Origin: Candidatus Izemoplasma sp.
Lineage (GTDB): Bacteria > Bacillota_I > Bacilli_A > Izemoplasmatales > Izemoplasmataceae
NCBI GenBank assembly: GCA_036172455.1
Contig: JAXKVY010000002.1
Span: forward strand, 248,001-312,000
Direction of reading: 5' to 3'
DNA length: 64,000 nt
Shown: positions 1-64,000 of the stretch, piece after piece
How positions within the stretch are numbered: position 1 is the stretch's first letter
Layout: each line of letters starts with the position of its first letter
Translations under genes and position numbers: made by a program
The notes under the pieces: model-generated
The model's input: the letters and a program-made list of their open reading frames with translations, nothing else
Databases searched by the model: none
Told to the model about the DNA's origin: nothing

Positions 1-1977
1 AAAAAGGTAGCTATTCATGCAGCCACTACCGACAAGTAATCCGTCTCGATGGTGATCTAAAACTGATTTTAGTAGCCTCGGTTCTTTATGAAAATATTTT
101 GTGTTTGCTAAGCTGACTAATTTATACAGGTTTTTTAATCCTATTTGGTTTGTGACAAGTAAATTAATATGGCTTGGAATAGCATGTTTATAGCCGTCAC
201 TCCCGTCACTTAACATATTCATTTGATTAACATTCAAAATGCCTACTTCGCGCATATGCTTTAACATATGTAAAAAGATTTCAGCGGTAGCTTTTGTATC
301 ATAAATAGCTCTATGGTGACGTTCTAGATGAACTTTAAAATAACGGCTAACAGCCTTTAAATTAAACCGTTTCAAGTCATCACCAAAGGCATTTCTTGCA
401 ATCTGCAAGGTATCGACTGTCGGTAATGGGCCATCATATAAATCATGATCTTTTAGTGATTGATAAATGAATCCCATATCAAAATGGGCATTATGCGCTA
501 CCATAATCGTTCCTTCAAAGAATGCTTTAAATTTAGGAATAACCGCATCAATTGTCGGTGCTAAGGCAACATCCTTATTTTGAATTGAAGTTAACTTAGT
601 GGTTAACATACTGAGTGGTTGTTCTGGATTAACAAACATTGAGAATTCTTCAACAATTTGATTGTTTTTAAGTTTCACTGCCGCAATCTCAATAATTTTA
701 TCATGTAATACGCTGAGTCCCGTTGTTTCAATATCAAATACCGTATAGACAGCCTCAGTTAAGGGTAAGTCTATTGGATGTTTAATGACATCAAGTTGCC
801 TTTCATCGATAAATGATAATTCACATCCATAGATCGGTTTAATCTTCTTATCTTTCGTGGCGTTATATAATTCAGGAAACGATTGTACCGTTCCGTGATC
901 AGTCACAGCTATCGCGTCATGTCCCCATTTCTTCGCTGTTTTCACATAATCTTTCATCGATGTAATACCATCTAATGTCGACATTTTAGAATGTAAATGG
1001 AGTTCAACACGTTTTTCTTTAGCTGTATCTTGACGTGGGTCACGTGTAACAGTGTGATTACTTCTTTCGATTGTAATCGCTGTGACAGTGACTTCTTTTG
1101 AATACTCATCAAAAGAAGCTATTCCGTTTATTTTGGCAAGCATGCCAACTTTTGTTTGTTTCATAAAAGCAAGCTCGTCTTGATTTTTAACAAACTTTTT
1201 AACATAGATTGAGTCATTATCATTTGAAATAATCCACGTAAATAAATGACTTTTTTTACGTGTTACAAAATGTTCGATGTGCGTTATTTCACCTTCAAAT
1301 GCCACTTTGGTGTTATTGTGCATACTTTTATATTCTATAAGTTCTTGTTCCGTAATCGGTATTTCTTCAATTTGATGTGTAATTTTCCGAACTTTCCCGT
1401 CGTTATAGGACATAAAACGCATTGGTTTTTCTTGTTCAATCGTTTCTTCACTTTTGATTGAAAAGTCAGATGCTTCTTTGCTGATTCTATCTTTAATCAT
1501 CGGTGATTTTTCGCATATCCGTGTGGCTAAAATAACGTCAAATCCATAACGTTTAAGTTCTTTTTTAATCTCGTATAACATATTCGTTACAAAAGTCCCA
1601 TCTTTAGGGCATATAACATTAATTTTATTGTTTTCTTGTTCGATTTTAAAATCTAAAATTGCATTGAAACGCGGACGTTCTTTTGCGAGTTTTCTTAAGA
1701 CATAATCATAATATGATTCGATATGATCATGATTGGGTTCTTTATATTCTAATAACAATTCTGTCTTATCACAGTGTGAAAGGTACTTTGGTAATTTTTC
1801 GAATCGTTTTTCAAATGTTTCTAAATGTTCAATTGATAATGGTGCATTAAAACGCACACGAAAAGACCAACAACTGTTAGTCTCATTTATCGTCACATCT
1901 TCGAGTGACCCTTGGTATATATCTGTTTGTTGATGTAAGTCTAGTTGCTCTAAAAGCACACGAAATTCTTTGTTCAT
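1..1977 (-). CDS. polC: DNA polymerase III PolC, N-terminal part (cut by window edge)
   Basis: This is the 5' part of the Gram-positive replicative polymerase; exactly 659 codons lie in the window and the reading frame is open to base 1. The N-terminal domain and OB-fold come first. A PHP domain follows, with VELHLHSKMSTLDG at about residues 331-344 and AVTDHGTVQSF about 30 residues later. The 3'-5' proofreading exonuclease is inserted in it, with Exo I FDIETTGLS and VAHNAHFDMGF. PHP sequence resumes after it (GLLVGSGC). This PHP-with-inserted-exonuclease order defines PolC rather than DnaE. The start ATG at 1975-1977 follows a GGTGG Shine-Dalgarno. The polymerase palm lies outside the window. 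Identification is secure. Confidence 0.96.
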   Translation of the reverse strand, partial: MNKEFRVLLEQLDLHQQTDIYQGSLEDVTINETNSCWSFRVRFNAPLSIEHLETFEKRFEKLPKYLSHCDKTELLLEYKEPNHDHIESYYDYVLRKLAKERPRFNAILDFKIEQENNKINVICPKDGTFVTNMLYEIKKELKRYGFDVILATRICEKSPMIKDRISKEASDFSIKSEETIEQEKPMRFMSYNDGKVRKITHQIEEIPITEQELIEYKSMHNNTKVAFEGEITHIEHFVTRKKSHLFTWIISNDNDSIYVKKFVKNQDELAFMKQTKVGMLAKINGIASFDEYSKEVTVTAITIERSNHTVTRDPRQDTAKEKRVELHLHSKMSTLDGITSMKDYVKTAKKWGHDAIAVTDHGTVQSFPELYNATKDKKIKPIYGCELSFIDERQLDVIKHPIDLPLTEAVYTVFDIETTGLSVLHDKIIEIAAVKLKNNQIVEEFSMFVNPEQPLSMLTTKLTSIQNKDVALAPTIDAVIPKFKAFFEGTIMVAHNAHFDMGFIYQSLKDHDLYDGPLPTVDTLQIARNAFGDDLKRFNLKAVSRYFKVHLERHHRAIYDTKATAEIFLHMLKHMREVGILNVNQMNMLSDGSDGYKHAIPSHINLLVTNQIGLKNLYKLVSLANTKYFHKEPRLLKSVLDHHRDGLLVGSGCMNSYLF

Positions 1978-2042
1978 AATTTACCACCTGTTTTGTGCTA
2001 ATTCATTATACCATTTTTTAAGGTTAAATTGTATATCCACAT

Positions 2043-2069
2043 AAAAAAAGTAGAATGATTTCTACTTTT
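2043..2069 (-). terminator. Rho-independent terminator after rpoZ
   Basis: An 8-bp stem (AAGTAGAA-type arms at 2047-2054 and 2061-2068) is followed on the minus strand by a T-run. It overlaps the rpoZ stop codon and should end the gmk-rpoZ transcript before polC. Confidence 0.75.
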
Positions 2070-2280
2070 ATTGTTCAAATTCAATATCGATTTTTCCTTC
2101 TAATATTTCTTCAAGCGCAATCCCAACCGGTTTGCTACATTTGTGTTCGATAGTCACATCGTCAAACTCTTTAATTTTCTTTGCGCGTTTTGCTGATGCA
2201 TATGCTAATTTGTACTTCGAATCAATCTGTGTTAATAAATTATCAATTGATGGGTAACGTAATCCATCTTTGTTTGCCAT
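2068..2280 (-). CDS. rpoZ: RNA polymerase omega subunit
   Basis: This 70-residue protein is the small omega subunit, which helps fold beta' and assemble RNA polymerase. The family signature is visible: YPSIDNLL near the N-terminus, then YKLAYASAKRAKKI, and the acidic tail ALEEILEGKIDIE. Length is normal for Firmicutes omega. It lies 2 bp downstream of gmk, the same order as in Bacillus (gmk-rpoZ), so the two are co-transcribed. Confidence 0.93.
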   Translation of the reverse strand: MANKDGLRYPSIDNLLTQIDSKYKLAYASAKRAKKIKEFDDVTIEHKCSKPVGIALEEILEGKIDIEFEQ

Positions 2281-2282
2281 GT

Positions 2283-2903
2283 TTAATCAACCTCCAACAT
2301 CTCTCTATACTTATATATGGCACGCTCTGTTTTAGCGTGTTCTGCACGGATAATCGCAATTATACGATCGGCCGCATTCATCACTTCATCATTTACAACA
2401 ATATAATCATATTTATGTGCAAGTGGGAACTCACGTTCAGCTTTTATCATACGACTATCAATCGTTTCTGGATCTTCAGTTCCGCGTCTTAATAAGCGTC
2501 TAAATAATGCTTCTTTATTCGGTGGCGCAATAAAAATAAAGACGGCATCTTTAACTTTTTCTCTTACTTGCAATGCTCCTTGCACTTCAATCTCAAGGAC
2601 AACTTCCTTACCTTGTTCTAATTGTGCATCAATTTTATCTTTTGGAGTCCCGTAATAATTCCCAACAAACTCAGCATATTCTAAGAATTGATCATTTTTT
2701 ATTCGCTCTAGAAACTCTTCTTTGGATACAAAATAATAATCCTCGCCATCGATTTCCCCTTCACGTGGTGGGCGTGTCGTCATTGATATAGAGTAAACCA
2801 AATCATGTCCTTCCATTTCGAATAACGCTTCCCTTACTGTTCCTTTTCCGACCCCTGAGGGACCACTAATTACAATCAATAACCCACGTTGGTTGAGTTT
2901 CAC
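2283..2903 (-). CDS. gmk: Guanylate kinase
   Basis: Guanylate kinase (206 aa) phosphorylates GMP/dGMP to the diphosphate with ATP. The P-loop GPSGVGKGTV is at residues 14-23. The GMP-binding segment contains SMTTRPPREGEIDGEDYYFV, and EYAEFVGNYYGTPKD and the lid RLLRRGTEDPETIDSRM follow. It starts with GTG at 2901-2903, with GGAGGG 7 nt upstream; no in-frame ATG fits that Shine-Dalgarno. It is coupled to rpoZ. A divergent second guanylate-kinase-like gene is at 58895-59488, and this copy is the canonical one. Confidence 0.96.
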   Translation of the reverse strand: MKLNQRGLLIVISGPSGVGKGTVREALFEMEGHDLVYSISMTTRPPREGEIDGEDYYFVSKEEFLERIKNDQFLEYAEFVGNYYGTPKDKIDAQLEQGKEVVLEIEVQGALQVREKVKDAVFIFIAPPNKEALFRRLLRRGTEDPETIDSRMIKAEREFPLAHKYDYIVVNDEVMNAADRIIAIIRAEHAKTERAIYKYREMLEVD

Positions 2904-3007
2904 ATCGTGTCCCTCCTTTAAGACATACTAATTTATTATATATGATAACACTAAACACATAAAAATGTAAGGTTTATGTAACATTTTTTTATTATTTTTT
3001 CATCGTG

Positions 3008-3016
3008 TGTTATAAT
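3008..3016 (+). promoter_or_regulatory. Extended -10 promoter of rqcH
   Basis: TGTTATAAT is an extended -10 element (TGn plus TATAAT at 3011-3016) with no good -35 box. Transcription should start near 3022, leaving only about 11 nt of leader, which holds the GGTGAT Shine-Dalgarno. This rules out the upstream in-frame ATG at 3021 as the rqcH start. Confidence 0.7.
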
Positions 3017-3032
3017 ACCTATGGTGATTTAT

Positions 3033-4697
3033 ATGAGTTTTGATGGAAATGTTGTTCATTCCTTAGTAACGGAGTTTAAAGAAACGATAGAAAATGGTCG
3101 AGTTAATAAAATATATCAGATTACAGATACCGATTTGTTGTTTTTTATCCATACCAAACAAGGAAAACAAAAATTATATATTAGTGCATCTCCAAACTAT
3201 GCACGCATACATTTAACAGACTATAGTTATGATAAACCGTCCCACCCTGGTACATTTGGGATGTTTTTAAGAAAACATTTTGATGGTGGCGTATTAACAA
3301 ATATTACGCAGGTAGATAATGATCGTGTGATTATCTTTGACATTTCAAAGCGTAATGAATTAGGGGATTTTGAAGCCAAAAAACTAATTGTCGAGGCAAT
3401 GGGAAGACACAGCAATATCATAGTTACAACAAAGGATAACACGATTTTAGATGCGATAAAACATGCGATGCCATTTGATGGTAATGATCGTACAATCTTT
3501 AGTGGCGCGACTTATGAAACGCCAAAAACCAACCAAGTGAATCCTCAAAAAGGTCCAGGCGATTTTTTCAACAATCCTGACCATTTTAATCATAAGAAAA
3601 TTCGCCAACATTTTATGGGATTTTCACCGTTAGGTGCTAGAGAAGTTTTACACCGCTATGAACATAGCGATCAATCCATGGATGATATTTTTAAAGATTT
3701 TATGTCCCCAGGGCAACCTGAAATGGTTAAAACTGAGAATAAAGATTTCTTTTATTTTACTAAGTTATCTCATAAAGAAGGAAACCATATCCCAAAAGAG
3801 ACAATGAATCAATGTGTTGATGACTTTTATCACAATCGAGATCACCATGATAAAATTCGCCAACAGGCAAAACACATCATCAATTTAATACAACGTAAAC
3901 AAAAGCAGTTGAAACACAAAATTGAAAAACTTAACTTACAGCTTGAACAAACAAAAACGCGCGACGAGTATCGCATAAAGGGTGAATTGATACAAGCATT
4001 TAGTCATATGATTGCCAAAGGGGATCATCACGTTACAGTTGATAATTACTACACAAACGAGCCCTTAACAATCGAACTTGATAGTCGCCTCTCACCTATT
4101 GAGAACAGTAAAAAATACTTTAAACGCTATAAAAAGATGAAAAAAAGTATTCCTTATATCAAAAACCAAATCACTGAAGCCCAAAATGAATTAATCTATT
4201 TCAATGAATTGGATTATCAATTAGATAATGCCTCGATAAAGGATATTGAAGAGATTAAGGAAGAATTGATTGAACAAAAATATATGAAACGACGACACCA
4301 CAACGGTAAAAGATCAAAACGCCCTCAATATGATACCTATATTGATGATGATGGCATCCAGATTTTAGTCGGTAAGAATAATAAACAAAACGCCTATATA
4401 ACCCATAAAGTTGCGCATTATACCGATGTGTGGTTTCATGTGCAAAATGCGCCCGGTAGTCATGTTGTAGTTAGAGAAACATTCCCTCTTTCAGAAACAA
4501 CAATTAGAACTGCCGCACAACTCGCAAGTTACTTTTCAAAAATGAAACACTCCTCAAGTGTCCCTGTAGATTATACCTTGGTAAGACATATTAAAAAGGT
4601 GCCTGGTCAACTCAATAGTTTTGTGACCTATACCAATCAAAAAACAATCTATATAGATCCTGATGAAGCATTGATAAGACAATTAGAAAAAAAGTAG
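3033..4697 (+). CDS. rqcH: RqcH/NFACT ribosome quality-control protein
   Basis: Bacterial NFACT proteins (formerly annotated as fibronectin-binding) bind obstructed 50S subunits and direct C-terminal alanine tailing of stalled nascent chains. From the chosen start (MSFDGNVVHSLVTEF, 554 aa) the NFACT-N domain comes first, then a HhH region, a long basic coiled coil at about residues 275-420, and the NFACT-R domain near the C-terminus (DTYIDDDGIQILVGKNNKQN, then WFHVQNAPGSHVVV). MSFDG is the usual start in this family, and the promoter position supports ATG 3033 over 3021. The gene is single, divergent from gmk and convergent with thrS. Confidence 0.93.
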   Translation: MSFDGNVVHSLVTEFKETIENGRVNKIYQITDTDLLFFIHTKQGKQKLYISASPNYARIHLTDYSYDKPSHPGTFGMFLRKHFDGGVLTNITQVDNDRVIIFDISKRNELGDFEAKKLIVEAMGRHSNIIVTTKDNTILDAIKHAMPFDGNDRTIFSGATYETPKTNQVNPQKGPGDFFNNPDHFNHKKIRQHFMGFSPLGAREVLHRYEHSDQSMDDIFKDFMSPGQPEMVKTENKDFFYFTKLSHKEGNHIPKETMNQCVDDFYHNRDHHDKIRQQAKHIINLIQRKQKQLKHKIEKLNLQLEQTKTRDEYRIKGELIQAFSHMIAKGDHHVTVDNYYTNEPLTIELDSRLSPIENSKKYFKRYKKMKKSIPYIKNQITEAQNELIYFNELDYQLDNASIKDIEEIKEELIEQKYMKRRHHNGKRSKRPQYDTYIDDDGIQILVGKNNKQNAYITHKVAHYTDVWFHVQNAPGSHVVVRETFPLSETTIRTAAQLASYFSKMKHSSSVPVDYTLVRHIKKVPGQLNSFVTYTNQKTIYIDPDEALIRQLEKK

Positions 4698-4716
4698 GTC
4701 AGAGACCTACTTTTCT
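4688..4716. terminator. Bidirectional terminator between rqcH and thrS
   Basis: Stem AAAAGTAGGTC / GACCTACTTTT with a 3-nt loop (AGA). A-rich and T-rich flanks on both sides fit termination of the two convergent genes. Confidence 0.8.
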
Positions 4717-6635
4717 TATGCTTTATCCTTAATTTCTTTTTTAACAAGCGCAATAAATTCATCAACCGTAACGGTAGTTTGTTTTTTCTCACCATATTTG
4801 CGGTAAGTTACTTGGTTATCATTTACTTCATTGTCCCCAACAACTAACTGATATGGAATTTTTAATGTTTGTGCTTCTCTGATCTTATACCCTAGTTTTT
4901 CTTCACGTAAATCGAGTTCACTCCGTAAGTCTTCATCAATAAAACGATCGTTTAAAGCTTTCGCATACTCTGCGTGATATTCATTATTAACAGGGATAAG
5001 CTTAATTTGAACTGGCGCTAACCATGTCGGGAATGCACCTTTATATTGTTCTAATAGAATACTCATTAAGCGTTCCCACGTTGAGATGAGTCCTCGGTGA
5101 ATAACTACTGGACGATGTTTATCGCCATCACTACCTATATAGGTTAAATCGAATCGTTCTGGTAATAAGAAATCTAGCTGAACAGTAGACATCGTAATGA
5201 CATGTCCCATTGCGGTACGGACTTGGATATCAATTTTAGGTCCATAAAAAGCAGCTTCTCCAGTCATTTCGGTATATTCAATATCGTTTTCATCGAGTAA
5301 TTCTTTTAGGGTTGCTTCTGCTAAATCCCATAATTTATCATCATCATGAAACTTACCTTTGTTTTTATCACGTAAAGCTAGTTCTACATAATCAATTTCA
5401 AGTTTTAAGTCGGAGATGGCTTGCTGGATTAAATGATACGCAGCTAATACTTCTTCTTTTATCTGATCACGACGGACAAATAAATGTGCATCGGTCAATG
5501 TCATTGCACGGACACGTTCTAGTCCACTTAATGCCCCGCTTGCTTCATAACGATGTTGGGTTACAATTTCTGCGTAACGAATTGGTAAATCACGGTAACT
5601 TCTTAAATCAGATTTATAGATTAACATATGGTGTGGACAACTCATTGGACGTAAAACAAATGTCTCGTCATTGCGTTCCATCACAGGGAACATGTTGTCT
5701 CTATAATGAGACCAGTGTCCACTTATTTCATAGAGTTTCTTTGTCCCTAAAACAGGGGTGCTTACATGTTTATACCCTGCTTTACGCTCTAGTTTATAGA
5801 CATAATCTTCTAGCGCTTTACGGATGGTGTACCCATTTGGTAACCATAAAGCAAGGCCTTGACCCGCATCATTATTAAGATCAAAGATACGAAGTTCTTT
5901 TCCGAGTTTACGGTGATCGCGTTCTTTGCGTTCTTCAAGGACTTCTAGATGATGTTCTAAATCTTTTTTTGTAAACCAAGCGGTTCCGTATATACGTTGT
6001 AGTTGATTACGATCTGAGTCACCGCGCCAGTAAGCACCTGCAATGCTCAACAGTTTGAAATGACGAATATTTTTTGTTGAACCAATATGTCCCCCTCGGC
6101 ACAAATCTTTAAATTCACCTTGTGTATAATAACTAATTGTTTCACTTGGGTTTAAATCGGTTATCAACTCTTGTTTGTATTCATCATCTTTGAATAGCTC
6201 AAGTGCTTCTTCCTTAGTACATTCATGACGCTCAATTGCGGTTTGTTCTTCACTAATACGATGCATGACTTTTTCAATTTTAGGTAAATCATCTTCACTT
6301 AATTGGGTATCTATATCAATGTCGTAATAGAACCCTTCACGAATAGCTGGTCCGACACCAAATTTAGCTTCTGGATATAGACGTTTGATTGCTTGCGCCA
6401 ATAAGTGGGCCGCACTATGGTTCAATACTTCAAATGCTTTATCGTCTTTTTTAGTCACAATTCTAACATCTGCATCTTCTTCAATTGGACGGTTTAAATC
6501 ATATAGATCGTCATTGACAAATCCAGCCACGCTGGCTTTTTTTAAACTGCTTGAAATATCGCCAGCTATCTCTTCTACTGTAATACCTTTGTCATACGCT
6601 TTTTGACTTCCATCTGGAAACGTAATATTAATCAT
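4716..6635 (-). CDS. thrS: Threonyl-tRNA synthetase
   Basis: Charges tRNA-Thr. At 639 aa it has the full four-part architecture: an N-terminal TGS domain (MINITFPDGSQKAYDKG), an editing domain with NHSAAHLLAQA, the class II catalytic core (FVLRPMSCPHHMLIYK; ALSGLERVRAM; HRGLISTWERLMSILLEQY) and the anticodon-binding domain starting near PVQIKLIPVN. The start at 6635 has AGGAGTGAGAATA upstream; the frame is open further upstream but without a Shine-Dalgarno. It overlaps the MazG-like gene by 8 bp and is controlled with it by the T-box at 6966-7180. Confidence 0.97.
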   Translation of the reverse strand: MINITFPDGSQKAYDKGITVEEIAGDISSSLKKASVAGFVNDDLYDLNRPIEEDADVRIVTKKDDKAFEVLNHSAAHLLAQAIKRLYPEAKFGVGPAIREGFYYDIDIDTQLSEDDLPKIEKVMHRISEEQTAIERHECTKEEALELFKDDEYKQELITDLNPSETISYYTQGEFKDLCRGGHIGSTKNIRHFKLLSIAGAYWRGDSDRNQLQRIYGTAWFTKKDLEHHLEVLEERKERDHRKLGKELRIFDLNNDAGQGLALWLPNGYTIRKALEDYVYKLERKAGYKHVSTPVLGTKKLYEISGHWSHYRDNMFPVMERNDETFVLRPMSCPHHMLIYKSDLRSYRDLPIRYAEIVTQHRYEASGALSGLERVRAMTLTDAHLFVRRDQIKEEVLAAYHLIQQAISDLKLEIDYVELALRDKNKGKFHDDDKLWDLAEATLKELLDENDIEYTEMTGEAAFYGPKIDIQVRTAMGHVITMSTVQLDFLLPERFDLTYIGSDGDKHRPVVIHRGLISTWERLMSILLEQYKGAFPTWLAPVQIKLIPVNNEYHAEYAKALNDRFIDEDLRSELDLREEKLGYKIREAQTLKIPYQLVVGDNEVNDNQVTYRKYGEKKQTTVTVDEFIALVKKEIKDKA

Positions 6636-6948
6636 TATTCTCACTCCTATTTCGTTTAAATCTTTGATCGTTAATGGCATCTTTTTCTAAAATTGCTTCT
6701 TCTAAATCGATGTCATAAATATTCGCAATATGATTGATGAAATGAAGCACATCATACAGTTCATGTTTGAGATTGGTTTTAATAGTATTTGTTAAGCCAT
6801 GGGTAATTTCATTGTTAATTTCTTCACTTAACTCACCAATCTCTTCGAACAATTTTAAAACCACTTGTAATTTCTTTTCAGGATGATGGTCAACCATCTT
6901 GATATGTTTCTGTAATGCTTTAATTGTTAAACGTGGTTCTAACACCAC
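6628..6948 (-). CDS. MazG-like nucleotide pyrophosphohydrolase family protein
   Basis: A small all-alpha protein of about 106 aa resembling the MazG/dUTPase-like NTP pyrophosphatase superfamily. The acidic segment EEIGELSEEINNEI matches the ExxE part of the metal site, and LKHELYDVLHFINHIANIYDID provides the second E/D helix (ExxD). Such enzymes clean non-canonical NTPs, but the substrate here is unknown. The start is GTG at 6948 or 6945, just after GGAGGTGA. It sits between the T-box and thrS and overlaps thrS, so its expression should follow threonyl-tRNA charging. The family call is fairly sure; the function is not. Confidence 0.7.
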   Translation of the reverse strand: MVLEPRLTIKALQKHIKMVDHHPEKKLQVVLKLFEEIGELSEEINNEITHGLTNTIKTNLKHELYDVLHFINHIANIYDIDLEEAILEKDAINDQRFKRNRSENND

Positions 6949-6965
6949 ACTCACCTCCAATAAAT

Positions 6966-7180
6966 AAAAAAATCGTCCTTAAATATAAAGGACGAAATAA
7001 TTTCCGCGGTACCACCTTAGTTCTAGAACTTAGCACTTAAGCTCTTAACGCGAGCACACGGAAGTCTTTTTCAAGTTCTACTCAAAGGGAGTAATGGTTG
7101 AATATATGGGGTAGCTTTCACCGTTCTACCTCGCTGTGCCATAGAGCTTCAAACATCATAGCCTTATCATCATATGTCAT
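6966..7180 (-). promoter_or_regulatory. T-box leader controlling the MazG-like gene and thrS
   Basis: The T-box consensus AAGGTGGTACCGCGG is at 7004-7018 (minus strand). A terminator follows directly (arms CGTCCTT 6974-6980 and AAGGACG 6988-6994, then a T-run to 6966). Upstream is a long stem I region with a distal-loop-like GGTGAAAGC. Uncharged tRNA should stabilise the antiterminator and allow transcription. The specifier should be a Thr codon. ACC and ACT both occur at a suitable distance after the distal loop, so the exact codon is not assigned. Confidence 0.92.
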
Positions 7181-7184
7181 TCTT

Positions 7185-7212
7185 ATTATAATACAGTCTG
7201 TTTATTTGTCAA
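7185..7212 (-). promoter_or_regulatory. Sigma-A promoter of the thrS T-box unit
   Basis: TTGACA (7207-7212) and TATAAT (7185-7190) are separated by 16 bp, directly before the T-box leader. Confidence 0.85.
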
Positions 7213-7218
7213 ATCAAT

Positions 7219-8100
7219 TTACATATTATATTCGTCACTTAATGAATGAATCCGTGCAAATATGCGCGCTGCCTTCATTTTTTCAGCTTGTTGGGAATTG
7301 ACTTTCATATAGTTCACCAATTCTTTTTGACTCACATTTGATGAGAAAAAGGTTGGTAATTCATCAAGTAAACGATGTTGTAAGATAGGACCGAGTACTT
7401 CATCTCGAATCCATGCTGATTGTGCTTCTCCACCAATATCATCTAACATTAAAACATCGGCTTGTTTTAACTTACGAATCATGAATTCAAGTGAGTTATC
7501 TGAAATCCGTGATTTCATTTCTCTTACTAAATCAGGATAATAGGCAATAATGACATGAGCACCAAGTTTACTCAACTCATTCGCTATCGCCGCGAGTATA
7601 AACGTTTTACCTTTTTGGTATTCACCATGTAAATACATGCCTTTTGGTTGATCGTTATGACGATAATCTCGTAAGAATTTAGTGATACGATTATGGATTT
7701 CCATACGATTATTCCCACGTTTAAAATCATAGTCACTTAAATCCGCCTCAAAAATCATTTTTGGCATATATAAACTATCAATATTCGCTTCTTTATTATG
7801 TTTTGATGCTTGAGCAACATGGTATTGACACCCATGATATACCAAATTGATTTTACCATCTTTATAGACTAATTTTGGACGGTACCCAGTAATATCTTGT
7901 TTGCACTCAAAGAGACCTTTACAATCCTTACAATAGGTATTCTCAGTTCTAAAACTAAGCAACCGATTAAGTGCAGGTTCAATATCATCACTCGATAAAT
8001 CTTGTTCGATGAAAAAGGCATTAATGGCATCATCTTCCATTAACTCTTCTATAATCGCTTCTTTATCAATGTCTGTGTTTTGATTAAATAATTTCTTCAT
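7219..8100 (-). CDS. dnaI: Primosomal protein DnaI, helicase loader
   Basis: AAA+ ATPase (293 aa) that loads the replicative helicase, as known for Bacillus DnaI. The N-terminal region has the cysteine-rich zinc-binding module (CKDCKGLFECKQDITG, then a CQYH about 30 residues on). The AAA+ domain shows Walker A YLHGEYQKGKTFILAAIA, where GxxxxGKT is slightly atypical (GEYQKGKT), and Walker B VLMLDDIGGE. A sensor region with SSNVSQKEL follows. It lies 8 bp after dnaB at the end of a replication/repair cluster, as in Bacillus. Confidence 0.93.
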   Translation of the reverse strand: MKKLFNQNTDIDKEAIIEELMEDDAINAFFIEQDLSSDDIEPALNRLLSFRTENTYCKDCKGLFECKQDITGYRPKLVYKDGKINLVYHGCQYHVAQASKHNKEANIDSLYMPKMIFEADLSDYDFKRGNNRMEIHNRITKFLRDYRHNDQPKGMYLHGEYQKGKTFILAAIANELSKLGAHVIIAYYPDLVREMKSRISDNSLEFMIRKLKQADVLMLDDIGGEAQSAWIRDEVLGPILQHRLLDELPTFFSSNVSQKELVNYMKVNSQQAEKMKAARIFARIHSLSDEYNM

Positions 8101-8108
8101 GTTATCAC

Positions 8109-9290
8109 CTAAATATTATCTAGATAATCATCGAGCCAATCAGCTTCAATATCATCTGGTATACGGTTTTTTTCGTTACGACTGCCCTTGGTTTTCAATC
8201 GTTGATCACGACTTTTAATGACAGTTATTGCTTCATCAACACTTTTAACCCGTTTGCGTCGCCATTCACTCGCTATCTTATCAAAGTAATTATAGGATGG
8301 AAATTCTCCTAAATTCCCAATAACATAAACCAGTAAAAAGTTAATGACTTCTTCATTCAGTTCGAAATTATCCATGATTTTTTCAATAATTTTCAACTCA
8401 CTAATGGCTGGTTTACCACTCGATAGAATAGAAAGGATCTCTGTCGGTGTCGATGTTTTACATTTTTGCAAGAGTTCTTCATTAGAGATTTTCTTGAGCT
8501 TTTCTTTATTGTCTTCTGGTTCTTCTTTTTCGAATTCAAACCAGACACGTGCGTTTTTACTTAGTTTATTCACATCAATATTACGATCTTTGTCAACGCT
8601 ATCCATAAAGACCTTTTGCATCGTGATTTCATCAAGGTCATACACATACGAGAGTCCGATAATTTTTTCTTTAATCGCTTTTGTAATTTTACGTCGATCA
8701 ACATAGTTTTTTGATAACCCTTCTAAAAAGACATCAAAATCAAACGCATGATTCACTTGAATTTTCGGCTTATTGCGTTTTACATAATCACCCTTGGTTT
8801 CAACTTCTTGATCAAGTGATTCAAAGATCTCATCGAAATGGGTCGAGATATTTCTGTACCCATCTTTTTCTTTGGTTGAGATTCGGAATAAAGATACCAA
8901 ATCGTCAAAGTGTGATTTCCCAATTTTATTATATAGGTATGCCCCTAATGAGCCGTCTTTAATAAACTCTTCAGCTTGTAATGGACAGATTAATTCATAG
9001 AGATATGTTTCGTCATTATGATACGCCACTAATAACCCAACCGCTTCTAATTTCTTACGTGCTTTGATAAAACTATTCGGATTACACTGCATAATATCAT
9101 ATATTTTCGAATGAAAGTATTCTGGACTTTTTAAACGTGCGCGATCGATTAAAGACCAAAGAGTAAAATACAGTGTGGTTGCTTCGCATCCTAAAAGAGG
9201 CTGATAGAGTAATGTAAGTACATTACGTTCATCAGCGTCCAAATTTTGATAGGTAATTAATTTAAATTTATCAAGTGAATGGACTTCCAT
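8109..9290 (-). CDS. dnaB: Replication initiation/membrane attachment protein DnaB
   Basis: Gram-positive DnaB (not the helicase) works with DnaD and DnaI to load helicase at oriC. The 393-aa protein has an N-terminal winged-helix DDBH1 region (LTLLYQPLLGCEATTLYFTL) and a C-terminal DDBH2/DnaD-like part with the YxxxIAxxW-type motif YNYFDKIASEWRRKRV. The start has GGAGGGCCGC upstream. The dnaB-dnaI order is strongly conserved in Firmicutes and supports both names. No nrdR was seen before it. Confidence 0.9.
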   Translation of the reverse strand: MEVHSLDKFKLITYQNLDADERNVLTLLYQPLLGCEATTLYFTLWSLIDRARLKSPEYFHSKIYDIMQCNPNSFIKARKKLEAVGLLVAYHNDETYLYELICPLQAEEFIKDGSLGAYLYNKIGKSHFDDLVSLFRISTKEKDGYRNISTHFDEIFESLDQEVETKGDYVKRNKPKIQVNHAFDFDVFLEGLSKNYVDRRKITKAIKEKIIGLSYVYDLDEITMQKVFMDSVDKDRNIDVNKLSKNARVWFEFEKEEPEDNKEKLKKISNEELLQKCKTSTPTEILSILSSGKPAISELKIIEKIMDNFELNEEVINFLLVYVIGNLGEFPSYNYFDKIASEWRRKRVKSVDEAITVIKSRDQRLKTKGSRNEKNRIPDDIEADWLDDYLDNI

Positions 9291-9302
9291 GCGGCCCTCC
9301 TA

Positions 9303-9668
9303 TTATGGATGTAGACTGATTCCTTTAAACGGTAATTTTTGATCTAAATAATCGTATACTTCTTGAATTGTTTTTTTCGGTTTGTTCCAACCAATTAAGC
9401 CATAGTATTGCACTTTCAAATCAACTGCCGTTTCGACGGGAGTGACTTGTACAATCGATACAATAATATGTGACTTTTTACCTTGTAAATATATTTCGCC
9501 ATGTGTATCATCGATTGTTTTTGTTGTATAGTCAACGCTTTTGACATAATTCAAAACCCATTCTTTTACTTTCGTGTAATTCGTCTTGTAATAATGTGTT
9601 CGTAATCCTTCAATACTATGCATTTCGCGGGTTTCAAGTATCGTTTTTAAAAAGTCTAAGGCACCCAT
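9303..9668 (-). CDS. Conserved-looking small protein of unknown function
   Basis: A 121-aa soluble protein with no signal peptide or membrane segment and no motif I recognise. The C-terminal half looks like alternating beta strands (SHIIVSIVQVTPVETAVDLKV) followed by a helix. GGAGTGTGACAT precedes the ATG. It lies 3 bp after coaE and 12 bp before dnaB, inside a cluster that is otherwise conserved from polA to dnaI, so a role near replication or cofactor supply is possible but unproven. Confidence 0.6.
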   Translation of the reverse strand: MGALDFLKTILETREMHSIEGLRTHYYKTNYTKVKEWVLNYVKSVDYTTKTIDDTHGEIYLQGKKSHIIVSIVQVTPVETAVDLKVQYYGLIGWNKPKKTIQEVYDYLDQKLPFKGISLHP

Positions 9669-9671
9669 ATG

Positions 9672-10268
9672 TCACACTCCTAGTGTTTCAATTAAGTTAT
9701 TAAATTGCTTTTTGGTTTCAATAATTGATGTCGAGTTATCAATTACATAATCTGCTTTTTTACGTTTCTCTTCTAAAAACATTTGTGCATTGATTTTTTG
9801 TTTTGCAAAGGTATCACTAATTTCATCACGATCAACCAACCGCTCAATTTGTTTTGCTTGATTAACATATACTAATACACTCATATCAACTAATGTGATA
9901 AAATCTGTTTCAAACAATAACGGTACATCTATAACAATCACCGGTACATCAAGTACTTTTAGCTTCTCAATTTCCGATAATACAACCCGCTTAACATGCG
10001 GATGAACAATATCATTTAATTCTTGTCTAAGTTGTTTATCATTATAGATTAATGCCCCAAGCCGTTTTCTGTTAATCGATTGATCAACGCCTAATATTTT
10101 ATCACCAAATGCATTGACTAATTCATGATATACAACAGAGTGCTTGTGATATAAATCATGTGCAATTTGATCCGTATCAATAACAGGAATATCAGCTTCT
10201 TTGAACATTGAAGATACCGTTGATTTTCCAGAGGCTATCCCGCCTGTTAATCCAATAATCTTTGTCAT
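9672..10268 (-). CDS. coaE: Dephospho-CoA kinase
   Basis: Final step of CoA synthesis: phosphorylation of dephospho-CoA on the ribose 3'-OH. The 198-aa protein starts MTKIIGLTGGIASGKSTV (P-loop GGIASGKS). DADQIAH-like DTDQIAHDLY, HPHVKRVV and the lid segment RLVDRDEISDTFAKQKI follow. The ATG at 10268 has GGGTGATT at good spacing. A GTG at 10280 is in frame but would place the Shine-Dalgarno inside the coding sequence. It follows mutM, as in the Bacillus polA-mutM-coaE cluster. Confidence 0.94.
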   Translation of the reverse strand: MTKIIGLTGGIASGKSTVSSMFKEADIPVIDTDQIAHDLYHKHSVVYHELVNAFGDKILGVDQSINRKRLGALIYNDKQLRQELNDIVHPHVKRVVLSEIEKLKVLDVPVIVIDVPLLFETDFITLVDMSVLVYVNQAKQIERLVDRDEISDTFAKQKINAQMFLEEKRKKADYVIDNSTSIIETKKQFNNLIETLGV

Positions 10269-10325
10269 ATAATCACCCACTTTTCCTCAGTAGCATTATA
10301 TCATAAAACCGTACTAAATTATAGA

Positions 10326-11150
10326 TTAGTATCGTTTCTTTTGACATTTTTTACAATAGTAGGTCCCTCTGCCACCAACTTTAATCTTGAGTATCTCTTG
10401 CCCACATTGTTTACATATGTCTTGGCCATGGACATTAAGTTGTTGTTGGAAACGACCAGTAACTCCTAAACTTGAGGTATAACTTCTAATTGTTGTACCA
10501 CCTTGTTTAATCGCTTCAGTTAAAACATTTCGACTGTATTTTATAATATTTTTTACATCTTTTTTGCGTATATTATGACTCGGTGTTTCAGGGTGAAGTC
10601 CACATAAAAATAACACTTCATTCACGTATATATTTCCTAATCCAGCGATAATGTTTTGATCTAATAACGCTGATTTAATTGCGATTGTTTTCCGTTTCAA
10701 TATAGGATATAAATAATCGACAGTCATCCTGTCATCAAAGGGTTCTGGACCCATCTTTTGAATTGGTTCAAAATCAGGTAAATCAGATTGTTTAATTAAA
10801 TCAAATGTACCAAATTTACGTGTATCATGATAGCGCATAGTTAGTCCATCTTGAAAATAAAATATGACATGTTCATGTTTATCTTTACCTTGGTCTAAGG
10901 GTTTAATAAAATATCGACCTTCCATGCGCAAATGACTAATTAAAAACCAGTCACCAAGATGAAACAAGAGATATTTACCAATCCGACTAATATCTGCGAT
11001 CGTTGTATTCTCTAAAATGCTTTTAAATTGTTCAATTGATGTATTTCTAACCATTTTTGGAATAAAAACATCCACATCACGAATTGTTTTACCCGCAACA
11101 AGATGTTTTAAAGAGCGTTTAACCGTTTCTACTTCAGGTAACTCAGGCAC
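10326..11150 (-). CDS. mutM: Formamidopyrimidine-DNA glycosylase
   Basis: Bifunctional glycosylase/AP lyase that removes 8-oxoguanine and formamidopyrimidines. The N-terminal PELPEVE motif contains the catalytic Pro2 and Glu3. HxTH-like and H2TH regions are present (ALLDQNIIAGLGNIYVNEVL). The C-terminal zinc finger has C-x2-C ... C-x2-C (CKQCGQE and YYCKKCQ). Length 274 aa is standard. The start is GTG, with GGAGAAG upstream. The gene shares its first base with the last base of the nitroreductase stop region (both at 11150), indicating translational coupling. Confidence 0.95.
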   Translation of the reverse strand: MPELPEVETVKRSLKHLVAGKTIRDVDVFIPKMVRNTSIEQFKSILENTTIADISRIGKYLLFHLGDWFLISHLRMEGRYFIKPLDQGKDKHEHVIFYFQDGLTMRYHDTRKFGTFDLIKQSDLPDFEPIQKMGPEPFDDRMTVDYLYPILKRKTIAIKSALLDQNIIAGLGNIYVNEVLFLCGLHPETPSHNIRKKDVKNIIKYSRNVLTEAIKQGGTTIRSYTSSLGVTGRFQQQLNVHGQDICKQCGQEILKIKVGGRGTYYCKKCQKKRY

Positions 11151-11653
11151 TACTCTTCTCCATAGGTATTATAGTGAACCCGTTTAGGGTCATAACGTAA
11201 TGTCACAGATGCTTCTTTTTCAGGATACCCTAAGGCAATCATTGAAAATGCATGGCCTTTTTTGATATGTAAGACCTCATCAACATGTGTGAAACGCTCT
11301 TCTTTTGGAAATACACCAATCCATACGGCCCCTAAGCTAAGTTCTGTGGCACGTAATAAGATATTTTGGGTAGCGGCTGCACAATCTTGTGGCGCCATTA
11401 CTGGTGATTTATCCGTTTCTTTCATCACAACAACAATCGCTTTACTAACGTCTTTCAACATCCATGCGCCACGAGATGTCTGCGACAGTTGTTCTAATAA
11501 AGAGGCATTATCAACAACAATAAATTCCCAAGGTTGTTGATTGACAGCGCTTGGTGCTTGCATAGCTGCCTTTAATAATTCATCTATGATATCGTTTGGA
11601 ATTGGTTGGTCAGTATACTGTCTAATACTTTTTCGCTGTAATAATAAACTCAT
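11150..11653 (-). CDS. Nitroreductase family protein
   Basis: FMN-dependent oxidoreductase fold of 167 aa. Family features are RKSIRQYTDQPIP at the N-terminus (FMN phosphate/ring binding), APSAVNQQPWEFIVV (the PSxxNxQPW signature) and a C-terminal ALGYPEKE. The physiological substrate cannot be told; relatives reduce nitro compounds, quinones or flavins. GGAGGAGAAGA precedes the ATG. It is nested between the efflux gene (4-bp overlap) and mutM, an insertion relative to the Bacillus polA-mutM arrangement. Confidence 0.85.
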   Translation of the reverse strand: MSLLLQRKSIRQYTDQPIPNDIIDELLKAAMQAPSAVNQQPWEFIVVDNASLLEQLSQTSRGAWMLKDVSKAIVVVMKETDKSPVMAPQDCAAATQNILLRATELSLGAVWIGVFPKEERFTHVDEVLHIKKGHAFSMIALGYPEKEASVTLRYDPKRVHYNTYGEE

Positions 11654-12522
11654 TCTTCTCCTCCTGGGTTAACATGGACACTTACGTGACATATTTTCTC
11701 TTGATTTTGTAATAATTCATGAACATTATGCGCAATATCGTGACCTTCTTTCACACTTAAAGTGCCATCAACACGAATATCGACAATTGCTTGAAAGTAT
11801 GGTCCATAGGCAATCATATCAAGGTGATCAACATTTCTCACACCAGGCACATCTTCAATCAATACCTGATATTTTTCACAGATCTTTTTAGATACACTCT
11901 TACCTTGTAGTGAATGAATTGCTTCAAGGATAATCATCAATCCAATACGAACAATGAATAATGCGATGAGTAATGATGCAACGCGATCTCCTTTTTGAAG
12001 CCAAATGATATCAAAGTATTGACCAATATATACAAAGATTATCCCAAGGAATACAACACCACTACTAATCATATCACTAAATGATTCCATCCCTGATGCG
12101 CGAATAATTTCACTGTTCTCTTCTTTTCCTTTGCGGATTAAATAACGTGCAATTAATAACTTAACGACAATTACAAACGCCACAACTAACAAGGTGATTT
12201 GTCCTGGAATCTGAATCGGGTCGTTAAAAGTCATGATCACTCGTTTTCCAAGGTTATACGCAATGGTGATAACTGATATCCCTAAGATTAAACTTAAGAC
12301 ATATTCAAATTTACCATGGCCAAAGGGATGATCATCATCTGCTGGTTTAAAGGAATGACTTATTCCAAGAATGACAAAAACATCACTTAATAAATCACTA
12401 ATCGAATGCACCCCATCGGCAACAAGGGCAATACTGTTAAATAAAAACCCTGATATAATCTTAACAACAATCAGTAATGCATTCACTGCAAAACTGCGAT
12501 ACATAATTCGTCTTAAACGCAT
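11650..12522 (-). CDS. Cation diffusion facilitator transporter
   Basis: CDF-family proton-driven efflux of divalent metals such as Zn2+, Fe2+ or Mn2+. The 290-aa protein has about six membrane helices. The helix-2 metal motif is ALVADGVHSISDLLSD (D-x3-D type: D36, H40-x3-D pattern) and the helix-5 site is in ASGMESFSDMISS, where canonical HxxxD is ExxxD. The C-terminal cytoplasmic domain carries the histidine-rich dimer region (EGHDIAHNVHEL; HVSVHVNP). AGGTGACCT precedes the ATG. It lies 7 bp after polA. Metal preference is not assigned. Confidence 0.88.
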   Translation of the reverse strand: MRLRRIMYRSFAVNALLIVVKIISGFLFNSIALVADGVHSISDLLSDVFVILGISHSFKPADDDHPFGHGKFEYVLSLILGISVITIAYNLGKRVIMTFNDPIQIPGQITLLVVAFVIVVKLLIARYLIRKGKEENSEIIRASGMESFSDMISSGVVFLGIIFVYIGQYFDIIWLQKGDRVASLLIALFIVRIGLMIILEAIHSLQGKSVSKKICEKYQVLIEDVPGVRNVDHLDMIAYGPYFQAIVDIRVDGTLSVKEGHDIAHNVHELLQNQEKICHVSVHVNPGGEE

Positions 12523-12529
12523 AGGTCAC

Positions 12530-15151
12530 CTACTTTGTTTCGAAATAATTTAGACCTGTGTTTTGATCAACTTTTAAGGGAACATTTAAGGATACACAGG
12601 TTTCCATTGTTTCTTTTACTAACTGTTTCATACTATCTATTTCGTCTGGGTGTATATCAAATACAAGTTCATCATGAATTTGTAATAACATGGTTGATTT
12701 CAACCCTTTTGCTTGCATTTTCTCATTTAGTCTATTCATTGCTATTTTGATAATGTCAGCGGCACTGCCTTGAATTGGTGCATTCATCGCATTACGTTTA
12801 CCAGCTTCTTTTTGCATATAAACGCTTGATTGGAGTTCTGGAATATATCTACGACGGCCATACATCGTTTCAACGTAGCCTTCTTCTTTGGCATGCTTGA
12901 TGACTGAATCCATAAATGTTTTGATACTTGGAAAACGTTTATAATAGCGTTCAATAAATGTTTTCGCATCTTTTTGATTCAGCTCAGTTGAGTCGCTTAA
13001 ACCCCATGCACTTTGTCCATAAATAATACCAAAATTCACTGCCTTAGCTTGACGGCGTTCTAACGAACTAATATCGTCCTTGTCAAAAAGCAACTTAGCT
13101 GTTGCTAAATGGATATCTTCATCATTTTGGAAGGCTTCAATCATTGTCGGTTCATCTGCCATATGTGCTAAGACACGTAATTCAACCTGCGAATAATCTG
13201 CGGCAAGTAATTGATGCCCTTCTTTTGGAACGAAAATCTTTCTGATTTCACGACCTTCTTCATATCGAATAGGAATATTTTGTAAATTAGGTTCTACTGA
13301 GCTGAGTCTTCCTGTCGAGGTAAAAGCTTGTTTATAGATTGTGTGAATACGCCCATCATCTAACACAGCATTTTGTAATCCTACAATATAGGTTGAATGT
13401 AATTTTGATAAGGTTCTATAAGTCATAATTTTGGGTATAATCTCATGATGGTCAACCAACTTTTCAAGAATACTAACGCTGGTTGAATACCCTGTTTTTG
13501 TTTTCTTTTTAAACGGCAAATCAAATTTTTCAAATAGAATTTCACCAAGTTGTTGCGGTGAGTTTACATTAAATGTTTCACCCGCTAATTCATGAATCTC
13601 TTGGGTAATATGATCAATCCGTTCTTGTAGATTTTCATTTAATTCTTGGAGTTTATCTTGATCAATCAATATGCCTGTATGTTCCATTTTCGCGAGGACA
13701 CTTGCTAGTGGCAACTCAATATCTGAGAATAATTCATATTGCTTGTTCTCTCGTAATGTTTTATTCAGTTTTGGCATAAGTGTCTGCATTGCGACCGCTT
13801 TTTTCACGGCATACTGTGCATAGATTTTTTCTTCAGGGATATGGTATTTAGCCCCTTTGCCATAGACTTCTTCATGGTAAGCAATATCTTCATAATCAAA
13901 ATGTGATACAATCACTTTAAAGTCTTCCTTGGTATTATTTGGATTCAAGACATAAGCGGCAAGTAATAGATCAAAGCGGACACCATCAATGTCAAGTCCA
14001 TCTTGTAATAAACACACACGCATTGTTTTTAAATCATAAACATATTTATCCAGCTGATCATCTTTTAAAAATAGTTGGAACTGAAGTGATTGTAATACCA
14101 CATCATACGGGATAAAGAACTGCCCTTTATCATTGACAAGGCCAAACCCAAGTTTGTCTGCCTCATGATAATAACTATTAAAGGTTTCTAATGTTAAAAA
14201 GGTTCGATCTATTAATAGTTCATCTAACTCATAGACATCCTTTATGACTTTATATGATATTTCTTGTTTTTTTGGTATATCATGTTTCTTTTTATACCGT
14301 TTAATGAGTGAGTGTAACTCAAGTTCTTGATAAAACGTCATTAGCGCTTCTTCATCCTCTCCATTGAACGCTAAATCATCAAGCGTAAAGGATAACTCTA
14401 CATCTGTTTTAATGGTCGCTATTTTTTTACATGTACGCGCCATGTCTTCATGAGCCCGCACTTTCTCACCAAGTTTTCCTTTGATGTCATCTTTATGTTC
14501 GAAGACACCTTCTAAGGTGTCATATTTTTTCAAGAGTTTTGCGGCTGTTTTTTCACCAACACCTGGGATACCTGGTAAGTTATCACTTGAATCTCCCATG
14601 AGTCCTTTCATATCCGTCACTTGATTTGGTGAAACACCTAAACTCTCTTTAACAAGCTCTGGTGTGTATGAAATATAATTTTGCATGCCACGTTTTGAGG
14701 CACGCATGGTAACTTTATTGTTAACAAGTTGCAAGAGATCTTTGTCATTACTAATAATTTCAATCTCATCAAAGTCATCCTCATAGGTTTTTGCCAATGT
14801 ACCGATAATATCATCAGCCTCAATTAATTCCATTTCATGTTTGGTAATCCCTAAAACATCACAGGATGATTTAATCAAATCCACTTGCGACTTGAATTCT
14901 TCTGGCATAGGCTTCCGACCACCTTTATATTCTTCATAAGTATCATGTCGGAAAGTTTTACCGCTCTTATCAAAAGCCACTAGAATATGCGTAAATGGCT
15001 CTGAAATTAAAGAGTTCATCATATTCACAAACCCAAAAACAGCGTTGGTATATTGCCCTTTTGAGTTTTTCATTAATTGTCCTGAATATGCGGTTGCATA
15101 ATACGCTCTAAACATTATATTCGATCCATCGACTAGTAATAGTTTTTTCAT
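12530..15151 (-). CDS. polA: DNA polymerase I
   Basis: Repair and Okazaki-fragment polymerase (873 aa). The 5' nuclease domain comes first (LLLVDGSNIMFRAYYA; MGDSSDNLPGIPGVGEKTA). A middle 3'-5' exonuclease-like domain lacks the DxE metal motif (TLETFNSYY in its place), as in Bacillus, so it should not proofread. The polymerase domain follows, with motif A LAADYSQVELRVLAHMA, motif B RRQAKAVNFGIIYGQS and motif C LQIHDELVFD. It is the first gene of the polA-to-dnaI cluster. Confidence 0.97.
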   Translation of the reverse strand: MKKLLLVDGSNIMFRAYYATAYSGQLMKNSKGQYTNAVFGFVNMMNSLISEPFTHILVAFDKSGKTFRHDTYEEYKGGRKPMPEEFKSQVDLIKSSCDVLGITKHEMELIEADDIIGTLAKTYEDDFDEIEIISNDKDLLQLVNNKVTMRASKRGMQNYISYTPELVKESLGVSPNQVTDMKGLMGDSSDNLPGIPGVGEKTAAKLLKKYDTLEGVFEHKDDIKGKLGEKVRAHEDMARTCKKIATIKTDVELSFTLDDLAFNGEDEEALMTFYQELELHSLIKRYKKKHDIPKKQEISYKVIKDVYELDELLIDRTFLTLETFNSYYHEADKLGFGLVNDKGQFFIPYDVVLQSLQFQLFLKDDQLDKYVYDLKTMRVCLLQDGLDIDGVRFDLLLAAYVLNPNNTKEDFKVIVSHFDYEDIAYHEEVYGKGAKYHIPEEKIYAQYAVKKAVAMQTLMPKLNKTLRENKQYELFSDIELPLASVLAKMEHTGILIDQDKLQELNENLQERIDHITQEIHELAGETFNVNSPQQLGEILFEKFDLPFKKKTKTGYSTSVSILEKLVDHHEIIPKIMTYRTLSKLHSTYIVGLQNAVLDDGRIHTIYKQAFTSTGRLSSVEPNLQNIPIRYEEGREIRKIFVPKEGHQLLAADYSQVELRVLAHMADEPTMIEAFQNDEDIHLATAKLLFDKDDISSLERRQAKAVNFGIIYGQSAWGLSDSTELNQKDAKTFIERYYKRFPSIKTFMDSVIKHAKEEGYVETMYGRRRYIPELQSSVYMQKEAGKRNAMNAPIQGSAADIIKIAMNRLNEKMQAKGLKSTMLLQIHDELVFDIHPDEIDSMKQLVKETMETCVSLNVPLKVDQNTGLNYFETK

Positions 15152-15203
15152 TAATATTCCACCTCATTCGTTATATCTATTGTAACACAATTCACGCTTT
15201 AAA

Positions 15204-15233
15204 GAAAAAAAATACTCAGGCAAGCTGAGTATT
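15204..15233 (-). terminator. Rho-independent terminator after acpP
   Basis: Arms AATACTCAG (15211-15219) and CTGAGTATT (15225-15233), then a T-run on the minus strand; overlaps the last bases of acpP. Confidence 0.8.
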
Positions 15234-15462
15234 ATTTTTCTAATTTTTCTAGGTAATCAACAATGTCATGGACAGTCTTAATTTTTGTAGCTTCACTATC
15301 TGCGATTTCGATATCAAATTGTGATTCAATCTCCATAATTAATTCAATTGCATCCAATGAGTCTGCGCCCAGGTCCTCTGATAAATCAGAGTCTAATTTA
15401 ATATCGTCTGCCTCTATACCTAATTCTTCTGCGATGATATCTTTAACTTTATCAAAAATCAT
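15232..15462 (-). CDS. acpP: Acyl carrier protein
   Basis: A 76-aa acidic carrier for fatty-acid synthesis. The 4'-phosphopantetheine attachment serine lies in the canonical LGADSLDAIELIMEIE segment (about residue 36). Four-helix length and acidity are normal. It is monocistronic, with its own terminator. Its neighbours coaX and coaE also belong to CoA/phosphopantetheine supply, but no shared transcript is evident. No other fatty-acid genes are in the window. Confidence 0.95.
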   Translation of the reverse strand: MIFDKVKDIIAEELGIEADDIKLDSDLSEDLGADSLDAIELIMEIESQFDIEIADSEATKIKTVHDIVDYLEKLEK

Positions 15463-15532
15463 TGTGTCATCCTTTCAGTGAATTTACTCTAATTATAGTG
15501 AATTATAAAGTTTTTGTCAATAAGTGTCCTGA

Positions 15533-16276
15533 TTAAGCCTTGTTTTTTTGATAAATCTTAATAAGTCCATGTAAAATTAATTCTGGCTCTAGATGAAAAT
15601 CAGATGGTAAAATACTCTCGATAAAACGACTTGCCCCACCAGTAATAACGACGGGAGCATCTATCTTGTATTCTTCTTTAACACGCTTAATCATGCCTTC
15701 TAACATCGTTATATGTCCAAATAAAATACCTGCGTTTAAACAATCAATTGTATTAGTTGCTAGGACTGAGCGTGGTGTTTTGAACTCAAATTGGCTTAAT
15801 TGAGAGGCACCACCAACTAAACAATCTCTTTGACTAACAAGACCAGACATAATAGCAACACCGGTAATCACTCTATTTTTAATCAGTGTTAGTGTTGTCG
15901 CTGTGCCCATATCCACGACAATAACATTGTCGCCAAATGTGTCTAGTGCGCCTGCGGCTGCACTGACTAAATCTGCGCCTACTTCTTTAGGATTATCTAC
16001 TTTAATCTTTACCCCTGTTTTAATTCCTGGTGATATAAACATCGGCGTAAAGTCATAATATTTTTCAAACAGACTCTTAAAGATTTCATTCAATTCGGGT
16101 ACAACGCTTGATATAACAGCATATGTTGCCTGTTCAATGACTGGTTTTAAAATGACATAGTATTCATCTGTTGTTTTAGATTTGTCAGTTGTATAACGAT
16201 ATGTCTCAGATAATGTATTATTATCATATTGACTCAGTACAATATTTGAGTTTCCAATATCTATTAATATAACCAT
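15533..16276 (-). CDS. coaX: Type III pantothenate kinase
   Basis: Phosphorylates pantothenate, the first step of CoA synthesis, using the ASKHA-fold CoaX enzyme that is not feedback-inhibited by CoA. Seen: the phosphate-1 motif LIDIGNSNIVLS at the N-terminus, GADLVSAAAGALDTFGDN, the phosphate-2 motif VVDMGTATTLTLI, and the late VVITGGASRFI. Length 247 aa is normal. It ends close to the acpP promoter and lies 21 bp after the M42 peptidase gene. Confidence 0.93.
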   Translation of the reverse strand: MVILIDIGNSNIVLSQYDNNTLSETYRYTTDKSKTTDEYYVILKPVIEQATYAVISSVVPELNEIFKSLFEKYYDFTPMFISPGIKTGVKIKVDNPKEVGADLVSAAAGALDTFGDNVIVVDMGTATTLTLIKNRVITGVAIMSGLVSQRDCLVGGASQLSQFEFKTPRSVLATNTIDCLNAGILFGHITMLEGMIKRVKEEYKIDAPVVITGGASRFIESILPSDFHLEPELILHGLIKIYQKNKA

Positions 16277-16297
16277 GTCAATCCCAACTTTCTCTAT

Positions 16298-17365
16298 TTA
16301 TACGTTTTCTTTGATTTGTTTTACTGTGTCTTGATCAAACATTTTCAAAATGGTAAAAATAATCTTTCTCACTTCTTGATAATCGTCTTCTGAAATCATT
16401 GATGTCGTTGAATGAATATATCGTGCTGGCATACCGATTGTTGCGACAAGTGTTCCACCATTTTCTAATTGTACACGTGCTGCATCAGTACCACCCATTG
16501 ATTTGTAATATTGGTATTTGATGTTATTTTCATCTGCGACTTTTGTAATAAAGTCTTTCATTCCTTGATGCATAATAGCACTTGGGTCATAGAATCTTAG
16601 TAAGAATCCATCACCAATTGTTCCACTCACATCATCGCCATCAAAAACATCTGCACAAGGACTACAATCAACGGCAATAAAGACATCAGGTTTGACAAGT
16701 CCTGCGGCTGTTTGAGCTCCGCGTAACCCGACTTCTTCTTGCACAGTTGCGCCAGTATATAACTCGCATTTCAAATCCTCTTTTGATAGATTTTTAGCTA
16801 CTTCTAAACTCATACCGCAACCGAATCGATCATCCCATGCTTTAGAAAAATACTTCTTTCCATCTTTTGATACTGTGTAATTGTTATGTGGGACAACTTG
16901 TTGACCTATTTTAACACCTAACTCTTTGGCATGGTCTTTTGAATCAGCACCAATATCTAATAATAAATCATTAAATTTCAAAGGTTTAGGTTTCTCGCTA
17001 CTACCGCGTGTTAAATGCGGTGGTTTAGAAGCTGTAACACCGGGAATTTTTTCTAAATCATCTGTAATGATGTCCATATGTTGACTTAAAAAGACGTTCC
17101 CATGAACACCACCTAAGTTTGTCATTTTCACTAATCCATTATCTTTGATTCCAGTAACAACGGCACCAACTTCATCCATGTGTCCAGCAATCATAACTTT
17201 TGGTCCATCAGACCCTTTGTTTATGATGCCAAAAACACTCCCTAAACGGTCTTCAATGACGTCTTCGGTAAATTCTTCTAAGTGCTTTTTCATATAATCT
17301 TTAACGGATTTTTCAAAACTTGGAGCACCAGGTAAATCAACTAACTCTTTGTAAAATTTTTCCAT
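16298..17365 (-). CDS. M42-family aminopeptidase
   Basis: A 355-aa cytosolic dinuclear-metal aminopeptidase (M42 family: glutamyl aminopeptidase PepA, TET or FrvX type). Metal and catalytic motifs are visible: MIAGHMDEVGAVV (His, Asp), SKAWDDRFGCGMSLEV (bridging Asp), TVQEEVGLRGAQTAA (catalytic Glu pair), FIAVDCSP and a C-terminal YIHSTTSMIS (His). These particles degrade peptides downstream of the proteasome-like proteases. The exact residue preference is not readable. It lies 10 bp after trmB. Confidence 0.9.
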   Translation of the reverse strand: MEKFYKELVDLPGAPSFEKSVKDYMKKHLEEFTEDVIEDRLGSVFGIINKGSDGPKVMIAGHMDEVGAVVTGIKDNGLVKMTNLGGVHGNVFLSQHMDIITDDLEKIPGVTASKPPHLTRGSSEKPKPLKFNDLLLDIGADSKDHAKELGVKIGQQVVPHNNYTVSKDGKKYFSKAWDDRFGCGMSLEVAKNLSKEDLKCELYTGATVQEEVGLRGAQTAAGLVKPDVFIAVDCSPCADVFDGDDVSGTIGDGFLLRFYDPSAIMHQGMKDFITKVADENNIKYQYYKSMGGTDAARVQLENGGTLVATIGMPARYIHSTTSMISEDDYQEVRKIIFTILKMFDQDTVKQIKENV

Positions 17366-17375
17366 TCATATCCTC

Positions 17376-18008
17376 CTAAAATTTAGCAATTAATTTATTA
17401 ATATGTTGATGTAATTTCTTAAATTTTTCTTCAAACTCTGTCATTACATTCGGATGAGAAGCATCGTTATGTAAGTCACGTGTTTGATAGGTGATTGTCA
17501 TTGGATATGATGTAACTGATTCCAATGAATACGTAAAAAATGGATCATTATCCGTCTTAAAATGTAAATCCCCATCATCTATCAATAATGTCTCATACAT
17601 CTTCAGAAAACGATGATGTGTTAAGCGTCTTTTCTCATGGCGATTTTTCGGCCATGGATCACTAAATGTTAAATAGATTCGTTCAATGCTGCTGGGATTG
17701 AAAAAATTGAGTAAGAAGTTCGCATCAGCACGTAATAATAACAAATTATCTAATGGTTCTTCAATTAATTTTTCTAACGCTCTAACGATGACACTGTCAT
17801 ATTTTTCAATACCCACAAATTGAATATCAGGATGGTTCTTAGCCAACGTATAAATAAACTGACCTTTACCCATGCCAATTTCTACATGGATCTTTTTTTT
17901 AGTAAATTTTTGATCTAATAATAACGTTTCACCCTTCGTGTGGTCAATAATAAATTTCGGATGATTTTTGATTTTTTCTTTGGCACCTTTTACATGTCGT
18001 AATCTCAT
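17376..18008 (-). CDS. trmB: tRNA (guanine-N7)-methyltransferase
   Basis: SAM-dependent enzyme making m7G46 in tRNA. The 210-aa protein shows HVEIGMGKGQFIYTLA (SAM motif I), FVGIEKYDSVI, and the TrmB signature LTFSDPWPKNRHEKRRLT with LKTDNDPFF further on. Length and motif order match the family. Co-directional with the M42 aminopeptidase 10 bp downstream. Confidence 0.95.
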   Translation of the reverse strand: MRLRHVKGAKEKIKNHPKFIIDHTKGETLLLDQKFTKKKIHVEIGMGKGQFIYTLAKNHPDIQFVGIEKYDSVIVRALEKLIEEPLDNLLLLRADANFLLNFFNPSSIERIYLTFSDPWPKNRHEKRRLTHHRFLKMYETLLIDDGDLHFKTDNDPFFTYSLESVTSYPMTITYQTRDLHNDASHPNVMTEFEEKFKKLHQHINKLIAKF

Positions 18009-18085
18009 ATTATCACTCTTAAATTTAACTTAATTCTCAATAGCATTATTATAGCATTTTGTGTTATCAAACTCAAACCTAAAAC

Positions 18086-18111
18086 CAAAAAAGAAGCACG
18101 ATGTGCTTCTT
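18086..18111 (-). terminator. Rho-independent terminator after pepV
   Basis: Hairpin AAGAAGCAC/GTGCTTCTT at 18091-18111 with a T-run on the minus strand, separating pepV from trmB. Confidence 0.8.
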
Positions 18112-19459
18112 AAGCTTCTTTGGTTAATTGATATAACGATTCCATATAGATAGCTGTTGCTTTTAAAAGATCTTCAACCACCATATATTCATCCACTTGA
18201 TGCGCTACTTCTTTACGTCCTGGCATTAATGGACCAAATGCGACTGCCTTATCTAGTGAACGTGCATAAGTTCCGCCACCAATAGTAATCGGTTCAGTAT
18301 CATCATCAGTATATTTTCGGTAAGCTTTAAGTAAGGTTTGTACAAGACTATCTTCTTTTTCAACGTAATGTATAGGCATGTCATTTTTGTTCGTGTATAT
18401 AAAGCCATTTTCTTTTAAACTACGTTGAATAGACTCAACAGCTTTTTCCTTGTTCCATCCTTTAGGATAACGACAATTGACACCAATTTTAAAGTTTGCC
18501 CCGTCATAATGAAAAACAGCAGGGTTCATTGTGAACTCTTTCATTTCATCATCGTAGTGATCAATTTCTAATTTTTCACCTAAATAATCAAATGACAGAT
18601 AATCATTAATATATTTAATAAAGTCATTATCAGTATGTTCATTTAAAAATTGCGCTAAGATAAATGCAGCATTAATGCCAACATTTGGTTGCATCGCGTG
18701 TGCGCGTTTTCCATATACAGTGTATGTATCACCTTCTACTTTACCTTTAAAGCCATTAAAACTTAAAAAGTTTTCAAAAGCCTCACTAACATCTTTTTTT
18801 AGCACGCATGTAGCGACATCAGGTACGACGTTATACCGATTTCCCGATTCAAATGAAATAAGGGTATCATCTTTTACTTCGCCTGTTAAATCAAATGAGA
18901 AAATACCCTTTTCACCATATATTAACGGAAACATCGCATCAGGTGCAAATCCAACTGACGGCATCTCTTCTGTTTTAAAATATTCATGAATACCTCGCCA
19001 CGCTGTTTCTTCATCTGTACCTAATATGATACGGATCCGTTTTTTAGGCGTGAACCCTGATTCTTTTAATAATTTAAGGGCAAAATAGGCTGCCATAGTA
19101 GGTCCTTTATCATCGTTTGAACCCCGGGCGAAAATCTTGCCATTTTTTACAAATGGATCAAATGGTGGATGTGTCCATCCATCTCCTGAAGGAACAACAT
19201 CTAAATGACATAATACACCAATAATGTCCTCTCCTTCTCCAAATTCGATATGACCGGCGTAGTTCTTAACATTCTTAGTAATGAAGCCATCTTCTTTGCC
19301 AAGTGTTAACATATATTGTAAAGCTTCTTGGATAGATTCACCGAATGGTGTCTCACTGTTTTCATCAAATTGGTCCAAGACACTCGGTATCGATAATAAC
19401 TCTTTTGTCTTCTTAATAATCTGCTCTTTATTATCAAGAACATTTTCCATAAAATCCAT
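18110..19459 (-). CDS. pepV: Dipeptidase PepV (M20 family)
   Basis: Zinc dipeptidase of 449 aa. The M20 metal ligands appear in order: IGVLCHLDVVPSGDGW (His-x-Asp), ARGSNDDKGPTMAAYFA (bridging Asp), LGTDEETAWRG (Glu-Glu), PDAMFPLIYGEKG (Asp), and a late GGGTYARSL plus VAHQVDEYM (His). The inserted lid domain contains KRAHAMQPNVGINA. The ATG at 19459 has AGGTGATTCC upstream. Divergent from the metal ATPase operon. Confidence 0.93.
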   Translation of the reverse strand: MDFMENVLDNKEQIIKKTKELLSIPSVLDQFDENSETPFGESIQEALQYMLTLGKEDGFITKNVKNYAGHIEFGEGEDIIGVLCHLDVVPSGDGWTHPPFDPFVKNGKIFARGSNDDKGPTMAAYFALKLLKESGFTPKKRIRIILGTDEETAWRGIHEYFKTEEMPSVGFAPDAMFPLIYGEKGIFSFDLTGEVKDDTLISFESGNRYNVVPDVATCVLKKDVSEAFENFLSFNGFKGKVEGDTYTVYGKRAHAMQPNVGINAAFILAQFLNEHTDNDFIKYINDYLSFDYLGEKLEIDHYDDEMKEFTMNPAVFHYDGANFKIGVNCRYPKGWNKEKAVESIQRSLKENGFIYTNKNDMPIHYVEKEDSLVQTLLKAYRKYTDDDTEPITIGGGTYARSLDKAVAFGPLMPGRKEVAHQVDEYMVVEDLLKATAIYMESLYQLTKEA

Positions 19460-19550
19460 GGAATCACCTCTTCAACTAAATATAACACTTTATTAATCTT
19501 TTTGCAATTAGGAAGTATGCTTTTTATGATCAGGTTTTCAGTAAAAAGAT

Positions 19551-19580
19551 TTGACATGTGAGTCGTGATTCATATATAAT
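19551..19580 (+). promoter_or_regulatory. Promoter with overlapping ArsR-type operator
   Basis: TTGACA (19551-19556) and TATAAT (19575-19580) are 18 bp apart. An imperfect 20-bp inverted repeat at 19556-19575 (ATGTGA ... TCATAT, 14 of 20 positions symmetric) fills the spacer. This fits an ArsR/CzrA-family repressor blocking RNA polymerase until metal binds. The operator assignment is inference; the promoter is clear. Confidence 0.72.
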
Positions 19581-19630
19581 AGACTAAGGTATAAGTATAA
19601 GGGGGAAGGAATCTCGAAGAGGTGACTTTC

Positions 19631-21688
19631 ATGATAACAAAAATAGTAATGAAAAATTTAATGTGCTCAACATGTGCGGGAAAAATAGAACGTGAACTTA
19701 AAAAATTACCCAACATAAATTCAGCTACATTTAATTTTCCTAATCAAGTAATGTTAATGGATGTAACAGAAGATTTTGATGAAACTGATGCATTACCAAA
19801 AATAAAAGAAATCGTTGATTCAATAGAAGATGGTGTAGAAACCTATCCATATAGTAAACGTAATCTCATTGAAACAAAAAAACGTATTGATACATATTAT
19901 ACGTTTTTCATTGGGGTCACGATCTATATTATAGGCTTTTTACTCCAATATTTTAATATCTACTGGATAGAATACTCATTATACTGGGTAGGTTATCTCT
20001 TTATCGCTTATAAAATTATGTCCAAAACAATACGCGGTTTAAAACGAAAAGATTTCTTTAATGAAAACACCTTAATGATCATCGCAACCATAGCTGCTAT
20101 GTTTGTTGGCCATCCGTATGAAGCAGCGCTTGTTATTATCCTTTATACTGCAGGTGAGTACTTACAACATCGTGCTGTACATCGCAGTAAAAATGATATT
20201 TCTAATTTAATTGATTTAAAAGTAGAATATGCCAATATTTTAGAAAATGATGAGATTGTTATTAAAGATCCCATGTATATCACTAAAGGTGATATTATTG
20301 TGGTTAGAAACGGCGAAAAGATACCGATAGACGGTTTCATTATTAAAGGAACGACTTCCTTAAATACTAGTGCATTAACGGGAGAAGCTAAATTATCTAC
20401 TGTTAAAAAAGGTGACTATGTATTAAGTGGAAATATCAATGTGGGTAACGTGATTCACATAGAAGCAAAAAAAGAGTATAAAGAATCAACCATTTCCAAA
20501 ATGCTTGATTTGATCGAAAACTCAACCACACACAAAGCAAAAGCTGAAAACTTTATCACTAAGTTTGCGCGCTATTATACACCAACAGTCACAGCCCTCG
20601 CATTATTAATGGTTATCATTCCAAGTTTAGTTAACCCTAGTGGTTATCAAGATTATATTTACCGTGCAGCCCAGTTTCTTGTGATTAGTTGTCCATGTGC
20701 TTTAGTGCTTGGTATCCCTCTATCTTACTTCGCCGGTATTGGTGCTTCAGCAAGACGCGGAATTTTATTTAAAGGTAGCAGTTATCTTCATATGATTACC
20801 AATATCGACAGCATTGGTATTGATAAAACAGGTACCTTAACTCATGGCGACTTTCAAGTCAGTGATTACACAAGTGATCTTGCCTTAGAACTCGCCGCAA
20901 GTGTTGAAAACTATAGTAACCACCCCATCGCAAAATCGATTGTATCATATTATAAAGGTCCGTTAAAAGAATTTGACAATGTCACTGAACTACCGGGATT
21001 TGGACTTGTAGTTGAAGACAAACAAGGTAAAATTTTAGTCGGAAACCGTAAACTCATGAATAAAAATAATATTTCTGTAAAAGATAAAAAAACACTCACT
21101 GGCTCAAATGTATATGTCGCTAGATATGGAAAATACATAGGTAAAGTTGTGGTAAGTGATACAATTAAGAACTCAAGTTTTAACACATTAAGACGGTTAT
21201 CTTATGAATATGATATTACAATGCTTACTGGAGATAACGACGCCATCGCAAAAGAAGTATCAATGGAACTTGGTGGTATCAAATACAGAAGCGATTTATT
21301 GCCTGAAGACAAAATTGATGCGTTTAACGATATTGAATCAAAAGGATATAAATTATTCGTCGGAGATGGAATCAATGATGCCCCATTACTAAAACAAGCA
21401 GATATTGGCGTTGCCATGGGGGATGGAAGTGAACTAGCCATTGATGTTGCCGATGTTATCATCATGAAAAATGATATTGGCTTACTAGAAAAAGCATTCC
21501 GAATAGCTAAAAAGACAAAGCGTATTGTCTATCAAAACATCACTATTAGTTTAGGCGTCAAAGCCTTATTCCTTCTTCTTGCAGCTTTTGGTATAAGCCG
21601 GATGTGGATGGCCATATTCGCTGATGTTGGCATCACATTAATCGCTATTCTTAATAGTTTACGTTTAATCTATTCAAAACGATTATAA
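19631..21688 (+). CDS. Heavy-metal P1B-type ATPase (Zn/Cd/Pb exporter)
   Basis: ATP-driven efflux of soft divalent metals across the cell membrane (685 aa). One N-terminal HMA domain carries the metal-binding MCSTCAG (CxxC). The actuator has TALTGEAKL and the transmembrane CPC motif is in ISCPCALVLGIP. The P-domain has DKTGTLTHG, the N-domain SNHPIAKS (HP motif), then MLTGDN and VGDGINDAPLL. The last helix DVGITLIAILNSLRL carries the Asp typical of the Zn/Cd/Pb group (P1B-2) rather than the Cu group. ATG 19631 has AGGTGA 5 nt upstream; the in-frame GTG at 19622 lies inside that Shine-Dalgarno. First gene of a two-gene operon with the ArsR regulator. Confidence 0.92.
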   Translation: MITKIVMKNLMCSTCAGKIERELKKLPNINSATFNFPNQVMLMDVTEDFDETDALPKIKEIVDSIEDGVETYPYSKRNLIETKKRIDTYYTFFIGVTIYIIGFLLQYFNIYWIEYSLYWVGYLFIAYKIMSKTIRGLKRKDFFNENTLMIIATIAAMFVGHPYEAALVIILYTAGEYLQHRAVHRSKNDISNLIDLKVEYANILENDEIVIKDPMYITKGDIIVVRNGEKIPIDGFIIKGTTSLNTSALTGEAKLSTVKKGDYVLSGNINVGNVIHIEAKKEYKESTISKMLDLIENSTTHKAKAENFITKFARYYTPTVTALALLMVIIPSLVNPSGYQDYIYRAAQFLVISCPCALVLGIPLSYFAGIGASARRGILFKGSSYLHMITNIDSIGIDKTGTLTHGDFQVSDYTSDLALELAASVENYSNHPIAKSIVSYYKGPLKEFDNVTELPGFGLVVEDKQGKILVGNRKLMNKNNISVKDKKTLTGSNVYVARYGKYIGKVVVSDTIKNSSFNTLRRLSYEYDITMLTGDNDAIAKEVSMELGGIKYRSDLLPEDKIDAFNDIESKGYKLFVGDGINDAPLLKQADIGVAMGDGSELAIDVADVIIMKNDIGLLEKAFRIAKKTKRIVYQNITISLGVKALFLLLAAFGISRMWMAIFADVGITLIAILNSLRLIYSKRL

Positions 21689-21701
21689 GGGGGGTATTTT
21701 T

Positions 21702-22001
21702 ATGAGTAAGAACCATTTATCAGATCTTGAAAGAACAGTTAACCTATTCAAGATTTATTCAGACTATACACGACTCAGAATCATTGATTTGCTATCTAAA
21801 GCAGAGCACTGTGTTCAAGAAATCTCGCTTGCGTTAGATACTTCACAGTCAGCTATTAGTCATCAACTAAAGCAATTACGGGACAACAACGTGGTGTCTG
21901 CTCGAAAAGAAGGCAAACAGGTCTTCTATTCACTAAAAGATAATCATGTAAAAGAAATATTTTTAACCGCTTATTCACATATTACAGAATGTGACGACTA
22001 A
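21702..22001 (+). CDS. ArsR/SmtB-family metal-sensing repressor
   Basis: A 99-aa winged-helix repressor with ALDTSQSAISHQLKQLRDNNV as its HTH (DNA recognition helix). The C-terminal alpha-5 helix shows D-N-H followed 11 residues later by H and, three on, E (SHITE). This reproduces the spacing of the CzrA alpha-5 zinc site (Asp, His, His, His), with Glu replacing the last His. A second cysteine-based site is not evident (the alpha-3 region has a single EHCVQ). It lies 13 bp after the ATPase gene, so the order is exporter then regulator, and it probably acts at the 19556-19575 operator. Confidence 0.88.
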   Translation: MSKNHLSDLERTVNLFKIYSDYTRLRIIDLLSKAEHCVQEISLALDTSQSAISHQLKQLRDNNVVSARKEGKQVFYSLKDNHVKEIFLTAYSHITECDD

Positions 22002-22030
22002 AAAAGTAGAGCTCTCACTCTACTTTTTTT
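22000..22030. terminator. Bidirectional terminator
   Basis: Stem AAAAAGTAGAG/CTCTACTTTTT between the convergent arsR and GGDEF/EAL genes, with suitable A- and T-runs on both strands. Confidence 0.8.
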
Positions 22031-22037
22031 ATTGGTG

Positions 22038-23480
22038 TTAAAACAAATCTTGAATACCGTCTCGATATTTGTATAGATATTCATAAATCAATGTTTTGTT
22101 TAGAGGTGGGGTGAAATAATAGCCCTGTACATAATCAACACGGCACTCCCTTGTAAATTCAAGTTGTTGCTTTGTTTCAACACCTTTACTCATTATTTCA
22201 TAACCAAAGTGGCGTGCAATACGCACAAATTGCTTATAAAACGTCTGCTTTGTTTTCCCACTATATTTATTAGGTAACATTTTAGCATTTAATTTAATGG
22301 TCTTGATGTCAACATCGAGTAACGAATCAAAAATATTATGAATTGCTTCTATGGTGTCTACTGAGAATCGAAACCCAATTTCTTCTAAATTTTTAATGGC
22401 TTTGATTACACGCTCATCGTGTAATGACTGTTCTGAAATATCAAATTCTATATTTCTTAAGTCAATATCATACGTATGAATGAGTTCTAACAATTCCGCT
22501 TTTTTTATTGATGTTAAAGCGCGTGAAGATATATTTAAAACAATTTTAAAAGCATCAGAAACTAATTGTTCTCTTTTCCAATAGGCGTACTGTTTAAAGG
22601 TTTTTTTTATGATACGTAAATCAATTTCGCGCATAATATTTTTTTCATATGCGATATCTTTAAACTTATTTGCCTCAATCACACGATAGCCATTTTGTTC
22701 CCACCGTAAGAGACTCTCAACACCAACAATATTTAAATTATCTTTAGAGAATATCGGTAAAAAGTGGGGTTCAAACTCATCCAAATCTAATCCTTTTTCT
22801 AATGTTTGATAGAATAATCTCGTGTCATTATAAACGATACGCATTTTATCATCAGCTATTAAATAGTGCTGATGTTTTATTTTTGCTTGCATCATTGCAA
22901 ATTGTGCTAGTGATACAAGTTGATCAAATGATTTGATGTGTTGGCTATAACCAATACTTCCGGATCCAATCACACAATCACCGTAATACATACTGCCATG
23001 AATCTCAAATTCTGTCTGTCTAATGTGTTTATAAAGTTTACGCATCATAGTGAGTTGTTCATCATGGCGCAATGCTTCATTAGACAAGTCATCTGATGAG
23101 AACTTACCAACGACAACCAGTTGATTAACCGCATATAGAAATGTTGGTGACTCAAAGGTGTCTTTTAAACTGCGATAAATATTCTGGGCAATAGAATCTG
23201 TTAGTTTAAGGTCAAAAAACTGGCTATACATTGGCAAATTTTTTATTTCAATAAACATTACAAAGTAATGTGTACTGACTCTACGGTTAAAGTGTTTCGC
23301 TATTTTCGCTTTTGAGACCACTAATTTGACATCTTTTTGCTCATTTTGATAATACAGTATTAAAGCAAACCCCATCAAACTTAATAGTACAACGATTATA
23401 TTTTGTGTAATAATGGATTGGATAATTAAGATACTGATTCCAAGTAGCCCAAAATAGAATGTTGCCGAAAACTTCTTCAC
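22038..23480 (-). CDS. Membrane protein with degenerate GGDEF and EAL domains
   Basis: A 480-aa protein with two N-terminal membrane helices (about residues 5-45), a GGDEF-fold domain (about 70-210) and an EAL domain (about 225-475). The GGDEF loop is lost (YAVNQLVVVG where RxGGDEF is expected), though AQFAMMQAKIKH keeps the fold's AMxxAK signature. The EAL domain keeps VGVESLLRW, the Asn of LNISS, the Lys of IKTIKLN and the VQGYYFTPPL tail. It has SVDTIEA in place of DDFGTG and SKGVET in place of EGVET, so the general base and a metal ligand are gone. It is probably not a diguanylate cyclase or phosphodiesterase but may bind c-di-GMP, as LapD/FimX-type proteins do. It starts with GTG one base after the mreB stop (TAA-T-GTG), implying coupled translation. 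Last gene of the riboswitch-mreB operon. Confidence 0.88.
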   Translation of the reverse strand: MKKFSATFYFGLLGISILIIQSIITQNIIVVLLSLMGFALILYYQNEQKDVKLVVSKAKIAKHFNRRVSTHYFVMFIEIKNLPMYSQFFDLKLTDSIAQNIYRSLKDTFESPTFLYAVNQLVVVGKFSSDDLSNEALRHDEQLTMMRKLYKHIRQTEFEIHGSMYYGDCVIGSGSIGYSQHIKSFDQLVSLAQFAMMQAKIKHQHYLIADDKMRIVYNDTRLFYQTLEKGLDLDEFEPHFLPIFSKDNLNIVGVESLLRWEQNGYRVIEANKFKDIAYEKNIMREIDLRIIKKTFKQYAYWKREQLVSDAFKIVLNISSRALTSIKKAELLELIHTYDIDLRNIEFDISEQSLHDERVIKAIKNLEEIGFRFSVDTIEAIHNIFDSLLDVDIKTIKLNAKMLPNKYSGKTKQTFYKQFVRIARHFGYEIMSKGVETKQQLEFTRECRVDYVQGYYFTPPLNKTLIYEYLYKYRDGIQDLF

Positions 23481-23481
23481 A

Positions 23482-24510
23482 TTATTCCACAGGTTTTACG
23501 TAATAATTACCACGGTTTCGCAATAAAACTTTGGTTCCCTCAACAATCGCAGTCAGTGGATTTTTAGCAATGTGTACTTCTAATCCAACTTCTTCTTCGA
23601 AGAATTCTTTGACGCCATCAATTAAGGCACAACCACCATTAACAAACATACCGCTTTCAATAATATCAGCACTTAATTCCGGTGGTGTACTTTGCAAAAC
23701 CTTTAATATAGTATTGGTAATGTTTTGGAATGGTTCAATGAACAAGTCTCTTATTTCAGACTGCTTGACTTCAATTTGTCTTGGTAACCCTGATACAATA
23801 TCGCGTCCATTTGCATGGGAAACTTTTTCTTCTTTAAGGTCTTTACGCACGGTCCCAATGTCTTCTTTAATCCGCTGCGCTGTTTTCTTACCCACTAAGA
23901 TACCATGGTTATATTGTAAATGATTAATAATTACATTATCGAGATAATTCCCTGCCACTCGCAGTGATTCACTGACAACAATATCTCCAAGTGATAATAC
24001 ACCAATATCAGTACTCCCGCCTCCAATATCTACAATTAAATGTCCTATACTATCATAAATATCTAGACCAGCACCGATTCCACCGGCTTTTACTTCTTCT
24101 TCGATGAAGACATCTGGAACATTCATACTTTTTGCTAGATCTGTCATCGCATCCCGTTCAATTTGTGTTACCTCACTTGGACAACAAATTAGCAATGTTG
24201 AAGTTTTTAACTGAACATCGACTTTTTCAGCTTTTTTGACGGCAAATTCAATCATTTTTTTAGCCGCATACATATCGGAAATAACACCTTGATTTAACGG
24301 ACTTACAATGCGAATTCCATGATGTCCCCGTCCAATCATCGTGTCAGCACTATTACCAACGGCAATAACTTCATTTGTCTCATAGTCTAACGCTATTACA
24401 CTTGGTTCGTTAAAGATGATTCCTTCACCTTCAACATACACCAATAAATTTGCTGTTCCTAAATCTATTCCAACCTTAATGGCTTTTAAATCGTCTTTTT
24501 TACTCATCAT
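23482..24510 (-). CDS. mreB: MreB-family actin, third paralogue of the operon
   Basis: Actin-like ATPase (342 aa) forming membrane-associated filaments. Phosphate-1 motif VGIDLGTANLLVY, phosphate-2 IVDIGGGSTDIGVLS and adenosine motif FVNGGCALIDGVK are intact. The usual IEEPxAAAIG loop reads IEEEVKAGGIG: the Glu is kept but Pro is replaced by Glu. LRVAGNYLDNVI stands where cell-wall MreBs have RxGGDxxDxxI. The start is ATG 24510 (or the next codon, ATG 24507), with AGAGGTGA just upstream; the GTG at 24516 is inside that site. It lies 9 bp after the second mreB and 1 bp before the GGDEF/EAL gene. Of the three it has the most altered adenosine motif (GGCA for GGGA/S). Confidence 0.93.
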   Translation of the reverse strand: MMSKKDDLKAIKVGIDLGTANLLVYVEGEGIIFNEPSVIALDYETNEVIAVGNSADTMIGRGHHGIRIVSPLNQGVISDMYAAKKMIEFAVKKAEKVDVQLKTSTLLICCPSEVTQIERDAMTDLAKSMNVPDVFIEEEVKAGGIGAGLDIYDSIGHLIVDIGGGSTDIGVLSLGDIVVSESLRVAGNYLDNVIINHLQYNHGILVGKKTAQRIKEDIGTVRKDLKEEKVSHANGRDIVSGLPRQIEVKQSEIRDLFIEPFQNITNTILKVLQSTPPELSADIIESGMFVNGGCALIDGVKEFFEEEVGLEVHIAKNPLTAIVEGTKVLLRNRGNYYVKPVE

Positions 24511-24519
24511 TTTCACCTC

Positions 24520-25542
24520 TTATAATTTCAATGGATTTACTAAATAATCGCCACGATTTTTCAGTAAATACTTAGAGCCTTCAGCGACACAAGTCAATGG
24601 ATTAGGAACTACTTTAACTGGTACATTGATGCGTTTTTTAACAAATTCTTCAACGCCTTTAACAAGGCTTCCGCCACCAGTTAAATAGATACCATGCTTA
24701 TAGATGTCCGCACTTAGTTCAGGCGGCGTATCCTTCAAGACTGCACTGATTAGTTTGACAATTTCTTCATAAATTGGTGTGATGACTTTTAAGACATCTT
24801 CGTTCGTGATTGTTACCCATTTAGGCACACCACGTACAATGTCACGCCCTGCGAAGCGCATTGATTTATCAACGGCGTCTTCACGTAAATCAGCCAAATT
24901 AATTTTAGCCTTCTCACTTGTTAATTCACCAATTTCAACTTTATCTTTTTGTTTGACATATTTTGCTAATTCGCTATCAATGTAGTTACCTGCCATACGA
25001 ATTGTACGCGATAATACGATGTCACCATAAGACATGATTCCAACATCAGTAGTTCCACCACCAATATCGACCATCATGACACCTTTCGATTCAAAAATAT
25101 CAATATTTGATCCGAGGGCTGCTGATTTGATTTCTTCATCAATCAATACTTCTTGCATACCCATATTAGTCGCTAACTCAATAATGATATCCCGTTCAAT
25201 TTTTGTTACTTCACTTGGGCAACACATTACACTAGAGGTATTACTTAAATCTTCATCTGTTAAATCTTCAATTTGAGTAAGAACATATCTAAGCAATAAT
25301 TTAGCAGCTTTCATATCACTAATAACACCATTTTTTAATGGTTTGATTACTTCTATTTTACTGTGCACTTTTCCTAACATTTTGTGAGCATCGGTTCCTG
25401 CTGCAACAATTTTACCACTTTCACGATCAAACGCGATTACGCTTGGTTCGTTAAATATAATGCCTTTTTGTTCTAAAAAGACAAGCAAATTCGCTGTACC
25501 GAGGTCAATGCCAATACCAATTCTTTTTTTATTTTTTGCCAT
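24520..25542 (-). CDS. mreB: MreB-family actin, second paralogue of the operon
   Basis: Actin-like ATPase (340 aa). Motifs: GIGIDLGTANLLVFLE (phosphate 1), MVDIGGGTTDVGIMS (phosphate 2), YLTGGGSLVKGVE (adenosine) and IDEEIKSAALG in place of the canonical IEEP segment, again without the Pro. IRMAGNYIDSELAKYV replaces the GGDxxD segment. The N-terminus is basic (MAKNKKRIGIG). It lies 11 bp after the first mreB. The three proteins are clearly paralogous but quite diverged, which suggests distinct filament roles rather than recent duplication for dosage. No mreC/mreD or penicillin-binding protein gene is nearby. Confidence 0.93.
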   Translation of the reverse strand: MAKNKKRIGIGIDLGTANLLVFLEQKGIIFNEPSVIAFDRESGKIVAAGTDAHKMLGKVHSKIEVIKPLKNGVISDMKAAKLLLRYVLTQIEDLTDEDLSNTSSVMCCPSEVTKIERDIIIELATNMGMQEVLIDEEIKSAALGSNIDIFESKGVMMVDIGGGTTDVGIMSYGDIVLSRTIRMAGNYIDSELAKYVKQKDKVEIGELTSEKAKINLADLREDAVDKSMRFAGRDIVRGVPKWVTITNEDVLKVITPIYEEIVKLISAVLKDTPPELSADIYKHGIYLTGGGSLVKGVEEFVKKRINVPVKVVPNPLTCVAEGSKYLLKNRGDYLVNPLKL

Positions 25543-25553
25543 TGTTTACCCTC

Positions 25554-26585
25554 CTAAAATTCTCCAAAATAGTGTTTTTGATCTATTTTGAGTAATTTTT
25601 TTGTTCCATCTACGACGTCCGTCAATGGTGTTTCTGATATATGGATATCAACATGCGTTACATCTTCAAAATATGTCTTTATACCACGTATCATGGCACC
25701 ACCACCAGTGATGATAATTCCATTATCAATAAGGTCTCCAGATAATTCAGGTGGGGTCGATTCTAAGGTTCCTATTAAACTTGCTTTAAGTGCTTCAAAA
25801 CATTCAAGCAAGACTTTACGAATTTCTTCAGCTTTTAGGACAACCATTTTTGGTAATCCCCCAACTAAATCACGACCCATCACTTCAAAAGTGAGCACAT
25901 TACCATTCTCATCTGTTGGTAAATCTCCCGTTAAAGAAGCTAGATGAACCTTTGCGTTCTCTGCTGTTTGTGGTCCGATTTCTAATTGATGTGTTTCTTT
26001 GACATACTCCGTAATTTGCTTATCAAAATATGATCCTGCAACAGTGATCGTTCTTGATAAAACGACATCACCAAGTGATAACACACCAAAGTCTGTCGTT
26101 CCACCACCGATGTCCATAACGAAACGTCCTGATGGATGGAAGATATCGACGCCGCATCCAATGGCTGCAGCTTTAATCTCTTCATCAATACGGGTGTCTT
26201 CTACACCAAGTTCTTTCCCCAATCGTAAGATGGCAGCTTTCTCTGTTTCTGATATCTCAGATGGGATACAAATTAATAATCGAGCGATCTGATTTGTACT
26301 ATTCACAAATAACTTATCAAATGTAAATAGAAGAATTTCTTTTATCATTCCGATATCAGAAATCACTCCATTGCTGAGTGGTTTAATGACTTCAATTTTG
26401 TCATGTACTTTACCGACTAATTCAGCCGCTTCGTAACCCACTGATACAACCTTTTGTGTCAATTTATCTACTGCAATATAACTAGGTTCGTTAAAAACCG
26501 TCCCTCGGCCTTCAACATAAATCAGAAGATTTGAAGTTCCTAAATCCACACCAACGTTTAGTTTGCCTTTTGGTTTGTCACTCAT
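25554..26585 (-). CDS. mreB: MreB-family actin, first paralogue of the operon
   Basis: Actin-like ATPase (343 aa) and first gene of the operon after the c-di-GMP riboswitch. Motifs: VGVDLGTSNLLIYVEG, VMDIGGGTTDFGVLS, IITGGGAMIRGIK, and IDEEIKAAAIGCG in the IEEP position. It has the longest insert between the phosphate-2 region and the C-terminal subdomain (LTGDLPTDENGNVLTFEVMG). AGGAGGATTTTTAA precedes the ATG. Shared derived features of the three paralogues (E for P in the EEP loop; AGN/AGS for GGD) point to the MreB type of wall-less or motile Mollicutes-related lineages; that comparison is from memory and needs a tree. Confidence 0.93.
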   Translation of the reverse strand: MSDKPKGKLNVGVDLGTSNLLIYVEGRGTVFNEPSYIAVDKLTQKVVSVGYEAAELVGKVHDKIEVIKPLSNGVISDIGMIKEILLFTFDKLFVNSTNQIARLLICIPSEISETEKAAILRLGKELGVEDTRIDEEIKAAAIGCGVDIFHPSGRFVMDIGGGTTDFGVLSLGDVVLSRTITVAGSYFDKQITEYVKETHQLEIGPQTAENAKVHLASLTGDLPTDENGNVLTFEVMGRDLVGGLPKMVVLKAEEIRKVLLECFEALKASLIGTLESTPPELSGDLIDNGIIITGGGAMIRGIKTYFEDVTHVDIHISETPLTDVVDGTKKLLKIDQKHYFGEF

Positions 26586-26621
26586 TTAAAAATCCTCCTA
26601 TAGTTTATTTGCATAAAATAA

Positions 26622-26653
26622 ATAAAAAATACGCCTAATAAATATTAGGCGTA
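26622..26653 (-). terminator. Intrinsic terminator of the c-di-GMP riboswitch (expression platform)
   Basis: Arms TACGCCTAATA and TATTAGGCGTA (26630-26653) form an 11-bp stem followed by a T-run (26622-26629) on the minus strand. It lies about 60 nt past the aptamer and 37 bp before the first mreB ATG, so it can stop transcription before the operon. Confidence 0.88.
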
Positions 26654-26715
26654 CGCATTTCGCAATATAAACAAGATGTCTCAAAAAAACAACATACATG
26701 TCCTGTTTCATAATA

Positions 26716-26804
26716 AAATATTGCGGCCCAGCCGGCATCGGTAAAACCATTAGCCCTGTGACTTTGCGTCTACACATTTCTGTGTATTTGCCCTTTGAAT
26801 ATTT
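26716..26804 (-). promoter_or_regulatory. Cyclic di-GMP-I (GEMM-I) riboswitch aptamer
   Basis: On the minus strand the class I landmarks appear in order. P1 arms are AAATATT/AATATTT (26798-26804 with 26716-26722). GGGCAAA is at 26787-26793. A hairpin TACACA-GAAA-TGTGTA carries the GNRA tetraloop. The invariant GACGCAAAG is at 26762-26770. Then come CACAGGGCTAAT, a GGT-TTT-ACC hairpin, and GATGCCGGCTGGGCCGC resembling the receptor/3' strand. An eight-base segment overlapping the 3' P1 strand (26718-26725) can instead pair with 26661-26668 just before the terminator, giving a plausible switch. Whether ligand turns the operon on or off cannot be read with certainty. Confidence 0.9.
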
Positions 26805-26819
26805 ATCTTATACAATTAC

Positions 26820-26848
26820 AGTCTACGTGAGAAAATGCCCTTTGTCAA
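26820..26848 (-). promoter_or_regulatory. Promoter of the riboswitch-mreB operon
   Basis: TTGACA (26843-26848) and TAGACT (26820-26825) lie 17 bp apart on the minus strand. Transcription would begin near 26813, about 10 nt before P1 of the aptamer. From here back to the tyrS terminator (about 26849-26986) I see only AT-rich sequence. Confidence 0.78.
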
Positions 26849-26986
26849 GGTATATTTTTAAATTTGGACAAATATGATAAAAGTATAGATTATCTCTTAT
26901 CTAGGCTGTATATTGATTTTTGACATCATTTTACATATATTCTTATTAACAGAGTTAATAAAAATTAATTTATATTTTTTTCTTTA

Positions 26987-27010
26987 CAAAAACACATCCC
27001 GAAGGATGCT
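26987..27010 (-). terminator. Terminator after tyrS
   Basis: Short stem CATCC/GGATG closed by a TTCG loop and followed by a T-run on the minus strand. Confidence 0.7.
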
Positions 27011-27014
27011 TTTG

Positions 27015-28253
27015 TTATTTGTGTTTGATTAATGCATAACGTTTTTTACCACGTCTTAAAACAGTAAATGTTTGATCTATTGCGCCACTTTGTTTAATAA
27101 TGAACTCAAGATCTTTCACTTTATCTCCATTCACACTGATGGCATTATTTTTAATAAACTCGCGCGACTCACGTCTACTCTTTGCTAAGCCAGCAGCTAT
27201 TAAGGTATCAATAAGTGAAGTATCTTCTTCTAATGTAATACTTGGCACGTCTTTAAACCCTTCTGATATCTCAGAAACGTTTAATGATTTAATATCACCT
27301 TTGAATAATGCATTAGAAATTCTTACAGCAGACTCGTATGCTTCTTGACCATGTACTAATGTAGTTAGTTCTTCTGCAATTGTTTTTTGGGCTAAGCGTC
27401 TGTGTGGTGCCGCTTTAAATTCTTCAATAATTGTTTGTGTTTCTTCAACCGTTTTAAAGGTGAATTTTTTCAATAATGAAATCGCATCATCATCACTTGC
27501 ATTAATCCAATATTGGTAGAATTCGTAAGGTGTTGTACGTTTAGGATCAAGCCATACAGCCCCACCTGCCGTTTTACCAAATTTAGTCCCATCCGCCTTA
27601 GTTAAGAGTGGCCATGTCAGTCCATAAGCCTTGGCTTCATGCCCTTGTGTCTTACGAATCAACTCAAGACCCGCAGTAATATTACCCCATTGGTCTTGGC
27701 CACCAATTTGTAATGTACAGTTTTCTTCTTTATATAGATGCATGAAATCTAAGGATTGAATAATTTGGTACGTAAACTCTGTAAAACTAATTCCATTTTC
27801 TAAACGTGATTTCACACTGTCCTTTTGGATCATATGGGTGATATTAAAATGTTTTCCTATATCTCTTAAAAAACGAATAATATCAAATTTCTTGATCCAA
27901 TCATAGTTATTGACCACGTGTGCATCTGGCAAGATATTAAGTACTTGTTTAGTAATGGCTTCTGCGTTACTTAAAGTCTCTTCTAACGTTAGCAAATTAC
28001 GTTCATTACTCTTCCCACTTGGGTCACCAATTAACCCTGTTCCTCCACCAATGACTAAGATTGGGTTATGTCCTCTGTCTTGTAATCGTTTTGATACTAA
28101 GTAGCTAATAAGATGTCCGACGTGTAAACTATCCGCAGTTGGATCAGCCCCCACATAAAAGGTTACTTTTTCATTTTCTAACACAGATTCAATTGCTTCA
28201 TCAGTTACATCATATATTAAGCCACGCCACTTTAATTCTTCTAATAATGTCAT
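27015..28253 (-). CDS. tyrS: Tyrosyl-tRNA synthetase
   Basis: Charges tRNA-Tyr (412 aa from the chosen start MTLLEELKWRGLIYD). Class I signatures are DPTADSLHVGHLISYL (HIGH-like HVGH) and GTKFGKTAGG (the KFGKT form of KMSKS found in bacterial TyrRS). GGQDQWGNITAG binds the amino acid and adenylate. The C-terminal S4-like domain has SRRESREFIKNNAISVNG. The ATG at 28253 has GGAGGAAATAGAA upstream; a longer in-frame extension to 28325 runs through the T-box terminator and is not translated. Controlled by the T-box upstream. Confidence 0.97.
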   Translation of the reverse strand: MTLLEELKWRGLIYDVTDEAIESVLENEKVTFYVGADPTADSLHVGHLISYLVSKRLQDRGHNPILVIGGGTGLIGDPSGKSNERNLLTLEETLSNAEAITKQVLNILPDAHVVNNYDWIKKFDIIRFLRDIGKHFNITHMIQKDSVKSRLENGISFTEFTYQIIQSLDFMHLYKEENCTLQIGGQDQWGNITAGLELIRKTQGHEAKAYGLTWPLLTKADGTKFGKTAGGAVWLDPKRTTPYEFYQYWINASDDDAISLLKKFTFKTVEETQTIIEEFKAAPHRRLAQKTIAEELTTLVHGQEAYESAVRISNALFKGDIKSLNVSEISEGFKDVPSITLEEDTSLIDTLIAAGLAKSRRESREFIKNNAISVNGDKVKDLEFIIKQSGAIDQTFTVLRRGKKRYALIKHK

Positions 28254-28275
28254 TTCTATTTCCTCCTTTTTCATA

Positions 28276-28475
28276 TAAAAAGTCCGTCCTTCATAAAAGG
28301 ACGGACAATATTTCCGCGGTACCACCTTAATTCTAAGACATTTGTCTTAGCACTCAATGAAGATAACGGATTCACCGTTTATGCTTTGCACATAAATGCT
28401 CCTAAGTGTAACCATATCACTTATTCTCAGTTTCCACCAACCACTGATTCTCTATCCAATAAGTCTGATATGCAT
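28276..28475 (-). promoter_or_regulatory. T-box leader of tyrS
   Basis: T-box consensus AAGGTGGTACCGCGG is at 28314-28328. A terminator with arms GTCCGTCCTT/AAGGACGGAC (28282-28306) and a T-run follows. Stem I contains the distal loop GGTGGAAA, and a Tyr codon TAC (minus strand, 28408-28410) lies about 28 nt beyond, suitably placed to be the specifier. No clear promoter sits between it and ccpA, so it may be read through from ccpA. Confidence 0.92.
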
Positions 28476-28489
28476 GCTTAATCATTGCA

Positions 28490-29491
28490 TTATTTTGTTG
28501 TTTTTCTTAATACAATAGAGTGTGGTAACTTAACCACTCGCTCATCTACTTCTTCTTTGTTCATTAATTTTGTTAACAGGCGCATTCCAACAGCCCCTAA
28601 GTCATAAATAGGGACATCGACACAACTTAATTGTGGTCGAGATAATCGAGCATATTTCGTGTTTTGGAAACCAACAACACCAATATCATTTGGTACGTTT
28701 ACTTCATTCGCAAATGCGACATTCATAAATGAAATCGCAATCGAATCACGTACAGCCACAACACCATCAACTTTATTATCTTTAAAATATTCGTTAAAGT
28801 GTTCAGTATTAATTGAAATACGACCACTTGTGCGCATCACTTTTGATGGTAAATTCGCTTCATTTACAGCGCGTAAATATCCCGCTTCTTTGAGATCATT
28901 TACCATATACTTTCTCACTGTTGATACCATATAAATATTTTTTCTACCTTCATCAATTAACTTTTTCGTAATTTCATATCCAGCACGTTCATAATCAATC
29001 GATACCGATGGTATTTCATTATCCTCTGGATAGAAGGTATTGGTTAATACAACTGGAATTTGATATGTATTTTTTATCGTTTTTAAGAAAGCATACTGTG
29101 CCTCAGTAATTTCATCATTAAGATATAAAATACCATCCACTTGTGCCGCTATAATCTCTCTTAAAATATCTTCCTCACTCGCTTCTTCACTTTCTAAGAT
29201 ATAGAGCAAGATAGAATACTTATAAACTCGGGCAATATCGGCAATTCCATTCATCATCTCGGCAATACTTGCACGAGACATATCTGGTACAACGACAGCG
29301 ACTGTTGTACTTTTGCGACTAGCGAGTCCTTTTGCGAATGCATTAGGTTTATAGCCTAACTCTTCAATTACTTTTAACACGCGTTCGCGTGTTTCTGGTT
29401 TTACTTTTTCTGGATTATTAATAGCACGAGATACTGTTGCTAAACTCACACGAGCAGCACCAGCTACATCATAAATTGTTGCTTTACTCAT
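28490..29491 (-). CDS. ccpA: CcpA-type LacI-family catabolite control protein
   Basis: Global carbon-catabolite regulator (333 aa), which in Firmicutes binds cre sites with HPr-Ser-P. The N-terminal LacI HTH is TIYDVAGAARVSLATVSRAI with hinge KPNAFAKGLASRKSTTVAVVVPD. The sugar-binding-fold core follows, with IPSVSIDYERAGYEITKKLI, VPNDIGVVGFQNTKYARL and the C-terminal LGAVGMRLLTKLMNKEEVDE, all close to Bacillus CcpA. A cre-like site overlaps its own -35 box, which suggests autoregulation. Other cre-like sites are at pfkA, tdh-kbl and the GH13 gene. HPr/HPr kinase genes are not in the window. Confidence 0.9.
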   Translation of the reverse strand: MSKATIYDVAGAARVSLATVSRAINNPEKVKPETRERVLKVIEELGYKPNAFAKGLASRKSTTVAVVVPDMSRASIAEMMNGIADIARVYKYSILLYILESEEASEEDILREIIAAQVDGILYLNDEITEAQYAFLKTIKNTYQIPVVLTNTFYPEDNEIPSVSIDYERAGYEITKKLIDEGRKNIYMVSTVRKYMVNDLKEAGYLRAVNEANLPSKVMRTSGRISINTEHFNEYFKDNKVDGVVAVRDSIAISFMNVAFANEVNVPNDIGVVGFQNTKYARLSRPQLSCVDVPIYDLGAVGMRLLTKLMNKEEVDERVVKLPHSIVLRKTTK

Positions 29492-29520
29492 ACTTTAGCA
29501 CCTTCTTTCTATCATACTAA

Positions 29521-29548
29521 ATTATATCACAAGTGAAAATGTTTTCAA
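29521..29548 (-). promoter_or_regulatory. ccpA promoter with overlapping cre-like operator
   Basis: -35 TTGAAA (29543-29548) and extended -10 TGATATAAT (TATAAT 29521-29526) are 16 bp apart on the minus strand. TGAAAACATTTTCA (29534-29547) differs from the cre consensus TGWAANCGNTNWCA only at the central G. It overlaps the -35, a repressing position. Confidence 0.8.
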
Positions 29549-29557
29549 GTAGAAAGG

Positions 29558-29590
29558 GCACAAAAATGAAAAGTTTTCATTTTTTTGTGC
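29558..29590. repeat. Long imperfect inverted repeat with a cre-like core
   Basis: GCACAAAAATGAAAA pairs with TTTTCAT-T6-GTGC around a single G. The core TGAAAAGTTTTCA is a 13-bp near-cre. It lies between the rplS terminator and the ccpA promoter and could be a second CcpA contact or a backup terminator. Confidence 0.6.
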
Positions 29591-29608
29591 ACATTACACA
29601 TATGTAAT

Positions 29609-29635
29609 AAAAAAACCATCCTTCGATGGTTTTTT
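29609..29635 (-). terminator. Terminator after rplS
   Basis: Stem AAAAAACCATC/GATGGTTTTTT with a 4-nt loop and a T-run on the minus strand, directly after the rplS stop. Confidence 0.85.
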
Positions 29636-29639
29636 AATG

Positions 29640-29987
29640 TTATCTACGTTCTTTAATACGAGATTGTTTTGTAGAACGTCCTCTGATGTAATGTAATTTC
29701 GCGCGACGCACTTTCCCACGACGTAAGACTTTAATGTCTGCGACAAGTGGTGAGTGTACTGGGAATGTCCGCTCAATTCCAACACCGAATGAAACTTTAC
29801 GTACTGTAAATGTTTCATTAATACCGCCGCCGCGTTTTTTAATGACTAATCCTTCAAAAATCTGGATTCTTTCACGGTCACCCTCTTTAATTCTTACAGA
29901 TACTTGAACAGTATCACCAGGTCTGAATGTCGGTACCTCAGGTTTCTTAAACTCATTTGTTATTGCTTCTAACAATTGCTGTGACAT
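29640..29987 (-). CDS. rplS: 50S ribosomal protein L19
   Basis: 115-aa ribosomal protein at the 30S-50S interface. The family signature is [20 protein letters not shown] and [17 protein letters not shown], with [16 protein letters not shown] at the C-terminus. Length is standard. It has its own promoter and structured leader, so it can be expressed apart from trmD-rimM upstream. Confidence 0.97.
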
Positions 29988-30012
29988 GGTTTCAACTCCT
30001 TACTTTTTTACA

Positions 30013-30070
30013 TTTGCTCATAAGGAATTTCCCAAGCGGAGCAAACACTTAACGATAGATTAAACAGCGT
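30013..30070 (-). promoter_or_regulatory. Probable L19 leader RNA (ribosomal protein autoregulation)
   Basis: The short rplS leader contains the hairpin TTTGCTC ... GAGCAAA (30013-30045) and a second stem AACG/CGTT (30050-30070). Low-GC Gram-positives have a described L19 leader element in this position; identity with it is by position and general shape only. Confidence 0.6.
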
Positions 30071-30075
30071 TAATT

Positions 30076-30104
30076 ATTATAGCACAACGTTTCTCTGAAT
30101 GCAA
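30076..30104 (-). promoter_or_regulatory. rplS promoter
   Basis: TTGCAT (30099-30104) and TATAAT (30076-30081), 17-bp spacing on the minus strand, just inside the gap after trmD. Confidence 0.75.
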
Positions 30105-30109
30105 CAGTT

Positions 30110-30802
30110 TTATTCACCTGTTTGTTCATTGAAAATCTTATACAAATCAGGACGTCTTTCTTTTGTCCGTTTAATAGCTTGTTCCTTGCGCCAAGCCTTA
30201 ATATTCTCATGATGGCCACTTAACAGCACATCAGGTACGGTCATTCCTTTATATTCTCTAGGTCGTGTATATTGGGGATATTCAAGTAAGTTTTCACTAA
30301 AGGAATCTTCTTCATGTGATGCGGCTTGTCCAATTGCACCATCGAGTAACCTGACAACACTATCAATGATTGTCATTGCCGCAATCTCTCCACCAGTAAG
30401 AACATAGTCTCCAATTGAGAGTTCGAGATCGAAGAACTGTCTGATACGTTCATCAAACCCTTCATAATGGCCACATAAAATAATGAGATGGTCTTCTTCA
30501 CTTAAAGTATATGCTTTTTTCTGAGTGTACTTTACCCCTTGGGGTGTCATGATGATTTTTAAGGCGTGTTTGTATCCTTTAATCGATTGTAAAGCTGCGT
30601 GAACAGGTTCAACCTGTAAGACCATACCTGCCCCACCGCCATAGGGGGTATCATCTACTTTATGGTGCTTGTCCGTACTAAATTTACGGAAATCAATTAA
30701 ATTAATAGTGACTAAATCTTGTTCAATTGCCCGTTTGATAATGCTATTATTGAGAACACCTTCAAACATATCAGGAAATAATGTTAACACATCAATTCTC
30801 AT
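30110..30802 (-). CDS. trmD: tRNA (guanine-N1)-methyltransferase
   Basis: SPOUT-class enzyme making m1G37, which prevents +1 frameshifting. The 230-aa protein has [21 protein letters not shown], the [14 protein letters not shown] loop, the knot region [12 protein letters not shown] and [16 protein letters not shown], and [26 protein letters not shown]. It overlaps rimM by 4 bp, the usual rimM-trmD coupling. Confidence 0.97.
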
Positions 30803-31296
30803 AGTAATCCCTCAATTTCTTTAATCACTATTTGTCGTGCTTCTAAATCCACATCTTTTATAAAGGCATCCCGAAATGGAATCAAGGCATTTTTCGCATT
30901 AGACCGTTTCACTACTAATATATCATCATTAGTATGGGTATATACATCCACTACTTCACCAATCAATGTATCTGTAAATACCTTTATACCCACTAAATCG
31001 CGTACATAAAATTCATCCTCTTTCAAAGTATGCAAATCATCTTCATGAACATAAAGCGTACTTCCTTTATATTTTGCGATGTCATTGATATCATCAAACT
31101 GTTCAAAGGTTACATAAACAAGTCCTTTTGTTAAACGGTATGAAGTAATTATAACAGGAAATTTCTCTCCTTTATGTTCAATAAAGATCCGTGAACCAAC
31201 ATCAAAACGTTCTTCTAAAAAGTCTGTGAATGGTTTAATTTTCACTGTACCTTTGAGTCCATGTGTATTAACCAACTTACCAATTGTATAAAACAT
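30799..31296 (-). CDS. rimM: 16S rRNA processing protein RimM
   Basis: 30S maturation factor (165 aa) that binds S19 during 3'-domain assembly. The N-terminal RimM domain begins [25 protein letters not shown] (motif [12 protein letters not shown]), and a PRC-barrel follows with [14 protein letters not shown]. It overlaps trmD. In related genomes it directly follows rpsP-khpA; here an ABC exporter and a pseudogene intervene. Confidence 0.95.
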
Positions 31297-31304
31297 TGTA
31301 TCAC

Positions 31305-32498
31305 CTAGCTTTGGAACATGATTTTTTCTGATTGAAACATTTGTGTCATAAAATAAATTAATATAACGACATAAATCGTATTTGATATCACCATCACGAT
31401 GAGATGCATCATTATTACATCGAAAGTTAAAATGGCGATGAGTAAATTAATAGTGTTATAAATAGGGATAATATAGGCCCATAAATCAGTTGCTGCTTCA
31501 CCATTAAACATACTTGATACACCAACAATAATACTAATAAAATAAAATGGTAAAATTAACATTCCTGCTTCTTTTATCGTTTTTGCATACGTGCTTACTA
31601 AACTGACGATACCAACAATAAAGAAGACAGTCATTAATAATACAAGCAGAATCATCAAATAGTCCTGTAATCCATATATATTGACATTCCCCCCAAGATT
31701 ATCCATATTCATTAGCTTCGGTAAACTCAATAAAATGCCAACAAACGAACTCATTGCGCTAAATAAAGAGACGACTGTTAAACTTATGACTTTACCAATA
31801 GCAATTTGACTACGTTTGATTGGGGTAACTAATAACGTTGCGACAGTTCCACGTTCTTTCTCACCAGCAATACTGTCAGGACCAATACTCATCGCACCGC
31901 TAAAGAGAAACATCACAATAATCATTGGTAGAATTGAGGCAAATATTTGCCCAGTTGCACGCGATTCATCGACTGTATCAGTGATGCTTGAATGAAATGC
32001 TACAATACCATCACCAAAACGACCATATAGTATCTCATTCGTATAGCTGTTAAGGGCATTAGCGATAACACTATAACTGTTTGAACTATATTTTTCACCA
32101 GAGTTATAAATGATGTTTACACTTGGAATAGTATAGTTAGGATCATCATAATCAATAAGATCTTGGGTAAAATTTTCTGGGAATGATAGATAAATATCCA
32201 TCTCGTTCTGACTTAACATTTCTTTAATTGTGTCTTGTGATAGTGACTCACCGTCATGAAAAGCAAAGTCCCTATTTAATGATGTTAAATGTGTTTTGTA
32301 ACTGTCAGGCATATTATCATGATAGACAATAATTTCATGTGATGTAATATCGTCTACTTCTCCGTTAATAGCACTACCCATAATTGAATACATTACATAA
32401 ATAGCTAACCCCGGCAATATAATCGCAGTAAAAATTAATCGACGATCACTAAATACACGATAAAACTCTTTTTTAAAGACAATTAGCCAACTATGCAT
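31305..32498 (-). CDS. ABC-2 type transporter permease (NatB-like)
   Basis: Membrane partner of the ATPase encoded just upstream (397 aa). One N-terminal helix (about 20-42) is followed by a large extracytoplasmic loop of about 140 residues, then five to six helices from about residue 185. The GPDSIAGEKERGTVATLLVTPIKRSQI motif is typical of the NatB/YhaP ABC-2 exporter family (Na+ or peptide/antibiotic export). ATG 32498 has AGGTGA upstream and overlaps the end of the ATPase gene by 8 bp. The substrate is unknown. Confidence 0.88.
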   Translation of the reverse strand: MHSWLIVFKKEFYRVFSDRRLIFTAIILPGLAIYVMYSIMGSAINGEVDDITSHEIIVYHDNMPDSYKTHLTSLNRDFAFHDGESLSQDTIKEMLSQNEMDIYLSFPENFTQDLIDYDDPNYTIPSVNIIYNSGEKYSSNSYSVIANALNSYTNEILYGRFGDGIVAFHSSITDTVDESRATGQIFASILPMIIVMFLFSGAMSIGPDSIAGEKERGTVATLLVTPIKRSQIAIGKVISLTVVSLFSAMSSFVGILLSLPKLMNMDNLGGNVNIYGLQDYLMILLVLLMTVFFIVGIVSLVSTYAKTIKEAGMLILPFYFISIIVGVSSMFNGEAATDLWAYIIPIYNTINLLIAILTFDVIMMHLIVMVISNTIYVVILIYFMTQMFQSEKIMFQS

Positions 32499-33270
32499 GT
32501 GTCTCACCTGCTTCTAATAACTCAAAAAACAATGTTTCTAAATCTTCATATCCTTGATTCACTAAATTATCATACGAATCAGAAAGTTGCATTTTACCAT
32601 CTATAATAATACCCACACGATCACATATCTTTTCAACAACACTTAATATGTGAGTTGAGATAATGACTGTTTTCCCTTCATTGCGTAATTTAATGAGGTA
32701 ATCTGTGACACTTTTCGCAGTCAAAACATCTAAGCCATTTGTTGGTTCATCAAATATGATAAAATCTGGGTCATGAACTAAACTAATCGCAAGCGATGCC
32801 TTTTGTTTCATACCAGTTGATAAGTCAGCCACCTTCACCTCTTTAAAATCAGAGATACCAAATTGTTGAAAAAGCGTTTCTTTTCGTTTTGGTATCATAT
32901 CATCATCTACACCATGTAGGTGTGAAAAATAGTCAAATAAATAATTGGGGGTGAAATGATCTTCAAGTTTTAATTCACTGGTTAAAAAACCAATCTTTTT
33001 CCTCACATCAATTGGTGTTTTTAATACGCTAGTCCCACCGACAAACACATCACCCTCATCCGGTTTAATTAATGTCGCAATCATCCGTAATGTGGTTGTT
33101 TTACCCGCCCCGTTGGGTCCAAGTAATCCATATATTTCACCGGGATAAGCAGTAAATGATAAAGCATTAACCGCTACTTTTTTCTTGTGATCTGTCTTTT
33201 CAATTTTACGTTGTTTACGTGATAAATGGAATGTTTTTTTAACATTCTTCACCTCTAATATCTGTGCCAT
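32491..33270 (-). CDS. ABC transporter ATP-binding protein (NatA-like)
   Basis: 259-aa nucleotide-binding subunit: Walker A GLLGPNGAGKTTTLRM, Q-loop region IGFLTSELKLEDHFTP, signature LSTGMKQKASLA, Walker B FIIFDEPTNGLD and H-loop STHILS. The first 30 residues contain a basic insert (RKQRKIEKTDHKKK). With the adjacent permease it forms an export pump of the NatAB type. The pair is inserted between khpA and rimM, after a terminator, so it is probably driven from the weak promoter before the acetyltransferase pseudogene. Confidence 0.92.
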   Translation of the reverse strand: MAQILEVKNVKKTFHLSRKQRKIEKTDHKKKVAVNALSFTAYPGEIYGLLGPNGAGKTTTLRMIATLIKPDEGDVFVGGTSVLKTPIDVRKKIGFLTSELKLEDHFTPNYLFDYFSHLHGVDDDMIPKRKETLFQQFGISDFKEVKVADLSTGMKQKASLAISLVHDPDFIIFDEPTNGLDVLTAKSVTDYLIKLRNEGKTVIISTHILSVVEKICDRVGIIIDGKMQLSDSYDNLVNQGYEDLETLFFELLEAGETHA

Positions 33271-33271
33271 A

Positions 33272-33719
33272 TTATGCCTCCAGTATTTGTCTCATTTGAT
33301 ATAATTCTATATAATGGTTATCAATGAAAAAACCATTTTTTATTGTCCCTTCTATGTAAAACCCATAGCGTTTATATAATCTAATTTCAGCGTAATTATC
33401 TATACGAACATCAAGTTCCATTTTGTTTTTACCCATTTTTATAGCCGCCTTGAGTAAAGTTTCTATCATCATTGATCCAATCCCAAGATTATGAAATTGC
33501 TTGAGCACACTCATACACGCCCACAACATAATGGTTCTTTGAGGATTGATTTGATTTAATAAAGACTTGTTCTTGTTCAAGTGTCATCGTAAACTCTTCA
33601 GGTTCGCGTAATAAATACATTGTTTCTAGATTGGCTTTTTTCATATTATCTAAAACAACTTTTGCATCTTCAACCTAAGGTGTTCTAATAATTAAATCTA
33701 ATCCATTTTTCAGTTTCAT
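33272..33719 (-). pseudogene. GNAT acetyltransferase pseudogene
   Basis: A normal start (ATG 33719 with GAGGGGAAGC upstream) encodes MKLKNGLDLIIRTP and then hits TAG at 33675-33677. The frame continues sensibly after it (VEDAKVVLDNMKKANLETM, then YVVGVYE). The C-terminal half of a GNAT domain (LGIGSMMIETLLKAA, then LYKRYGFYIEG) is in a different frame starting near 33580. The beta-strand region expected between them is mostly missing, implying a deletion. So there is one stop, one frameshift and a deletion. The C-terminal 102-codon ORF alone lacks half the acetyl-CoA fold. Confidence 0.85.
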
Positions 33720-33739
33720 CGCTTCCCCTCACCATATTT

Positions 33740-33745
33740 ATTATA
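33740..33745 (-). promoter_or_regulatory. -10 box upstream of the pseudogene/natAB unit
   Basis: TATAAT on the minus strand just after the khpA terminator; the -35 is poor. A likely entry point for natAB and rimM-trmD transcription. Confidence 0.5.
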
Positions 33746-33769
33746 TGACAAAGTGACTGAAATTAAAAC

Positions 33770-33795
33770 AAAAAAAGACCTGAAAAATCAGGTCT
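33770..33795 (-). terminator. Terminator after khpA
   Basis: Stem AGACCTGA/TCAGGTCT (33776-33783 and 33788-33795), T-run on the minus strand; overlaps the khpA stop and ends the rpsP-khpA transcript. Confidence 0.85.
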
Positions 33796-34042
33796 GAAAC
33801 GAGTCAATGTTAATCGTTATTTTTTTGCCTTCACGCGATGCACTCGCGTAACAGATTGTCCGTATTGCATTGGCAATTCGTCCGTTCTTTCCGATTACTC
33901 TTCCTAGGTCATCGTCATTGACAATGACTTGCATGGTAAGCATGTTATTTTCCTCAGAAAACTTTTTTACCATTAGGTCTTCTGGGTGAACAACTAATGG
34001 CTTGACTAATTCTTGAATTAATTTTTCATAATTAACTGCCAT
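33788..34042 (-). CDS. khpA: KH-domain RNA-binding protein KhpA
   Basis: Small KH protein (84 aa) found after rpsP throughout Firmicutes, which forms an RNA-binding complex with KhpB in Streptococcus and Lactobacillus. The GxxG loop is GKNGRIANAIRTI, preceded by DDLGRVI. ATG 34042 has a weak GTGG Shine-Dalgarno. A GTG at 34054 overlapping the rpsP stop is an alternative start but has no ribosome site. Confidence 0.92.
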   Translation of the reverse strand: MAVNYEKLIQELVKPLVVHPEDLMVKKFSEENNMLTMQVIVNDDDLGRVIGKNGRIANAIRTICYASASREGKKITINIDSFQT

Positions 34043-34053
34043 GTTTTTACCCA

Positions 34054-34314
34054 CTACTTGTTAGATTTTCTTGATAAAAGTCCAGCTTCCGAAAATAAGT
34101 TGCGAACTGTGTCAGTCATTTGTGCACCTTCATCTAACCATTTTCTTGCTTTCTCTTCATCAATTTTGACAGTAGCAGGTTCTGTTAATGGATTATATGT
34201 ACCAATGATTTCTAAATATCTTCCATCACGTTTAACACGTGAATCGGCTGCTACTAATCGATAGAAAGGACGTTTTTTTGCACCAAAGCGTTGCATTCTT
34301 AATTTAACTGCCAT
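34054..34314 (-). CDS. rpsP: 30S ribosomal protein S16
   Basis: 86-aa small-subunit protein: [20 protein letters not shown] at the N-terminus, [14 protein letters not shown], and [20 protein letters not shown] at the C-terminus. AGGAGGATTACG precedes the ATG. First gene of the rpsP-khpA transcript. Confidence 0.97.
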
Positions 34315-34347
34315 CGTAATCCTCCTTTTTCTAATTTACCATGAAAA

Positions 34348-34376
34348 ATTATACCATTATAATAAAAGGGTGTCAA
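34348..34376 (-). promoter_or_regulatory. Consensus sigma-A promoter of rpsP
   Basis: TTGACA (34371-34376) and TATAAT (34348-34353) with ideal 17-bp spacing. The -35 sits 6 bp from the ylbG stop. Confidence 0.92.
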
Positions 34377-34382
34377 GTATTT

Positions 34383-34619
34383 TTACTTGACATCCAATTC
34401 TATTTCGTATCGATCCATATTAACGTGTGATGGTTCAACGTTTCTAACATGTCTTAATTGCTTTAAACGATTCATCACATCAGTCATTTTGTGTTCGTCA
34501 GTATACACTACCGCATACCGTCTTTTTTTATGATAGTATGATACATTACAAATTTTTCTTACGCGCCTTAAAACTTTAGGCGTTTTAAAATATACGATTA
34601 AACTGATTCGTTTGAGCAT
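34383..34619 (-). CDS. ylbG: YlbG family protein (DUF2129)
   Basis: A 78-aa basic protein matching the YlbG/DUF2129 family: LIVYFKTPKVLRRVRKICNV, then YHKKRRYAVVYTDEHKM and a C-terminal HVRNVEPSHVNMDRYEIE. Its function is not established; it follows ylbF in Bacillus as it does here, with a 22-bp overlap of reading frames. Confidence 0.82.
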   Translation of the reverse strand: MLKRISLIVYFKTPKVLRRVRKICNVSYYHKKRRYAVVYTDEHKMTDVMNRLKQLRHVRNVEPSHVNMDRYEIELDVK

Positions 34620-35011
34620 GAGTTCTCACCTTTTTCTACTTGAAGTATCCCTAGCTCATTAGGGTGGGGAATATGGAGTGATATCGCGTTGGCAATCGTT
34701 TTAGATATACGATCGAGTTGTTTTTGTAGTTTTATCTCAAGTTGTTTATATCTAGCAACCGATGAATAACTATACAGATTTTTTTTAACATCTGCTAAGG
34801 TACGTTGCCGTGATTTTAAGTCAGGGTGATGCTTGCCATATTGTTTGGCTTCTTCGTACGCTGATTTTGCTTTTTGAAACTGGGCAACAGTTTCTTGTAT
34901 ATCTTTATTATTTGCGATATCATTTTCTAATTTTATATACTCTTGATAAGCGTCTGATGATTTAATTTCATCAACTAAGTCATACGCTTTTATCATCACT
35001 TCTTGATTCAT
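34598..35011 (-). CDS. ylbF: YlbF-type regulatory protein
   Basis: A 137-aa all-helical YlbF/YmcA superfamily protein. In Bacillus, YlbF, YmcA and YaaT form the Y-complex that promotes RNase Y processing. Features: LVDEIKSSDAYQEYIKLEND, then QETVAQFQKAKSAYEEAKQYG and a long helical C-terminus. The C-terminal tail contains Cys (GENSCSNESV), comparable to cysteines that bind Fe-S in the Bacillus complex, but only one is present. The start MNQEVMIKAY follows AGGTGAGAAA; an upstream in-frame ATG (35056) lacks a ribosome site. Confidence 0.8.
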   Translation of the reverse strand: MNQEVMIKAYDLVDEIKSSDAYQEYIKLENDIANNKDIQETVAQFQKAKSAYEEAKQYGKHHPDLKSRQRTLADVKKNLYSYSSVARYKQLEIKLQKQLDRISKTIANAISLHIPHPNELGILQVEKGENSCSNESV

Positions 35012-35090
35012 TTTCTCACCTATTACTAGTATACGGAAAAACACACTTTCATGCAAGAACTTAGACTATGAAATTATTTTATACCTTTAT

Positions 35091-35120
35091 TTGACTTGCT
35101 AGTAGATGTCGACTTATAAT
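35091..35120 (+). promoter_or_regulatory. Promoter of the DsbD-like/nifS operon
   Basis: TTGACT (35091-35096) and TATAAT (35115-35120), 18 bp apart. The in-frame ATG at 35106 falls inside the promoter and so cannot be the start. Confidence 0.82.
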
Positions 35121-35159
35121 AAGGGTATACAGAATATCAACAAGAGAGAAGTGCATTAT

Positions 35160-36401
35160 ATGAAAGCAACCAAGCGATTATTGTTCGTGTTCGTACTACT
35201 TATCGTCAGTCTTATTTCAGTACCTACTACACGAGCTGAAACAACCCGTACTGCCGTATATTTTAAAGAAACAACTTGTCTTATATGTGCTGAGTTACAA
35301 GGGCTTCCTGATGGACCAGGTGGTACGTATATAGAAGATCAAGACTATATCCAAAAATTGAGAAATCAAGGTGTTAATGTCCTAATATACGACATTATGT
35401 TAAACGATACCATTGATGAATATAGTTATACAAATGATGATGGAGAATATATTGAGGTGCGTGCATTAGATGTATTTTCTGCTTTTAATGAAACCTATGA
35501 ACGAGATTCAGGTGGTGTCCCCGTTATATTTGTTGGTGACACCTATTATGATGGCTTAACGGATATTCAAGATGCTGTTGATAACGGTGAAATCTATGAA
35601 CTAAGTGATACACCTCTAAAAGACGTGAGTGTTGAAGAGGGGAATGCATATGCTCAAATCACTGGTTTCATAGGGTTTTTAACTGTCTTATTCGCGGGGT
35701 TATTAGATGGATTTAATCCGTGCGCAATAGCGTTACTTTTACTGTTTGTCAGTTTACTTGGATTTAGTGAAAATAAACGTTTCTTAATTCTTGTCAGTGT
35801 CGTTTATATTTTTGCACTATTTATATCTTATCTTCTTATTGGTACCTTATTATTAAATGTTTTAAGTCGTTTTCAAGCTCAAGCAGCATTTATCGCAACG
35901 ATTGTTAATTGGTTTGTCGCAATCCTTTGTATTTTCTTATTTGCGATTAATCTCTATGATTATTTTAGAGCAAAAAACCAAGATTATGGAAAAATTAAGA
36001 ATCAATTACCAAAATTCATTCAACGCTATAACAAAAAATTAGTCACATTTTTCACAGACATGATGAATAATCAAAGTAAAAAAGGTGTTATTGGTGTCTT
36101 AGTTGTGACATTCATTCTTGGCATCACATTGAGTATTACAGAGTTGCTTTGTACTGGCCAAATATATTTTAGTATTCTGTATGGTATTCATACTGTTAAT
36201 TCAGTCTATGGATACTTTGCTTTAATTGCGTATAACATTATGTTTGTATTACCTCTTATTGTTATTGCCGTTATTGCCATTAAAGGACGCGGTATTATGG
36301 CAACAAGCAATTACATCCGTGAACACCTTGATACGATAAAACTACTCAATGCAGTACTGTTTTTAGGTATTGCTATTTATTATATTTCACGTATTTTTTA
36401 A
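35160..36401 (+). CDS. DsbD/CcdA-like membrane thiol oxidoreductase with N-terminal thioredoxin-like domain
   Basis: A 413-aa fusion. A signal peptide (MKATKRLLFVFVLLIVSLIS ... TRA) leads to an extracytoplasmic thioredoxin-like domain (about 30-165) with the redox motif TTCLICAEL (CxxC). Six or more membrane helices follow, with FNPCAIALLLL near the first and ITELLCTGQIYFS near the fourth; these supply the paired membrane cysteines of CcdA/DsbD electron carriers. It should carry reducing equivalents across the membrane to outside thiols. ATG 35160 is chosen because the earlier ATG lies in the promoter. The downstream unknown gene and cysteine desulfurase share the operon. The partner substrate is unknown. 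Confidence 0.85.
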   Translation: MKATKRLLFVFVLLIVSLISVPTTRAETTRTAVYFKETTCLICAELQGLPDGPGGTYIEDQDYIQKLRNQGVNVLIYDIMLNDTIDEYSYTNDDGEYIEVRALDVFSAFNETYERDSGGVPVIFVGDTYYDGLTDIQDAVDNGEIYELSDTPLKDVSVEEGNAYAQITGFIGFLTVLFAGLLDGFNPCAIALLLLFVSLLGFSENKRFLILVSVVYIFALFISYLLIGTLLLNVLSRFQAQAAFIATIVNWFVAILCIFLFAINLYDYFRAKNQDYGKIKNQLPKFIQRYNKKLVTFFTDMMNNQSKKGVIGVLVVTFILGITLSITELLCTGQIYFSILYGIHTVNSVYGYFALIAYNIMFVLPLIVIAVIAIKGRGIMATSNYIREHLDTIKLLNAVLFLGIAIYYISRIF

Positions 36402-36413
36402 AGGAGGGTAACG

Positions 36414-36698
36414 ATGAATCAAAAGTTGCTTATCACCAAGAATGACAAAATTATTTTTGATAGCAAATTACTTAATATTCCAATTAAAGAAGATATTTTA
36501 ATCAAACGTAGTATCGAATTGTTTGATGATGAAGACCCCTGTATTATTCATCAATCATACATTGTTAAAGAGTTTGCACAAAAATTGTTAGAACTTTTTG
36601 ATGCAAGCACAATCATTGAAGGCGAGCAATATCAAGATGACTTAAACTTCTTAGATTTTACTGATATTGACCAATTAACATTTCGATTAGAGAGGTGA
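36414..36698 (+). CDS. Small protein of unknown function between DsbD-like and nifS-like genes
   Basis: A 94-aa acidic soluble protein, unrecognised. It has one Cys (DEDPCIIHQSYIVKEFAQKL), no signal peptide and no membrane segment. AAGGAGGGTAACG precedes the ATG, and it stops with TGA 4 bp before the cysteine desulfurase start. Tight spacing implies a partner role for one of its neighbours, for example as a desulfurase accessory, but nothing in the sequence proves it. Confidence 0.6.
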   Translation: MNQKLLITKNDKIIFDSKLLNIPIKEDILIKRSIELFDDEDPCIIHQSYIVKEFAQKLLELFDASTIIEGEQYQDDLNFLDFTDIDQLTFRLER

Positions 36699-36702
36699 CA
36701 CG

Positions 36703-37848
36703 ATGGAGGTCTATTTAGATCATGCCGCTACTACCCAAGTAAGTCCACGCGTACTGGAAAAAATGATCCCCTATTTTAAACAAGGATTTGGTAATCCCTC
36801 TAGTATACATAAACTAGGCTTTTCTGCTAGAAAAGCCTATAATCAATCAAAACGTAAGATTGCTCGAGTACTTCATTGCGATAAAGATGAAATTCATTTT
36901 ACAAGCGGTGGGACAGAAGCGACAAACTGGGCATTAAAAGGATTAGCTTATAAATATCCTAATAAAAAAGAGATCATTACCACTAAAATAGAACATCATG
37001 CGACATTGCACACTGTCGCATTTTTGGAAAATCAAGGGTATACTATCCATTATATCAATGTGGATGAACAAGGTTTCATTGACTTAGATATGCTTAAATC
37101 AACAATAACTGAACAGACTCTTGTGGTGAGTATTATTTATGCGAACAATGAAATTGGCACCATTCAAGACATCTCTACGATTGAAAAAGTCTGTCATGAA
37201 CATAATACATTACTTCATATAGATGCCGTCCAAGCAACATGTCATGTCCCTTTAAATTTGCATCAATCGAATGTCGATTTAGCCAGTATCTCAGGCCATA
37301 AGTTTCATGCCCCAAAAGGTGTTGGAATCCTCTATAAAAAATCAGGTATTGAAATAGAAAACTTAATCCATGGGGGCCAACAAGAAAATGGATTACGTAG
37401 TGGCACAGAAAATATTCCGTATATCGTTGGCCTTGCAGAAGCTCTTGAAGTAGGTATGGAAGATATCATTCATTACCGCCAATATCTCGATCAACTAAGC
37501 CATCAATTTTTACAGCAACTTGATGATGCCGGGATTGACTACATTTTAAATGGACCTAAGGTTGGACCTAATCGATTACCTGGTCATTTAAACCTAGCCT
37601 TCAAAGATTTGGATAATAATGACATCACTTTTTACCTTAATCAAGCAAATATTTATGCTTCTACGGGCAGTGCATGTGATAGTGAATCGATTACACCTAG
37701 TCATGTATTATTAGACATAGGTGTTGATGACGCCTACTTAAGAGGCGCTGTTAGGTTTTCTATGGGCAACGAGACAACTAAAGATGATATAGTTTATGTC
37801 ACCAAAGAACTAATCACAATCATCCAAAAATTAAGCGCAAATCGTTAA
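36703..37848 (+). CDS. Cysteine desulfurase (NifS/IscS family)
   Basis: PLP enzyme releasing sulfur from cysteine for Fe-S clusters or tRNA thiolation (381 aa). The N-terminus VYLDHAATTQVSPRVLEKM is typical. The PLP lysine is in SISGHKFHAPKGVG. The catalytic cysteine lies in the short loop STGSACDSES. RSGTENIPYIVGLAEAL is the class signature. The SxGSACxS loop places it with IscS/NifS (group I) rather than SufS. No iscU or mnmA neighbour is visible, so the sulfur acceptor is unknown. Confidence 0.92.
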   Translation: MEVYLDHAATTQVSPRVLEKMIPYFKQGFGNPSSIHKLGFSARKAYNQSKRKIARVLHCDKDEIHFTSGGTEATNWALKGLAYKYPNKKEIITTKIEHHATLHTVAFLENQGYTIHYINVDEQGFIDLDMLKSTITEQTLVVSIIYANNEIGTIQDISTIEKVCHEHNTLLHIDAVQATCHVPLNLHQSNVDLASISGHKFHAPKGVGILYKKSGIEIENLIHGGQQENGLRSGTENIPYIVGLAEALEVGMEDIIHYRQYLDQLSHQFLQQLDDAGIDYILNGPKVGPNRLPGHLNLAFKDLDNNDITFYLNQANIYASTGSACDSESITPSHVLLDIGVDDAYLRGAVRFSMGNETTKDDIVYVTKELITIIQKLSANR

Positions 37849-37866
37849 TTAAATAACGATTTGCGC
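37835..37866. terminator. Inverted repeat across the overlapping ends of two convergent genes
   Basis: A perfect 13-bp stem GCGCAAATCGTTA/TAACGATTTGCGC with a 6-nt loop spans both stop codons, so it encodes the C-terminal residues of both proteins. A T-run is weak on both sides, so efficient termination is uncertain. Confidence 0.6.
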
Positions 37867-38549
37867 TCTTCTTTTGTCAAGGGTCTAACCTCACCAGGAG
37901 ATAAGTTTTTATCTAATCGTAAGCGTCCAATTTGGGTACGCTTTAAGGCAGTAACGTTACGATCAAAATAGGCAACCATATCTTTAATTTGGTGATGTTT
38001 ACCTTCATGAATAGCAATTTCTACTACATGTGAAGATATTGGCTTCACACGAACATTGTTGGGTGTGTATGGCCGGTCACGTTGATCATATAAAGTGTAC
38101 TTACTAGCCAAAACACTTACATCATCAAATGGTCTATCAATCGTAGCCTCATAGACTTTATAGATGTCTTGTTTAGGTGAGATAATTTGATGGAGTAACT
38201 GCCCATCATTAGTGAGTAATAATAAACCTGTTGTATCTAAGTCTAACCGGCCAACACTATTCAAGTCAAGGCGCTTATATTTTTCATCTAACTCTGTAAA
38301 AACGGTCGGGTATTGTTGATCATGATTCGCGCACACAGTGTGCATTGGCTTATTCATCATAAGGATGATTGATGACTGATAAAATATCGTTTCACCAAAA
38401 AACGTGATGGTATCTTTTTCTGGATTAACATGTTCTTTAGGAGATGTAACTACCTCTCCATTGATAGTCACTTCTCCGTCTTTGATATATTGTTTAATTT
38501 CTTTCCGACTTCCATACTGTAAATTTGATAATACTTTATCGATTCGCAT
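37845..38549 (-). CDS. RsuA-family rRNA pseudouridine synthase
   Basis: A 234-aa enzyme with an N-terminal S4 domain (MRIDKVLSNLQYGSRKEIKQYI) and the RsuA/RluB catalytic motif LNSVGRLDLDTTGLLLLTND, with the nucleophilic Asp in GRLDLDT. IHEGKHHQIKDMV and LKRTQIGRL follow. Size and motif fit the RsuA (16S) subgroup more than RluB, but the modified site is not certain. Overlaps the convergent desulfurase by 4 bp. Confidence 0.88.
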   Translation of the reverse strand: MRIDKVLSNLQYGSRKEIKQYIKDGEVTINGEVVTSPKEHVNPEKDTITFFGETIFYQSSIILMMNKPMHTVCANHDQQYPTVFTELDEKYKRLDLNSVGRLDLDTTGLLLLTNDGQLLHQIISPKQDIYKVYEATIDRPFDDVSVLASKYTLYDQRDRPYTPNNVRVKPISSHVVEIAIHEGKHHQIKDMVAYFDRNVTALKRTQIGRLRLDKNLSPGEVRPLTKEERKSLFN

Positions 38550-38567
38550 ACAAACATCCTTTCCAAA

Positions 38568-38592
38568 AATAACCCTGCAAAGCAGGGTTATT
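38568..38592 (-). terminator. Terminator after the UPF0223 gene
   Basis: Perfect stem AATAACCCTGC/GCAGGGTTATT with a 3-nt loop; T-rich minus-strand tail. Confidence 0.75.
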
Positions 38593-38827
38593 GTATATTT
38601 TTAATGGTTTGATAAACAGAATAACCTGATACTTTCTTAAAGGCTTTATCAATCTGTTTTTCCATAGATTTTGAACGAATAATATTTTTATATGTAGTGT
38701 ATTTATCTAGTAATTCGGCCCTATCAAACTTACCTTCATTCGCTTGTTCAATAAGGTTTAAAAAAGTTACAATTTCAATAATTTGTACAGTGCTAAATTG
38801 TTCGTAATCAATGGGATATTGATACAT
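38588..38827 (-). CDS. UPF0223 (YktA-like) family protein
   Basis: A 79-aa protein that matches the UPF0223/YktA pattern: MYQYPIDYEQFSTVQIIEIV at the N-terminus and KQIDKAFKKVSGYSVYQTIK at the C-terminus. The family has unknown function. It overlaps the phosphofructokinase stop by one base, so it is co-translated with it. Confidence 0.78.
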   Translation of the reverse strand: MYQYPIDYEQFSTVQIIEIVTFLNLIEQANEGKFDRAELLDKYTTYKNIIRSKSMEKQIDKAFKKVSGYSVYQTIKNIQ

Positions 38828-39954
38828 TATTCACCGAATGTGATGCCAATTGCTTTTGCAGCTTGAACATATTGACCATCTGGATCAACTTGTTTTCCAC
38901 CACCTGTCGACGTTTCTCCCATTTCTCCGCCACCTACGACGTCTTCTAGTGGGATAGATTCAATTTTACGACCACGTAATTGAACCATGCGCCCTGCGCC
39001 ACCGTTCATCAGTAAGTCTACAGCGTTAACACCAAATAATAATCCTAATGCTCTATCAAATTGTGATGTAATCCCCCCACGTTGAATATATGCTAAGTTT
39101 GTATAACGTACTTCATGTTCAGGGATTAGTTCTTGTAGCTGATCGGTAAGTATTTTACCAACACCACCTAAACGCACTGAGTCAGCACTATCTTCAACAT
39201 GCTCTCTGACTGTGACATCACCACCTTTTGGTTTCGCTCCTTCACTAATAACGATAATTGAGAAATTGCGTCCAAATGCATCGCGTTGTCTAACTTTTTC
39301 AACGATTTTTTCAATATCATACGGAATCTCTGGAATCAAAATAACATCTGCACTACCAGCTAATCCACCTTCAAGTGCTAACCATCCAGTATGGCGCCCC
39401 ATAACTTCAACAACCATAATACGGTCATGTGAATACGCTGTTGTATGGATTTTATCTAATGCATCTGTAATTGTTTCTAATGATGTATTATACCCAAATG
39501 TGACATCTGTGGCTGGTAAGTCATTATCAATTGTTTTTGGTACACCAACTACTGGCAAGCCTTTGCGATAAAAGTCACGAGCACTTGTTAATGTTCCGTC
39601 ACCACCCATAACAATTAATGCGTCGACACCAAGATATTTCAAGTTTTTAATTGCCTGATCTGAGACATCTTTATATTCAACAGTACCATCTTCTTTCATC
39701 ACAGGATAATCAAATAAATTATCTTTGTTAGATGATTTAAGAATGGTTCCCCCTTCATGCATAATGCCTGAAACACTACGTAAACCAAGTGGTCTGTAAT
39801 CATTTTTATATAGTCCGCTGTATCCTCTTGTGAAACCTACAACTTCTACACCATACTTATTGACAGCTGTTTTGGTAATACCATTGATAACGGCATTTAA
39901 TCCAGAACAATCTCCACCACCTGTAATAATTCCGATCTTTCGAATCTTGCTCAT
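38827..39954 (-). CDS. pfkA: 6-Phosphofructokinase, Gly104/Lys124 type
   Basis: Commits fructose-6-phosphate to glycolysis (375 aa, longer than the ~320-aa Bacillus PfkA). The N-terminal loop is GIITGGGDCSGLNAVI. At the donor site VMGGDGTLTSA has Gly at the position that is Asp in PPi-dependent enzymes, while VPKTIDNDLPATD has the Lys usual in PPi enzymes. The Gly/Lys pair occurs in ATP-using group III PFKs such as those of actinomycetes, so ATP is the likelier donor. MGRHTGWLAL and LGYIQRGG-like LAYIQRGGITSQFDRALG complete the sugar site. A cre-like site lies upstream. Confidence 0.92.
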   Translation of the reverse strand: MSKIRKIGIITGGGDCSGLNAVINGITKTAVNKYGVEVVGFTRGYSGLYKNDYRPLGLRSVSGIMHEGGTILKSSNKDNLFDYPVMKEDGTVEYKDVSDQAIKNLKYLGVDALIVMGGDGTLTSARDFYRKGLPVVGVPKTIDNDLPATDVTFGYNTSLETITDALDKIHTTAYSHDRIMVVEVMGRHTGWLALEGGLAGSADVILIPEIPYDIEKIVEKVRQRDAFGRNFSIIVISEGAKPKGGDVTVREHVEDSADSVRLGGVGKILTDQLQELIPEHEVRYTNLAYIQRGGITSQFDRALGLLFGVNAVDLLMNGGAGRMVQLRGRKIESIPLEDVVGGGEMGETSTGGGKQVDPDGQYVQAAKAIGITFGE

Positions 39955-39980
39955 TATTATTCCTCCTTAAAATCAACTTT

Positions 39981-40037
39981 ATTATATATGTTTTTTGACA
40001 AAGAGTAAACCAATAAACCATATTGAAAGCGTTTTTA
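39981..40037 (-). promoter_or_regulatory. pfkA promoter with upstream cre-like site
   Basis: TTTACT (40004-40009) and TATAAT (39981-39986), 17-bp spacing. TGAAAGCGTTTTTA at 40024-40037 (plus-strand reading) matches cre at 13 of 14 positions (T for C at position 13). It lies upstream of the -35, the arrangement in which CcpA usually activates. Confidence 0.72.
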
Positions 40038-40131
40038 ATATTAAAACATCAAATAGTTTGAAAAATTACACCATTTTAATATATTCTTAGACGATATTTT
40101 GGTATACTATTATATGTAAGTAGGTGAAAAC

Positions 40132-40737
40132 ATGATATTAATGAAAGATATAATTCGAGAAGGTCATCCAACTTTAGAAAAACGCACAAAAGAGGTTGAA
40201 CTGCCTCTCGATACAGAAACTAGAGAAACCCTAAAAGATATGATGGCATATCTGGAGAACTCGCAAAACCCAGAAACTGCCGAAAAGTATGGGTTACGCC
40301 CCGGTGTTGGTTTAGCGGCACCACAAATCAATATTTCAAAGCGAATGACCTGTATTTTTACAACAGATGAAACAGGTGAGAAACTATATAAAATGATGTT
40401 GATTAACCCAAAAATCATTAGCCATTCTGTCAAAAAAACGTTCTTACCTGGTGGTGAAGGATGTTTGAGCATAGATCGCGAAGTTGAAGGGATTGTCCCT
40501 AGACATAAGAAAATACGCGTACGTGCCCATCAATATTTACCTGAGACAGACTCTGTTAGACAAATTGAATTTCGTGTCAGTGGGTATGTCGGTGTTGTAA
40601 TACAACACGAAATTGATCATTTAGACGGTATCTTATTCCCATCTCGTACAACAGGTATGCAAACTGATTTAGAACCAATCGTGTTTCCTGAAACACAATC
40701 TGAAGATAGTAACGAAGAAAAAGAGGAGGAATTATGA
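40132..40737 (+). CDS. def: Peptide deformylase
   Basis: Iron-dependent removal of the N-formyl group from new proteins (201 aa). All three motifs are intact: [15 protein letters not shown] (metal-binding Cys) and QHEIDHLDG (metal-binding His pair and catalytic Glu). The long form with a C-terminal acidic tail resembles Gram-positive type 2 enzymes. ATG 40132 has AGGTGAAAAC upstream. It overlaps the next gene by 4 bp. Confidence 0.95.
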
Positions 40738-41387
40738 AACTATTTATTGATTCAGCAAATGTAGAACACATTAAAGAATTAGCAGATTTAGGAATTATCG
40801 CAGGTGTCACAACAAACCCAACTTTAATTGCTAAAGAGGGGCGAGACTTTAATGAAGTGATTAAAGAAATTACATCAATTGTCGATGGACCAATTAGCGG
40901 TGAAGTGATTAGTGATGATGCCGAAGGTATGGTTGAAGAAGGAAAGAAAATTTCTAAGATTCATCCAAACATGGTTGTTAAAGTACCGCTCACAGAACAA
41001 GGGTTAAAAGCAACGAGAATGTTGACAGATTTAGGTATTAAAACGAATGTAACATTGGTGTTCAGTGCCAATCAAGCCTTAATGGCTGCTACTGCTGGTG
41101 CTACATATGTGTCACCGTTTGTTGGACGACTTACTGATACATTACATGACGGTATCGAAGTTGTAAGAGACATTAGAAACATTTTTGATATTTACGGATT
41201 TGACACACAGATCATTAGTGCCTCAATCAGAAACCCAAAACAACTTCAAGAAAGTGCTTTAGTCGGTGCACATATTGCAACTGTCCCATATGATACGCTT
41301 AAAAAATCAATTACACATCCTTTAACAGACAAAGGATTAGCAAGTTTTAAAGCAGATTGGGAAGCTGTATTTGGAGAAAAAGAATAA
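40734..41387 (+). CDS. Transaldolase-like fructose-6-phosphate aldolase family protein
   Basis: A 217-aa short transaldolase/FSA (TalC/MipB family). [20 protein letters not shown] and [16 protein letters not shown] start the barrel. The Schiff-base lysine is in [46 protein letters not shown] follows and is characteristic (positions 100-130). It could act as transaldolase in the pentose pathway or as an FSA; the two cannot be separated by sight. GAGGAGGAATT upstream overlaps def. Confidence 0.92.
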
Positions 41388-41399
41388 TTAAAAAACATT

Positions 41400-41430
41400 A
41401 AGGTATGAAACATACAGTTTCATACCTTTT
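41400..41430 (+). terminator. Terminator after the transaldolase gene
   Basis: Stem AAGGTATGAAA/TTTCATACCTT followed by a T-run. Confidence 0.85.
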
Positions 41431-41433
41431 TAG

Positions 41434-41517
41434 TTGAATACCCTTAATAATGTGATATAATAAGAGTGTTTTCAAAATAACTTATGGGACCCTAAGTGGC
41501 CTAAAAAGGAGAAGATT
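41434..41517 (+). promoter_or_regulatory. Promoter and small hairpin leader of the ECF S component gene
   Basis: TTGAAT (41434-41439) and extended -10 TGATATAAT (TATAAT 41456-41461). The roughly 50-nt leader contains ACTTA-TGGGACCC-TAAGT followed by GGCC and an A-rich stretch running into the AAGGAG ribosome site. A small translational switch is possible, but it does not match a riboswitch class I recognise. Confidence 0.6.
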
Positions 41518-42165
41518 ATGCAAAACTTACGCGTTAAAGAAATTACTTTAACAGCTGTTTTAACAGCAATTATTATTGTACTCGGTGCTGTACCACAACT
41601 TGGCTTTATTCAAATAACGCCAATGGTTGGACTCACCATCATTCATATCCCTGTCTTCATTGGAGCCTATTTTGGTGGGCGCTACGTTGGAGGATTCTTG
41701 GGATTTGTCTTTGGCTTTACATCATTTTTAGTAGCATTAACACGCCCAAGTGCACCATTAGATCCTGTGTTTACGAATCCATTAGTGAGTATCTTGCCAC
41801 GCTTTTTAGTTGGATTCTTCGCAATTGATGTCCTTCATTTCTTTCAAAAGCGATTCAAACAACAGTATCTTGCGGATGGGTTATACTTTGCCGTAATGAC
41901 CATTCTACATTCAGTACTTGTGGTAACTCTATTATACATTGCGGGTGTTAACTATTGGTACTTAGATGTATACGGTATTGCTGAAGGGATTACAAGAGAC
42001 TCAACTTTAGGTGCAATTGAGTTTGTCTCTAATTACTTCATCGGTGGTTCTATCTTCGGTTTCTTTGTAACAATCCTTATTGTTAACTCGTTACTTGAAA
42101 TAGCCGCGTGTGTATTAGTAGGAACCCCAATTAGCAATCGCTTAAAAGTAGCTATTAAAGAATAA
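41518..42165 (+). CDS. ECF transporter substrate-binding (S) component
   Basis: A 215-aa membrane protein with about six helices, of the S-component fold. The N-terminal helix LTAVLTAIIIVLGAV is followed by LGFIQITPMVGLTIIHIPVFIGAYFGG and VGGFLGFVFGFTSFLVAL, a pattern found in vitamin-uptake S components. A pantothenate-type substrate is possible from general resemblance, but this is a weak guess. Energising ATPase and EcfT genes are not in the window, consistent with a group II shared module. It is monocistronic, with its own promoter and terminator. Confidence 0.82.
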   Translation: MQNLRVKEITLTAVLTAIIIVLGAVPQLGFIQITPMVGLTIIHIPVFIGAYFGGRYVGGFLGFVFGFTSFLVALTRPSAPLDPVFTNPLVSILPRFLVGFFAIDVLHFFQKRFKQQYLADGLYFAVMTILHSVLVVTLLYIAGVNYWYLDVYGIAEGITRDSTLGAIEFVSNYFIGGSIFGFFVTILIVNSLLEIAACVLVGTPISNRLKVAIKE

Positions 42166-42176
42166 ATAAATGAATC

Positions 42177-42211
42177 AAAAGTAGAACGTGTTTATAAAGC
42201 GTTCTACTTTT
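42177..42211 (+). terminator. Terminator after the ECF S gene
   Basis: Stem AAAAGTAGAACG/CGTTCTACTTTT with a T-run. Confidence 0.85.
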
Positions 42212-42244
42212 TTTCTTTCAGTGGATGGTACAAAGGATTTATTA

Positions 42245-42292
42245 TTTACTTTACCTCTCTGCTAATATATAATAGTAATGAAAGGGTTTACA
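42245..42292 (+). promoter_or_regulatory. GH13 gene promoter with downstream cre-like site
   Basis: TTTACT (42245-42250) and TATAAT (42268-42273), 17-bp spacing. TGAAAGGGTTTACA (42279-42292) matches cre with one mismatch (G for C at position 7) and covers the start site, a repressing position. Confidence 0.75.
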
Positions 42293-42312
42293 CTGGTGAC
42301 TGGGAGGTTATT

Positions 42313-43926
42313 ATGGAAAAGCAATGGTGGCACAATAAAGTAGTATATCAAATATACCCTAAGAGTTTTAACGATACAACTGGAAATGGCATTGGTGATC
42401 TTGATGGAATTATTGAGAAACTAGAATATTTATGTTTTTTAGGAGTTGATATCCTATGGTTATCACCGGTTTACAAATCACCAATGAAGGACAATGGCTA
42501 TGATATTTCACATTATCAAAAGATTGATCCTGTCTTTGGATCACTAGAAGATATGAAACGATTGATTAAAGAAGCCAAAAAGCATGATATTGATATTATT
42601 ATGGATTTAGTGATTAATCATACTTCTGATCAACACCCATGGTTTTTAGATGCCAAAAAGGCTAAAAATAGTCAGTACCGAGATTATTATATTTGGCGAG
42701 ATCACCCTACAGACATGGACAGTGTATTTGGCGGTAGTGCTTGGACATATGATGAAACAACTGATCAACATTATTTCCACTTATTCACAGAAGAGCAACC
42801 TGATTTAAATTGGGACAATAAAGCCATGCGTAAAGATATTTATAAGATGATTAATTGGTGGCTAGAAAAAGGAATTAAAGGCTTTCGCTTAGATGTGATT
42901 GAACTCATAGGTAAAGAGGTTGATAAAGGGATTACCAGCAATGGTCCTAAGCTCCATTCACGATTACAAAAATTAACTAAAAAAACCTTTGAACAGTACA
43001 ATGCATTTACAGTTGGTGAAACATGGAGTGCATCGATTGACGATGCCTTATTATATACTGACCCGAAACGGCATGAACTATCAACCATATTTCAGTTTGA
43101 ACATATTACATTGAATTGGGATAAGGCGTTTAACAAGTTCAAGACAACCCCACTTGATCGTAAAGCCTTAAAAGAGGTGCTTTATAAATGGCAAACATCC
43201 TTACCTGATAACGCTTGGAATAGTTTATTTTTTAATAATCACGACTTGGGTCGTGTAAACTCACGATGGGGCAATGATGGTATTTATAACGATAAATGCA
43301 CTAAAGCGTTCGTAACAGTATTACATTTGATGAAAGGTATCCCATTCATCTATCAAGGAGAAGAAATTGGTATGACGAATGTTAAATACCAACATATAGA
43401 TGACTATAATGATATTGAGATTCATAATCGTTATCATGAGTATGTCGTAGAACGCCAAGTCATGTCACAACATGATTTTATGTCTCAAGTATACTTAAAC
43501 GGTCGTGATAACGCAAGAACACCAATGCAATGGAATAAATCAAATAACGGTGGTTTCTCTACTGGGACACCTTGGTTACGTCCTAACAGTAATTACTTGT
43601 TTATTAATGTAGATGATAATCTTAAAAATAAAGATAGTGTTTTTTACCATTATCAACACTTAATCAATTTACGTCATGGCAAATCTTACGGTAACACCAT
43701 AGTGTATGGCGCCTTCATTCCACGTGACACCACCTATGATAACCTCTTCTTATTTGAACGTCACTATGAAGATAAACGCTTGTTAGTGGCTGTCAATTTA
43801 GGAGAATCATCTGTATCTTTTAAGTGGGATAAAAACGTTGATGATATTTTAATTAATACAGGCAAAATTGATTACTTTAAATCCGTTACATTAAATGCTT
43901 ATGATTCACTCGTATTTAGTTACTAA
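42313..43926 (+). CDS. GH13 alpha-glucosidase (glucan/oligo-1,6-glucosidase type)
   Basis: Intracellular glycoside hydrolase of 537 aa with no signal peptide. Region I is DLVINHTSDQH, region II GFRLDVIELIGK (nucleophile Asp), region III TVGETW (acid/base Glu) and region IV FFNNHDLGRV (Asp). GKEVDKGITSNGPKLH next to region II resembles dextran glucosidase DexB more than trehalose-6-phosphate hydrolase. It cleaves alpha-1,6-linked (possibly alpha-1,4) gluco-oligosaccharides. It is alone, without a sugar transporter. TGGGAGGTTATT precedes the ATG. CcpA repression is expected from the cre-like site. Confidence 0.88.
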   Translation: MEKQWWHNKVVYQIYPKSFNDTTGNGIGDLDGIIEKLEYLCFLGVDILWLSPVYKSPMKDNGYDISHYQKIDPVFGSLEDMKRLIKEAKKHDIDIIMDLVINHTSDQHPWFLDAKKAKNSQYRDYYIWRDHPTDMDSVFGGSAWTYDETTDQHYFHLFTEEQPDLNWDNKAMRKDIYKMINWWLEKGIKGFRLDVIELIGKEVDKGITSNGPKLHSRLQKLTKKTFEQYNAFTVGETWSASIDDALLYTDPKRHELSTIFQFEHITLNWDKAFNKFKTTPLDRKALKEVLYKWQTSLPDNAWNSLFFNNHDLGRVNSRWGNDGIYNDKCTKAFVTVLHLMKGIPFIYQGEEIGMTNVKYQHIDDYNDIEIHNRYHEYVVERQVMSQHDFMSQVYLNGRDNARTPMQWNKSNNGGFSTGTPWLRPNSNYLFINVDDNLKNKDSVFYHYQHLINLRHGKSYGNTIVYGAFIPRDTTYDNLFLFERHYEDKRLLVAVNLGESSVSFKWDKNVDDILINTGKIDYFKSVTLNAYDSLVFSY

Positions 43927-43951
43927 ACACCTTCTTAGAAGGTGTTTTTTT
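43926..43951 (+). terminator. Terminator after the GH13 gene
   Basis: Stem AACACCTTCT/AGAAGGTGTT plus a T-run. Confidence 0.85.
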
Positions 43952-43956
43952 ATATC

Positions 43957-43984
43957 AAAAAAACGACAACAAAAGTTGTCGTTT
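43957..43984 (-). terminator. Terminator after the Ca2+ ATPase gene
   Basis: Stem AAACGACAAC/GTTGTCGTTT with a T-run on the minus strand. Confidence 0.85.
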
Positions 43985-43993
43985 AATCGTTCA

Positions 43994-46648
43994 CTATGAA
44001 GTTTTAAATACCTTCGCAATTTCGCCACCAAATAGTGGTAAGAATCCTAAACTAAAGGCTGTTAAGAATTGTTGCCACGATAATCCAACATCTGTATTGA
44101 ATAAGTCATTGATACCAGGGATAAAAATAACTATTAACAATAACCCAAATCCAAATAGGGCTGAATAGTTAACATATTTATTATCAAATGGGTTCATACG
44201 GAAAATTGATACGCTTTCGCTTCGTGCTGAATAAGCACGGAATAGTTCTCCTGTAATAATTGTGATAAAGGCAAAGGTTTGACCCATGTAATCAGATCCA
44301 CCAATAATATTATGCCCAATATAATATGAGATTAATACGGCAATCGTTAAGAAAACAGCTTGGAATCCAATCGCTACACCCATAATCTTATCAACGATAG
44401 ATGCATTCGGATCAATAGGATCACGCTCCATAACACCAGGCTCTTCTTTTTCTAACCCTAAGGCAAAGGCTGGAAATGAGTCAGTAACTAAATTAATCCA
44501 TAAAATTTGAATCGGCATTAATGGGCTTCCCCACCCAAGTAACATTGCGACTAAGATCAGTAAAACTTCTCCCACATTACAACTGACTAAGTACCCAACA
44601 AATTTACGTATATTGGTATAAATGATGCGTCCTTCTTTGACAGCATCAACAATGGTTGTAAAATTATCATCCATAAGAACCATATCTGATGCTTCTTTAG
44701 ATACATCCGTTCCAGTAATTCCCATGGCAACACCGATATTGGCTTGTTTCAAAGCTGGTGCATCATTAACACCATCACCTGTCATACTTGAAATTTCACC
44801 TGCTTCTTGTAGTGCTTTTACAATCCGTACTTTATGATGTGGTGATACACGTGCAAAGACATTCGTGTCTTTTACTTTTTCAACTAGTGCTTCATCACTT
44901 AAATTATTAATTTCTGTACCATCTATAGCATGATTTTCATCTTCTATGATACCAAGTTCAATCCCAATTGCACTAGCCGTAATTTTATGATCACCTGTGA
45001 TCATAACGACACGAATACCGGCTTTGTGACAAACAGCTATCGCATCTTTCACTTCTTCACGAGGTGGATCAATGATCCCGACTAATCCAACAAAAATAAG
45101 ATTGTTCTCTTCATCTTTTAGATCATCATAAGTCTCTACTTCTTTGTAGGCAAATCCAAGAACGCGTAAAGCATTACGTGCCATCCCTTGATTTGCAAGT
45201 TTAACGACCTCTTTAAATTTATCATCGATTGGCTTTATGTCACCTTTATGATAATAGTGTGTACATACATCTAGCAACTCATCTGGGGCACCTTTGGTAT
45301 ATAACATTTGTTTATCATCAACTTGATGTAATGTCGACATGCGTTTACGATCACTATCAAATGGATACTCATCTAACCGTTTGTGTTGTTGTCTTAAATC
45401 TTTTGGTTTGTGTCCGCTTTTTCCTAACAAGGTAACTAATGCCAACTCCGTGGGATCCCCTATTAAGTTATCTTCTTCAATTTTGGCATCGTTACATAAT
45501 CCACCAATTTCAATGAGTTTATCTAAGGCTTCACTCTCGCCGTTGATCTCTCCTTCAAATTCATATCCATTTCCTGTTACTTCATACATATTTTCATTAT
45601 CAAATACACGTGTAACGACCATTTTATTTTGCGTAAGTGTACCCGTTTTATCACTCGAAATAACTGTGGTACTCCCAAGTGTTTCTACAGCATTAAGTTC
45701 TTTTACAATGGCATTCTTTTTCGCCATCTTACGCATACCTAAACTTAATACAACCGTTATGACTGTTGGGAGCCCTTCTGGTATAGCAGCAACAGCTAAG
45801 CTGACACTTACCATGAAGAGATCTAAAATTTCAAACTCGCTAAAGCCAATCGCGTTATAAATGATTCCGAGTAAGAAAATAATCACAACCACAATGATTG
45901 AAACAGTCCCAAGTAGTTTTCCAAGACGGTCAATTTTCTTCTGTAAAGGCGTCATTTCATCCTTTACTTCATTTAACAGGGTAGCTATTTTACCAATTTC
46001 AGTTTCCATTCCAATTGATGTAATAATACCGGTTGCGCGACCATAGGTAACAATTGTACTCATATATCCCATATTTTCACGATCGCCAATACCAGCATCA
46101 TCATTACCAACAAACTCGCTATCTTTATTAACAGGAACACTTTCGCCTGTTAAGGCACTCTCATCCACTTTTAAGTTTGTTGTTTCAATAAATCTTATAT
46201 CGGCGGGCATATAATCTCCTGCTTCAACCATGATGATATCGCCTACTGTTAACTCAGTAGAGGCGACTTCTTGTACTTGGCCATTTCGTAATACTTTTGC
46301 TTTTGGGGCACTCATATTTTTGAGTGCTTCAACAGCGTTATTCGCTTTTCTTTCTTGAAAAACACTTAATCCTGTATTTAAAATAACAATGGCGATTATA
46401 AAGAGTCCATCGGTTAAATGACCCCCTGCTATAATACTAACAATCGCCGCGGCAATTAAGAGTAAATTTAAAAAGTTCGTCAACTCTCCAATAATCATAT
46501 GAAGTAAACTTTCTGATTGTTCTTCGATTAGTGAATTTTCTCCATACTGCTCTTTATTGTGTATAACTTGTGCATCAGACAACCCTTGTTCTGGGTTCAC
46601 ATCAAGTGTTTTTAAAATCTCATTTGCTTTTTTTGTATATGCTCTCAT
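43994..46648 (-). CDS. P-type Ca2+-transporting ATPase (PMR1/SERCA-like)
   Basis: P2-type cation pump (884 aa) expelling Ca2+, possibly Mn2+. The N-terminal cation-ATPase domain has GLSDAQVIHNKEQYGENSL. TGES is in SALTGESVPV, the TM4 site is AAIPEGLPTVIT, and the phosphorylation site is SSDKTGTLTQNK. KGAPDELLDV marks the nucleotide domain, with TGDHKITA and TGDGVNDAPALK. The TM6 motif LWINLVTDSFPAFALG carries the Asn/Asp Ca2+ ligands. The C-terminal cation-ATPase domain is complete. It is monocistronic with its own extended -10 promoter. Confidence 0.94.
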   Translation of the reverse strand: MRAYTKKANEILKTLDVNPEQGLSDAQVIHNKEQYGENSLIEEQSESLLHMIIGELTNFLNLLLIAAAIVSIIAGGHLTDGLFIIAIVILNTGLSVFQERKANNAVEALKNMSAPKAKVLRNGQVQEVASTELTVGDIIMVEAGDYMPADIRFIETTNLKVDESALTGESVPVNKDSEFVGNDDAGIGDRENMGYMSTIVTYGRATGIITSIGMETEIGKIATLLNEVKDEMTPLQKKIDRLGKLLGTVSIIVVVIIFLLGIIYNAIGFSEFEILDLFMVSVSLAVAAIPEGLPTVITVVLSLGMRKMAKKNAIVKELNAVETLGSTTVISSDKTGTLTQNKMVVTRVFDNENMYEVTGNGYEFEGEINGESEALDKLIEIGGLCNDAKIEEDNLIGDPTELALVTLLGKSGHKPKDLRQQHKRLDEYPFDSDRKRMSTLHQVDDKQMLYTKGAPDELLDVCTHYYHKGDIKPIDDKFKEVVKLANQGMARNALRVLGFAYKEVETYDDLKDEENNLIFVGLVGIIDPPREEVKDAIAVCHKAGIRVVMITGDHKITASAIGIELGIIEDENHAIDGTEINNLSDEALVEKVKDTNVFARVSPHHKVRIVKALQEAGEISSMTGDGVNDAPALKQANIGVAMGITGTDVSKEASDMVLMDDNFTTIVDAVKEGRIIYTNIRKFVGYLVSCNVGEVLLILVAMLLGWGSPLMPIQILWINLVTDSFPAFALGLEKEEPGVMERDPIDPNASIVDKIMGVAIGFQAVFLTIAVLISYYIGHNIIGGSDYMGQTFAFITIITGELFRAYSARSESVSIFRMNPFDNKYVNYSALFGFGLLLIVIFIPGINDLFNTDVGLSWQQFLTAFSLGFLPLFGGEIAKVFKTS

Positions 46649-46667
46649 TATCTATCACCTATTCTCT

Positions 46668-46696
46668 ATTATACCAGCACTGTTTTGGTGAAACAA
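46668..46696 (-). promoter_or_regulatory. Promoter of the Ca2+ ATPase gene
   Basis: TTGTTT (46691-46696) and extended -10 TGGTATAAT (TATAAT 46668-46673), 17-bp spacing. Confidence 0.75.
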
Positions 46697-46774
46697 CTGT
46701 TTAAAACCATAATCTAATTTTTCACTAAGATTACGTTAAAAGCAAGCATTGAGATACTCACTTTTAGCTTAATA

Positions 46775-47494
46775 TTATTGTGTAATCTTCGGTAAAGCTT
46801 TGACATAGGTTAAAAAGTCTTTATCCGATGTGTCAAAGTCTGCCTGATATTGTTTAATATCATCATTTAATGTGCATCCTTTTACAATATAGGTCTCAAT
46901 CCCACACTCACTAGCGGCTAAGTCTTCTACATAATCATTACCAACCATAAGTACATCACTTGCTTCAAGTGATAAAGTATCTAATAGTTCTTGGTAAAAA
47001 AGTGGACTAGGTTTGCATTTAGTATTGCCTTCTAATGAGGTAATTAATGTAAAATCATCTTTGTTCAACCCGGCCCATTCAATTCGCTCTAAATTTGCTT
47101 GCATAGGAAATAAGGGATTCGTCGCTATAACAATCTCATACCCTTTATCTTTTAATATATTTATTGCCTCTTGCATAACAGCACTTTGTGTTGTTGCTTC
47201 TTTCACCGCTTTAAACTGTTCAGACACATAAAAGGTATTAAATCGCTCTTGATATGGCCCTATGTCACCATCAATAAACTGCCTAAAATAAGTCATAAAA
47301 ACGTCTTCATTTGTTCTTTCAGAGTGATCTTTTACCATTGCCTCAGTTCCACCCATAACGGCTTTCTGAAGTGTTGTTGGGTCCATTAAATCATAAAAGT
47401 GTTTTGCTAATCCAGCAAAATACTTTTTCATGAACTGATTAAAATCCATTGGCAATAGTGTACCATCTAAATCGAAAAATATTGTTGTTTTCAT
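46775..47494 (-). CDS. HAD-superfamily hydrolase
   Basis: A 239-aa cytosolic HAD phosphatase: motif I FFDLDGTLLPMD (nucleophile Asp), motif II VIATNPLFPMQ with Thr in the usual position, motif III Lys around CKPSPLFYQ, and motif IV MVGNDYVEDLAAS. The cap is helical (C1 type). The substrate is unknown. It is alone, with no operon partner. Confidence 0.85.
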   Translation of the reverse strand: MKTTIFFDLDGTLLPMDFNQFMKKYFAGLAKHFYDLMDPTTLQKAVMGGTEAMVKDHSERTNEDVFMTYFRQFIDGDIGPYQERFNTFYVSEQFKAVKEATTQSAVMQEAINILKDKGYEIVIATNPLFPMQANLERIEWAGLNKDDFTLITSLEGNTKCKPSPLFYQELLDTLSLEASDVLMVGNDYVEDLAASECGIETYIVKGCTLNDDIKQYQADFDTSDKDFLTYVKALPKITQ

Positions 47495-47551
47495 CTTTTC
47501 CCCCTAGTTTCTACAAACTAAATTATATCAAATTTAAGGGTATATGTGAAC

Positions 47552-47585
47552 AAAAAAATAATTCACGTATAGTGAATTATTTTTT
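47552..47585 (-). terminator. Terminator after the EEP-family gene
   Basis: Stem AATAATTCAC/GTGAATTATT with a T-run on the minus strand; overlaps the gene's stop region. Confidence 0.75.
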
Positions 47586-48590
47586 GACTTTGCAGTATAA
47601 GGTTACTGGTTGATGATTGGAATGTTTAAATTCATAATCATGTGTTTTTATAGTCACATTGTAAAGATTTTTTGAGACGATAAACCCATCTGTAGTAAAT
47701 TCTTCACTTACTCCTCTAATATATGGTTGTGTCATACTTCTTTTAGAGGGTCTTGTCTCATCATAATGAAGTGAGAATCCCTCAGGAATAATTGCTGTAT
47801 TGAAGTCATTACCATCTGAATCTGTATCAGAATTGAGATCATAATAGAAATCCCCAGCAATAATAACGTAGTTTTTAAGTGAATCATATATCTCATCTGC
47901 ATAGTCCAAAATGGATTGTAATTGTTGTCGTCTTAAATGATCATTTTGTGTGTAAGGCATTAAATGGACATTAATAATGATAAGGTCATGAGATAGTCCT
48001 TTAATACGATTAACTAACATCGCCTCTTTAGGATGTAATAAGCGCCTTGTTAACTTTACTTCGGTTTGTAATTGAATACGTTTAGAATCATCGATTTTAT
48101 ATTTACTCAATAATGCCAACCCACTATTAACATTTCCCATCGGATGCATCAATGGTAGTTGTACCCACTTAGCGACATAATTATAAGCAAAGAAGATATT
48201 ATGCGAATTCAACTCTGACGCCATATGTTCAATTTGATTAATGTCAGATGTTCGTGTGCCGTGGCTATCTATTTCTTGTAAACAGAAAATATCTGAATCG
48301 ATATCTTTTAAGATTGAGGTGATTGATATGAGATTGTCAAAGCGCTCTTCTCGCGTCCTTGCACCAGCAGTATGTCCACCATCAGTATAAAATTCTTGTG
48401 TGCGGTCACGTCCGCAAAAACCAACATTCAATGTTGTGATTGATAACGTATTTTCAACATCCTTTTTACGATTGTTTCTATACTTTCTTGCGTCTTCTTC
48501 AGATTCAGGTTTGTATTCTATTAAATACAAATATAATGGAATAATACTGATTAGCAAAAGTAAAATACCAATTCCATAAACAACTACCAT
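47577..48590 (-). CDS. Endonuclease/exonuclease/phosphatase-family membrane-anchored protein
   Basis: A 337-aa protein with one N-terminal membrane helix (residues 4-25) and a DNase I-like EEP domain. LNVGFCGRD begins the fold, FCLQEIDSHG carries the metal Glu, IINVHLMPYTQNDHLR, IIAGDFYYDLNSD (catalytic Asp) and the C-terminal FKHSNHQPV (catalytic His). The anchor suggests the domain faces out, so nucleic-acid scavenging or phospholipid/inositol phosphate hydrolysis is possible; the substrate is unknown. Confidence 0.85.
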   Translation of the reverse strand: MVVVYGIGILLLLISIIPLYLYLIEYKPESEEDARKYRNNRKKDVENTLSITTLNVGFCGRDRTQEFYTDGGHTAGARTREERFDNLISITSILKDIDSDIFCLQEIDSHGTRTSDINQIEHMASELNSHNIFFAYNYVAKWVQLPLMHPMGNVNSGLALLSKYKIDDSKRIQLQTEVKLTRRLLHPKEAMLVNRIKGLSHDLIIINVHLMPYTQNDHLRRQQLQSILDYADEIYDSLKNYVIIAGDFYYDLNSDTDSDGNDFNTAIIPEGFSLHYDETRPSKRSMTQPYIRGVSEEFTTDGFIVSKNLYNVTIKTHDYEFKHSNHQPVTLYCKVKK

Positions 48591-48662
48591 ACTCCCACCT
48601 CATCATCTTCTTATATCTATATTATACGGAATGATGCTAGGGTAAATATGAATAACTTATGA

Positions 48663-48687
48663 AAAATAGGGATTGCATCCCTATTTT
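48663..48687 (-). terminator. Terminator after the MazG-like gene
   Basis: Stem AAAATAGGGAT/ATCCCTATTTT, minus-strand T-run. Confidence 0.8.
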
Positions 48688-48998
48688 ACTTCTTTTAATA
48701 ATATTCTATCTTCGAAAGCACCTTTATCAATGTTTTTTTGAATGCGCTTTTTATCTACCATTCGTTTATCGATGGCTTCTTGCATAAGGATTGTTTCAAG
48801 CACCTCATAAATATCGGCGAGTTCTTCAATCATTTCATCATGATTAGTTGCTTCTTTTAGCTCTTGAGTTTCTTCAATCAGTTTATCTTTTAAAGCTTCT
48901 TTATAAGCATCAAGTGATAAGATTTCAGATTCACATTCACGATGATCTTTACGAATAATCTGTGGTATTTTATCACGAACAAGTTTGTTATAGATCAT
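48681..48998 (-). CDS. MazG-like house-cleaning pyrophosphohydrolase
   Basis: A 105-aa protein starting MIYNKLVRDKIPQIIRKD, the hallmark of a phosphoribosyl-ATP-pyrophosphohydrolase-like family found alone in many bacteria. The metal motif is LIEETQELKEA ... MIEELADIYEVLETI (ExxE and ExxD helices). No histidine genes are near, so nucleotide clean-up is likelier than histidine synthesis. It overlaps the end of the HNH-like gene by about 11 bp, implying coupling. Confidence 0.8.
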   Translation of the reverse strand: MIYNKLVRDKIPQIIRKDHRECESEILSLDAYKEALKDKLIEETQELKEATNHDEMIEELADIYEVLETILMQEAIDKRMVDKKRIQKNIDKGAFEDRILLKEVK

Positions 48999-49965
48999 AA
49001 TATTCACCTACTAAATCATTATAATACCGTTCAAGCAAATCAAATGTGATAACATCCTCTAATTCAATTTTAGCTTGTAGTCGTGTATCCTTAAGTAAAT
49101 CAAATAATTTTAGATTACGTTCTTTTAGTTTATCTATAATTTTGCGACTTGGCTTTTTATTTTCATATTGTTTGGCTTGTTTCTTCGTTGTTAGCACAAT
49201 ATTCCATAAAGGACAATCATATAAAAACCGATAGGGCAACACTGATAATGTATGTATTTCAGAAACTTGCATCATTTCTCCTGTGAAGAAGTCTTTGGCG
49301 CCTTCTAAATGATAGTATCTAAGTAATGTGTTACGCTCTTTATTTAAATTCCAATTATAAAGTTTATCATGCATAGAAGCTTCACATTTTTTTACAATGT
49401 TAGGTACTTTATTGTGTTTTTCAAGTACTGATACCCAACGATAATGGATGGTGTTGAGAAGGGTTTCTATATATCGTTTAATAATCTCTATTTGATTCCG
49501 TTCAAAAATAATAACTTTACGCCTTGTATCTAATTGATACAAGTCAACTTTATGTCGTTTCACACGTAAAAATTGATAAGCAAATCCTTTATTAGAAATC
49601 GTCATAAACTGCTTAATTAATTGTTCATAATCATGTGGATATTGTTTTAAATAGGAATCTACTTTATCATACCAAACCATATCGCTCTTTTGTCTATTAT
49701 CATAATACTTTTCTTTAACCGCATCTACGCGGCGTGTGATTTTTTTGGGTACAAAATGATTCAACCTAAAATACATGTGTAAATTCCAGTAGTATTTCAT
49801 CATTTTTTTTACAATATCATATTCATACAAAACAACGAGATTGTTTTGTATCTCATAACTTTCTTCCTTAACACATTCTATAATTGCTCTACCCCACGCT
49901 GCTTTATATGTGCTATCATCATCAATCTGATTCAAAACTTGTAACCAGTTTCCTAAATAACTCAT
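48988..49965 (-). CDS. HNH-endonuclease-like protein, motif degenerate
   Basis: A 325-aa basic protein. A conserved-looking N-terminus (MSYLGNWLQVLNQIDDDSTYKAAWGRAI) resembles stand-alone HNH nucleases that begin with a TYKxxxLRA segment. Near residues 235-280 the sequence reads FFTGEMMQVSEIHTLSVLPYRF then LWNIVLTTKKQAKQ and NKKPS. This follows the layout of an HNH core (DH ... NLVL ... N..K..P), but the first pair is Ile-His and the last Asn/His is missing, so nuclease activity is doubtful. No methylase is nearby. ATG 49965 has GGGTGTGAT upstream. The family link is by eye only. Confidence 0.55.
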   Translation of the reverse strand: MSYLGNWLQVLNQIDDDSTYKAAWGRAIIECVKEESYEIQNNLVVLYEYDIVKKMMKYYWNLHMYFRLNHFVPKKITRRVDAVKEKYYDNRQKSDMVWYDKVDSYLKQYPHDYEQLIKQFMTISNKGFAYQFLRVKRHKVDLYQLDTRRKVIIFERNQIEIIKRYIETLLNTIHYRWVSVLEKHNKVPNIVKKCEASMHDKLYNWNLNKERNTLLRYYHLEGAKDFFTGEMMQVSEIHTLSVLPYRFLYDCPLWNIVLTTKKQAKQYENKKPSRKIIDKLKERNLKLFDLLKDTRLQAKIELEDVITFDLLERYYNDLVGEYYDL

Positions 49966-50007
49966 ATGTATCACACCCTTACTTTCATTATACATAATAA
50001 TTACAAT

Positions 50008-50033
50008 AAAAAAAGGCAATTGAATGCCTTTTT
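50008..50033 (-). terminator. Terminator after the DUF4349 locus
   Basis: Stem AAAAGGCA/TGCCTTTT around a short loop with a T-run on the minus strand. Confidence 0.75.
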
Positions 50034-50035
50034 AT

Positions 50036-51251
50036 CTATTTTTGGTTATTTTTATGTTGTTCGCGCTGGTCTTTAACTTTTTGTCTTATGTCTTCTCGTA
50101 TGGCTTTTGTTTTTATACGATGGGGTTTAATCACAAATATATAGAGAGGGATAAAGACAACTCCGCCAATAACTGCATAAGGTAACAGCGCGGTTGCGAC
50201 TAAGATTAATCCCTTTCCTAGGGTAATCATACTGTCTAATGAGGCATTAAATGTATTACGAACACGGGATCCAAATGTTGGTAATGTTTCTTCAATAATA
50301 ATGTGTTCTTCTGACCTAACACTCTCTATTTCTAACGCACTCACTTCTAAACGGTACTCAGTCCCACTGGCCAAATCACCAATAACAAAACGTTCTGTAC
50401 TTTCACCTAACGCATCGCGTTCATATTGTTGAATGATTTCACCGTTATCAATGACATTTAAATAAAGTGTTGTATCTCGTTCATTTTGATTATAAATATC
50501 TAGAACGATAGTATCTGTCGTTGAATTAACTACATTGATGTCTGGTCGCTCAGATTTTGGTAATAAAGACGCTAAGTTATAAATATAATCAATACTTAAG
50601 TTGATCGTTGAGTAATCTACAAGGGAATCATATGTTGCTAAGGTTTGGCCAATATCATTCAACTCAGCTTCAATATCAACTAGCTGTGCTTCTAGTGTTA
50701 AAATATCATCTAAGTCTGTCGCTTGTGCCATGAGTGCGACTAAACGATCATGTTGTGTTTCTAACGCTTCTTTTCTAGCTTCAAATGTTGAATAAGCATT
50801 TGTAATATCTTCACTGGTTTTTTTGATAACTTAATAGCTCACCACTTGTTTTCAAATCATTTACTAAGTCATCGAACTCAATTGATAATACGCGGATTAC
50901 AACATCGACTTGTTTGTCTGTGATATTTTCCGCTTCAATATATGCGGTGTAGTCTGTCAATGTTGAAGTTACAGTCTCATAACTCGTCATTAAATCTTCT
51001 GTTAAAAGACTTATGTCTGCTTCATAAATTATTTTCCGATTTGGTAGAGTAGGCGTATCGGCCTGTAAGATTTCGCCGCCATTAGATAAATCAACATCTC
51101 CTTGATCATAGTCTGGTGTTTCTTGAGCTCCTTCATCATCAGCATTATAATAATCATCCGGAAGATAATTAGCTTCATCAGCACTTGAACAGGAACTTAA
51201 AGTTAATGCCGTTATGAAGATAAATATAATAGTTAGAAATCGTTTCATCAT
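50036..51251 (-). pseudogene. DUF4349 lipoprotein gene split by a frameshift
   Basis: Two ORFs (50811-51251 and a frame read through 50036-50810) together make one DUF4349 membrane lipoprotein of about 405 aa. Part one has a lipobox TLSSCSSADE, an acidic linker and the first half of the domain, ending GELLSYQKNQ-stop. Part two reads TSEDITNAYSTFEARKEALET into a coiled coil, VDYSTINLSI, a C-terminal membrane helix (about LLPYAVIGGVVFIPLYIFVI) and a basic tail. The frames join at a seven-A run (minus strand CAAAAAAACC, near 50820); removing one A restores one ORF. It may be a real mutation, a sequencing error or a transcription-slippage site. Confidence 0.8.
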
Positions 51252-51296
51252 CCCATCTCCTTTTATTTATTATACCTTATAATTAGGGGTAAAACA

Positions 51297-51347
51297 AAAA
51301 AAATGTCAGTAACCTTGTTGTCATAATGGGTTACTAACATCTTTGTT
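51297..51347 (-). terminator. Terminator after kbl
   Basis: Stem ATGTTAGTAACC with GGTTACTGACAT around a 14-nt loop, then an eight-T run on the minus strand. Confidence 0.75.
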
Positions 51348-51357
51348 TTAGATTATT

Positions 51358-52542
51358 TTATATTATTCCTAGTTCTTTTCCAACTTTTTCAAATTGTTTA
51401 ACTGCAAAATCTAAGTTGGCTACTGTATGTGCCGCACTGATCATACAACGTAGCCGCCCTGTTCCTTTAGGAACTGTTGGAAAGACTATGCCTGATACAT
51501 AAACACCAGCATCTAATAACGCTTTACTAAATGCCATAGTCTTAGCTTCATCACCGATGATAACAGGTGTGATAGGTGTTTCACTATGACCAGTATCAAA
51601 CCCAAGTGTTGATAATTTATCTTTGAAGTAGCGTGCGTTATCCCATAATTTTGTAGTAAATTCATCACTTTCCATAAGCATTGAGACACTTTCTAGTGCA
51701 GCTGCGGTTGCGGCAGGAGGTAACGCTGTTGAAAACAATAGCGGTCTTGCCCGATGGCTTAACCATGTTTTCGTCTCTTTCTTACTTGCTACATAACCAC
51801 CAACGACCCCAATCGCTTTTGATAAGGTACCAATAATAAAGTCAACACGTCCATGTAAGTCAAAATGATCTACAGTTCCCCGACCATTTTCACCTAAAAC
51901 ACCACTCCCATGTGCATCATCAACATAAGTTAATGCATCATATTTTTCAGCCAATGCGACTATCTCAGGTAATTTTGCTAAGTCGCCATCCATTGAAAAG
52001 ACACCGTCTGTAATTATTAATACATGATTATAATCATCACGTTTTTCTTTTAAGATGCGTTCTAAGTCAGCCATATCACTATGTTTATAAATCGCTTTAT
52101 CAGCTCGAGATAATCTAACACCATCAATAATAGACGCATGGTTAAGCTCGTCACTAATGATTAAGTCACCTTTGTTAACAATCGCTTGGATAACACCAAT
52201 ATTACAGTTTAATCCAGATTGAAAACACATTACTGCTTCTTCGTGTTTAAACGCTGCTAACTTTTTCTCTAATTCACCAATTAAATCATAGTTTCCCACA
52301 ATGGTACGGACAGCCCCCGCACCTGCGCCATAAGCATTTACCGCATCAATTGCCGCTTGTTTTACGCGTGGATGATTCGCTAATCCAAGATAATTATTAC
52401 TCGATAGATTGACAACTTTTTCACCATTTAAATTAATAACGTTATCACATGGTCCATAATTGATGGGCAGTTCTCGATAAACACCCTCATCTTTTAGCTC
52501 TTGGATTTTTTCTTTTAAGTATGTTAATTCATGATTTTTCAT
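51358..52542 (-). CDS. kbl: 2-Amino-3-ketobutyrate CoA ligase (glycine C-acetyltransferase)
   Basis: PLP enzyme that splits 2-amino-3-oxobutyrate with CoA to glycine and acetyl-CoA (394 aa). Seen: [67 protein letters not shown] and the PLP lysine in [16 protein letters not shown]. It is coupled to tdh (sharing base 52542), completing threonine breakdown. The order is tdh then kbl. Confidence 0.95.
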
Positions 52543-53603
52543 TAATGATTACCTACTTTCAATACAATTTTTCCACTATTACCACTTCCCATAATATCCA
52601 TTGCTTTATGGATATCTTCTAGGTTCATTGTGTGCGTAATAATTTTATCTAAATCAAGTTTGTCTTGATCGATTAATTCTTTAACTTGATACCATGTCTC
52701 ATAAATTTTGCGTCCTACAACCCCATAAATTTGAATACCTTTAAAGACAATATCTGTCGCAACATCAACATCAATATCTTTTGATGGGATTCCTAAAAGA
52801 CTTAGTCCTCCGCCTGGTTTAAGGTATTTAAAGGCTTGTTCAATGGCTGATTTATTACCGCTAAATTCTCCAATCACATCTGCGCCATGACCACCCGTTT
52901 CTTCTAATACACGTTCGATAACATCTTCTTCTAGCGGATTAATAATCACATCTGCGCCAACTTCTTTTGCGAGATTAAGACGATAATTATTGACTTCAAT
53001 CGCAATAATTTTACGTGCCTTTAATGCTTTAGCTACATTGACTCCCATAAGTCCAATTGGACCACATCCAACGACGACAACGTCTTTGCCTTCAATCGGA
53101 AAATGCGTCATTGTATGTACCGCATTCCCTAAAGGTTCTTGAACACTTAAGTGTAATGGATTAGCATCTTTACTATTCACAAAACAGTTCATTGCTGGGA
53201 TACGAACATATTCTGCAAATGCGCCATCTGTGTCAACACCGATAATTTGTGTATTTTCACAAATATGGCCGTCACCGTTTTGACAAAACTCACACTGCCC
53301 ACAAATGATATGCGTTTCTGCACTAACGATATCACCCACTTGAACACGCGTTACATCATGCCCAACTTTCACAATTTCACCAGAGAACTCATGTCCGGCT
53401 GTAAATGGTAATTGTAGTCTTTTTTTAGCCCAATCGTCATAATCATATATATGATAATCTGTACCACAGATACTTGCATAGTGAACTTTAATTAATACCT
53501 CATCAGGTTTCAAGTCACTTGGTACCGGTTTTTTTGTAATCGTTAATCCTGTTTCAGGGGTTTCTTTGACAACACAGGTCATTTCCTTTTTTATATCTGT
53601 CAT
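52542..53603 (-). CDS. tdh: L-Threonine 3-dehydrogenase
   Basis: Zn-dependent medium-chain dehydrogenase oxidising threonine to 2-amino-3-oxobutyrate with NAD+ (353 aa). Catalytic zinc site: [15 protein letters not shown] and [14 protein letters not shown]. Structural zinc: [15 protein letters not shown] (four Cys). The NAD fold has [19 protein letters not shown]. Neighbouring kbl makes the assignment firm, since MDR sequences alone are ambiguous. The start at 53603 has GAGGAGCGATATC upstream. A cre-like site sits in the leader. Confidence 0.94.
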
Positions 53604-53625
53604 GATATCGCTCCTCATCTAAATT

Positions 53626-53654
53626 TAAAAACGCTTACATCCAGTATCATTATA
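53626..53654 (-). promoter_or_regulatory. tdh-kbl promoter with downstream cre-like site
   Basis: TATAAT (53649-53654) with TATACA 16 bp upstream (53671-53676). TGTAAGCGTTTTTA (minus strand, 53626-53639) matches cre with one mismatch (T for C at position 13) and lies over the start site, as expected for CcpA repression of threonine breakdown. Confidence 0.75.
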
Positions 53655-53711
53655 ACATAATTTTTTTTTATGTATAGGTTATTATAGGGTTTTTTTACTT
53701 TTTTATCCTAT

Positions 53712-53742
53712 CAAAAAAAAGTAACGAAAATCGTTACTTTTT
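53712..53742 (-). terminator. Terminator after the response regulator
   Basis: Stem AAAGTAACGA/TCGTTACTTT, T-run on the minus strand. Confidence 0.8.
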
Positions 53743-53750
53743 AATCACTA

Positions 53751-54422
53751 TTATTTGACAAGATATTTATATTTAGGACGACCTACTGTGCCGTAATCAA
53801 TCCGTTTTTCAATGGCACTGTTTTCAGCTAAATAATCGAGATATTTCCGTAACGAAACTTTACTGAGATTCGTCGCATCACTAATGGTTTCAACATCAAC
53901 GACTTGATTTTTAAACGCTTTTAGTGATTGCACAATATGGCTCAAGGTCTTTTCTTGCAGTCCTTTTGGCAATTCAGAATTGGTCGTAATGTTTAACATC
54001 TGATCGAGTTGCTTTTGAGATAACTCATTATTAGACTCAAACATTTTGTATTTAAGTTCACATTTTAAAACAGCTTGATTAAATCGTTCTTGTGTAAATG
54101 GTTTAACAAGATAATCAACAATTCCAAGATTTAAGAACTCACTAATTGTCTTATTATCATTAATCGCAGTAATAGGAATGACAGAGACATTACAGCCTTC
54201 TTCTCGTAACAATTTAAGCATTTCTAAACCACTAAGTTTCGGCATGTGCACATCTAATATCACGAGATCAATCTTATCTTCATTGAGTTTAATAAACTCA
54301 AAGGCATCAAGCCCATTATCAATAATTTTAATGATCTCAAAGTTTTTGAGTTCATCTAAATAATGTTTATGAATATGAGCCACCATTGGATCATCTTCAA
54401 CAATTAAGATATTCATTTTCAT
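53751..54422 (-). CDS. CitB/DcuR-type response regulator
   Basis: A 223-aa regulator with a receiver domain (ILIVEDDPMVAHIHKHYL; phosphoacceptor Asp in LVILDVHMPKLSG; Lys in DYLVKPFT) and a C-terminal HTH region (VVDVETISDATNLSKVSLRKYLDYLAEN, then GTVGRPKYKYLV) typical of the CitB/DcuR/MalR group. It overlaps the kinase gene by 4 bp. Members control di- or tricarboxylate uptake; no such transporter is in the window, and tdh-kbl downstream is separated by a terminator. Confidence 0.9.
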   Translation of the reverse strand: MKMNILIVEDDPMVAHIHKHYLDELKNFEIIKIIDNGLDAFEFIKLNEDKIDLVILDVHMPKLSGLEMLKLLREEGCNVSVIPITAINDNKTISEFLNLGIVDYLVKPFTQERFNQAVLKCELKYKMFESNNELSQKQLDQMLNITTNSELPKGLQEKTLSHIVQSLKAFKNQVVDVETISDATNLSKVSLRKYLDYLAENSAIEKRIDYGTVGRPKYKYLVK

Positions 54423-55990
54423 AATTTCACCTTCATTAGTTTGACTTCCATTTTGGTTTCATCATCGGTACTTTCAACAGTCTTTTCACCATCGTGCAAG
54501 CGAATGACTTCTTGTACCAATGCGAGACCAGTACCTCTAGAATCGCCTTTTTTCGACGTAACACCTCGTTCAAAGATACGGTCTTTCAGTATTGGATCGA
54601 TGCCTCCAGCTTGATCAATGACAGATATGAGTAGCTGTTCTTCGTCTTCGATGATATCCACTACTATCCGCTTACCAACTTTATTAGAATTTTGATAGGC
54701 ATCGTAGGAATTATCAATTAAGTTTCCTAAAACAAGAATTATATCATCTGATGTAATAGGTGTGTGTTCTTTACCTAAAAATGAATCACTTGTTAGTAAT
54801 AATTGAACATTATCTTCTGTACACTGAATTTCTTTACCGATAAATAAAGCAAGAACACGGTCATCTTTAATTCGAGAGGAATAATAATCACTTGCTAGGT
54901 TGGTTTTATACACATTTTCTGTAATATAGTTTTGCGCTTTATCGTAGTCCTGCATTTTGATTAAGCCTAAAATAACATGTAATTTATTTTGAAACTCATG
55001 TTTTTGACTTCGCAAAGCACTAGCTATTTGACGGTATCCCTTAATTTGGTTGATCATCGTATCGACTTCTAAATAAGACCGAAAAATTACAGTTGCGCCA
55101 ATAACCTGGGAGCCTTGAAATAGGGTATACACATTCATGATTAATTTGTGTTGCTGAATCTTAATGTACTCATCTTCAACATGTGAGCGATTCAGAATAA
55201 TGTCTTTTAAATGGACATACGGAAATACCTCTTTAATATCTTTTCCAATATCGTCCTTACATAATGAAAACATATGCATAGCCATTGGGTTGATTGTGGT
55301 AATGTGACAGTTCTTATCAACGGTTATAACAGCCTGTTCAAGTTGATCAATCAATGATTTATTTTCAGAATATAGTAAGGCGATTTCATTTGGTTGGTAT
55401 CCGAGCAATCGTCCTTGGTATTTTTTTGAAAAATACCACAATCCACTCCAAGTAACTAATAGTCCAATAACAAATATAATTAAAATACGTTCTACCTGGT
55501 TGACTTTCTGATTCCAAAGATCATCCGCGCTGACCCCTATACTCATAATTCCAACAATTGTATCATTATTATAAATCGGGACAAAGGATTGCAAGTCACC
55601 TTTTACAAATAAAGGACTCTCGCATAATACAATGTCACCACCATAAGCGTTAACGGCATCGTCACATTCTAACATTTTACCGATTTGAGAAGAATCTGAG
55701 TGACCAACAATTTTTTGATTATTGTTGTAAATTGAAAAGTAAGACAGTTGATTTGATACTTGAAACAACGGATAAAGATACTGTTCTAAGTCCATCTCAT
55801 TGTTAATTAAACCATCGATTACATCATCATCTTTTGCATAAATTTTCGCAACAGTTTCAACATGACTTTCAGTGCTATCATGGACATACTGAAATTCTGT
55901 TGCAATAAAGACAAATGCAATGATTGTATAGACACCGGACAAAACAAGTCCGATAAACAACAATAATTTTGATGTTTGATTCAGTTTCAT
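54419..55990 (-). CDS. CitA/DcuS-type sensor histidine kinase
   Basis: Membrane sensor kinase (523 aa). TM1 is at about 8-30. An extracytoplasmic sCache/PDC-like sensor follows to about 168 (QSFVPIYNNDTIVGIMSIGVS). TM2 is near 170-190, then a PAS domain (DQLEQAVITVDKNCHITTINPM). The His-box is SALRSQKHEFQNKLHVILGLI, and the ATPase domain has N-box LGNLIDNSYDAYQ, VIDQAGGID and RGTGLALV. This layout defines the citrate/dicarboxylate sensor group; the signal is unknown. ATG 55990 has AGGTGACCGTT upstream. It is coupled to the response regulator. Confidence 0.92.
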   Translation of the reverse strand: MKLNQTSKLLLFIGLVLSGVYTIIAFVFIATEFQYVHDSTESHVETVAKIYAKDDDVIDGLINNEMDLEQYLYPLFQVSNQLSYFSIYNNNQKIVGHSDSSQIGKMLECDDAVNAYGGDIVLCESPLFVKGDLQSFVPIYNNDTIVGIMSIGVSADDLWNQKVNQVERILIIFVIGLLVTWSGLWYFSKKYQGRLLGYQPNEIALLYSENKSLIDQLEQAVITVDKNCHITTINPMAMHMFSLCKDDIGKDIKEVFPYVHLKDIILNRSHVEDEYIKIQQHKLIMNVYTLFQGSQVIGATVIFRSYLEVDTMINQIKGYRQIASALRSQKHEFQNKLHVILGLIKMQDYDKAQNYITENVYKTNLASDYYSSRIKDDRVLALFIGKEIQCTEDNVQLLLTSDSFLGKEHTPITSDDIILVLGNLIDNSYDAYQNSNKVGKRIVVDIIEDEEQLLISVIDQAGGIDPILKDRIFERGVTSKKGDSRGTGLALVQEVIRLHDGEKTVESTDDETKMEVKLMKVKL

Positions 55991-56003
55991 AACGGTCACC
56001 TAC

Positions 56004-56037
56004 TTCTTATTACAATTTTAATCGTTCGTAATAAGAA
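56004..56037. repeat. Inverted repeat before the sensor kinase gene
   Basis: A perfect 10-bp repeat TTCTTATTAC/GTAATAAGAA with a 14-bp spacer lies between the 56050 terminator and the kinase Shine-Dalgarno. It may be an operator or an RNA hairpin. Confidence 0.7.
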
Positions 56038-56049
56038 AAGCAAGTAATC

Positions 56050-56152
56050 AAAAAAATAACAGGAATATTCCTGTTATTTCCTTGGATTAGTTTGGGCCCT
56101 AACCCTAAGCTATTAACTTTCCTTATATCCCATCTCTAATCCGCCCTTATCA
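56050..56152 (-). ncRNA. Candidate structured small RNA or leader, class unknown
   Basis: A transcript of about 100 nt is predicted. It starts after TATAAT at 56159-56164, contains GGATTAG pairing with CTAATCC around a G-rich interior (with GGGCCC), and ends in a near-perfect 26-bp palindromic terminator (56054-56079) with a T-run. It precedes the sensor kinase, so it may be a regulatory leader with attenuation or a separate small RNA. No known riboswitch or housekeeping RNA class was recognised. Confidence 0.55.
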
Positions 56153-56158
56153 TACACA

Positions 56159-56188
56159 ATTATATCTTACTAGAAATTTCTAAATAAG
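56159..56188 (-). promoter_or_regulatory. Promoter with overlapping palindrome
   Basis: TATAAT (56159-56164) with a weak TTATTT -35 at 17 bp. A 23-bp near-palindrome at 56166-56188, centred on AGAAATTTCT, occupies the spacer and looks like a repressor site. The XRE-family gene upstream is a candidate regulator (inference). Confidence 0.55.
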
Positions 56189-56248
56189 ACAAGCAAAAAA
56201 TGTCAGTTTACATCTATTCTAATATCTGTTTTAAGTGCATATTTTACG

Positions 56249-57520
56249 CTATTCGGAAAGTATGCCAATGCCATATCTTCGAATTTTATAAGCTTTTTCG
56301 CAGTAGATAAAGGCATTTTTATATTGTCTTTTTTCACTATAATATTGAATTAAAAGTTCACTTACAAGCTCGATTGTTTCTTGTTGTTCACCTTTAATAG
56401 CAATATTTAAGAGTTCTTCTAACTGTTTTGCATATTCTTTACTAGTTTGATCGCCTTTTATAAACATCCGATACATGATCGATGTAATTAAGCGGGTTCT
56501 ATATGAATGCTTATAGTCTGGATGTTTTTGTATTTCTTGATATAAGGTTTTAACCTTTTCCTTTTCACCTAATTTACCATAAATATGAAAGGCGGAATAA
56601 TAATAATATAGTCCTCTTTTATCTATTTGTTCAATAAAAAAACGCGCTGACTCTAAATCATTACTTCGATGGTACATCTCTGCGGTATATAAATTACATT
56701 TACTCAATAGCCCGGGGACATCAAATTGGCTACAAAACTTTCTAACTTGGTCATATATTGCTTTTGCTTTATTAAAACGACGGACTAAACTAAAGGCCTT
56801 ACCTTGGGTTAATCTTACTTCCATAGCCCACTTATAGTTCATATCCTTTTCTAATTGTAGTATGGTTTTTCTGCCAATTTCTATTGCGTCCATATACATA
56901 TATCTATGAACATAAGTATAGGTTAAAAATGCATTAATGAATGGGGTAATTTTGTGGTCGCCTAGTTTACGAGCTTTCAATAGGTATTCAGTAGCTTGCT
57001 TGAAACGCCGAGTATTGATATAGTTCATTCCCTTAATGAACTGCCACATTTGTTTTTGTTCGTTTGTTAAATACTCATAAATCGTTTCTAAGGTTTTTAG
57101 TTGTGCATCATAATTAATCGTAGGGTTACTAGGCAAGACTAAATATAAGTATTTAACAAGGATATAGTCAATTAATAATGGAGAGTTTTCATATTTGTTT
57201 TCATGTTTGAATAATACATTAGCTATGTTTTCAGCTTCATCGAACTCGTAATTAAACAAGTGGTTTTTCAGTTTGTTGCTTAACTGATAAAAATCATCTT
57301 CTAATACATCACTATCGTAAAAGTCGATATTGAGTACATCAAAAATATCTCTTAAGGTATCTTTGTTGGGTATGACTTTACCTGTCTCAATTGTTGATAT
57401 GAGTGTATGTGACATATTAGACAACTTTGCTAGTTGCCGGAGTGACAAACCTTTTTGATTACGATTATAGCGAATGAGTACACCTAACAACTTTAACCCA
57501 TTGGTTGTGTTATGAGCCAT
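56249..57520 (-). CDS. XRE-family regulator with TPR repeats
   Basis: A 423-aa protein: an N-terminal HTH_3 domain (LIRYNRNQKGLSLRQLAKLSN, then MSHTLISTIETGKVIPN) followed by about nine helical hairpins consistent with TPR-like repeats to residue 410. This build resembles RRNPP-type regulators (Rgg, PlcR, Rap), which bind short peptides, but no cognate pre-peptide gene was found beside it. ATG 57520 has AGGTGATTTTC upstream. It may act on the palindrome at 56166-56188. Confidence 0.75.
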   Translation of the reverse strand: MAHNTTNGLKLLGVLIRYNRNQKGLSLRQLAKLSNMSHTLISTIETGKVIPNKDTLRDIFDVLNIDFYDSDVLEDDFYQLSNKLKNHLFNYEFDEAENIANVLFKHENKYENSPLLIDYILVKYLYLVLPSNPTINYDAQLKTLETIYEYLTNEQKQMWQFIKGMNYINTRRFKQATEYLLKARKLGDHKITPFINAFLTYTYVHRYMYMDAIEIGRKTILQLEKDMNYKWAMEVRLTQGKAFSLVRRFNKAKAIYDQVRKFCSQFDVPGLLSKCNLYTAEMYHRSNDLESARFFIEQIDKRGLYYYYSAFHIYGKLGEKEKVKTLYQEIQKHPDYKHSYRTRLITSIMYRMFIKGDQTSKEYAKQLEELLNIAIKGEQQETIELVSELLIQYYSEKRQYKNAFIYCEKAYKIRRYGIGILSE

Positions 57521-57585
57521 GAAAATCACCTCGTTTACAGTATATCATACTTTTATATAAAAATCATATCTGATATCTTTGTAAA

Positions 57586-58752
57586 CTATGATAATGTATG
57601 TACTACCTCACCGTTGATAATGACTGTTTGGGCTCTAGTCATAATGTCAAATAATGGTCCATTCCATATAACGATATCCGCATCTTTACCTTCTTCAAGC
57701 GATCCTACTCGGTCATCAATTCCATTGACTTTAGCAGCAGTGATTGTGAGAGCTTTTAGTGCTTGATCTTCTGATAATCCCTCTTTTATAAATAAGGCTG
57801 CTTGTACAAGGGTTGTATCTAATGTAATCACTGGATGATCTGTCATGATCGCAAATGGTATATCATGATCTTCTAAAACTTTAGCAGATGTGAATGATTT
57901 GTTTACCAACTCATATTTAGAGGCCATACCAAGTGTTGGTCCAATAATTAATGGGACACCCGATTCTTTTACTTGTTCTGGAATCAAATAGGCTTCTGTC
58001 GCATGATCAATTGTTGCATTTAAGTTAAATTCTTTTATGATTCTTATTGCTGTCATGATATCGTCTGCTCTATGGGCATGGATTTTGACTAACATTCCAT
58101 CAAAAAGACGCATAAGTGAATGTAATTTCATATCAAATGCTGGTTTATCTGCACCGTCTTCACCGGCTTCATAGGCTTTTATCTTATCATAGTATTCTTT
58201 AGCTTTAAAAAGCCATTCACGCATCAATGCAGCGCTTGCCATACGTGTGGATGGATTCTTTTTATCACTACCATAAACACGTTTTGGATTTTCACCAAGT
58301 GCCATTTTCATGCACGTTTCTTCTTTGATAATCATTTCATCTACCGTTTCACCATATGTTTTAATCGCCGCAAAAGTTCCACCAATGATATTTGCACTTC
58401 CCGGCCCAGTATTAACGGTTGTAATACCTGATTTATAGGTGTAATTAAAAGCCATATCCTTCACATATACACTATCAATACCTCGTAATTCAGGATAAAT
58501 TGGTCCGCTGATTTCATTTGTATCGTTTCCTTCAAAACGAATACCTTCTTCCATAATCCCAATGTGACAATGCGGATCAACAAGTCCAGCAGTGACGAAT
58601 TTCCCTTTCGCGTCGATTATCTTTGCATTTGGATAATCATTGGGATCTAGTTTACCAACTTTTTTAATTTTATCGTCCTCTACCAAGATAGATCCATTAT
58701 GGATATCATTCCCAACAACACGTTTAATGTGTGCATTTGTAACTAATAACAT
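57586..58752 (-). CDS. Imidazolonepropionase-like amidohydrolase
   Basis: Metal-dependent hydrolase (388 aa) of the amidohydrolase superfamily. The first metal site is LVDPHCHIGIMEEG (HxH). MLVKIHAHRADDIMTAI and TIDHATEAYLI supply the next His residues, FAIMTDHPVITLDT the Asp, and KDADIVIWNG the C-terminal beta-sandwich. A role in hydrolysing a cyclic amide or a dipeptide-type amide is likely, but the substrate is unknown. The start MLLVTNAHI follows AAAGGAGAGATAT; the longer in-frame extension has no ribosome site. Confidence 0.87.
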   Translation of the reverse strand: MLLVTNAHIKRVVGNDIHNGSILVEDDKIKKVGKLDPNDYPNAKIIDAKGKFVTAGLVDPHCHIGIMEEGIRFEGNDTNEISGPIYPELRGIDSVYVKDMAFNYTYKSGITTVNTGPGSANIIGGTFAAIKTYGETVDEMIIKEETCMKMALGENPKRVYGSDKKNPSTRMASAALMREWLFKAKEYYDKIKAYEAGEDGADKPAFDMKLHSLMRLFDGMLVKIHAHRADDIMTAIRIIKEFNLNATIDHATEAYLIPEQVKESGVPLIIGPTLGMASKYELVNKSFTSAKVLEDHDIPFAIMTDHPVITLDTTLVQAALFIKEGLSEDQALKALTITAAKVNGIDDRVGSLEEGKDADIVIWNGPLFDIMTRAQTVIINGEVVHTLS

Positions 58753-58863
58753 TATATCTCTCCTTTTAATATGTATTATCTTCATTATAACATTACTTTT
58801 TGATTCATGCACTCCTATTTTTATTATTCGTTTTCTTGGCTATACATTTTACTCGAATTACTG

Positions 58864-58869
58864 TATAAT
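58864..58869 (+). promoter_or_regulatory. -10 box of the guanylate-kinase-like gene
   Basis: TATAAT 25 bp before the ATG at 58895, with TATACA as a possible -35 17 bp upstream; GAGGTGATTAC is the ribosome site. Confidence 0.6.
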
Positions 58870-58894
58870 GTGACTATATGTTTGAGGTGATTAC

Positions 58895-59488
58895 ATGTTG
58901 ATACTAATAGGAGCAAGTGCTAGTGGAAAAAGCAACATTGCCAAATTACTAATTAAAGATTATCATTTTGAAAAAGTTGTCACAACAACAACAAGAAACA
59001 AGCGACCGGGTGAAATTAATCATATTGATTATCACTTCACGACAAAAAAGCGTTTCTTAAAAAAGAAAGCCAAGGGTCAGTTCTTAGAGACTGTCACATA
59101 TGACCAAGAGTATTATGGCACACCTAAAGATGAAGCGGGTCTTAACAAAGTATTAATAGTAGACCCTGCGGGCGCTAATAGTATCTATTATCACCATATT
59201 GAACATGTTGTATTTTTCTTTTTAACCGCACGTGAAGAAGTCCGTAAGGAACGGATGTTAGATCGGGGCGATACCCTAATACAAATCATTGATCGCTTAG
59301 AAAAAGATCACGCCCATTTTAAAAAAGATCATTTGGTGCATATCGACTATATTGTTGATACAAGTGATGATAGTTTAGAAGAACTGACGTATAAAATAGC
59401 TATGCTTTATCATAATCATATACATAACGATAATCAAATGAGTATTTACGATGTATTTCGTAACGATGAAAGAGATAAAATAAAATAA
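58895..59488 (+). CDS. Guanylate-kinase-like protein (second paralogue)
   Basis: A 197-aa protein with a P-loop MLILIGASASGKSNIAK, the GMP-site segment TTTTRNKRPGEINHIDYHF and QFLETVTYDQEYYGTPKDE, all guanylate-kinase landmarks. VLIVDPAGANSIYYHH replaces the usual VLEIEVQGALQVR. The lid (EEVRKERMLDRGDTLIQIIDRL) is shorter and acidic. It is diverged from the canonical Gmk at 2283-2903 and may prefer another (d)NMP or a modified nucleotide, or act as a regulator. Monocistronic. Confidence 0.78.
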   Translation: MLILIGASASGKSNIAKLLIKDYHFEKVVTTTTRNKRPGEINHIDYHFTTKKRFLKKKAKGQFLETVTYDQEYYGTPKDEAGLNKVLIVDPAGANSIYYHHIEHVVFFFLTAREEVRKERMLDRGDTLIQIIDRLEKDHAHFKKDHLVHIDYIVDTSDDSLEELTYKIAMLYHNHIHNDNQMSIYDVFRNDERDKIK

Positions 59489-59490
59489 AA

Positions 59491-59526
59491 CAAAGCGAAG
59501 AGGAGTAATCTTTGCTTTGTTTTTTT
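59491..59526 (+). terminator. Terminator after the guanylate-kinase-like gene
   Basis: CAAAGC(G)A ... T(C)TTTGCTTTG hairpin followed by TTTTTTTT. Confidence 0.75.
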
Positions 59527-59536
59527 TATAGACAAA

Positions 59537-60970
59537 TTATCCTTTTTTCTTTAATAACTCGTCTTTAATTTTCCATAACTTCAACGATAAATCAACATAG
59601 TATTTATGTGGATATTCGAATCGTTTTACTTCATCCCATAAAGTGTCTTTCTCTTTATTGGCATGCGCTTTAACGGTTTCTATATCGGGGATATCATAGA
59701 CGAGTTCACCATCTTTAAATATTGTTTCATGCATAGATTTAATCGTATAATCTTCAAACGTTTTTTGTTTCCAAGTATAGTTTGGATCAAAGATTGTTAA
59801 TGTTCCTTCATTAGTCAGTATTTCGTCGTGCAATGTTAATAAATCTGCTTCAGCTTTACCATCTTTTGAATAAATGCGGTAAACTTTTTTAAAGTCTGGT
59901 GTTGTGATTTTCTCAACATTATCACTCACTTTAATTTTGGGTGTGATATACCCATCTTCACAAACCCCAGCAAGTTTATAGACAGAGCCTAATACTGGAT
60001 CTGTTTTGGCTGTGATTAAACGTTCACCAACACCAAACAAATCTATCGGAGCGCCCTGACTTAATAGTTCTTTTATGGTAAATTCATCAAGTGAATTACT
60101 GACAACAATTTGGCAAGCATTTAAACCAGCATCATCTAGCATTTGTCTTGCTTGTTTAGCAAGATAGGTTAAATCACCAGAGTCAATCCTAATCGCATAT
60201 TTTTTAATTCCTTTAGGAACAAGCACTTCTTTAATAACTTTGATCGCATTAGGAATCCCTTTTTTAAGGGTATCATATGTATCAATAAGTAAGGTACAAT
60301 CATGAGGATATGTATTGGCATATACTTTCATTGCTTCGTATTCTGAGTCAAACATCTGAATCCATGAATGTGCCATTGTTCCTAATGCTTTAATCTTGAA
60401 TTTTTGATCTGCGACAACATTGCTTGTCGCATCAATCCCACCAATATATGCACTACGCGTTCCATACAAAGAACTACTAACCCCATGAGCTCGTCTAGCT
60501 CCCATTTCTAACACCTTGCGTTCTTTTGCCGCATACTTTATTCTCGCAGCTTTCGTTGCGATTAAAGATTGATGATTGACAACTAAAAGCAAAAATGTCT
60601 CAATCAACTGTGCTTCAATAATGGGTGCTTTTATCGTTAATAATGGTTCATTGGGAAAAACAACACTTCCTTCATTAAATGCATAGATATCTCCAGTAAA
60701 ACGAAGATTTTTTAAATACTCGATAAAGTCCGCATCAAAGAGACCCCGTGATTCAAAATAGGCGATATCTTCGTCATTAAAATGAAAATCTTTGATATAC
60801 TGTATAATCGAGTGAAGACCTGCGAAAATGGCGTAGCCTCCACGATCTGGAATTTTCCTGAAAAATAAGTCGAAAATAACCTCCTGATCTTTTTTTCCTG
60901 CCTTAAAATATCCATAAGCCATTGTTACTTCATAAAAGTCAATAACCATTGCTTCATTTAAGGAATTCAT
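59537..60970 (-). CDS. pncB: Nicotinate phosphoribosyltransferase
   Basis: Converts nicotinate and PRPP to nicotinate mononucleotide (477 aa). Family features: EAMVIDFYEVTMAYGYFKAG at the N-terminus, EMGARRAHGVSSSLYGTRSAYIGGIDATSNVVA, the catalytic His in TMAHSWIQMF, and AIRIDSGDLTYLAKQARQML plus VVSNSLDEFTI. It overlaps pncA by 4 bp; together they salvage nicotinamide to NAD. Confidence 0.95.
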   Translation of the reverse strand: MNSLNEAMVIDFYEVTMAYGYFKAGKKDQEVIFDLFFRKIPDRGGYAIFAGLHSIIQYIKDFHFNDEDIAYFESRGLFDADFIEYLKNLRFTGDIYAFNEGSVVFPNEPLLTIKAPIIEAQLIETFLLLVVNHQSLIATKAARIKYAAKERKVLEMGARRAHGVSSSLYGTRSAYIGGIDATSNVVADQKFKIKALGTMAHSWIQMFDSEYEAMKVYANTYPHDCTLLIDTYDTLKKGIPNAIKVIKEVLVPKGIKKYAIRIDSGDLTYLAKQARQMLDDAGLNACQIVVSNSLDEFTIKELLSQGAPIDLFGVGERLITAKTDPVLGSVYKLAGVCEDGYITPKIKVSDNVEKITTPDFKKVYRIYSKDGKAEADLLTLHDEILTNEGTLTIFDPNYTWKQKTFEDYTIKSMHETIFKDGELVYDIPDIETVKAHANKEKDTLWDEVKRFEYPHKYYVDLSLKLWKIKDELLKKKG

Positions 60971-61494
60971 CGGTTAATCACTTCAACATGGATCCCTTCT
61001 AATACATCAAGGGCTTTCTCGTGTAATGATGAATCAAATGAAGCTGTTGCTAAAGCATCAACCACAATGTGTGCATTGGGTAATGCACTTTTCGCGATAA
61101 CCGCATTGCTTAAAACGCATATATTAGAGACTAATCCACACAGTTCAATATGAGTATAGTTTTTATCTTTTAAATAATTACCCAGTTCTAATGATGGAAA
61201 TGTGTATTTGATAAAAGCGAGATCCTCTTCCTTTTTAACAGATTTTACATCCGCTTGAATATCGTGGCCGTGGGTTCCTTTTACACAGTGCATAACAGGC
61301 AAGTTTTTACCCTCTTCCTTGTCTAGGTAATCGTCTTCATGTGTATCTTGAGTGAAAATAACATCTTGGTTTTCTTTATGATGATTCTTTATTTTTTTCA
61401 CAATCGCATCTTTAATATCAATCGCACCATCAAAGCCTAGTGCACCGTCAATAAAATCATTTTGATAATCTACAACAATTAATAGTTTTTTCAC
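60967..61494 (-). CDS. pncA: Nicotinamidase
   Basis: Hydrolyses nicotinamide to nicotinate (175 aa). Catalytic triad: Asp in LLIVVDYQNDFIDGAL, Lys in LAFIKYTFPSL and Cys in LVSNICVLSNAVIAK, with metal-binding D/H around TQDTHEDDYL. The start is GTG 61494 after AGGTGAGCATT; another GTG at 61503 lies within that site. Start of the pncA-pncB operon. Confidence 0.93.
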   Translation of the reverse strand: MKKLLIVVDYQNDFIDGALGFDGAIDIKDAIVKKIKNHHKENQDVIFTQDTHEDDYLDKEEGKNLPVMHCVKGTHGHDIQADVKSVKKEEDLAFIKYTFPSLELGNYLKDKNYTHIELCGLVSNICVLSNAVIAKSALPNAHIVVDALATASFDSSLHEKALDVLEGIHVEVINR

Positions 61495-61525
61495 AATGCT
61501 CACCTCACAACTATTATATCAAATT

Positions 61526-61555
61526 CTAAAAAAAACACCACTATTTGTGGTGTTT
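61526..61555 (-). terminator. Terminator after sodA
   Basis: Stem AACACCAC/GTGGTGTT, T-run on the minus strand. Confidence 0.85.
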
Positions 61556-61564
61556 AATTAGGGT

Positions 61565-62164
61565 TTATGCGTTTTTAAAGTTGTCTGAAACTTTTTCCCA
61601 GTTAATTACTTTGAAAAAGTTAGCGACATAATCAGGACGACGATTTTGATAATTTAAATAATAAGCGTGCTCCCACACATCAATTCCTAAAATTGGGGTT
61701 CCCAAATCAAGTGGGGTATCTTGATTAGCAGTTGATGTCACAACTAGTTTACCTTCTGGTGTTTTTACTAACCATGCCCATCCACTACCAAAACGCGTTT
61801 TTGCGGCAGTTGTGAATGCTTCTTTAAAGTTGTCAAATGAGTTGAAATCACGTTTAATTGCTGATTCTAGTTCAGCTGACATGCTTGTTTCTTCTGGTGA
61901 TAAAATTTCCCAGAATAGACGATGATTGTAATATCCACCACCACTATTAATCACTGCTTGGCGTTTATTTTCTGGGACTTGTTCAATATCACTAAGAACG
62001 TCTTTTACATCTTTATCTAATAAATCTGAACCTTCTAATGCATTAACATATTTATTGATGTATCCTTGATGATGTTTTGTATGGTGTATACGCATCGTTC
62101 TTTCATCAATAATGGGTTCTAGTGCATCGTAATCATATGGTAATTCTGGCAATTTGTGTTCCAC
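61565..62164 (-). CDS. sodA: Fe/Mn superoxide dismutase
   Basis: Dismutes superoxide (199 aa). Metal ligands: His in [19 protein letters not shown], His in [14 protein letters not shown], and Asp and His in [17 protein letters not shown]. Length and motifs are standard. The Gly-Gly-Tyr-Tyr region is common to Mn enzymes but does not settle the metal. AAAGGGAGAGATATT precedes the ATG. Confidence 0.95.
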
Positions 62165-62265
62165 TAAATATCTCTCCCTTTTTATTTATATTATTTCTAA
62201 ATTTGTTATAATTATATTATGAGGGATATTTAGATTTTTTTCAATTATATTGCTTACATTTTTAA

Positions 62266-62296
62266 ACAAAAAACACCCCAGTTTTACTGTGATGTT
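62266..62296 (-). terminator. Terminator after the Nudix gene
   Basis: ACATCACAGT pairs with ACTGGGGTGT (one mismatch, G-T pairs) and is followed by TTTTTT on the minus strand. Confidence 0.65.
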
Positions 62297-62847
62297 TTAA
62301 GTGATTTAATCTTTTGAAATGCCTTTGTATAGATAGGAATCATTCGTGGTTCATCGACTATTTTTAAGACGCTATTTATATCGAACCATTTTACCCCACT
62401 ATTCTCATCAGCTTTAATTATAAGTGGATTATTCTCATCGGCTATCAATAGGTAGGTGATATTTAGATGTAAATGATCTGGCACATATTCCCCATGTTTA
62501 ATATGATTTTCAACATAGATGACATCTAACATGAAAATATCTTCTGAATAAGGATAGATATCGGTCACACCCGTTTCTTCTTTAGCTTCTTTTATCGCTA
62601 CATTCAAGAAATCTGCATCACCATCATTATGACCACCTACCCATCCCCACGCGTTATAGATATTATGATGGATAAACAATACTTTTGTCATCGATTCATT
62701 CACAACAATTGCGCTTGAAGTTAAATGGGCGGCTAAATCATGGCGATGCAATACGTTAGGATTATGTTTAATGTACTCTAAAATAAGTTGTTTGTCTTTT
62801 ATTTCCTGTTCATTATAAGGTGTATAGTTCTTTATTAAATCAATCAT
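62284..62847 (-). CDS. Nudix hydrolase
   Basis: A 187-aa Nudix protein. The Nudix box starts at GGHNDGDADFLNVAIKEAKE and continues ETGVTDIYP (G-x5-E-x7-REUxEExGU with AKEAKEETGV). Substrates of such enzymes are nucleoside diphosphates linked to another group; this one cannot be told. It sits between sodA and the tRNA cluster, with its own terminator. Confidence 0.85.
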   Translation of the reverse strand: MIDLIKNYTPYNEQEIKDKQLILEYIKHNPNVLHRHDLAAHLTSSAIVVNESMTKVLFIHHNIYNAWGWVGGHNDGDADFLNVAIKEAKEETGVTDIYPYSEDIFMLDVIYVENHIKHGEYVPDHLHLNITYLLIADENNPLIIKADENSGVKWFDINSVLKIVDEPRMIPIYTKAFQKIKSLKTSQ

Positions 62848-62892
62848 AAGGTCCCTCCAATTAATAGGTTACTTCTATTGTAACATATGATA

Positions 62893-62920
62893 ATAAAAAA
62901 ACGATGATTTCTCATCGTTT
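62893..62920 (-). terminator. Terminator after the tRNA cluster
   Basis: AAACGATGA/TCATCGTTT hairpin with a GAAA loop region, minus-strand T-run. Confidence 0.85.
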
Positions 62921-62932
62921 AAAAGCTTTAAA

Positions 62933-63009
62933 TGGTCGGGAAGACAGGATTTGAACCTGCGACCTCTTGGTCCCAAACCAAGCGCTCTACCAAGCTAAGC
63001 TACTTCCCG
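62933..63009 (-). tRNA. tRNA-Pro(TGG)
   Basis: 77 nt with encoded CCA. Anticodon stem CTTGG/CCAAG, loop TTTGGGA giving TGG. T-loop GGTTCAAATCC. Acceptor CGGGAAG/CTTCCCG. Last of three co-transcribed tRNAs. Confidence 0.96.
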
Positions 63010-63014
63010 TTATG

Positions 63015-63091
63015 TGGCGCGCCCAAGAGGAGTCGAACCCCTAACCTCTTGATCCGTAGTCAAACGCTCTATCCAGTTGAGCTATGGGCGC
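63015..63091 (-). tRNA. tRNA-Arg(ACG)
   Basis: 77 nt with encoded CCA. Anticodon loop CTACGGA giving ACG, whose A34 is normally edited to inosine by TadA. Acceptor GCGCCCA/TGGGCGC. T-loop GGTTCGACTCC. Middle of the tRNA cluster. Confidence 0.95.
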
Positions 63092-63097
63092 AATTAA

Positions 63098-63173
63098 TGG
63101 CGGTCCGGACGAGATTTGAACTCGCGATCTCCAGTGTGACAGACTGGCATGTTAACCACTACACTACCGGACC
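63098..63173 (-). tRNA. tRNA-Asp(GTC)
   Basis: 76 nt with encoded CCA. Anticodon stem CCAGT/ACTGG, loop CTGTCAC giving GTC. Acceptor GGTCCGG/CCGGACC with discriminator G, an Asp identity base. First gene of the tRNA cluster. Confidence 0.96.
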
Positions 63174-63189
63174 ATTAAACAGTAATGAA

Positions 63190-63218
63190 ATTATATCACA
63201 CCTGATGTTTGAATTCAA
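63190..63218 (-). promoter_or_regulatory. tRNA cluster promoter
   Basis: TTGAAT (63213-63218) and TATAAT (63190-63195), 17-bp spacing, ending 17 bp before tRNA-Asp. From here to 63318 I see no gene. Confidence 0.82.
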
Positions 63219-63317
63219 TCTTTTTCAGGGCCGATATATATATTACCAAATTATTAGGTGATACGCAAGTAATTTATGCTTATTTTTTAAAATAATTTGC
63301 TCCTTTAAAACAATAAA

Positions 63318-63356
63318 GAAAACACCCCTTAATAAAGGACTTATTAGGGATGTTTT
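63318..63356 (-). terminator. Terminator after the uracil permease gene
   Basis: Stem of ACATCCCTAATA with TATTAAGGGGTGT (G-T pair/bulge allowed), T-run on the minus strand. Confidence 0.75.
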
Positions 63357-63374
63357 CATCTATATATTGGATGT

Positions 63375-64000
63375 TTAAGCTAATTCGGTATGTGCATCAC
63401 TTTCTAAGAAACTTAATCCATAACTAACCGCGATTCCAACGATAGCAGCTAATGCCATGCCTTCAACAGCAACGATATCATTTAGTGCGATTGATATGAC
63501 TGGGAACCATGGTAAGAAGTTTGCGATGATTGGTGATAATCCAACAAATAATGTTACAACGACAACCGTAATGGCTTGCCAGTTCCAAATCACTTTTGAT
63601 CGTAATACTTTATAACCGTTATAAGAGATTAAACTGAATAAGATTATTGAAATACCGCCCATAACAGCTAATGGTATGCTATTTAGAAAATCTGCGATAA
63701 CACCAATAAACCCTAACAAGAATGCGAAGATAGCAGCTGTCCCAGTTACATAGACAGAACCAACTTTCGTCAAGGCAACAACGCCTGTATTTTCGCCATA
63801 GGTGGTATTAGCTGGTCCACCGATCAATCCTGATACGGCTGTTGCGACACCATCACCTAATAATGTATTGTCTAATCCTGGTTCTAATAAGAAGTCTTCT
63901 TCACATATTTGCCCAAGGACGGTATGATCACCAATATGTTCTGCTATTGTAACAAGGGCAAGTGGTGCAAAAATAATAGCACCTTGGAAATCAAATCCTA
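63375..64000 (-). CDS. Uracil/xanthine permease (NCS2 family), C-terminal part, cut by window edge
   Basis: The frame is open to base 64000; about 208 C-terminal residues are present. AEHIGDHTVLGQICEEDFLLEPGL, then LLGDGVATAVSGLIGGPANTTYGENTGVV is the UraA substrate-binding region, with the Glu residues that contact uracil. At least five membrane helices follow. Motif wording favours uracil (UraA/PyrP) over xanthine transport. The N-terminal half lies beyond the window. Confidence 0.92.
   Translation of the reverse strand, partial: GFDFQGAIIFAPLALVTIAEHIGDHTVLGQICEEDFLLEPGLDNTLLGDGVATAVSGLIGGPANTTYGENTGVVALTKVGSVYVTGTAAIFAFLLGFIGVIADFLNSIPLAVMGGISIILFSLISYNGYKVLRSKVIWNWQAITVVVVTLFVGLSPIIANFLPWFPVISIALNDIVAVEGMALAAIVGIAVSYGLSFLESDAHTELA

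Follow-up and report, generated by a model that had tools for sequence, protein, structure and literature searches.

We report an operon of a Candidatus Izemoplasma bacterium in which three actin-like MreB proteins and a membrane protein with degenerate GGDEF and EAL folds are encoded behind a class I c-di-GMP riboswitch, and we favour, with reasonable rather than high confidence, the reading that c-di-GMP exerts OFF control over a non-wall actin cytoskeleton that is encoded together with its own receptor-like protein. The parts of this reading differ in strength. Control of the operon by the riboswitch, with ligand binding predicted from the aptamer, is nearly certain, and the direction of the switch is probably OFF. 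The DNA analysed, here called the window, is a stretch of 64,000 nt from assembly GCA_036172455.1 (contig JAXKVY010000002.1, positions 248,001 to 312,000 of the forward strand). A first-pass annotation of this window had proposed that the cell tunes an actin-like cytoskeleton by c-di-GMP at the RNA level, and this proposal is now strongly supported, as the riboswitch–actin link is kept across several genera and a second nominal phylum, and as the antiterminator design is conserved.

The operon and its neighbourhood

All parts of the layout that the first-pass annotation had described, namely a promoter, an aptamer, a terminator, three mreB genes and an EAL gene, with no internal terminator, could be located on the minus strand (Table 1), and the layout is confirmed at the level of sequence. 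The aptamer belongs to RF01051: its score is 65.7 bits (E 1.2e-10), where the family's gathering score is 35. It is the only one that cmscan found in the window and one of three in the whole genome. The genes are closely packed, with gaps of 11 and 9 bases between mreB1 and mreB2 and between mreB2 and mreB3, and with a single base between mreB3 and the EAL gene. The second of these gaps is counted from ATG 24510, which was taken as the start of mreB3 because the listed start, GTG 24516, falls inside the Shine-Dalgarno sequence. No strong terminator was found between the genes of the operon, and the next one is that at the operon end (22029–22000).

The conservation set consisted of the window and 120 relatives, the MAGs among them being incomplete. 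Counting the window itself, 13 genomes of its family carry the mreB triplet, or as much of it as is visible. An RF01051 aptamer lies just upstream in all 13, and an adjacency kept in every family member that has the triplet is not explained by chance. The EAL gene directly follows mreB3 wherever the contig extends far enough.

Table 1. Features of the operon and its leader, in window coordinates.
Feature	Position	Strand	Evidence
Promoter, sigma-70-type, TTGACA-17-TAGACT	26820..26848	-	consensus scan, 10/12 matches; upstream sequences of orthologous leaders
Predicted transcription start	near 26813	-	from promoter
Class I c-di-GMP riboswitch aptamer	26719..26802	-	RF01051, 65.7 bits, E 1.2e-10
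Aptamer 5' strand AUAUUCAAAGGGC, predicted antiterminator partner of terminator 5' arm	26790..26802	-	duplex energies versus control terminators; fold of transcript cut at terminator loop
Transcript 5' end, complementary to 26624–26609	26800..26815	-	16-bp helix in full-leader fold; compensating changes in other genera
Anti-P1 hairpin: aptamer 3' strand CGCAAUAU (26725–26718) with AUAUUGCG (26668–26661)	26661..26725	-	in 15/15 aligned leaders
Intrinsic terminator, −13.6 kcal/mol, then U run	26629..26654	-	terminator scan; orthologous leaders
Post-terminator strand pairing with transcript 5' end	26609..26624	-	leader fold and comparison
Shine-Dalgarno AGGAGG of mreB1	26594..26599	-	sequence
mreB1, 343 aa, Spiroplasma-type actin paralogue 1	25554..26585	-	PF06723 E 8e-104; clade 100/100
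mreB2, 340 aa, paralogue 2	24520..25542	-	PF06723 E 1e-108; clade 100/100
mreB3, 342 aa from ATG 24510, paralogue 3	23482..24510	-	PF06723 E 2e-112; clade 100/99
EAL protein, 480 aa: two TM helices, degenerate GGDEF fold, degenerate EAL domain; predicted c-di-GMP receptor	22038..23480	-	PF00563 E 1.2e-40; AlphaFold, Foldseek; residue table
Terminator-like hairpin at operon end, common to converging arsR-like gene	22000..22029	.	called on + strand; complementary stem, T runs on both sides

The leader and its predicted switching

The design of the switch was compared across 15 orthologous actin leaders. All 15 carry the GAAA tetraloop and, in our own mapping, a G at the position equivalent to Vc2 G20, the ligand-selective position of the class I aptamer (PMC9262584). 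The fold of the window's leader is better than that of 200 out of 200 dinucleotide shuffles (z −4.6). Strong terminators stand at the equivalent place in 14 of the 15 leaders, the one in L087 being weaker (−8.0). Across the set, the anti-P1 hairpin arises from pairing of the aptamer 3' end with a downstream AUAUUGYG. The 5' arm of the terminator complements the aptamer 5' strand (AUUCAAAGGGC), with a native mean of −9.4 kcal/mol. For 48 other terminators from the same loci, used as a control, the mean was −3.5 kcal/mol, with none of 20,000 draws matching the native value, and shuffled terminator arms gave a mean of −3.9 against the aptamer 5' strand. Native aptamer–terminator pairs are also stronger than cross-species pairs, the native value being reached in 129 of 20,000 permutations of a kind of test that is weakened by relatedness, and changes in the aptamer 5' strand and the terminator arm compensate each other in L087 and G031. 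For the helix that the transcript 5' end forms with the post-terminator strand, the mean is −11.9 versus −4.1 with shuffled partners, and here too a compensating change is seen in G031. No such preference for native over cross-species partners was found for the anti-P1 and P1 helices, so that it is conservation only that argues for these structures.

Since the terminator 5' arm complements the aptamer 5' strand far beyond what other terminators do, and since this conserved terminator-blocking element uses an aptamer strand, the ligand should favour termination, and an OFF switch, in which c-di-GMP stops transcription, is predicted. By sequence and folding, the leader has the properties of an OFF-type (Cd1-like) riboswitch, with a terminator that is compatible with the aptamer and an antiterminator that is not; aptamer and terminator are thus predicted to be able to coexist, both competing with the antiterminator. 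At low c-di-GMP, the anti-P1 hairpin would hold the aptamer 3' strand and the aptamer 5' strand would pair with the terminator 5' arm, and with this antiterminator in place the operon would be transcribed. At high c-di-GMP, the folded aptamer would keep its 5' strand, the terminator would form, and expression would stop, comparable to the effect of Cd1 on the flagella of C. difficile.

In transcripts cut at the terminator loop, the terminator 5' arm is predicted to pair with the aptamer 5' strand with a probability of about 0.5–0.7 in 12 of the 15 leaders and of 0.12–0.34 in the other three (G014, G029, G040). Only one leader of the set has a weaker antiterminator complement than the window itself (−6.7 kcal/mol, a value equalled by 4% of the control terminators), and the terminator is present in the fold of the window's finished leader (P 0.95). 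At equilibrium, the antiterminator is visible in the finished leader of L087 only. As finished leaders fold with the terminator formed, switching must be decided during transcription; the RNA energies used here leave out transcription kinetics as well as the tertiary aptamer fold. The terminator in the finished ligand-free leaders of all but L087 could also be taken as a sign of an ON switch, or of a switch that acts on translation or stability, by which c-di-GMP would raise actin expression and, for example, stiffen or anchor attached cells. Stability or translation could indeed be affected by the long helix in which the transcript 5' end meets the strand directly ahead of the ribosome-binding site. 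We nevertheless regard this alternative as unlikely, because aptamer and terminator do not overlap and because the sole conserved element that blocks the terminator uses the aptamer 5' strand.

The OFF reading can be set beside other riboswitches. In the ON switch pilM, aptamer and terminator are mutually exclusive, whereas in the OFF switch Cd1 their coexistence is possible (PMC9262584). The terminator overlaps the aptamer 3' end in 11 of the 14 non-actin riboswitches of the lineage that have a measurable terminator; the actin-operon riboswitches have a terminator without such an overlap, apart from a false terminator that this comparison placed inside the anti-P1 hairpin of the L007 and L018 actin leaders. 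Riboswitches of the lineage also occur on genes that we read from their sequences as TasA/SipW-like fibre genes, one of them on contig 8 of the window's genome, and these fibre-gene riboswitches are mostly of the ON design, in which the terminator is made from the 3' end of the aptamer itself. Cd1 of the C. difficile flagellar operon (PMC9262584) resembles the actin leaders in its class I aptamer, in its OFF architecture with a coexisting terminator that competes with an antiterminator, and in the whole motility-type operon that follows. It differs from them in the genes controlled, which here are those of an actin cytoskeleton, and in the antiterminator, which uses the aptamer 3' (A) strand in Cd1 and is predicted to use the aptamer 5' strand here; an additional helix, formed by the transcript 5' end with the post-terminator strand, also sets the actin leaders apart.

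The actins, their hosts and the inheritance of the cassette

All three mreB genes match PF06723 (E 8e-104 to 2e-112). In a tree of 40 rows, of which the Spiroplasma rows are partial, a 100/100 branch, separate from the wall-type MreBs, unites the three proteins with Spiroplasma MreB3 and MreB5 and also with MreBs of other multi-MreB genomes. Each paralogue forms one clade (support 100/100, 100/100 and 100/99), and as each of these clades includes a Spirochaetia sequence, the triplication is older than the spread. G103, from another family of the class, has two MreB–MreB–EAL sets whose MreBs stand beside paralogues 2 and 3, and the actin–EAL link may therefore predate the link to the riboswitch.

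A scan of named genome contigs puts the window among Izemoplasma-type (Mycoplasmatota/Tenericutes) bacteria, with G013 having the locus of Candidatus Izimaplasma ZiA1, and gene content marks the window's genome as that of a wall-less bacterium. A penicillin-binding transpeptidase was found in none of 61 genomes of the order, by a search that was positive in 10 of 14 control genomes, and neither MreC nor flagellin was found in any of 41 genomes of the order. GGDEF domains are common, with 14 matches in the window's genome, so that c-di-GMP is presumably made. The actins thus combine the two marks of a Spiroplasma-type MreB, membership in the clade and a host without peptidoglycan elongation machinery. 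MreB normally partners wall synthesis, and each of the MAGs L087, L090 and L093 contains one or two transpeptidase genes, which would suit ordinary wall-synthesis scaffolds, or leftovers of such, next to which the riboswitch lies incidentally. We rejected this view as highly improbable, since no transpeptidase or MreC was found in the host or in the other searched members of the order and since the clade is shared with the Spiroplasma actins; also, the three paralogues are kept intact together though most relatives are without them.

The swimming cytoskeleton of Spiroplasma with its MreB1–5 (PMC9710875, PMC8432965) is similar in that paralogous MreBs are clustered in wall-less bacteria, in that its MreBs provide the nearest solved structures and fall into the same well-supported clade, and in that an additional non-actin gene lies downstream of mreB3. 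However, Spiroplasma has fibril and five MreBs, and its additional gene codes for a lipoprotein (PMC10074174) in place of the EAL protein found here. Haloplasma-type bacteria likewise have many MreBs without a wall, and two putative examples, G096 and G118, fall into the same MreB clade; they differ in that no riboswitch was found in the G096 stretch and no EAL homologue was seen in the G096 and G118 stretches.

The full set with its riboswitch was found in three further MAGs, L087, L090 and L093. The last two are labelled Spirochaetia and have 54% and 45% G+C, different flanking genes and no other strong MreB match. Mis-binning, though conceivable, is made less likely by their contigs, which are 214 and 123 kb in length and not of Izemoplasma composition. 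For the aptamer of L090, the best match is to the sister family c-di-GMP-I-GGC, whose gathering score it does not reach. A rearranged version was partly seen in two members of another family, with the EAL gene ahead of mreB1 in G064 and two tandem aptamers ahead of the EAL gene in G086. The flanking genes are tyrS and arsR in the window and G002, a common upstream pair in most other family members, and different again in L087 and the Spirochaetia MAGs, so the cassette sits at several chromosomal positions with its interior unchanged. The triplet is accessory, since most genomes of the order lack it. From this comparison of genomes, we conclude that riboswitch, terminator, three MreBs and EAL protein are inherited as a unit.

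What the filaments do is less clearly indicated, and a role in motility or shape change, as opposed to a static skeleton, appears to us an evenly balanced proposition. A cultured Izemoplasma relative, compared here by its description alone, is coccoid and non-motile (PMC8397711), as might be expected if the operon served mainly cell division or membrane organisation. Such a function is rather unlikely: the operon is absent from most related species, so that division does not depend on it, the signal in control is the classic sessile–motile one, and surface-fibre genes are where other riboswitches of the lineage are located.

The EAL protein and the proposed two-level control

The product of the last gene had been described as a degenerate GGDEF/EAL membrane protein, and the description was right. 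The protein matches PF00563 (E 1.2e-40) and has no Pfam match to PF00990/GGDEF, and its AlphaFold model (pLDDT 83) consists of two N-terminal helices, which are hydrophobic, a GGDEF-like fold and an EAL fold, with PaMorA, DosP and PA0575 as the nearest solved folds in Foldseek and LapD lower down. With residues numbered by the RocR ligand list (PMC7911125), none of the 13 homologues has D296, where A, T or N is found instead, and E352 has given way to K within the order and to T in G103, with no exception among the 12 homologues readable there; E265 is replaced by D within the order and by H in G103. The E and L of the EAL motif, R179, D295 and K316 are kept in all homologues, Q372 in all readable ones, and N233 in all except G103. 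The GG(D/E)EF motif is gone in all homologues, being replaced for example by AVNQL. The protein therefore has neither all metal ligands of an active phosphodiesterase nor the motif of an active diguanylate cyclase, and it is degenerate in the sense that the EAL fold is present and the catalytic metal ligands are lost.

As these metal ligands are lost and the ligand-contact residues are kept, the protein is likely to be a c-di-GMP receptor and not an enzyme, with binding predicted. The kept EAL-motif glutamate and Q372, and the place of the gene behind the riboswitch, directly so in G047, would agree with a phosphodiesterase, active or conditional, that by lowering c-di-GMP exerts feedback on its own riboswitch. 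We rejected activity as improbable, because no readable homologue retains D296 or E352, because E265 has become D or H and because no GGDEF motif is left, whereas 15 of the order's 17 other EAL domains have the complete ligand set. LapD, FimX and other degenerate GGDEF–EAL receptors are similar to the receptor proposed here in having both folds (as matched by Foldseek), lost catalytic residues and kept ligand-contact residues; the differences are the two plain N-terminal TM helices, the linkage to actin genes and a c-di-GMP binding that in our protein is predicted.

A single-sequence scan for relatives of the EAL protein found none; an alignment-based scan did. In 90 genomes of the order, the homologues from the cassette score 524–740 bits, or 191 for one cut by a contig end, and all other EAL proteins score at most 167 bits. 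The cassette-type protein is almost confined to genomes with these mreB genes, the exception being the G047 MAG, in which no mreB was found and the EAL gene follows the riboswitch immediately. The earlier suggestion that a dead GGDEF/EAL protein may report c-di-GMP to the filaments is consistent with how strictly the genes are linked, with catalytic residues being lost throughout and with the kept ligand-contact residues; an action of the receptor on MreB filaments, although predicted, seems to us slightly short of an even chance.

According to our model, the EAL protein would bind c-di-GMP without cutting it and signal at the membrane to the MreB filaments, which probably would add a second, faster control at the membrane level. 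The filaments would shape, and possibly move, the cell and would be off in the sessile state, and fibre genes with ON-type riboswitches would be turned on while the actin operon is off. The set is probably kept together so that the internal skeleton is off when the surface-attachment fibres are on. Tentatively, the whole may be viewed as a two-level module, in which an OFF riboswitch sets the amount of three actins and a dead membrane receptor sets the activity of their filaments, and which moves between lineages (Izemoplasma-type bacteria, Spirochaetia MAGs) as one cassette and is switched opposite to adhesion fibres. The view of the first-pass annotation that no system with this layout has been described held in the open-access literature searched, and within this same scope we found neither a c-di-GMP riboswitch on MreB nor a link of c-di-GMP to the Spiroplasma MreBs.

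It is a well-known function of c-di-GMP to switch flagella and pili against biofilm. If our reading is true, the control by c-di-GMP extends to an actin system in cells without wall or flagella, which would then have a wall-less counterpart of the flagella-versus-biofilm decision. The model offers a testable answer to the role of multiple MreBs in wall-less bacteria outside Spiroplasma, and c-di-GMP is a candidate input signal for actin-based shape change or motility. With four genes and a sensor RNA of its own, the cassette is small and would lend itself to study in a laboratory cell.

The cassette and its parts in other genomes

The complete cassette, from riboswitch through mreB1, mreB2 and mreB3 to the EAL gene, was found in two MAGs labelled Spirochaetia, neither of which has a further strong MreB match beyond it. 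In one of them (L093), a TAA interrupts mreB1 and mreB3 is split, reflecting either decay or an assembly error. A genome from another family of the class (G103) carries two near-identical MreB-MreB-EAL sets in a stretch where no riboswitch was found, and its EAL homologue has also lost N233. A degenerate EAL gene lies directly behind a c-di-GMP-I riboswitch in G047, a MAG in which no mreB was found, and in G086, a member of the sister family, the EAL gene is preceded by two such aptamers in tandem. Genomes G096 and G118 encode many MreBs, in Haloplasma-like numbers and of the same clade as the cassette MreBs; no EAL homologue was seen in the stretches read (L080 and L081, respectively).

Coordinates of the features discussed
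Feature	Location
Cassette, Spirochaetia-labelled MAGs	L090:3749-9329; L093:4295-8813
Remaining two c-di-GMP-I riboswitches, window's genome (contig 8)	L076:5134-5739; L076:7564-9240
MreB-MreB-EAL sets, G103	L079:5205-13849
Riboswitch-EAL, G047	L084:2044-3774
Tandem aptamers-EAL, G086	L091:1011-1619
5'-end/post-terminator helix	window 26815-26609
T-box leader (RF00230, 123 bits)	window 28294-28494

Leaders within the window

The 5' end of the cassette transcript pairs with the strand following the terminator (13-16 pairs), and this helix, conserved across the actin leaders, may affect the stability of the mRNA or lock the read-through state. Elsewhere in the window, tyrS is preceded by a T-box leader.

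Riboswitches of fibre genes

Both contig 8 riboswitches precede genes for TasA/camelysin-like fibres, close to which SipW-like signal peptidases are encoded, and the terminator of the second includes the aptamer 3' end, which is the ON design. Where actin aptamers read GGGCAAA, the order's fibre-type aptamers (L013, L014, L015, L020, L021, L025 and L028-L031 were compared) have UAGCAAA or similar at the same position. The equivalent of Vc2 G20 appears to be A in the fibre-type aptamers, which may shift their ligand preference towards c-GAMP.
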